This document shows, one piece after another, positions 1 through 26,732 of a DNA stretch of 26,732 nucleotides. The stretch covers positions 1 to 26,732 of the forward strand of contig JAYKIL010000010.1 in the NCBI GenBank assembly GCA_035284745.1, given 5' to 3'. The DNA is from JAYKJB01 sp035284745 [NCBI: Candidatus Sericytochromatia bacterium] (GTDB lineage Bacteria; Cyanobacteriota; Sericytochromatia; S15B-MN24). Below the pieces are notes generated by a model. The model did not search any database and was not told where the DNA came from. It was given only the letters and a program-made list of their open reading frames with translations. The translations under genes were made by a program, and so were the position numbers. Each line of letters starts with the position of its first letter. Position 1 is the stretch's first letter.

Positions 1-3000
1 CAACGAGGTGTTCCTGCGCCGGTGCCACTGCAGGGGCAGCGGCAGGCGCCGACGGCGCGGACACAACTGGAGCAGCCGAGGCCACCACCACCGCCGGTTC
101 GGGTCTGGGGGCGGACACCGTCGGAGAAACCCCGGAAGCCGGCGATGGGGGCGTTGGCGGGCTGATGGTGGCGGGGGCCGCGGGCGCCGAGGCCACGGCG
201 GGGGGATGGTATGACGGCGCCGAGGGGGGAACCGGGGGCGCCCCGTGTGCCTGGGGAATCGTGGTCGCAGTCCAAGCCGCTGGGTCCAGCGCAGGGGGCA
301 CCCCAAAGCCCGCCGGCGCAGCAGGGAGAACCCCACCCATCGCTTGGAAGGAGGCTTCCAGCGAGCGCATGTAGGCTATCTGGGTATGCACGAGCGATGC
401 TTCCATCGTTCGTAGATACGCCTGATGGCTTTGTGCCATCGCTTGTTGGTACATGGCAAAGGCTGCCAATGTCGGGTCGGAAGACGAAGCATTCTGCGTC
501 ATCGGTTGGCTCACAGCGAGGGTAACCTCAACAGGGGTCACCGGGAGGGAAACAGCGGGCGTGAGAGAGGGCGCCTCGGGCGCACGCTCACGCTCTGGAT
601 TCGGCGGGGGAAGGGCCTCCGTTCCTCCTGCGGGAGGATACGGTTTGCCATAATTTGTACCCGTGATGGGAAGCGCAAAGGCAGGATGTTTCTTTTCGCG
701 AGGGTCTTCAGGCACGGCAAAGCCATCCCACAGCGGCAAGAGGTCGAGCGAGACACCGGCCACTGCCAACTGGCCGGCCGCCTGCCAAAAAGTCTGCAAA
801 CCGTCCTGGCCCTTGCGATCCGTCGCAACGGCACGATGCGGGCGTCCTTTCAAAATTTCGCTGACCAGACCTGTCAACACCGAGCCAGGCCCCACTTCTA
901 AGAACACCCGGACACCGGACGCGTACATGGCCTCAATCATTTCCACAAAACGGACCGAGGAGGCAATCTGGGAGGACAACAGCGCGCGTTGGGCCGCGGG
1001 ATCCGCCACCGGGTAGGGAGCCGCCTCCGCATTACTCATCACGGGAAGCGAACCCGCCCTGAATTCGATGGAGGCCAAAAATTCCGCAAACGGCTTGCTC
1101 GAGCCCGCCACCACCGGCGAGTGAAAAGCCGTCGCCACCGGCAAACGGCGAGCGGTCACCCCCACCGACTTCAACTGGGCCTCCGCTTGCGCAACAGCAT
1201 CCGTCGGCCCCGAAATCACCACCTGCCGCGGGCCATTGTCATTCGCCAAAACGACTGGCAACCCCCAGGCGTCAAGATGCTTTCGCAACTCTGCAGCGGG
1301 CAGAGAAACAACCGACATCGCCCCCGGAGCGCCTCCTTCAGCGGCTGCCTTGGCCATCAGTTCGCCGCGCCGACGGGCCACTCGCAACGCAGCGCGTTCG
1401 TCCAAGATGCCCGCCGCAGACAAGGCGGTGACCTCACCGAACGAATGCCCTCCCACGCTGGCCGGGCGAATACCGGTCGCACGCAGAAGCGCCAGCGTTG
1501 CAAGGCTGGCTGCACCCAAGGCCGGTTGCGCCCATTCCGTTGCCGTTAAACGCTGCTGTTGGGCCGCGCGGGCCTCGTCATCGAAAACTGGGATAGGAAA
1601 ATTTACTTCGTGCAAGCGCTCGGAAGGCTGCCCCGTCAAAGGATCATTCAAGTCAAGATTCGCCGCCTGGTCCCAGACCTGCCTTGCTCGTTCGAACCCC
1701 ATCGCCAGTGCGGACCCCATGCCCACATACTGGCTCCCTTGCCCCGGAAAAAGAAAAGCGACTGAGCCATCTGTTGGCCCGTGGGCGTAATAAGTCCCAT
1801 GAGGGGTTGAAAAAGCAGTCTCCGGGTTGGCTGAAATGGCTGCGATCGCGTGCTGTAGCTTCGCGCGAAGATCTGACTCGTCTGAGGCCACGACCGCCAA
1901 GCGGGAAAGTTTGGAAGCATCAAAATTCGCCTGCGAGCGGTGTGCCAAGAAACGCAAAAGACCTTGGGGCAACGGCTCATCACCGGCCAGCGGCAAAGAT
2001 TTTTCAATCGTTGCGATCAACGCCTCAGGGGTGCCGGCCGAAAATAGCACCAACTCAGTGGCGAAGGTACGCAACCGTGGTGCGCGCTCACCTGTTCCCC
2101 GATATTCCTCGAAAGTCACGTGGAAGTTACTGCCGCCAAACCCGAAGGAACTGACGGACGCCCGACGGGGATGCTCTTTGCCGCGAATCCAAGGCCGCGC
2201 CTGTGTATTCAGGTAGAATGCCGTCGAAGGCAAGTCAAGCTTCGGATTCGGACGGTCTACCTTGATTGTCGGAGGGAGCACCCGATGGTGCAGCGCCAAG
2301 ACAGTTTTAAACAGACTGGCTGCGCCAGCCGTCGCCTTGGTGTGGCCGATCTGACTCTTCACGGAGCCCAGGGCGCACCATTGGCGATCTGCGCGTCCCG
2401 TCTCGTCAAACACCATCCGCAGGCCGCCGAACTCAGCAGCGTCCCCCGCTTTGGTTCCCGTTCCGTGGGCCTCTACGAGTTCGACCGTCTCGGCACCATA
2501 GCCCGCGCTATCGTAGGCCCGACGAAGGGCTTTGGCCTGGCCCTCCGACAGAGGGGCGTAAACACTGAGCGCCCGCCCATCCGAAGAACTCCCCAGCCCC
2601 CGCAAAACCGCGTAAATCCGATCGCCATCGCGTTCAGCGTCATCCAAGCGCTTGAGCGCCATCATCGCCAAGCCTTCGCCCAAAATCGTGCCATCCGCTT
2701 GGTCTGAGAATGGGCGACAATCTCCTGTCGGCGAGAGCGCTGGCGTTTTCGAGAAACACATGTACATCGAGATGTCATTGAAGGTGTCCACCCCGCCCGT
2801 GATGACCATGTCTGAGTGGCCCAAGACCAATTCATTGATGCCCATCGCCAGCGCCGACAGCGAACTTGCACACGCGGCGTCGGTCACGCAGTTGGTTCCA
2901 CCCAGATCGAACCGATTGGCGATACGCCCCGCCACGACATTTCCCAAAAGACCGGGGAATGAGCTCTCCTGCCACGGTACATACGAGTCAGCGATCTTCT

Positions 3001-3523
3001 CGGCGATGCTCTGCACCTCGCTCTCGGGCAAACCCGCCTCTCTCATCGCCTTCACCCAGATGGGGCGTTGCAAACGCGAGGCCATCTCAATGAATAATTC
3101 CTGCCCAGAGGTTACCCCCAAAATAACGCTACAACGCTCCTTGTCGAGGTTGGCGAACTGTCCCCGGGTGGCATCATCCAGTACTTGTTTGGCAACAATC
3201 AGTGCCAGCAACTGGGACGTGTCGGTGGCCGGCACAATGCTCGGGGGAATGCCGAACTCAACAGGGTCAAAGGCCACCGGAGATAGGAATCCACCCCGCT
3301 TGGAGTAGGTTTTATCCTTGGCCTTCGGGTCTGGGTCATAGTAGTCCTCAATCAGCCAATGGCTTTCCGGCACGTCCGTAATCAAGTCCCGACCACCCAG
3401 GATGTCACGCCAAAACCCCTGAGCATCGGACGAGCCAGGAAAAAGTGCGCTCACGCCAACGACGGCGATCGGGGGCATTTGGGTGGAAGACCGGGACATC
3501 TCGGGGTTCCTCGAGGCAACCAT
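1..3523 (-). CDS. pfaA: PfaA-like type I polyketide/PUFA synthase (KS-AT...), 3' end outside window
   Basis: This multidomain synthase subunit builds acyl chains by decarboxylative Claisen condensation on carrier proteins. About 1174 codons are visible; the frame is open from the ATG at 3523 to the left edge. Residues ~17-455 form a ketosynthase with active-site Cys218 (DAACASS), His353 (HGTGT) and His394 (IGHTKATAG). The segment LPPTIKVDRPNPKLD and the ending FGFGGSNFHVTFEE are typical of PfaA-type synthases. Residues ~590-890 form a malonyl-type acyltransferase with FPGQGSQ and Ser694 in GHSFGE. Then come a helical linker and a long Pro/Ala-rich stretch; in this family tandem ACPs and a KR normally follow, and these would lie outside the window. 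The start is 1 nt after the pfaD stop, so the two genes are almost certainly one operon; ATG at 3499 is an alternative start. A heterocyst-glycolipid-type (HglE) synthase is a less likely alternative. I am confident of the family; the product is unknown. Confidence 0.9.
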   Translation of the reverse strand, partial: MVASRNPEMSRSSTQMPPIAVVGVSALFPGSSDAQGFWRDILGGRDLITDVPESHWLIEDYYDPDPKAKDKTYSKRGGFLSPVAFDPVEFGIPPSIVPATDTSQLLALIVAKQVLDDATRGQFANLDKERCSVILGVTSGQELFIEMASRLQRPIWVKAMREAGLPESEVQSIAEKIADSYVPWQESSFPGLLGNVVAGRIANRFDLGGTNCVTDAACASSLSALAMGINELVLGHSDMVITGGVDTFNDISMYMCFSKTPALSPTGDCRPFSDQADGTILGEGLAMMALKRLDDAERDGDRIYAVLRGLGSSSDGRALSVYAPLSEGQAKALRRAYDSAGYGAETVELVEAHGTGTKAGDAAEFGGLRMVFDETGRADRQWCALGSVKSQIGHTKATAGAASLFKTVLALHHRVLPPTIKVDRPNPKLDLPSTAFYLNTQARPWIRGKEHPRRASVSSFGFGGSNFHVTFEEYRGTGERAPRLRTFATELVLFSAGTPEALIATIEKSLPLAGDEPLPQGLLRFLAHRSQANFDASKLSRLAVVASDESDLRAKLQHAIAAISANPETAFSTPHGTYYAHGPTDGSVAFLFPGQGSQYVGMGSALAMGFERARQVWDQAANLDLNDPLTGQPSERLHEVNFPIPVFDDEARAAQQQRLTATEWAQPALGAASLATLALLRATGIRPASVGGHSFGEVTALSAAGILDERAALRVARRRGELMAKAAAEGGAPGAMSVVSLPAAELRKHLDAWGLPVVLANDNGPRQVVISGPTDAVAQAEAQLKSVGVTARRLPVATAFHSPVVAGSSKPFAEFLASIEFRAGSLPVMSNAEAAPYPVADPAAQRALLSSQIASSVRFVEMIEAMYASGVRVFLEVGPGSVLTGLVSEILKGRPHRAVATDRKGQDGLQTFWQAAGQLAVAGVSLDLLPLWDGFAVPEDPREKKHPAFALPITGTNYGKPYPPAGGTEALPPPNPERERAPEAPSLTPAVSLPVTPVEVTLAVSQPMTQNASSSDPTLAAFAMYQQAMAQSHQAYLRTMEASLVHTQIAYMRSLEASFQAMGGVLPAAPAGFGVPPALDPAAWTATTIPQAHGAPPVPPSAPSYHPPAVASAPAAPATISPPTPPSPASGVSPTVSAPRPEPAVVVASAAPVVSAPSAPAAAPAVAPAQEHLV

Positions 3524-3524
3524 A

Positions 3525-5159
3525 CTAAATGGTTAGGGGGCGGGGACGAAAATCAAAGGCGTTGGGTGGGATGGGCGCCCCATAACAACGCAGCTGTTGA
3601 GCGCGCGTGGCGACTGCAGCACCTTCCAGGAGATTCAAGCCCATTTGCACAACACCTCGTTGCGCCGGGTCTTCCAGGAATGTTCCTTTGGCCCACGCAT
3701 TGAAAGCTCCCATCGCAGGGCCACACCATATTTGATAATCCATACGACGTTCCGGGATTCCGGCAATCGCCCACCGGCTCGATTGCCCCAAGTACCAACG
3801 AAACACCAGCGCCATACGATGCTTGGGGTCACGTTCTGCACGCGCCAGTTGGAGCGGGTCGCGCATCGTAAAGTATCGCATACACTCATCCCACACCGCT
3901 TCAACCGATTGCTGCAAGATGTCCTTCTCAAGTTTGCTTCGCACATCAGCAGGCAAGCTTTCCAGCGAATCATAGCCTGAATAAAGGTCATACAAGCGCT
4001 GTGCCCGTGAAGCGAACATCGTGCCTTTTTTCAACACCTGCACCTTCACTCCGAGTTCAAACATATCCCCGGCCGGACACATCACCACATCGGCCATGTC
4101 TGCCAACGCCAGCATCTTCCGCGCGGCCTCAGACTGACCGGCCTCCCGAGCGCTTTGGTTAATTGATCCAGTCATGACATAGGCGGCCCCGTAAGCGAAC
4201 GCCGCGGCCACAGCGGCCGGCGTACCAAGGCCGCCCGCCGCGCCCACCCGGATGGGGCGCTTGTAACCATACTCTCGCGCCAGTTGGTCCGCCAGCGTTC
4301 GGATGGTGGGAAACAGAGACCCCAAGGGACGATTATCAGTGTGCCCCCCTGAATCTGACTCGGCGGTAATGTCTTCAGCCACCGGCAACCGTGCGGCGAG
4401 GGCTGCCTCTTCGGGAGTCAATCCACCCCGCTCAACCAAGGTTTGGAGCATCGCGGCAGGTGGCGGGGATATAAAAGCGCGCGCCGTCTCGGGGCGAGAG
4501 ATCTTGGCAAACACGTGATGGGGTCGCACCAGGTGCCCCTCAGCATTGAGGTGAACGCCCTTGAAGGCATAGCGAACGATGGCAGGCGTGAGGCCCATAA
4601 ACGCCGAGGCTGATACCCGGCTGACGCCGTGGGCAAGAAAGATATCAACCGTTCGCTCTTCCAGGGCCGGTTCGTGCAACGAGTGAATGAGGTTGGCTCC
4701 CCACGGCCGTGATCCCGGCTCCGCCTCGGTACCCAACTTTTCCGCCAGAATCTTGACCGATTCCTCGATTCGCACGGGCGACAAACCTGCCGCCCCGAAA
4801 AATCCCAGCATGCCTGCCTCAGCGAGGGCAATGACCATCTCCACCGACGCGATACCATTCGCCATCTCGCCCCCGATGTATGGGAAGCGAACGCGATGCG
4901 TTTCGTTGAAACCGCGATCGCCCAGCCATTCAGGCCACAAAGGGGGCAAGGCACCCAAGAGGATCCACTCCGTCGGCCCTTCAACCCACTCAACGTGTCC
5001 TCCAAAGCCAACCGCTACCCGCCCTGTCTCTGCGTGCTTGAGCACGTGGGCACTCTCACGAAAACGCGTGCAGGCTTGCGATAACTCGCCGGGTTCTAGA
5101 TGTATCGGGTCGGGTCCAGGCAGCCAAGCCGCCGCCGTCGAAGGAGCAGAAGTGATCAT
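3525..5159 (-). CDS. pfaD: PfaD-family enoyl reductase of PUFA/polyketide synthases
   Basis: This 544-aa protein is a flavin-dependent (FMN) trans-acting enoyl reductase. In this family it reduces the 2,3-enoyl-thioester on the ACPs of a PfaA-type synthase, using NAD(P)H. The call rests on an N-terminal domain followed by a 2-nitropropane-dioxygenase-like TIM barrel. Hallmarks are GFFGAAGLSP near residue 120, GGHTDNRPLG near 270 and GGLGTPAAVAAAFAYGAAYV near 305-325 (the FMN-phosphate loop), followed by MTGSINQSAREAG and the C-terminal KVQVLKKGTMFASRAQRLYDLY segment. The length matches the family. It is the first gene of the operon, with its stop 1 nt before the pfaA-like start. This ER-first order resembles myxobacterial pfa1-pfa2 rather than marine pfaABCD. 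The ATG at 5159 is the first in-frame start after an upstream stop; no clear Shine-Dalgarno is seen. Confidence 0.92.
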   Translation of the reverse strand: MITSAPSTAAAWLPGPDPIHLEPGELSQACTRFRESAHVLKHAETGRVAVGFGGHVEWVEGPTEWILLGALPPLWPEWLGDRGFNETHRVRFPYIGGEMANGIASVEMVIALAEAGMLGFFGAAGLSPVRIEESVKILAEKLGTEAEPGSRPWGANLIHSLHEPALEERTVDIFLAHGVSRVSASAFMGLTPAIVRYAFKGVHLNAEGHLVRPHHVFAKISRPETARAFISPPPAAMLQTLVERGGLTPEEAALAARLPVAEDITAESDSGGHTDNRPLGSLFPTIRTLADQLAREYGYKRPIRVGAAGGLGTPAAVAAAFAYGAAYVMTGSINQSAREAGQSEAARKMLALADMADVVMCPAGDMFELGVKVQVLKKGTMFASRAQRLYDLYSGYDSLESLPADVRSKLEKDILQQSVEAVWDECMRYFTMRDPLQLARAERDPKHRMALVFRWYLGQSSRWAIAGIPERRMDYQIWCGPAMGAFNAWAKGTFLEDPAQRGVVQMGLNLLEGAAVATRAQQLRCYGAPIPPNAFDFRPRPLTI

Positions 5160-5441
5160 GATCTTACACAGGATAGGGAATCACGCGGGTTCCCTCAAGT
5201 CGCACCGTTCGTCATGCCACGCGCGAAAATAGCCTCTAGAAGGTAAGAAGAGGAAGGTGAGACAGCCACAAGCCACGTATGGCGGGCCAATCGGAATGTA
5301 AATTTTTATAAACAACCGATCTGAACCGGCCTGCCGAGGACGCTTATTTAACCTATTTTTATTTTTAAAACCATTTTGGCTTTACCATTTTTTTCCGGAT
5401 CACGCGCACAAAATCACGGTCACCCGTGGGAGTGCGCCTGA
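5160..5441. promoter_or_regulatory. Divergent AT-rich intergenic region between pfaD and the 5442 gene
   Basis: These 282 bases contain no gene and must hold the promoters of both the minus-strand pfa operon and the plus-strand hydrolase/plsC pair. The segment 5298-5395 is markedly AT-rich against the GC-rich surroundings. It includes TTTTTATAAAC near 5304-5314 and several T/A runs, which suit promoter or nucleoid-protein binding. Near 5416-5429 there is a short inverted repeat, CACGG-tcac-CCGTG. I cannot assign a convincing -35/-10 pair. GGGAG near 5428 is a plausible ribosome-binding site for the 5442 start. Confidence 0.45.
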
Positions 5442-6443
5442 ATGAAGTTGTCGTTTTCAACAGTTCTCAATCACCCCTTGAGCCCACGTCCTCTTATGGC
5501 GGGAAGCCCGTCCATTGATGGGCGACGGCCTTTGCGCGTCACTGCCGACAAAAAAGCCACGCAGGGCGTTACCGAGCACGTTCAAACGTCGGACAGTCTC
5601 ATGGCCCCTGTCGGGCGGAACCTGCACAAATGGCTTTTGCAAAGTCCGCAAGCGAACAGGGCCGTGAGCCACGTGACGGCTCCTTTCGTGAAAGCCGTGG
5701 GCAATTTAGCAGGCCCTTTCATCGTGAACAACGTGTTCAAGCCGTGGGCCAAACCGCCGCAAACCAATGCCCCCCCGCTCCTGAGCCAGGCGACGATACA
5801 CCAAGCCGAGCGCGTCATGGCCGATCGATTTCGCCCACAGAACGGCAAAGTGATTATCGGAATTTCTGGCAGTGGGTTCGAAACCGTGCACTGCTTCGTC
5901 GTTTCCGGCGTCGGCCCGAAAGGACAAGTGCGGGTGACCCACGCTTTGCCAAGTTATGGTGAAAAGCCGGAAAACTACGCGGGCATCGGGGGCGCCATTC
6001 GTGAAATGCTCGATAAACTCAACGGCAATGACACACGCGCTCTGATTGGGGTCACCGAGCAAAAGTGGACTGAATATGCCGTGCAATCTAAACGCAACAC
6101 CATCGTGCTGCTTGAACTTGAGGCCCATCCAAGCGCCGTTGCAAAAACCCTGCGAACCCTGCGCACCTTCCTCGGGCGCCCCTACGACAAAACCTTACTG
6201 GCCGCCGAAACCCCCACCGACGCAACCACCGCCGAATTCTACTGCACCGAGCTCAGCGCTTGGTTGATCAACACCCTGCGCCCCGGTACCGTAAAAATGT
6301 CATCATTCGGGGGTTATCCCGTCTTTCAAGTGGCAGATCACATGCGAGCAACCGACGTACACGGGGGCCCGTTGAAAGTTCTGTACAATGGTCACGACCG
6401 TCTCGATATCGCCGGCGTCAACCCCCTTCCTCGCGACAGATAA
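5442..6443 (+). CDS. Putative permuted NlpC/P60 (YiiX/LRAT-like) cysteine hydrolase
   Basis: This 333-aa protein is not firmly recognised. Its second half reads like a circularly permuted papain/NlpC-P60 fold. A strand-loop-strand segment carries His150 (ETVHCFVV) and His167 (VTHALP). A C-terminal helix starts with Cys268 in AEFYCTELSAW, the usual place of the nucleophile (YC-S/T-E-L) in YiiX/YaeF-like enzymes. Family members act as amidases/peptidases or, in the LRAT/H-rev107 branch, as phospholipid acyl hydrolases or transferases. Residues 1-110 are Pro/Gln-rich with no clear domain, and there is no convincing signal peptide. It lies 21 nt upstream of the plsC ATG, so the two are probably co-transcribed. 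That suggests, but does not prove, a lipid substrate. The start is set by ATG with GGGAG upstream. Confidence 0.55.
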   Translation: MKLSFSTVLNHPLSPRPLMAGSPSIDGRRPLRVTADKKATQGVTEHVQTSDSLMAPVGRNLHKWLLQSPQANRAVSHVTAPFVKAVGNLAGPFIVNNVFKPWAKPPQTNAPPLLSQATIHQAERVMADRFRPQNGKVIIGISGSGFETVHCFVVSGVGPKGQVRVTHALPSYGEKPENYAGIGGAIREMLDKLNGNDTRALIGVTEQKWTEYAVQSKRNTIVLLELEAHPSAVAKTLRTLRTFLGRPYDKTLLAAETPTDATTAEFYCTELSAWLINTLRPGTVKMSSFGGYPVFQVADHMRATDVHGGPLKVLYNGHDRLDIAGVNPLPRDR

Positions 6444-6464
6444 CCCCTCGGTGGCGTGGGCCCC

Positions 6465-7235
6465 ATGACAAAAATCCTCCATCTCGTTGCTCGAATCACA
6501 GGGTCCCTGCGTGTGTACGGGGTGCTGTTGGCTCTTTTGCTATTGGGCTTCCCCATCATATTCCTGGCGATTAGCATCTGGCCGCGACACCAAGCGTGGG
6601 GCTTCATACAGAAGATTTTCCGATTGACACTGTGGGCGGCTGGTATCCACGTGGAACAGTTTGGAATAGAGAAAGTTCCACCATCGGCCCCTGCCATTTT
6701 GATGGGCAATCACGTGAATTGGTTGGACCACCTCATTTTGGCCACGGCTCTGCCCACACCGCTGGTCGGTTTCGAGAAAACAGAGAATTTTAAGATACCG
6801 ATTTATGGTCCGATGATGCGCCGATGGGGCAACGTCGAAGTCCGCCGGCGCGCCGATCTGCAAGAGGCCATGCAAGCAGCAGAGAATGCCGCCAAAATTT
6901 TGGCGCAAGGCTGCTGGTTCCTGGTGTTCCCGGAAGGGACGCGAACACGAAACGGAGAACTGGGCGCCTTCAAAAAAGGGGGGTTCCATATGGCCGTTGA
7001 CGCAAACGCAGTGATTGTCCCCTTTGCCTTCACAGGCGCGCGAGACATCATGGCCGCAGGAAAGTGGTGGATTTCGCCAGGGTGCGTGACAGTTCGATTC
7101 GCCGCCCCCATTTACGCGTCACAGTTCGGTAAACCGCAACTGGAGAGCCTCATGACCGAAACACGAACCGCCATCCTCCAGTTGCTGGACCCAGGCGACG
7201 CCCCAGACAGCGCACAACCTGTTAAGGAAGGCTGA
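6465..7235 (+). CDS. plsC: 1-acyl-sn-glycerol-3-phosphate acyltransferase (PlsC family)
   Basis: This 256-aa protein is a membrane-associated acyltransferase that places an acyl chain on lysophosphatidate or a related lysolipid. Block I is N-H83-V-N-W-L-D88 (the HX4D catalytic pair) and block III is FPEGTR at residues 155-160. A hydrophobic N-terminal segment (about residues 10-40) provides membrane attachment, and the length is normal for PlsC. ATG 6465 is chosen over an in-frame GTG at 6456, because the latter would sit only 12 nt from the preceding stop. It is downstream of the putative hydrolase and shares a divergent promoter region with the pfa operon. Its 3' end overlaps the convergent lipoprotein gene by 14 nt. 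Given that myxobacterial Pfa3 carries a fused AGPAT domain, this copy could load the pfa product onto glycerolipids; that is inference. It could equally be the housekeeping enzyme. Confidence 0.92.
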   Translation: MTKILHLVARITGSLRVYGVLLALLLLGFPIIFLAISIWPRHQAWGFIQKIFRLTLWAAGIHVEQFGIEKVPPSAPAILMGNHVNWLDHLILATALPTPLVGFEKTENFKIPIYGPMMRRWGNVEVRRRADLQEAMQAAENAAKILAQGCWFLVFPEGTRTRNGELGAFKKGGFHMAVDANAVIVPFAFTGARDIMAAGKWWISPGCVTVRFAAPIYASQFGKPQLESLMTETRTAILQLLDPGDAPDSAQPVKEG

Positions 7236-8235
7236 CGCTCGGAGGGTCACCCCGGACAGGCAGCAAGCCGAGTGGCAAAACCTCAAGCGAGCCAGGCGCT
7301 TCGAAAGCCCGCGGCCAGGTCACAGTGAGGCCATCGGCTTCCACACTGCTCGCCAGCATTTCCAGCACGACGTCCGCCTTGCGGAATCGCAACACCACCT
7401 CATCACGGCGACGCGGCATGGCTTCACCTCGCAGTGCCCCTTGCCGCGCCCCGGTTGATTCCCACACCAGTTCCTGCGGCACAGCAAACGCAGTGGTCCC
7501 AGCCACCATCGAATGGGTGGGTTCCGTTCCGACCGAAAAAGTTTTCAGGGTGGTGGCTTCTACCTGTACGCCGCCCGGCGTCCTGCCATATACGCTTAAA
7601 TTGGCGGTGCCTGCCACCGGAGCATTGCGATCGGCCCCGCGCAATGCCAACCACCAAAAACCGTGGTCATCGGCCGTGGCCATCCAGTTGCCCACGGCGG
7701 TCATCGAATCCACCACCCGCACCACGGCACGGGGCAGTGAAACACCGCGGGGATCGGTCGCAAGCCCCGCGACGTAGATGACATCCCCATCCGCATCAGA
7801 CCACAAATCGAGAGGGACCATCGCCAAGTTGACACGTCCCGTCCCCATCAAGGTGGTGACGAGAAAAGCCGATTGCATCGCGTGAAAACCATCTTCCCGA
7901 ACAGAAACTCGGTGCAACCCGGCATTGACCCGTTCAAACCCATAACAGCCTGCTTCATCGGTGCGGGCCAGGGTCCCACTGTCGTCCAGTTGCACCGTCA
8001 CGCCAACCGCGGGCACGAAAGACTCTCGTTCAAACCGCCCCACCTTGCCCACCACCCGTCCGACAGGAAGGGTTTCACCCGCCAGCGAAGCCTGATATTG
8101 CAGGGTAGCACTGGGCATTGAGACCGGGCTCAATAGCAGCGAGTTCGTCCCTCGCCCGGTCTGACAGCCGCTGCTCAACAGCAGTGAAAAAGCCGCGCAA
8201 AGGCCCCACGCACACGAAAAGCCTTTAGCGCCCAT
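7222..8235 (-). CDS. Lipoprotein with carboxypeptidase-regulatory-like domains
   Basis: This 337-aa lipoprotein has a signal peptide ending in LLLSSGC (lipidated Cys about residue 24). A carboxypeptidase-regulatory-like beta-sandwich follows at about 58-120: GRVVGKVGRF, then TDEAGCYGFERVNAGLHRVSV and EDGF. A second, less regular one is at about 150-230 (GLATDPRGVSLPRAVVRVVD). The remainder is beta-rich without a recognised domain. Its layout matches the first ~280 residues of the 812-aa lipoprotein upstream, including the DPRG module and a Y-G-x-x-P-G-G-V segment, so the two look paralogous. It is last of three same-strand lipoprotein genes, probably an operon. ATG 8235 has GAGG 8 nt upstream. 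A structural or adhesive envelope role is likely; no enzymatic motif is visible. Confidence 0.85.
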   Translation of the reverse strand: MGAKGFSCAWGLCAAFSLLLSSGCQTGRGTNSLLLSPVSMPSATLQYQASLAGETLPVGRVVGKVGRFERESFVPAVGVTVQLDDSGTLARTDEAGCYGFERVNAGLHRVSVREDGFHAMQSAFLVTTLMGTGRVNLAMVPLDLWSDADGDVIYVAGLATDPRGVSLPRAVVRVVDSMTAVGNWMATADDHGFWWLALRGADRNAPVAGTANLSVYGRTPGGVQVEATTLKTFSVGTEPTHSMVAGTTAFAVPQELVWESTGARQGALRGEAMPRRRDEVVLRFRKADVVLEMLASSVEADGLTVTWPRAFEAPGSLEVLPLGLLPVRGDPPSVSLP

Positions 8236-8306
8236 GGCAGGAACCTCGTGATTGAAGTGCCCAACGGGTGAGGACCGTTTCCCCCGAGGCGGTCAGCACG
8301 AGTGCG

Positions 8307-8909
8307 CTAACGCGCTGCGGCCACCAAGATGAAACTCGAATGTGCCGCCGTGTAGCCGGGGTAAAGGCGCATAACGCTCGGCTGAGTATCCGAGATGTAA
8401 CCAGACTTCTCAACTTGAACATAGTAGTTCCCCAGCGCAACATTCGCGAGATAAAAGCCCCCTTGGTCGCCGCTTAGCATCGAGGCAATTCGTGTGTTGT
8501 CTTGCACAGCGACAATACGCACCGAGGCCCCCGGGACACCGACCAAGCGCCCGTCGAGTTGCTGCACCACAGAACCACTCACGATCCCTATACCCGATAA
8601 TAGGGAATTACTCAGTATCTGGGTCTTTGTCACCGCCGGAGGGGAGAGGACGGGGGCAGGCGGCAAGCTGACATCGCGGGGAGGGAGAGGCGCGAGGGGT
8701 GGCAAGACGACCCCCTCGGGCAAGGCCTCGAGATAACCCGAAGGCACCGGGGTGGCGGGCAACTGATCGCCCATTAACAGCTCGGGAGAGCCCGCGGGCA
8801 CCGGAGCCGTGACGGGATTTCTAGCCATCACCCGGCTACGGGCCTCCTCCGCTTTCCCCTGACACGCTGCCAACGAACAGGCCAAAAGAAAATAAGCGAC
8901 CCAAGGCAC
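8307..8909 (-). CDS. Small lipoprotein with one carboxypeptidase-regulatory-like domain
   Basis: This 200-aa product starts at GTG 8909. A frame-extended start at 9035 would bury the signal peptide and overlap the upstream gene by more than 100 nt, so it is rejected. The N-terminus VPWVAYFLLACSLAACQGK is a short lipoprotein signal with lipidated Cys17. A Pro-rich linker (about 40-100) follows. Then comes a single regulatory-like beta domain at about 115-195: GSVVQQLDG, VPGASVRIV, GGFYLANVALGNYYVQVEKSGY. The upstream gene stops 22 nt before the start and AGAGG lies between them, which indicates translation from one mRNA with its neighbours. The function is unknown; it probably sits on the cell surface with the other two lipoproteins. 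Confidence 0.78.
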   Translation of the reverse strand: MPWVAYFLLACSLAACQGKAEEARSRVMARNPVTAPVPAGSPELLMGDQLPATPVPSGYLEALPEGVVLPPLAPLPPRDVSLPPAPVLSPPAVTKTQILSNSLLSGIGIVSGSVVQQLDGRLVGVPGASVRIVAVQDNTRIASMLSGDQGGFYLANVALGNYYVQVEKSGYISDTQPSVMRLYPGYTAAHSSFILVAAAR

Positions 8910-8931
8910 CTTGGGGTGGCCCTCTCGTCCT

Positions 8932-11370
8932 CTAAATAACACCGCTGATATCCGTCGCGGAAGCGTCTGACGCGACCAAATCCGTAACCAGAACGTCGTT
9001 GAAGGCGTCCGAGTAGGGTGCCACCGGGTTAACACTCAGAATTCGAGGGCCCAGGGCGTCTCCCCCTCCCCCCAGGGAGAAAGAGGCCCCCGTATCGCGT
9101 TGAATGAAATACGTCACCCGCACAGGCGAATCGTAGGTGTCGGAGGCGTCCAGTAAGGGGTCTGGCGCGTCCGCCGGGGGAACCAGCGTGAAAGAAACAT
9201 TCACCCGTCCCTGCCCCCCCACGCGAACGTGCCGCCCTTCCGGTTCGGCAAAACGCCAGCCACGGGTCGGTGCTCCCTCGGTAAAGATGGGGAGGCTAGC
9301 CACCGAGGGAAAAATTGTAAATAGACCGCTCTCGCCCACGGAAAGCGCCCCTTCGGTGAGGCCCAACAGGGTAGCCAGATTGTCGGTGGTCGCTGAATCA
9401 ACCTCCAGAGTCGAGCTCGCACCGATCGCGCGATGGGTGATGCGCAAATGATTCGACGGGTTTCGTTCCGCTCGCACACGCCCCGCTGTGATGATCTCGA
9501 TGGCGCTGGTTAAGTCTTCGAGCGTCCAGGCAGGGAGGGGCGTGATGGAAACAGTGGCCCCATCAACCGAAAGCACCAAAATCTCACCCGGAGAGAAGCC
9601 CAACGGCGCTCCCGGAGGAGGGGCGGGGGTGGCGAGCGCATTTCCCTCTATCATCGCGGCTTGAGGTTCCTGATCCAAATTGGTTAACGTCGTATCCTGC
9701 AGGCGGATGGCACCCATCGCGCTCGCCCCCACCGGTTCAATGCGTAAGCGAACAATGCCTCGGCCTCCCCCGGCGTCCTCAATCACTTTCGTCACGCGCC
9801 ACGTTCCGACATCAAGATCACCTCGTATCGGAGCCAATTCATCCACGTACGTCACGGGCGTCGAATGGGTGAGGTTTGAATCCGGCCGTTGCAAACGCAG
9901 GTTGGCCAGTTGGAAGGGGACCCCCGGGGCCAAGGCCACCGGTGTCTCAAACTCAACCTCTAGGGTGGCCGAGCCTCCGGGCAGCACACTGAAGCCATTC
10001 AACTCAAAATTTCCCGTGCCCGCATTGACGCTAAAATTGGCCCCCGGACTTTGAGGGACACGTGCCAATACGGAGGCCCCTTCCGACGTGCGGGTCGACA
10101 GCAGGAAGCTGGATATTCTGGTGCCGGGCGGACTCTGCCCCGAAAGGCGCAAATCTTGCGAAATACGCCCATTACCGTTCACGATATCCAAGGTCCAGAT
10201 GGCCGTTTCCCCAGGAACAAACACCCCCGCGTTATAGTTACCGCCGGCCAGGGTTTCAGTGCCATCTTGAAGCCGGCCCGCGGTCGCCAACACATCGGCC
10301 GCAAACTCTGAGGCCTCGTACCGGGTTACAAACGTGGCCCACTGCGGTGCCCGCACCCCACCGAACGGTCGAACGTAGGCATTGAACTGCGATCCAGTGA
10401 GCGTCGCCGGGGGACGAAAGCGAACCACCGCGCGAAAAGGGGCTGAAGCCCCCGGAACTGGCGTCACAGAATTGGCAATGATGGCATACGTCGCCGCCGC
10501 GTCTTCGACCTCTACGAAAAATTCGTCCACCCGGCGAGAGATACCCTCCAGTTCAATCGCAGCCTCCGCCCGGGGCGCGACGCCCCCCAAAAAAGCCCCC
10601 TCTGGGTAGGTGATGGCACCGGGTGTTGTCCAGGCATCGCACACGGGGTGCAACACCACTGTGTTCCCTGTCACGGTTCGTGTGAGCGCCGTTTGAGACT
10701 CAAGACGCACCCCTCCGGGACTGGCGCCGTAGGAGGCGAGCTGCAAGTACGCTGGAGACGCCTCAGTGGCCGTCAGGCCCGTTAACTGAAAGGTAAAAAA
10801 TCCTTCCCCGTTCGCGGTGGCTGTCGCACTGACTTGCCCATTTCCGGAGGAACCCGTCGCGGCATAACGCACCGTCGCCCCCCCCAGGGCCGCCCCGCGC
10901 GGATCCTTCACCACCCCGCTCACCGTCACCGAGGCGCCTGCCTGCTGCAAGGCGTAGCCAACCGGCCGAACGGCGACGTGAGCACGGTCAAGACCGCTGG
11001 CAGGCGTCAAGCGCACCACTGTCTCTTCTTGGCTATAACCCGCCTTGCTCACCGATAAGACGTGATGCCCCGCAGGCAGGCCCCGGAAGGTGTAGTTGCC
11101 CGCAGAGTCCGTGAGGGTCTCAAACCGCGTTCTTGCCACCGTCACCCGCGCGCCACTGACGGGGCGCCACGCGGAGCCATCGAAAAACGCCACCCGCCCC
11201 GTCAGCATCCCAGCCTCGACCCGCCTCGTCGGCTTGGTCTGCGTTGAGGGGTCGAACGCAGTTTGCACCACCACCGGAGTCACCGACGGCCCTTGACATC
11301 CCGCCAGAGCAACCAACACACCCAGGGCACAGGTCAAGGAATTGAAGACCGAAAAGGCCTTGAGGCTCAC
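8932..11370 (-). CDS. Large lipoprotein with carboxypeptidase-regulatory-like domains and a hook-IN-like segment
   Basis: This 812-aa protein starts at GTG 11370, which has GAGG 8 nt upstream; an in-frame TTG at 11376 is too close to that site. The signal peptide ends LVALAGC (lipidated Cys). Two carboxypeptidase-regulatory-like modules follow: about 55-115 (GRVAFF, VSGARVTV, TDSAGNYTFRGLPAGHHVLSV, KAGY) and about 148-215 (SGVVKDPRGAALGGATV). The middle is beta-sandwich rich. At about 592-675 a segment reads VLSVDGATVSITP, then WTLEDLTSAIEIITAGRVRAE, then LRITH, then ATLLGLTEG. This has the shape of the flagellin/hook-associated IN motif. It leads a three-gene lipoprotein set. The N-terminal third is paralogous to the 337-aa lipoprotein. 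It is probably a large outer-surface protein; no enzyme motif is seen. Confidence 0.85.
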   Translation of the reverse strand: MSLKAFSVFNSLTCALGVLVALAGCQGPSVTPVVVQTAFDPSTQTKPTRRVEAGMLTGRVAFFDGSAWRPVSGARVTVARTRFETLTDSAGNYTFRGLPAGHHVLSVSKAGYSQEETVVRLTPASGLDRAHVAVRPVGYALQQAGASVTVSGVVKDPRGAALGGATVRYAATGSSGNGQVSATATANGEGFFTFQLTGLTATEASPAYLQLASYGASPGGVRLESQTALTRTVTGNTVVLHPVCDAWTTPGAITYPEGAFLGGVAPRAEAAIELEGISRRVDEFFVEVEDAAATYAIIANSVTPVPGASAPFRAVVRFRPPATLTGSQFNAYVRPFGGVRAPQWATFVTRYEASEFAADVLATAGRLQDGTETLAGGNYNAGVFVPGETAIWTLDIVNGNGRISQDLRLSGQSPPGTRISSFLLSTRTSEGASVLARVPQSPGANFSVNAGTGNFELNGFSVLPGGSATLEVEFETPVALAPGVPFQLANLRLQRPDSNLTHSTPVTYVDELAPIRGDLDVGTWRVTKVIEDAGGGRGIVRLRIEPVGASAMGAIRLQDTTLTNLDQEPQAAMIEGNALATPAPPPGAPLGFSPGEILVLSVDGATVSITPLPAWTLEDLTSAIEIITAGRVRAERNPSNHLRITHRAIGASSTLEVDSATTDNLATLLGLTEGALSVGESGLFTIFPSVASLPIFTEGAPTRGWRFAEPEGRHVRVGGQGRVNVSFTLVPPADAPDPLLDASDTYDSPVRVTYFIQRDTGASFSLGGGGDALGPRILSVNPVAPYSDAFNDVLVTDLVASDASATDISGVI

Positions 11371-11456
11371 AATCAAATCCTCAGGGGAAGGAATTTAGCA
11401 AGCCTTTTATACCCGCGCAACCCGAGGTCAGACACCCTCTCTGTCGGCGCGGCCGC

Positions 11457-13148
11457 TCAGGCAACCCCCACGACAGGATCTTCCTCTTCCCGGACAATTT
11501 TGAGAAACAAAGGGACCAAATCAGGGTCAAATTGACTGCCTGCACACCGTTCAAGCTCGGTCTGCGCGTCCGCGGGCTTGATCCCACGACCAAAAGTATA
11601 ATCACCACGGATCATCGCATCGTAGGCATCACAAATCGACAGGATACGCGCACCCACGGGAATGTCTCCGCCTGACAAACCTTCCGGGTAGCCCGTTCCA
11701 TCCCAGCGTTCGTGGTGGTACAACACTGCTTCAAGCAAGCCTGAAAACGTGCTAAATTTCGCCAGCAGGCCCACGCCCCGCGCCGGATGCTCCCTCATCA
11801 ACTGCCAATCAGAGTCATCGAGCGATTCGGTCTTGAAGATGACCCGCTCGGGAACACTCATCATTCCAACATCGTGAAGCAGGCCGGCAATTTGCAGGGC
11901 CTCTTGTTTGTCGGGCGGCAAACCCAAAGAGCGCCCCAAAGCGGCCGATAGCTCTCCCACGCGCTCAGAATGTCCGTGCATAAGAGGGATTCGCGCTTCG
12001 ATGGCCGAAGCAAAGGCGCGCGCCAGCGAATAGTACATTTCGTGCGACCCCTGCCGCGGCACGCCGATCGCGTTGACCGCTTCGGAGGTGGCACTGTGCG
12101 CCTGGACAACCCGATTCCGTCCACCACTTTTCGCTGAGTAAAGCGCCACGTCGGCTCTTTTTATGAGGTCTTTTGGGGAGCCATCCCGCTCAATGCGCGT
12201 GGCCACCCCAATCGAGGCAGTCACCCGCAGTGAACGCTCCTCTGAAATCGGGAAAGACATCCCTTCCAGCGACTGCCTGAGCCTTTCAGCCAAGTGATAT
12301 GCACTGTCCTCATCCGTGTTGGGCAGCACCACCGCGAATTCCTCGCCACCATAGCGGGCGACAAGGTCATACTTCCGAACGCTCTCCTTCAACAAGTGCG
12401 CAGCCCCCTTGAGCACCGCGTCTCCCGCCGGGTGCCCGTGATTGTCATTGATCGATTTGAAGTGATCAAGGTCGAAGATCATAAAGCTCAAGGGCGTACG
12501 GTGCCGATCCGCCGAGGCAAATTCCTCCGCCATTCGCTGTTGGAAAAAATCGTGGGTCGCCAGCCCCGTCAAGCCGTCCGTGCGAGCAGTCTGAGCCTCG
12601 TTGCCCAGGTTCTCAAGGGTCAGGCCACTGAGTTCCATCAGCATATCCACGCGGTTCAAGGCGTCCAGGCTCCGCGCGCAGGCCGCAGCGTGCCGTATGA
12701 GGGTCTGGAGACAATGCAGGTGATCGGGAAAAGGGTTTTCCCCCGGAGCATAAATCGCTCCGAGGGCCAAACGCTCGCCACCGGGCTGGCTGAAGAATGC
12801 GGCCACCCGTGAGCCTCCTGGCCCATCCAGGTCGTCGTGGTGCGCCACATACTGCTCTTTGCCCCAGAATGCCACATCGGGCAACGGAAAGGCGGTCTCA
12901 GCCGAAGCGTTGGAGGCCGCACGGATGCGCCCACGCGCATCAAACAGCACCACATCCGTCACACGCAACACGGCGGTCACCTCGTTAATCAGGGCCCGCC
13001 AGATATTCTTGAGCGAACGCTCATCCCTCTCCCGCGCCAATTCGGTCTCCACCACTGCATCAAGTGCAGCAATGGCCCCTGGCAGTGCATCGAATGCAGC
13101 CCCCGAGGAGCCCCGGTGAATCTCAGAAGGGGAAGTCTGTTCGTTCAT
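11457..13148 (-). CDS. GAF-GGDEF-HD-GYP-type c-di-GMP synthase/phosphodiesterase
   Basis: This 563-aa cytoplasmic signalling enzyme has the parts to make and break cyclic di-GMP. The N-terminal part (about 30-170) looks like a GAF sensor. The diguanylate cyclase domain (about 185-345) has FDLDHFKSINDNHGH, an intact GGEEF at 267-271 and an RKYD inhibitory I-site at 258-261, exactly 5 residues before it. The C-terminal domain (about 370-545) is HD-GYP-like with His425-Asp426 and HHERWDGTGYP at 478-488. The usual HDxGK reads HDVGM, so the lysine of the motif is lost. It is the last gene of an operon with two partner-switch regulators; ATG 13148 has AGAGG about 9 nt upstream. The cyclase half should be active; the hydrolase half is probable but less sure because of the HDVGM change. 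Confidence 0.92.
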   Translation of the reverse strand: MNEQTSPSEIHRGSSGAAFDALPGAIAALDAVVETELARERDERSLKNIWRALINEVTAVLRVTDVVLFDARGRIRAASNASAETAFPLPDVAFWGKEQYVAHHDDLDGPGGSRVAAFFSQPGGERLALGAIYAPGENPFPDHLHCLQTLIRHAAACARSLDALNRVDMLMELSGLTLENLGNEAQTARTDGLTGLATHDFFQQRMAEEFASADRHRTPLSFMIFDLDHFKSINDNHGHPAGDAVLKGAAHLLKESVRKYDLVARYGGEEFAVVLPNTDEDSAYHLAERLRQSLEGMSFPISEERSLRVTASIGVATRIERDGSPKDLIKRADVALYSAKSGGRNRVVQAHSATSEAVNAIGVPRQGSHEMYYSLARAFASAIEARIPLMHGHSERVGELSAALGRSLGLPPDKQEALQIAGLLHDVGMMSVPERVIFKTESLDDSDWQLMREHPARGVGLLAKFSTFSGLLEAVLYHHERWDGTGYPEGLSGGDIPVGARILSICDAYDAMIRGDYTFGRGIKPADAQTELERCAGSQFDPDLVPLFLKIVREEEDPVVGVA

Positions 13149-13159
13149 GGCTCATCCTC

Positions 13160-13546
13160 TTAGGCAGGTACCGTGGAGACGGTCTTGGGCGCCAAGAAGG
13201 TCAGGGCTTTCAGGCTGGTCTGCTGCCATGTCACCCGAGAACTATAGAGCAGCTTAATTTTGTATTTCTGGTCATCGTCGAGTTCAGTCTGTCGCATAAT
13301 CCACTTGATTAAGCTTTTGATCCCACTCGAATTCAAAAAGGTGAGTTCAGTGAAGTCCGCCGCAATTTCGCTCAACCCCGCCGCCAAAATCTGGTCGTGA
13401 ATTGATTGAAGCGCCGGGTCCATAAAACTGCCCGGGTCGACATCATCAATGCGCCCAATAAAAGCGACAGTGACGGGCGAATTTTCATCTCGCACGATAA
13501 TCTGCGCCTTGTCACCGTGGTGCCCCAATCCCTGAAATCCGCTCAT
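13160..13546 (-). CDS. STAS-like regulator (slr1659-like anti-sigma factor antagonist)
   Basis: This 128-aa protein resembles the STAS-fold antagonists of partner-switching systems, and in particular the slr1659-type family. The signature is FTELTFLNSSGIKSLIKWI at the place where SpoIIAA proteins have D-S-S-G-x-x-x-L; the phosphorylatable Ser would be in NSSG. There are no membrane segments. ATG 13546 is preferred over TTG 13558, which nearly abuts the preceding stop. It lies between the ATPase-like partner (13 nt upstream) and the GGDEF/HD-GYP gene (11 nt downstream). That implies a module in which binding to the kinase-like partner could gate c-di-GMP output; this is inferred from context. 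Confidence 0.75.
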   Translation of the reverse strand: MSGFQGLGHHGDKAQIIVRDENSPVTVAFIGRIDDVDPGSFMDPALQSIHDQILAAGLSEIAADFTELTFLNSSGIKSLIKWIMRQTELDDDQKYKIKLLYSSRVTWQQTSLKALTFLAPKTVSTVPA

Positions 13547-13559
13547 TCGTGTACCCAAC

Positions 13560-14054
13560 CTATTCTTTTCCAGCGAGAGGAAATTCCACCCGCATCGTTA
13601 TCACATCGTCATCAATACGCATTTCGAGATCGCAGCCTGTTTCATAGCGAATGCGCGCCAGACCTAACTGACTGCCCTCCGCCTCGGGATTCTGAGCAAT
13701 GCGCTGCATCCGAGCCAGATAGGCCATCAGAGGGTCCCCTTCAGAAATTTCAGCGAAGTGAGCGCGCAGCCCTTCAATTTGGCTTCGATTGGCGCGGTTT
13801 CTCACCTCGAGAACAATGCTCTCACCTTCATGGATTTGGAATTCGAGCGTCACGTTGTCGTCTGGGCTCGCACTGTATTTGACCGCATTCTCCAAAAGTT
13901 CTTGGGCCGACATCGCCACTTTGTCGGCAATTTCCTCGTTCGCCAGTTGCACATTGCAAAAACTCGCCACCATAATCCGGGTGGAACTGACGTAACTCCA
14001 CCACTGCGGGGAGAAAGAAATGGAGGCACCGTAAGTGGTGACGCGGCTCGCCAT
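13560..14054 (-). CDS. Anti-sigma/HATPase-like regulator (slr1658-like)
   Basis: This 164-aa protein looks like a compact GHKL ATP-binding domain of the anti-sigma-factor (SpoIIAB/RsbW) type, closest to the slr1658-like regulators that travel with slr1659-like proteins. The N box is QELLENAVKYS with Asn56, and a G2-like segment near the C-terminus reads QLGLARIRYETGCDLEM. A classical DxGxG (G1) box is not visible, so ATP binding is not assured. ATG 14054 has GGAG 6 nt upstream; an in-frame GTG lies 6 nt earlier. It is first of the three-gene operon. The likely role is to bind or phosphorylate the STAS partner encoded next. Confidence 0.7.
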   Translation of the reverse strand: MASRVTTYGASISFSPQWWSYVSSTRIMVASFCNVQLANEEIADKVAMSAQELLENAVKYSASPDDNVTLEFQIHEGESIVLEVRNRANRSQIEGLRAHFAEISEGDPLMAYLARMQRIAQNPEAEGSQLGLARIRYETGCDLEMRIDDDVITMRVEFPLAGKE

Positions 14055-14263
14055 GAACACTCCAAATTCTATTGATAACGATGACAGTCAAGTAATGCCC
14101 GACCCAGGCCGTATTATACCCCGTCAAGCACAAGGGTTTCTGCCGTGCGAGAAGGTCTTCCCTCGCAGAAAAAGCGAGACCGCCCAAGAGGCCGGCCGGT
14201 GCGAACGTTCCGCACGGTCTTGTGAGCCGCCCCGTACCATGTTACAACATCTACATTCGCAAA
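14055..14263. other. Intergenic region between the c-di-GMP operon and tRNA-Val
   Basis: These 209 bases hold no ORF I can support. On the minus strand TTGACT (14091-14086) and TAGAAT (14071-14066) each match a sigma-70 box at 5 of 6 positions, but they are only 14 nt apart, so they are unlikely to work as a pair. On the plus strand the right end carries the candidate tRNA promoter. Confidence 0.4.
14220..14248 (+). promoter_or_regulatory. Candidate sigma-70 promoter for tRNA-Val
   Basis: TTGTGA (14220-14225) and TACAAC (14243-14248) are separated by 17 nt. Each matches the -35/-10 consensus at 4 of 6 positions. The -10 box ends 15 nt before the mature tRNA 5' end, a sensible position for a short leader. 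The -10 lies in the inverted repeat ATGTT-ac-AACAT. The assignment is weak on its own and is supported mainly by position. Confidence 0.4.
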
Positions 14264-14337
14264 GGGCGTATAGCTCAGTTGGTTAGAGCGCCACGTTGAC
14301 ATCGTGGAGGTCACTGGTTCGAGTCCAGTTATGCCCA
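14264..14337 (+). tRNA. tRNA-Val (anticodon GAC)
   Basis: This is a full cloverleaf of 74 nt. Acceptor GGGCGTA pairs with TATGCCC (one G-U), and the D arm is GCTC...GAGC. The anticodon stem is CCACG/CGTGG with loop TTGACAT (anticodon GAC). The T arm is ACTGG-TTCGAGT-CCAGT and the discriminator base is A. The 3' CCA is not encoded (the next bases are CCT), so it must be added. The gene stands alone, on the strand opposite the neighbouring protein genes, and its 3' end is 16 nt from the convergent kinase-like gene. Confidence 0.97.
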
Positions 14338-14353
14338 CCTCAATGCAGAGCGC

Positions 14354-15799
14354 CTACAAGCGTCCCTCCGCGCTGGGTTGTCTGGGCCGGTCAAGCACCT
14401 CCTCCCAAGGACTGGTCGCAGGCCCACCTGCCTCGCTCTCTTTCGGCAACGGGGCCTCAACCGGCGCCGAGACAGCCAATGGAACAGCCACCACCAGCCG
14501 TGTTCCACCCTGCGGCCCGTTCTGAACGGCAAACAGTCCACCGTGTGCTTGCTCAATGACGTAACGAACCACTCCCAAGGCCACCTGATCAGACCTTCGC
14601 AACCCGTCAACATCCGCGAAGCCTGTCCCGTCACGCATCACGGCCAATGCCTCAGGTGACAGTCCCGGCCCAGAATCAACAATTTCAATCTGCGCCAGCT
14701 CGCCGATAGAACTCAATTTAAGATGGACGGCCCCCTGATTGGGTGTCGCCCTTCCCGCAAACCACAAAAGTGTTTCCAGGGCGCGTTGCAGTCGGGCGCG
14801 ATCCAACTGAACCATCAGCGGTGTCGCGGGCAAAGTCATATCCAGGGTCACCCCGCGACGCTTGAGCGCGGCGTGCTCTTGCCCGCACACTTGCCTCACC
14901 AACAACACCATGTTTTCAACCTGCAAATGACAGCGCAGCTCACCGGCCAGAATTCTTGTATAATCCTGCGAGTTTTCCAAAAGGCGAATCAGGAAATCCG
15001 CTCGCTGAGCAATCATTCTGAGCATTTCAGATTCTTCCGAGTTGAGCCTCGGTCGCGCGGAGGTGCCCACCACGTAGGCTGCTGTCTTGATGGCCGCAAC
15101 GGGCGTTCGCATTTCTTGCTCGAGGGCTGCCGTCAGGTGTTCGTAGGGATTCGTTTGCGGCGAATCCACGGCTTGCGAAACGCCTTCGGAAAGCAGGGCC
15201 GCGACAAGCCAGACACCACTCATCACGTGAAGCCAGGCTTCGCCAAGATACCCCAACCAATACCCGCGTGAATTCAAAAGGGTGGGGAGTACCGCACTCA
15301 CCCACGCAGCGTATGAGAGCAATGACCAACCCCACAGCGAAAGGTAACGGTAATTCCGCTGCCGCGCACGCGTCAAAAGGCGCCAAGCCAACCAGACATG
15401 GGCCAACAGATAAAAAACCAAAACAGGCAGGCACGCGACAATGAAAGGCACGCCACCGTAGAACCAAGCGCCCGAGACCCCTGCCGCCGCCGCTGAAAGA
15501 AAAACAGCGCCCACCGTGACAGAATGGCGAGCGTTCAGCGATTGCGCAGCCAGCACCATAAAACCGGCGGTCAAGCCCGCAAAGGCGAATTCGGCGTAAG
15601 AGACCCAATCTGCGCGTCCGTGAAAACTCACCCACGTCTGGGTTGCCAACAGAATCGTCTTCAGCGCAAACGCCCCACTCAGCGCCGCGAACCAAGGCCG
15701 GGAATGGGCGGCCAGCGTACGGGAAGCGCCGACCAGGACAATGAGAATCCCGGCCGCGCACAGCAACGCAAAAGATAAAAGGGCTTGTAATTCGTTCAC
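14354..15799 (-). CDS. Degenerate membrane sensor histidine kinase (no phospho-acceptor His)
   Basis: This 481-aa protein has an N-terminal membrane domain of about six or seven hydrophobic segments (residues ~5-205), then a HisKA-like helix pair and an HATPase_c domain (~310-440). The H box, normally H-E-x-R-T-P, reads Q228-E-M-R-T-P-V, so the phosphorylated His is absent (codon CAA). The N box, normally N-L-L-x-N-A, reads T-L-L-W-F347-A, which loses the Mg-binding Asn. The G1 box DSGPGLSP and the G2 region VVRYVIEQAHGG remain. The protein is therefore probably a pseudokinase acting by conformation or dimerisation, or a reader of membrane state. No response regulator gene is adjacent. It begins at GTG 15799, and a Pro-rich tail of about 35 residues follows the ATPase domain. 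Confidence 0.85.
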   Translation of the reverse strand: MNELQALLSFALLCAAGILIVLVGASRTLAAHSRPWFAALSGAFALKTILLATQTWVSFHGRADWVSYAEFAFAGLTAGFMVLAAQSLNARHSVTVGAVFLSAAAAGVSGAWFYGGVPFIVACLPVLVFYLLAHVWLAWRLLTRARQRNYRYLSLWGWSLLSYAAWVSAVLPTLLNSRGYWLGYLGEAWLHVMSGVWLVAALLSEGVSQAVDSPQTNPYEHLTAALEQEMRTPVAAIKTAAYVVGTSARPRLNSEESEMLRMIAQRADFLIRLLENSQDYTRILAGELRCHLQVENMVLLVRQVCGQEHAALKRRGVTLDMTLPATPLMVQLDRARLQRALETLLWFAGRATPNQGAVHLKLSSIGELAQIEIVDSGPGLSPEALAVMRDGTGFADVDGLRRSDQVALGVVRYVIEQAHGGLFAVQNGPQGGTRLVVAVPLAVSAPVEAPLPKESEAGGPATSPWEEVLDRPRQPSAEGRL

Positions 15800-15823
15800 G
15801 CAAACATACGAAGACAGGCATTT

Positions 15824-15850
15824 GGTTCCGGCAGGAACCGAGCTTTTTTT
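15824..15850 (+). terminator. Rho-independent-type terminator on the plus strand
   Basis: GGTTCC-GGCA-GGAACC (15824-15839), extendable by two pairs, is followed by GAGC and then seven T (15844-15850). It has the textbook order of a terminator for plus-strand transcription, but both flanking genes are on the minus strand. It may stop plus-strand read-through from the tRNA side or an antisense RNA. Confidence 0.55.
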
Positions 15851-15851
15851 A

Positions 15852-15894
15852 CCCCATCGGCGTGAGATGTGACGTGGGGCGCCCCGCGATGGGG
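15852..15894. repeat. Inverted repeat after the di-heme peroxidase stop
   Basis: CCCCATCG (15852-15859) and CGATGGGG (15887-15894) form an 8-bp stem enclosing a second 10-nt palindrome, GGGGCGCCCC (15876-15885). It begins 1 nt beyond the minus-strand stop codon at 15896, so it could end or stabilise the peroxidase mRNA. In that orientation no T-run follows. Confidence 0.45.
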
Positions 15895-15895
15895 A

Positions 15896-17011
15896 TCATC
15901 GCAACAGGTCTTGCGGAAGCGACAAAGGCTCGTCCGGGCGCTTCGGGTCACGCACCCCCGGTAACCGGGCAATGGTGATCAGGTTGTCTGGAGCGCTCAA
16001 AGCGGACAAAAAGGCGACCAACGCATCCCGTTCCTCGCCCGTTAAGCCAAGGGGGACCAGGTTCCTGTCTAAATTCGAATTGGGGAAGCCCCCCTGGTCA
16101 TAAAATGCCACCACCGCCTCGAGAGTGGGCAGCGTTCCATTATGCATATAGGGGGCCGTTAAGGCGACATTCCGCAATGTGGGGGTCTTAAATCGTCCTT
16201 TGTCACCGGGGTTGCCGGTCACCAAGAATCGACCGGAGTCGGGAGAAGCATCTCGTGCGCCGACCCCTGTGTTGTGAAACAAGCGATCCGTCAGGTCGGG
16301 ACCGCTGTGACACGAAAAGCAGCGCCCCCGAGACGAGTTAAACAGCCGGTTGCCGAGTTGCTGCTGTTCGGTCAGTGCCGCCGAATCACCGCGCAAAAAC
16401 CTCTCGTACGGCGATAGTTCCGTTTGCAACGCGCGCTCAAACGACGCCAAGGCCCGCGCGATGCCCTCGGGAGTGACAGTTTCACCGAAGGCCTCTTTGA
16501 ATTTTTTGGGATAATAAGGATGAGAATTCAGCCTTCTTACCACGTCATCCAGCTTTGCATCCATCTCGAGCGGATCGGTCACCGGCCCCAGCGCTTGTGC
16601 TTCTAGACTCTCTGCCCGGCCATCCCAGAATTGTTGACTCGACCCCGCTGCCGCATAGATGGTCGGCACACTGCGACGACCTCGACGGCCGTGTATTCCC
16701 TCTGCATTGCGCTGACCATTGGAAAATCCACGATTATGTTGATGACAGGTGCCACAGGTCATCCGGCCATTGCCCGATAATCGCGGCTCGAACCACAAGC
16801 GAAATCCCAGTTCCACCTTGGCCTGAGTGACGGGATTATCAGCCGGTGCAGGTATTTCGCGCCAAACAAGCGTAGCCGCGCGGACACCACGAGGTTGTGC
16901 CCCAGATAGAGTCGCTCCCGGCGCAAGGGTTTGACACGCAAAAAGCCCCGTGCCAAGCAACGGGAGAGCGAAAAAACCCACGGAGACTAACCGTTGAAAT
17001 GAAAAACCCAT
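15896..17011 (-). CDS. Di-heme cytochrome c peroxidase/MauG-family lipoprotein
   Basis: This 371-aa exported electron-transfer enzyme of the bacterial cytochrome c peroxidase/MauG superfamily reduces H2O2 or carries out related two-electron oxidations. There are two heme c sites, CGTCH from Cys86 and CFSCH from Cys231. The segment FKTPTLRNVALTAPYMHNG is characteristic of the family's C-terminal domain. The N-terminus has a hydrophobic signal ending GLFAC, which looks like a lipobox, so it is probably membrane-anchored in the periplasm. ATG 17011 is chosen over TTG 17014; no strong Shine-Dalgarno is seen. It follows the coiled-coil gene by 21 nt and may share its mRNA, although no functional link is evident. 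MauG-type and CcpA-type cannot be separated here. Confidence 0.92.
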   Translation of the reverse strand: MGFSFQRLVSVGFFALPLLGTGLFACQTLAPGATLSGAQPRGVRAATLVWREIPAPADNPVTQAKVELGFRLWFEPRLSGNGRMTCGTCHQHNRGFSNGQRNAEGIHGRRGRRSVPTIYAAAGSSQQFWDGRAESLEAQALGPVTDPLEMDAKLDDVVRRLNSHPYYPKKFKEAFGETVTPEGIARALASFERALQTELSPYERFLRGDSAALTEQQQLGNRLFNSSRGRCFSCHSGPDLTDRLFHNTGVGARDASPDSGRFLVTGNPGDKGRFKTPTLRNVALTAPYMHNGTLPTLEAVVAFYDQGGFPNSNLDRNLVPLGLTGEERDALVAFLSALSAPDNLITIARLPGVRDPKRPDEPLSLPQDLLR

Positions 17012-17032
17012 CAAGGAAGTTATCCCAGAAAC

Positions 17033-18904
17033 CTACAAAGACTTGCGAGCGGGTTCGGCAATTTCAAGCCCCACCGCTATTCGCATCTTCTCAGCCAACA
17101 AGGCATCGAATCGTTCGAACACGGGCAACCAGTCGGTTCGATTCTCTGGCGCCCAATCGATCTCATCCAGAGCCAGACGGTGCAAAACATTTTCGACAAC
17201 CGTCGCTTCCAAGACTAAAGAAGCCAACAAGGGGGCCACAACATCCAGCCAAGCACACGGCTCCATCCGCGCCCCCAAAGAGGGCCATTCCACAACACCG
17301 GGTTTCCAGGCAACCAAGGCGGCCTCTGGGTGGGCCTGCAACAAACGTGTCATCTCCTCGTCTGTCTCTGGATCGGCCACCGGCAACTCGAGCCAACGCA
17401 GCAGCAAAAAGGCCTCTTCCGGGCCATTCTCGAGCAAACGGGGCAAGCCTTGGACCCATTCGGGCGACCACCAAGCGCCGACACACAGGCCATCTTGGAC
17501 CAGGCCGACGGCCACAGGGGGGGAATCATCGGGATCGAGAGGACAGCGCCAGCGGAAGAGGTCCTCTTCACCGGCCAAGGCCCACAATCTCTCCACATCA
17601 CCATTTCGACGCCATACCATGACGTCGTGGCGATCCCGATCAAAGCGCAGAGGGGCCGACAAATGAATAGAGGTCAAAGTGCCAGGAGTGGTCGCAAACT
17701 CAATCCGATTGACGTGACCCTTGGCGTGAGGAACCTCGCCCTCGCCGCGCACCCGCACCAGCGACGCACGAGTCAACTTCAGAGCGGACTGGGTTCGGGC
17801 CATCTCGGCCTGAAGTGTTTCACCCAGATGCTGCAACGCGCGGATATCCCCCTCCACCTTTTCAAAAGTTTGGCGCACCGCCCGTTGGATCGAATGAAGA
17901 ACATGGAGACCCTTTTTCAGGGCTTGGGTCTCGGTCGTCAATGAAGCCGTGCTCTGGGCCCACTGAGTCATCTGGGCGTGAAGGGAGTTAAACGCTCGCA
18001 TGAGTGGCTGCTGTTCAGTCCGCAGCGTTTCCAGCCCGGTGAGCAGCGATTGAACATGTTGTCGTAAGTCCTGGTTTTCCGCTTGCAACGCCGCGATCTG
18101 CGACTGACTCGTGGTCTGTTCCCCCTCCACCAGGCCGCCCAACTCCGCATAGAGAGCCTTCAATCGCGCCATTTCGCGCGCCATTGAATCCTGCGCTTCG
18201 AAGCGTAAATCCGCGGCGTGAGTCTGCGCTTCCAGCGCGCTACGCAATGCAGCCACTTCGTCTCGCAGGGCATCCCCCTCCGCACGAGACAACGCACCTA
18301 CGTGAGCATCCGCAGGCCCCATCGGCAAGCGCGTTTCCGTCTGCGGGGACACCGGTAGTTCACGCGGAGGGGGGGGCGGTTCCACCCACTCAATCGGAGG
18401 CGAAGGTGGCTCTGTCCACTGAACCGGGGGGGGCGCGTCATCGGCAGCCACGGAAAGGGGCGAGTCGGAAGAAAGGAAGTCAACGAACGCCGGGGAGTTG
18501 CTCTCCGACGCAGGCGATAGCTGTTGCAGGGGAATGGGCTCTGGAACCGGGCCTTCCGATTCAGCGTTGGCGATAGGATTAAAAAAGTCGAATTCTGGGG
18601 CCCCTGGCGCCGGGAGAGGGGATGCCCCTGCGTCCAGAAAGGAGGGAGATTCAAATTCCTCCGGCCCCGCAAAAGCCAAAAACGGGTTTTCCGGACCGGG
18701 TTCGGGTGCGCCAAAAACGCCGAACGGGGACGCTGCGACATCGCCGCCATCAGCCCCAAGGGCCGGGTGATGGTCCAAGGAGGTCTGTTTTTCTGCCGCG
18801 GGCAGAAAAAAACCGGGATCGTCTTCAAGCACAAACTCTTCGAACGAGGTATCCATCTCAAAAGTCATTCCGGCAACGGCCCAATCTGGTGTCAGCCTGA
18901 ACAT
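17033..18904 (-). CDS. Coiled-coil protein of unknown function, disordered acidic N-terminus
   Basis: This protein of about 623 aa is not recognised. The first ~200 residues are acidic and rich in Pro, Phe and Glu/Asp (many FE/FF/PEF clusters, then PPPPV/PPPPP stretches), and so are probably disordered. A long coiled coil follows at about 205-400 (repeats of ALRSAL, ALQAENQDLRQHVQSLL, ALKKGLHVL). The C-terminal ~220 residues form a compact Trp-rich domain (VMVWRRNGDVERLWALAG; VGAWWSPEWVQGLPRLL). There is no signal peptide or membrane span, so it is cytoplasmic. ATG 18904 is chosen; GTG 18940 would overlap one of the possible starts of the divergent large gene. It lies head to head with the pseudo-SNF2/HTH gene, which suggests joint regulation and perhaps a shared complex. 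That is only an inference. Confidence 0.75.
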   Translation of the reverse strand: MFRLTPDWAVAGMTFEMDTSFEEFVLEDDPGFFLPAAEKQTSLDHHPALGADGGDVAASPFGVFGAPEPGPENPFLAFAGPEEFESPSFLDAGASPLPAPGAPEFDFFNPIANAESEGPVPEPIPLQQLSPASESNSPAFVDFLSSDSPLSVAADDAPPPVQWTEPPSPPIEWVEPPPPPRELPVSPQTETRLPMGPADAHVGALSRAEGDALRDEVAALRSALEAQTHAADLRFEAQDSMAREMARLKALYAELGGLVEGEQTTSQSQIAALQAENQDLRQHVQSLLTGLETLRTEQQPLMRAFNSLHAQMTQWAQSTASLTTETQALKKGLHVLHSIQRAVRQTFEKVEGDIRALQHLGETLQAEMARTQSALKLTRASLVRVRGEGEVPHAKGHVNRIEFATTPGTLTSIHLSAPLRFDRDRHDVMVWRRNGDVERLWALAGEEDLFRWRCPLDPDDSPPVAVGLVQDGLCVGAWWSPEWVQGLPRLLENGPEEAFLLLRWLELPVADPETDEEMTRLLQAHPEAALVAWKPGVVEWPSLGARMEPCAWLDVVAPLLASLVLEATVVENVLHRLALDEIDWAPENRTDWLPVFERFDALLAEKMRIAVGLEIAEPARKSL

Positions 18905-18958
18905 CAGGCTATCATAGGGGTCCTTGAGAGTCGATAACACCTCAAGCGGAAAATTTGC

Positions 18959-18974
18959 GGAGGCGCTCAGGTTG
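18959..18974 (+). promoter_or_regulatory. Ribosome-binding site that decides the start of the large HTH protein
   Basis: GGAGG (18959-18963) lies 8 nt upstream of TTG 18972. Other in-frame choices are TTG 18924, which would overlap the divergent gene, and GTG 19014, with no site at good spacing. The N-terminal domain begins after residue 15, so all three starts keep it. Confidence 0.5.
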
Positions 18975-21900
18975 TGTAGCTGGAGCAGCGAGGATGTCTA
19001 CTCGGGCGAAAATGTGCTTCATACGGGGCAGCTCGTACGAGCGCTCCACGGGGATCGTGGCATTGGTCGTGTCGACAGTGCTTCCTCGACTCACGCAGAC
19101 GTTTCATACTTTTTAGGGGTCGGCCGCGATATCATCTGCAACCACGCCCTGCGTTTTCTCGTGCGGGTGCGACTCATCCCCGGCACCTTATGCTTCACAC
19201 CGTCGGAACCCGGGAAGCCTTTGACGGTGGGTTGGGTGCGTCGATGCTTGGGCGACAGCTATGAACTAGCGCTTCCAGATGGCGCACTTTTGACGGTGCC
19301 CGAGGCCCACATCCGTATTTACGCCCAGCACGCGGAGGCTGACCCGGTCACGTTACTGCAATGCCTGGGCCATGGCAATCCGCTGGCAGCCGACCGCCGC
19401 CGCAACCTCGTGGCGGCTATGACGCAATGGCGAGCGAGCAGCCGCGGCCTGACGGGCTGGCTCTCATCCCGTCTGCCCCTCTCAGCGCAGGGTTTCAGCC
19501 TGATCGCCCGTGCCCTCACTCAGAACAAGCTGCGATGTGTTCTGGCGGACCCTGATTCTCAGGCCCGCGACAGTGCCCTGGTGGGACTGGTACGTCAACT
19601 TTTTGCCGAGCAACCCCGTGCACGCTGCCTTGTGATTGCAGCGGGTGAGCGGCACGGTTGGTGGGAGCATCAGCTTGCAGACCACATCCGACACAGCCCC
19701 ATTCGTCGGCTGATGACGCTCACACCGGATGAAACTGAGATATGCGAGTCGCCGCAGGCTCCCCACATGATGGTGATCGAGGGCGCGGCGCCATTGGTGG
19801 AAGGCGCTTGGCTGGCCGGCGCGCAACGCCGTCGATTTGATAAGCTGCGCGCGCTCTCGCAGCAATGCGAGCATCTTATCTTGTTGGCTGATACACCGGT
19901 TCAAGGCCCTCTCGACATACAGTTCGCTCTGCTGCACCTGATTGATCCCCACGAATACCCGTTGGAAAAAAAAGCGGATTGGCTCGCTTCGCGGGACCCA
20001 GACGAGGCCATTGGGCGACCTGGCGAAAGACTTATCAGCGATCGGGCTTCTTGTCTGCGAGCGAGACGTCTTGTTTTTCCTGTCGAACCGACATTTCTAC
20101 AGCCTCTGGAAAGCCCCCACCAAGCCGTGTGCGAAATATTGGGCCACTGGAGGGAGACGGCCTACCAAGCTTCGGAAAATGACGAGGAGTCTCAAGAAAA
20201 GTACGCGGCCATTTGGACGGCTTTTCACAATGCGTGGGGCGCATCGCCCGAAGCCCTCAAAGAGGTTGTAAGCCTGCGGCACCGTGTCGTCGGCCCCCTG
20301 ATTGAAATACCCGGCCCCGCGAATCTGACGATTCCGCGAAACGATTTTCAGGCACTCACCGAGACACCCTTGTTCGCCGGAGAATTACAGCATTTGGAAG
20401 CGCTGAGTTCCGAACTGGCCTTGGGACGCGAGCCCCACCCTACGCAAGGAGAAGCTGCCGCTCAAATCGTTTCCGCCACAGCCAAGGGAAAGGTGCTGGC
20501 TGTGACGATGTATGGTCGTTTGGCCCACGAGTTGTTCCAGCGATGCGCGGCAGACTTGGGTGCGGACACGATTGCCCTGGTGACAACAGAAGCAAGCGAG
20601 GCCGAGCGCACACGGGAAATCGACAGGTTCAATCACGATGCCTCATGTCTCGTTTTGATGGCTGACGAGGCATTGTTCGACGGGGATCGCAAGGTGCGGG
20701 CCGACGTGGTGGTTCACGTGGATACGCCCTGGCAATTTTCTACGTGGGCCAAACGACTTCAGAGATTGGACGCTGAAGATCCGGCCGCTGCAGAGCACGT
20801 CATCCGCGTGCCAGACATCAGCCACTCGGGCGATCCAGGGCTTTGGCAAGCCGCTTTGAAAGAGGCCTTCTGGTCTGACGAGCCACGGAGCCTCCACGCG
20901 ATGGGTGTCTGGCGATCGCTCGATACGACCCACGGACTGAACGCATTTTTAAGGGGCCCCAAGGCGCCTTCCACCATTCAGGACGATCTCCAACGCGCGC
21001 AATCGACCCTTCAAAAACTTCAAGACGCGGAAGAACAACGGGATCCCGCCGTGAAGCTCACCTCGCGTGATTACGCGGACTTCCAAGCCCTCGCAAAACA
21101 AGACGCCGCCTGTGTGGTTTGGCAGGCGGCGCTTGAGGGCTGGATGTACGACGTGCTGCGCTTGCCTCTTCCTTCTCCCGGTCATCCCAGCGAACGCACC
21201 GAAGATATCCCGTCAGGTCTTTGGAAACGGCTCGGCCCCCTGCTCACCACCGAACACGAATTTAGCCGCGTCGATGCACTCAGAAACCCGCACAAAGCGT
21301 TTCTCCGCCCCGGGACGCCCTTGGTGGACACCATTCTCTCCACGCTGTCGTGGAATGCACGCGGCCAATGCGCCGCCGTGTGGCGAGAAGCGAAGGATTG
21401 GCCGACAGGCGCTGGAAGCACCTGGACAGGCCTGCGCCTGGACTGGGTGATTGAGGCGGATGAAACACAATGGCACGACCTGACGGCGATTACACAGGAC
21501 GAAGCGCCCAGTGCAGCCTGTGTGAAGCGCCAGGCGGATGCGCTGTGCCCCCCCCGACATCTCACGCAATTTATTGATTTGGCGGGACAGGAGGTGACCG
21601 ACCCGCAGACCCTCAGCGTGTTAAACCTCCCTTACTCCGAGGTCCCAGGCGGGCACCGAGACTGGCCATTGGTCCGAGAACTGCTTCCGGTTTTGCAAAC
21701 ACACGTCCCGGGAGAAATATTGCAAGAAGGCCTCTCCGCCGCCGTGGCCCAAGCGCAAGAAAAATTGCGCACGCAAACTGCGGTGATGGAATTTTTTGTG
21801 CGGCAAGAGGGCGACAGCGCTGCTCACCCCGCGGGGGCGAGCCCCCTCCCCAGCAAGCGGGCCGATGAAGCGCCGACAGAGTCTCACGCTGCCTTGCATT

Positions 21901-23330
21901 CGGCCATTCGAGCACCCCGGGTGCGCCTGGACACCCTCACCTTGTTCATTATTTCGGGAGAGGCCCCTCCCGATTCAGAGCATCACAAACAACGCAGGGG
22001 GCCGCGGCACGCCCACCCGATGCGGTTAGAATTTCCCGCCTCGGAGGGGGCGATCGATTTGCCCTCCGCCCGGGAGGCGCGGGGCCTCACCGCGCGGGAA
22101 CTGGCCACCTTGGCCTCTGTACCGACTGAACGTCTGAATGCGTTAGAAACCCGCGGAGTCTCATTGGACGTCGATGCGATGCGACGGGTCAGCGCGACCC
22201 TTGAGGCGCTACCCGAGTTAAATGCAGTCGACACGCGGGGGCCCGCCATCGCTGCGCGGCGGGAACAGCGAGGACAAACGCTCGCAGAGGGGGCCTGCGA
22301 ACTGGGCATCACCCCTGAGGCATTGGCTCGCATCGAAGCGGAAGGGGCACCTCCAGAAATGGCCCGGCGATTGGCCCGGGCGCTGCACTTCTCGACCGAC
22401 CAACTGGCCTCACTGGCACCCTTCCTGGGGCGTCGACTCACCAGCTTGCGCAGAGCGGCAGCGCTCAGCCAGGCGCAAGTGGCGGAACGACTGGAGGTAC
22501 CCACCGGCGTTGTGGCGGCTCTGGAGCTGGGTCGCGTCACACCCTCCGACGCGCTGTTGGCAAAGCTGCGGGCCTTGCTGCCAATCCCCGAAGCGATGAA
22601 AGGGGAGCTGGTGCGCTTGCGCCCGCGCGCACTCGACCTGGGTGATCCGGATGCTGATTTGAATCCCCCAATGCCCGCCGCCGCCTTCGATACCCATGCG
22701 ACAGAAGCCGAGGCTTCCGGCGCACCACCACCCCGCTCTGATGATCCCGCGACGGTGGCCACGCCAACGCGTGAGGCAGACTTGCCCCTGCGCAGCCTGC
22801 GCCAGCGCAAGGGCCTCTCGCAAAAGGAACTGGCCGATATGCTGGGCATGTCGACCGCTTTGCTCTCGTTTTGCGAACGGGGCACCAAGCAACTTCCTGC
22901 CGAGAAGGCCCGCACCGCTGCCTGCATCCTGGCCGCCTTAGCGGACGTGCCCAGCAGCGAATTTGTCGGGCCACGCCTGCGTGAAAAAATGGAACGCCAA
23001 GGGTGGGATGCACCTCAGCTTGCACAGCAGTCGGGAGTGAGCCTGTCGACCATCCAGGCATCACTGGAAATCGGCTTTGACAACGCAGCCCGAGAAGACG
23101 TCCGGCGTCTGTTCAACGCCTTGGGCAACCGACGGGCTTTGTGGACAAGGACCGAGATAGGTTGGCACGGTCCGAGCGATGAGGATCTCGAAGCGTTGGG
23201 CGTTCCTGCCCCGCTTTTCGCTGCTTTGCGTGCGGGCACCATGATTCCAGATGAGTCTCTATATGTACGCCTGCTGGCCGTCAACGCATCGGCCGGTTCC
23301 CCGATCACCAGCGCAGACAGACAACCATGA
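18972..23330 (+). CDS. Degenerate SNF2/RapA-like helicase fused to an array of about six Xre-type HTH domains
   Basis: This 1452-aa protein appears to combine two things. Residues ~19-110 resemble the Tudor-like N-terminus of RapA (GQLVRALHGDRGIGRV). Residues ~170-620 follow a SNF2 helicase by eye, with key motifs replaced: LADEVGLGKT is LADPDSQARD (191-200), DEAH is IEGA (269-272), LLTATP is LLADTP (304-309), and QRIGRLDRIGQ is KRLQRLDAEDP (594-604). FLRPGTPLVD (777-786) opens a RapA-like C-terminal region. From ~1030 to ~1445 there are helix-turn-helix units at about 1030, 1090, 1153, 1271, 1333 and a weak one at 1395. The best is RQRKGLSQKELADMLGMSTA. An acidic Pro/Ala linker separates units 3 and 4. 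It probably binds DNA without ATPase activity, in a structural or regulatory role. The gene is intact and long, which argues against decay. Confidence 0.75.
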   Translation: MCSWSSEDVYSGENVLHTGQLVRALHGDRGIGRVDSASSTHADVSYFLGVGRDIICNHALRFLVRVRLIPGTLCFTPSEPGKPLTVGWVRRCLGDSYELALPDGALLTVPEAHIRIYAQHAEADPVTLLQCLGHGNPLAADRRRNLVAAMTQWRASSRGLTGWLSSRLPLSAQGFSLIARALTQNKLRCVLADPDSQARDSALVGLVRQLFAEQPRARCLVIAAGERHGWWEHQLADHIRHSPIRRLMTLTPDETEICESPQAPHMMVIEGAAPLVEGAWLAGAQRRRFDKLRALSQQCEHLILLADTPVQGPLDIQFALLHLIDPHEYPLEKKADWLASRDPDEAIGRPGERLISDRASCLRARRLVFPVEPTFLQPLESPHQAVCEILGHWRETAYQASENDEESQEKYAAIWTAFHNAWGASPEALKEVVSLRHRVVGPLIEIPGPANLTIPRNDFQALTETPLFAGELQHLEALSSELALGREPHPTQGEAAAQIVSATAKGKVLAVTMYGRLAHELFQRCAADLGADTIALVTTEASEAERTREIDRFNHDASCLVLMADEALFDGDRKVRADVVVHVDTPWQFSTWAKRLQRLDAEDPAAAEHVIRVPDISHSGDPGLWQAALKEAFWSDEPRSLHAMGVWRSLDTTHGLNAFLRGPKAPSTIQDDLQRAQSTLQKLQDAEEQRDPAVKLTSRDYADFQALAKQDAACVVWQAALEGWMYDVLRLPLPSPGHPSERTEDIPSGLWKRLGPLLTTEHEFSRVDALRNPHKAFLRPGTPLVDTILSTLSWNARGQCAAVWREAKDWPTGAGSTWTGLRLDWVIEADETQWHDLTAITQDEAPSAACVKRQADALCPPRHLTQFIDLAGQEVTDPQTLSVLNLPYSEVPGGHRDWPLVRELLPVLQTHVPGEILQEGLSAAVAQAQEKLRTQTAVMEFFVRQEGDSAAHPAGASPLPSKRADEAPTESHAALHSAIRAPRVRLDTLTLFIISGEAPPDSEHHKQRRGPRHAHPMRLEFPASEGAIDLPSAREARGLTARELATLASVPTERLNALETRGVSLDVDAMRRVSATLEALPELNAVDTRGPAIAARREQRGQTLAEGACELGITPEALARIEAEGAPPEMARRLARALHFSTDQLASLAPFLGRRLTSLRRAAALSQAQVAERLEVPTGVVAALELGRVTPSDALLAKLRALLPIPEAMKGELVRLRPRALDLGDPDADLNPPMPAAAFDTHATEAEASGAPPPRSDDPATVATPTREADLPLRSLRQRKGLSQKELADMLGMSTALLSFCERGTKQLPAEKARTAACILAALADVPSSEFVGPRLREKMERQGWDAPQLAQQSGVSLSTIQASLEIGFDNAAREDVRRLFNALGNRRALWTRTEIGWHGPSDEDLEALGVPAPLFAALRAGTMIPDESLYVRLLAVNASAGSPITSADRQP

Positions 23331-23400
23331 CTTGCTGTTTCATACGGAACAAGCAGGGGCAAACAGAAATTACACCCAAAAGTTTTCTATGGAGGTTTGG

Positions 23401-24111
23401 ATGTTCAATAAAACCATCGCGCTGGTTGTCTCCGCATTGCTCTCGGGAATGGCTGTCGCTACCCCCGTCCTGACTGCGGAACCTGCACTCGCGCGGTCTG
23501 GCAAAGCCCTCAGTTCCCACGAAAACCTGGACGTCGATCTGGGCATCTCCGAACTGCCCTCCAACGTCGAGGCCTTTCTCGCCTTGCGCGAACGCCTCGC
23601 CAAAACTCCGGAAGGAGCTGTGGCGGTCTTTCTGGTCGCCTTGAACGTCTACGGTGAAAATCGGGACCTTGGCAAAACCTTTCTCACGATCGCTGTGGAT
23701 GCGCGGCACGTGAAAGACAGCGAGGAGCCAGGCTCGTACAAGGGAAAAATCATCAACAAAAATCGCACCAGGGAATTCAACCGGGTGCTGGAGAATTCCC
23801 CCAACACCGCCCGGGCCTACTGGAAAGGCGCGGGGCCAGACAATGGCTACAAAGCAGACAAGCCTTTTGCCGCGAAAATTTACAAGGTAAAGGGCACCGA
23901 GGCCCGGGCAGACAAATACGCGGAGGCCACCACGGGGCGTGCGGTGGAAGAACTCAAGCTCTTCGTCATGTCCGAAGGGTACCGCAACGCCAGCGGCGGT
24001 GGACGCCCCATCTCAGTGGCGAAAAATGCTGCAGGCGTATGGAAGGTCACCCGCTTCAGCGGAGTCGTAGCGGCCGTGATGAAGACCCCAGGCCCCACAG
24101 ACGACTTATAG
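23401..24111 (+). CDS. Secreted protein of unknown function
   Basis: This 236-aa protein begins at ATG 23401 with GGAGG at 23391-23395, 5 nt upstream. The frame stays open to 23251, but that stretch overlaps the preceding gene and has no ribosome-binding site. The first ~32 residues are a signal peptide (KTIALVVSALLSGMAVATPV, cleavage probably after ALA). The mature part has SNVEAFLALRERLAKTPEGAV, a helical Ala/Leu segment, YWKGAGPDNGYKADKPF and ELKLFVMSEG, ending in a Trp-Lys-Val-Thr strand. This resembles an exported family I recall as DUF6935, a name I could not check. No catalytic residues are evident. It follows the large HTH gene by 70 nt and may be read from its own promoter. Confidence 0.82.
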   Translation: MFNKTIALVVSALLSGMAVATPVLTAEPALARSGKALSSHENLDVDLGISELPSNVEAFLALRERLAKTPEGAVAVFLVALNVYGENRDLGKTFLTIAVDARHVKDSEEPGSYKGKIINKNRTREFNRVLENSPNTARAYWKGAGPDNGYKADKPFAAKIYKVKGTEARADKYAEATTGRAVEELKLFVMSEGYRNASGGGRPISVAKNAAGVWKVTRFSGVVAAVMKTPGPTDDL

Positions 24112-24167
24112 ATTCCACTGGGCGGGCGAAACCGCAAATTTCCACGCTTCCCCACAGGGAACTACAA

Positions 24168-24193
24168 GAACGGCGCCCTCGCGGGCGCCGTTC
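24168..24193. terminator. Perfect 11-bp hairpin between convergent genes
   Basis: GAACGGCGCCC (24168-24178), loop TCGC, then GGGCGCCGTTC (24183-24193) form a perfect, very GC-rich stem. It lies between the stop of the secreted protein (plus) and the stop of the vWA lipoprotein (minus), as expected for a bidirectional terminator. Neither strand has a proper T-run after it, so it may rely on Rho or act as an mRNA end stabiliser. Confidence 0.7.
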
Positions 24194-24221
24194 CGGTCAA
24201 GAGCTGGCTCAACCGCCAGGA

Positions 24222-26720
24222 TTAATAGACAGCCGTCAGGGTCGTTTCCCCTTGGAGTTCACCCTTGCGAACGATGACGCGCAACTGGTGTTCGCGCGGC
24301 GGTTGTCCCGTCGCCTCCGCGGACACGTACGAGATGAACTCTAATTTGATCGAGTTCCCCAATATCTTCGCGACCGGTAAAGTGGTCAAGTCCATCTCAG
24401 AGCCAATGAGCAACGGTGTCCACGTCCCCCCCGTGCCTTCACTGGCTCCATCCCGAGAACTGGCTTCCGCCAGTGGCTGTGCGAGCCCACGCGCGGAACC
24501 CGAATTAGCGCCCAGACCTTTGATATCCGGCGCTACCACGTGTACCACCGCATTGTCTGCCCGCAAACGCTCCGCCAACTTCGGAACAGTCCAAGTCGAG
24601 GCCGGGCTGATCTCCGCCCCCCCTTGCTCCCACACCGGAGCATCGGTCATGGCGACGTAGACCCGTTGTGCGCCAGCGCGCCACCCGAAAGTGGCCTCCG
24701 AGGCACCGGACTTACTGGCGCCCTTGCCATTGTTGTGCGCCCACCAGATCGAATCGAGCATGCCTTCAGGAATATCCATTCCGCCGTTCGGCGTTAGCAG
24801 ACTCAGGAAATTAGTCACCCGATTGGCACGGAGGGTGCGTTCACCCGAGGGAGGCTTCACAAGGCCGTCATCATCCGCAAAGGGCGTTAGGTATTCAAAA
24901 CCCCAGACAGTCAGGGCACCCGGGTCGTTGGCCGGAATCAAACCAGCAGGATTCCCCTCCAAACCATCGGAGTAGGCCACCGCCCCAACCTGCGCATCGA
25001 TGTTTCGCGCGTACAGACTCTCCACGAATTTCAGGGCACTCTTCTTCACGCCCTGCAACGCACTGCCCATTGATCCGGTGACGTCAATAATGAATGCCAC
25101 ATCCACCGGCAACGAACGCCCCGATTTTTCAGCTTCGGTGAATTTAGCGGCCTTCACCTTGCCGTCTTCCACCACCGTGACCTCACCACTGTCCAATTCG
25201 ACAGGGTTACCATCAGGCCCCACCAAACCTGACAAGGTCACGACGACACGCGCAGGGCGCTCATCGTCACTGTAGGTGATGGTGGGATTCAAAGCCCCCG
25301 AAGCAGGAGCCGGCGTTTCGACCGCCGGATCCTCGCCCACTTCGGTGTAGATGTCGCTGTTGGGTCCGATGATGTCATCCGGGCTCACCACCCCAATACC
25401 GGGTTCGCTGGGCAACGCCTCGTCGTTCAACGGCTTGTTAGCAGGCAACACCTGGGGCGGCAGGTTCAGAACGAAGTTCGCCTTGTTGTCGACCACCACC
25501 GGCACGATCACCGGCTTAAAACCACCGGCCGAAATCGTCAGATTATATTCGCCCGGCAATATCCGATCCAACGTAAATTTACCAGCGGCATCTCCGAACT
25601 GCTGATCTGTCACAGGGGGATCAAGCTGCGCCACGGCTCCGTCTACCGGATTTCCGGCTTCATCTTTGACTTGACCGGAAACTTTCCCAAAGAAAGCGAC
25701 CGTGGAGGCCAATCGGGTGACGCCCAGATCTTGAGGGGCTCCAGCGGCCACCGTGATGCTGCGACGCGGGGGCAACTTGTAGAACGCTCGATACACCTGC
25801 ACGGAGTATTCTCCGGGCGGGAGGTTCAGCATCTCGTAACGGCCCTCGTCATTGGTGATGGCCGTGAAATTGTCCAGGCCCACATCATCGGCACCCAACG
25901 CCGCACGATCTTTGGGATAGAAAGACACCGTCGCCCCCAGAATGGCGCTTCCATCACTGGTCTGCACAGACCCTGTCACGCCCGCACGCGGGGCCGTTTC
26001 ACGTTCCAGCACGACCGGTGCATCAAGCATCGCAGGACGCCCTGCCTTGACCACGACCCCTTTCACCACTTGCCGCTTGTAACCCGGCGTACTGACCACG
26101 ACGTTCCAAGTGCCCTCCGCCACGTTGGTCAGAGCGAAACGACCCGTTTTGCCGGCCTTCCCGACGACAGAGGTACCCCCGGATAGGAACACATCGACGC
26201 CTTCAGGGTCTTCGCCTTCTTTGGCGTCCTTCAATTCGATCAGGCCTTGAATGGAGCCCGTGCGGCGGGTAACCAAACTCACAGCATCAACAATGGGCGG
26301 CTCCTCGGCGACAGGAATCGAAATAGGTGTGGGTGAGACCACCTTGGTCACGCCGCCCTTACCATCCGGAACGGCGGCTTCCAAGGTGTAGTCTGCGCCC
26401 TCCGGAACCACCAAAGCGAAGGATCCATCAGGCCCAATGGGGCCCTCTACCGTGGCGCCATCGCCGCGAGCGGCGACAGAGCCCCCGGAAGCCGGCGCTT
26501 GTTTGAGGGAGTAATTGCGTCCTCCGGCAGAAATCAAACCGCCTCCTGCTTGATCGACGCTCACCGTGCCGCGGATCATTCCCGACCCCTTCGGCACGGC
26601 AACGTTCGCCGCGGCCGCCGTGGTATTCCCGCCGGTCTGAGAGGGGGCGCCCCCCTGACAGGCTGCCACCGACAGCGCGAGGGTCAACAAAAGAGAGCGG
26701 CGCAAATTCTTGAAGCGCAA
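24222..26720 (-). CDS. Lipoprotein with carboxypeptidase-regulatory-like repeats and a von Willebrand factor A domain
   Basis: This 832-aa surface lipoprotein has a signal peptide ending LSVAAC (lipidated Cys21). At least four regulatory-like beta modules start near residues 46, 153, 246 and 345 (patterns such as GxVxxxDGxxxxGAxV, then DxxGxYxxxxLPPGEYxVxV). From about 535 to 760 there is a vWA domain with a MIDAS start DVTGSM at 546-551 and a later TDAPVW strand. This means metal-dependent protein binding, by analogy with vWA adhesins. TTG 26720 is the start: GGAGG sits 6 nt upstream at the extreme right edge, so the coding region is complete. It resembles the three lipoproteins at 7222-11370 in its modules and so belongs to the same surface set. 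Confidence 0.9.
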   Translation of the reverse strand: MRFKNLRRSLLLTLALSVAACQGGAPSQTGGNTTAAAANVAVPKGSGMIRGTVSVDQAGGGLISAGGRNYSLKQAPASGGSVAARGDGATVEGPIGPDGSFALVVPEGADYTLEAAVPDGKGGVTKVVSPTPISIPVAEEPPIVDAVSLVTRRTGSIQGLIELKDAKEGEDPEGVDVFLSGGTSVVGKAGKTGRFALTNVAEGTWNVVVSTPGYKRQVVKGVVVKAGRPAMLDAPVVLERETAPRAGVTGSVQTSDGSAILGATVSFYPKDRAALGADDVGLDNFTAITNDEGRYEMLNLPPGEYSVQVYRAFYKLPPRRSITVAAGAPQDLGVTRLASTVAFFGKVSGQVKDEAGNPVDGAVAQLDPPVTDQQFGDAAGKFTLDRILPGEYNLTISAGGFKPVIVPVVVDNKANFVLNLPPQVLPANKPLNDEALPSEPGIGVVSPDDIIGPNSDIYTEVGEDPAVETPAPASGALNPTITYSDDERPARVVVTLSGLVGPDGNPVELDSGEVTVVEDGKVKAAKFTEAEKSGRSLPVDVAFIIDVTGSMGSALQGVKKSALKFVESLYARNIDAQVGAVAYSDGLEGNPAGLIPANDPGALTVWGFEYLTPFADDDGLVKPPSGERTLRANRVTNFLSLLTPNGGMDIPEGMLDSIWWAHNNGKGASKSGASEATFGWRAGAQRVYVAMTDAPVWEQGGAEISPASTWTVPKLAERLRADNAVVHVVAPDIKGLGANSGSARGLAQPLAEASSRDGASEGTGGTWTPLLIGSEMDLTTLPVAKILGNSIKLEFISYVSAEATGQPPREHQLRVIVRKGELQGETTLTAVY

Positions 26721-26732
26721 AGCAAAACCTCC

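Follow-up and report, generated by a model that had tools for sequence, protein, structure and literature searches.

A motor-dead DpdE relative fused to a helix-turn-helix array, apparently kept by selection, in a Sericytochromatia genome

What does an SNF2-type protein do once its motor motifs are gone, and is such a protein a working product or a gene in decay? The question is raised by a gene in the 26,732-nucleotide stretch of Candidatus Sericytochromatia DNA analysed here (contig JAYKIL010000010.1; below, the window). The gene (18972..23330, + strand) was assigned from profile matches and codon composition as a fusion of a DpdE-like pseudo-SNF2 protein of 1452 aa with an array of helix-turn-helix (HTH) units. 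The single open frame 18972-23330 given in a preliminary description of this DNA is real: the + strand is stop-free in this frame from 18918 to 23330, and its composition is coding-like. GC contents at the three codon positions were 0.68/0.48/0.64 for residues 1-990 and 0.71/0.54/0.68 for the HTH part, both resembling the neighbouring genes. A start at TTG 18972 is reasonable because a possible ribosome-binding site, GGAGG (18959..18963, + strand, read by eye), lies 8 nt upstream.

The relationship of the first 1000 residues was established with profiles. The NCBIfam DpdE model NF041062 matched the window protein with E 3.1e-90 and 303 bits, and its orthologue in a second genome, G346, with 7e-125 and 418 bits; both scores are below the curated cut-off of 500. 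The PADLOC DpdE profile gave 1.2e-57. On these matches the protein is judged homologous to DpdE though short of the NF041062 cut-off, with residues 1 to ~1000 corresponding to DpdE over its full length; in Dpd (7-deazaguanine-DNA) restriction systems, DpdE is the component of SNF2/RapA type. Tblastn recovered DpdE from 7 plasmid records, ~24% identical, and in 4 of these the alignment covered 80% or more of the query; four cyanobacterial plasmid DpdEs aligned over 91% of the window-protein query, and none of the phage records searched with it gave a match. Single-sequence scans detected no relative of the window protein in genome contigs and, with a cyanobacterial DpdE as query, none in viral contigs. 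Thus the SNF2 kinship of the first half, which had been described as RapA-like, is upheld by the DpdE profile and by tblastn, whereas the closest named family is DpdE and not RapA. The RapA equivalog model, whose cut-off is 576 bits, scored only 15-16, and identity as a RapA orthologue was therefore rejected; a DpdE profile itself matches RapA at ~1e-61. The earlier statement that no described family fits must be withdrawn for these 1000 residues, which sit in the DpdE family neighbourhood (E 3e-90), and derivation from a defence helicase, one of the options proposed there, is supported by the full-length DpdE relationship. Pfam found only Helicase_C in the first half, at E 0.012 and below cut-off.

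Within the DpdE-like body, all on the + strand, a beta-rich N-terminal region (residues 15-165; 19014..19466), Tudor-like by position only and 44% identical in the orthologue, is followed by helicase lobe 1 (residues 166-340; 19467..19991) and helicase lobe 2 (residues 501-640; 20472..20891), both with approximate boundaries, and by the DpdE C-terminal region (residues 641-1000; 20892..21971; profile match), in which the alignment revealed a retained WNARGQCAAVWRE (21351-21389). The DpdE match stops at residue 996, where the C-terminal extension begins. Two RecA-like lobes are implied by the DpdE homology. A structure model of residues 1-999, built from 11 sequences, was of low confidence (mean pLDDT 44), and its top Foldseek match was RapA 6bog (E 3.4e-12, TM 0.20); because intact SNF2 sequences in the alignment steered the model, this match is support and not proof. 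The model of the HTH part was also of low confidence (mean pLDDT 45). RapA, the RNA-polymerase-recycling Swi2/Snf2 ATPase of E. coli, is thus the best fold match of a weak model; RapA is an active ATPase not known to carry an HTH array, and in this the window fusion appears to differ.

None of the SNF2 ATPase motifs I, II and VI is intact. By alignment, and on the + strand, degenerate versions lie at Walker A (CVLADPDSQARDSA, residues 189-202; 19536..19577; Arg199 at the Lys position), the DEAH box (MVIEGAAPLV, residues 267-276; 19770..19799) and motif VI (TWAKRLQRLDAEDP, residues 591-604; 20742..20783), reading SQARD, IEGA and LQRLDAED as first described. The P-loop glycines have gone, with S, Q and A at the G-L-G positions. 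Residues K183, E281 and R599 of RapA are given as catalytic in PMC8501970; counting along the RapA alignment ourselves, we place them at R199, G271 and A601 of the window protein. For a BrxHII/RapA-like helicase, ArmA, loss of defence by Walker A or B mutants is reported in PMC12458937.

Motif conservation was scored in an alignment of 49 proteins, comprising the window protein, its G346 orthologue, 40 genome regions and five plasmid and two viral-contig DpdEs; among the genome regions, L165 and L166 encode more distant SNF2 relatives (outgroups). The Walker A position is present in 47 of the 49, L170 and L173 being truncated there, and G[LV]GKT is kept in 44 of these 47. The exceptions are the window protein (PDSQARD), L136 of G346 (ADWTDRA; Walker A position ADADWTDRAFEA) and L164 of G171 (EDAQARL). 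Compared with DpdE copies beside dpdF, the window protein stands apart: 17 such copies carry DEA[HQ] and QR motifs, and GLGKT is found in all 15 that are complete there. In the G346 orthologue, motif II still has its acidic pair (DEPL) and motif VI its Arg at 601, so Walker A is the sole clean loss in both proteins. The question whether the losses are common to orthologues is thus answered in part: Walker A loss is shared, whereas loss of the acidic pair and of the last motif VI Arg is not. Intact motifs occur only in distant DpdE homologues (21-26% identity); since the syntenic G346 orthologue has also lost Walker A, the loss is not that of one decaying copy. Among 36 motif columns conserved in 15 representatives, 11 are kept by the window protein, 15 by the G346 protein and 17 by L164; for 133 other conserved columns the counts are 75, 78 and 62.

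The C-terminal extension had been described as several Xre-type HTH units, and Pfam recognised five HTH_31 stretches (E 1.2e-28; 99.7 bits against a cut-off of 27, hence above the gathering score). On the + strand these are unit 1 (22059..22211, boundaries by eye), unit 2 (22239..22406), which aligned to nothing in the G346 orthologue, unit 3 (22428..22580), unit 4 (22788..22940), 61% identical in that orthologue, and unit 5 (22968..23123). Unit 3 also matches HTH_25 (E 1e-12), the RodZ-type HTH. No HTH family was found at E 0.001 by Pfam in any of 44 other DpdE relatives, in which Helicase_C was recognised in 43 and SNF2-rel_dom in 40. These 44 were drawn from 50 besides the window and G346 copies; some near duplicates of the L148 type (such as L154 and L171), truncated proteins (L161, L170, L173) and the outgroups L165 and L166 fell outside the scan. 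Among DpdE relatives the array has two known members, window and G346.

The second member came from a search of the phylum to which Nostoc belongs (Cyanobacteriota; L049/G306), 386 genomes in all. Matches were present in 28 of them, and that in G346 was set apart (E 2.4e-113, 33% identity over about residues 1-990, namely 6-990, in an open frame of 1441 aa). The parts of this protein (locus L136) follow one another as in the window protein, the HTH array here giving four HTH_3 stretches, and it is 38% identical over the whole pairwise alignment. G346 is the only one of 18 genomes of its class with the fusion, and also the only one of the 18 with the coiled-coil partner gene described below. 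No HTH-fused member was recognised among the other 27 positives of the 386 genomes, in the phylum of G001 (282 genomes, 8 of them with distant matches) or in its class (71 genomes, overlapping the 282; 2 matches). The 347 genomes of the phylum of G004, a set with no positive control, yielded no match, and viral contigs queried with the window/G346 pair yielded no HTH-fused member. Fusions were called by frame length (others up to 1160 aa) and by Pfam for the 44 proteins; an extra match, G674:C92 in the Nostoc-phylum search, and the weaker L265, L266 and L271 of the G171-class search described below stand outside the comparisons. Searches of open-licence papers turned up none on a DpdE pseudo-ATPase or a DpdE-HTH fusion.

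Neighbourhood is shared by the two fusion genes. In the window, a coiled-coil gene (17033..18940, - strand) diverges from the fusion gene and a VWA/CarboxypepD_reg gene (24222..26720, - strand) lies beyond it; both flank the G346 orthologue in the same way, with 34% and 48% identity, respectively. The C-terminal part of the coiled-coil protein is conserved beside the G346 orthologue, and no Pfam family was found in this part of the window copy. The G346 partner (L136 4864-7872) carries an N-terminal Pkinase domain (E 1.4e-9) which the window copy does not. By eye it reads HLDVAPRSIF at the HRD position and LLGGG at the expected DFG; as DFG is apparently missing, it is probably a pseudokinase. 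Neither an operator-like inverted repeat nor a sigma-70-like site was found between the divergent window genes. A MauG/CCP family gene (15896..17014, - strand) has a 64% identical counterpart near the G346 orthologue, positioned differently from the window, on the VWA side and not on the coiled-coil side. Between the fusion and VWA genes lies a DUF6935 gene (23251-24111), whose product, read by eye, probably has a signal peptide behind an internal start; nothing in the sequence surrounding the G346 orthologue matched it. Elsewhere in the window, positions 2-5159 encode PfaD and a PfaA-like ketosynthase/acyltransferase protein that is truncated at the window edge, as part of a PUFA or polyketide synthase locus. 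PfaD is ~60% identical at most to copies in several phyla, Myxococcota and Acidobacteriota MAGs among them; the orthologue of the fusion, by contrast, belongs to the Nostoc phylum, and PfaD may have moved between lineages. A tRNA-Val (gac) at 14264-14339 is the sole tRNA found in the window.

Constraint along the protein was compared with that in intact relatives. Pairwise identity between the window and G346 proteins was 44% in the N-terminal region, 28% in each lobe, 27% in the inter-lobe insert, 38% in the C-terminal region and 50-61% in HTH units 1, 3, 4 and 5. The ratio of lobe to flank identity was 0.60 on the multiple alignment and ~0.7 on the pairwise alignment; the motif loss itself accounts for some of the lower lobe conservation. 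The control was made up of 21 hand-picked DpdEs with intact Walker A, giving 210 pairs; 149 had a mean identity of 15-50% and were kept, and 61 were dropped. These 149 pairs ranged from 0.99 to 1.70 (median 1.39), and L143, a solo DpdE whose DEAH box and motif VI are eroded, is present in every one of the five pairs with the lowest ratios. In the window/G346 pair constraint is thus reversed: conservation is lowest in and between the lobes and highest in the HTH units.

Walker A has also been lost elsewhere. When 57 genomes of the class of G171 were searched with the G171 protein, 7 gave a match; besides G171, matches extended over most of the length in four (G034, G234, G113 and G100), while two further genomes and a second place in G100 matched over the helicase part only. 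All five proteins of this second lineage (L164, L272, L273, L274 and L275), which belong to one class in another phylum, have lost Walker A. They resemble the window protein in this loss, in the Arg at the Lys position, common to all seven dead proteins of the two lineages, and in relaxed lobes, their ten pairs having lobe/flank ratios of 0.67-0.97. They differ in that Pfam detected no HTH in any of the five, no coiled-coil neighbour was found in the surrounding stretches analysed, one of them only 4.8 kb long, and they lie elsewhere in the tree. In a midpoint-rooted tree the window and G346 proteins group with Walker-A-keeping DpdEs and the five fall outside; long branches make the placement of the dead lineages uncertain. 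A single origin of all seven was rejected at the borderline (AU p 0.040), in a test affected by long branches and by a group picked after the motifs were seen. A quick tree had joined L164 and the window protein at 82%, and the join disappeared once the kin of L164 were added. Two origins are preferred over one, but are not proven; the second lineage is probably independent.

The Dpd context was examined using dpdD-H, dpdJ, dpdK and one small protein as queries (dpdA-C and dpdI lay outside this search), and only dpdE matched in the window. A dpdF query against 30 genomes, picked mostly for a dpdE without dpdF nearby, identified true dpdF (E below 1e-200) in 6; the other 24, G346 among them, had RecQ-like matches and no true dpdF. 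Cyanobacteria commonly have DpdE genes whose 16-kb surroundings show no dpdF, dpdG or dpdH match (L141-L144, L146-L150, L152-L154, L156, L157 and others), and in several of these genes DEAH or motif VI is eroded. Partly eroded motifs (e.g., DQAE, QRLRC, KRISR) occur mainly in dpdE genes without adjoining dpdF; DEAQ and QRHGRMNR are also seen in one copy that is clustered, L140. The DpdE loci L140, L159, L161 and L162 share a QueE-resembling frame (by eye), which suggests 7-deazaguanine synthesis genes in those loci. The dpd-island survey of PMC11888242 required dpdAB, so that solo dpdE genes fall outside it.

Taken together, the motor-dead DpdE derivative with its HTH array is real and apparently kept by selection. 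We consider it somewhat probable that a former DpdE defence motor has become an ATP-independent, HTH-targeted DNA-binding scaffold or regulator. The HTH array would bind DNA sequence-dependently, and the dead SNF2 body may work without ATP, either as a clamp or as a platform on which DNA, RNA polymerase or the coiled-coil partner docks. The coiled-coil partner could oligomerise with the fusion protein or be co-regulated with it, and the whole assembly would then be a static DNA-bound scaffold or transcription regulator and not a translocating motor. That the gene is a decaying pseudogene, as three degenerate motor motifs beside intact distant DpdE homologues might suggest, was rejected as highly improbable: 1452 codons run without a stop, coding composition is intact, and the G346 orthologue is similar in length, architecture and neighbourhood, with conserved HTH units and flanks. 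The second genome with the same design makes a working non-motor protein look likelier than a decayed gene.

Other functions for such a protein were weighed against this scaffold or regulator. A defence sensor, in which the dead SNF2 body and HTH array would recognise invading DNA and signal via the coiled-coil (kinase-like) partner, appears unlikely. Descent from a restriction-system component, as indicated by the DpdE profile, and the kinase-like domain of the G346 partner favour it, as does the precedent of PglZ (BREX) and DndH, whose N-termini, according to PMC12839542, have an inactive, shortened second Swi2/Snf2 lobe followed by HTH-like units, and for which a role of this kind has been put forward there. 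The likeness is limited, PglZ and DndH having the shortened second lobe only, whereas the window protein has the whole two-lobe DpdE body with its flanks and C-terminal Xre-type HTHs. Against a sensor, none of the 17 proteins scanned in the window had a Pfam match to nucleases or methyltransferases, dpdE was alone among the Dpd proteins tried, and no phage record matched; PADLOC, run on 10 neighbours, returned only weak matches, to the JetC coiled-coil (E 7e-5) and the Cas3g HD-domain (E 6.5e-6), which look like shared folds. Some Xre-like HTHs, RodZ (HTH_25) among them, bind protein. HTH units that bind protein and not DNA, with the DpdE body as assembly platform, would accord with the HTH_25 match of unit 3 and with the large coiled-coil partner; as the best scores of the array come from HTH_3/HTH_31, models characteristic of DNA-binding Xre/Cro proteins, such an interaction scaffold is improbable. 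Still less probable is a non-hydrolysing switch whose site binds nucleotide with Arg for Lys. The Arg in all seven dead proteins speaks for it, and Arg replacing the P-loop Lys could permit nucleotide binding still; the P-loop glycines have been lost, however, and little in the window/G346 pair is less conserved than the lobes.

A wider reading of the DNA-binding scaffold or regulator is more speculative and, in our view, doubtful. In it, a component of a restriction system dependent on DNA modification would have been domesticated at least twice into conserved motor-less SNF2 proteins, and here the HTH fusion and the coiled-coil (pseudo)kinase partner would have given rise to very large DNA-bound regulators or nucleoid proteins of a new class, in which the SNF2 clamp is used without ATP. 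Pseudo-enzymes are familiar from kinases, but it is unusual for a bacterial SNF2 protein to be full-length and seemingly kept by selection when its motor has been lost. Solo cyanobacterial DpdE proteins with partly eroded motifs are possible intermediates for tracing the loss of the motor, and the window fusion offers a way to test how an SNF2 body functions in the absence of ATP and how parts of defence systems become host regulators.
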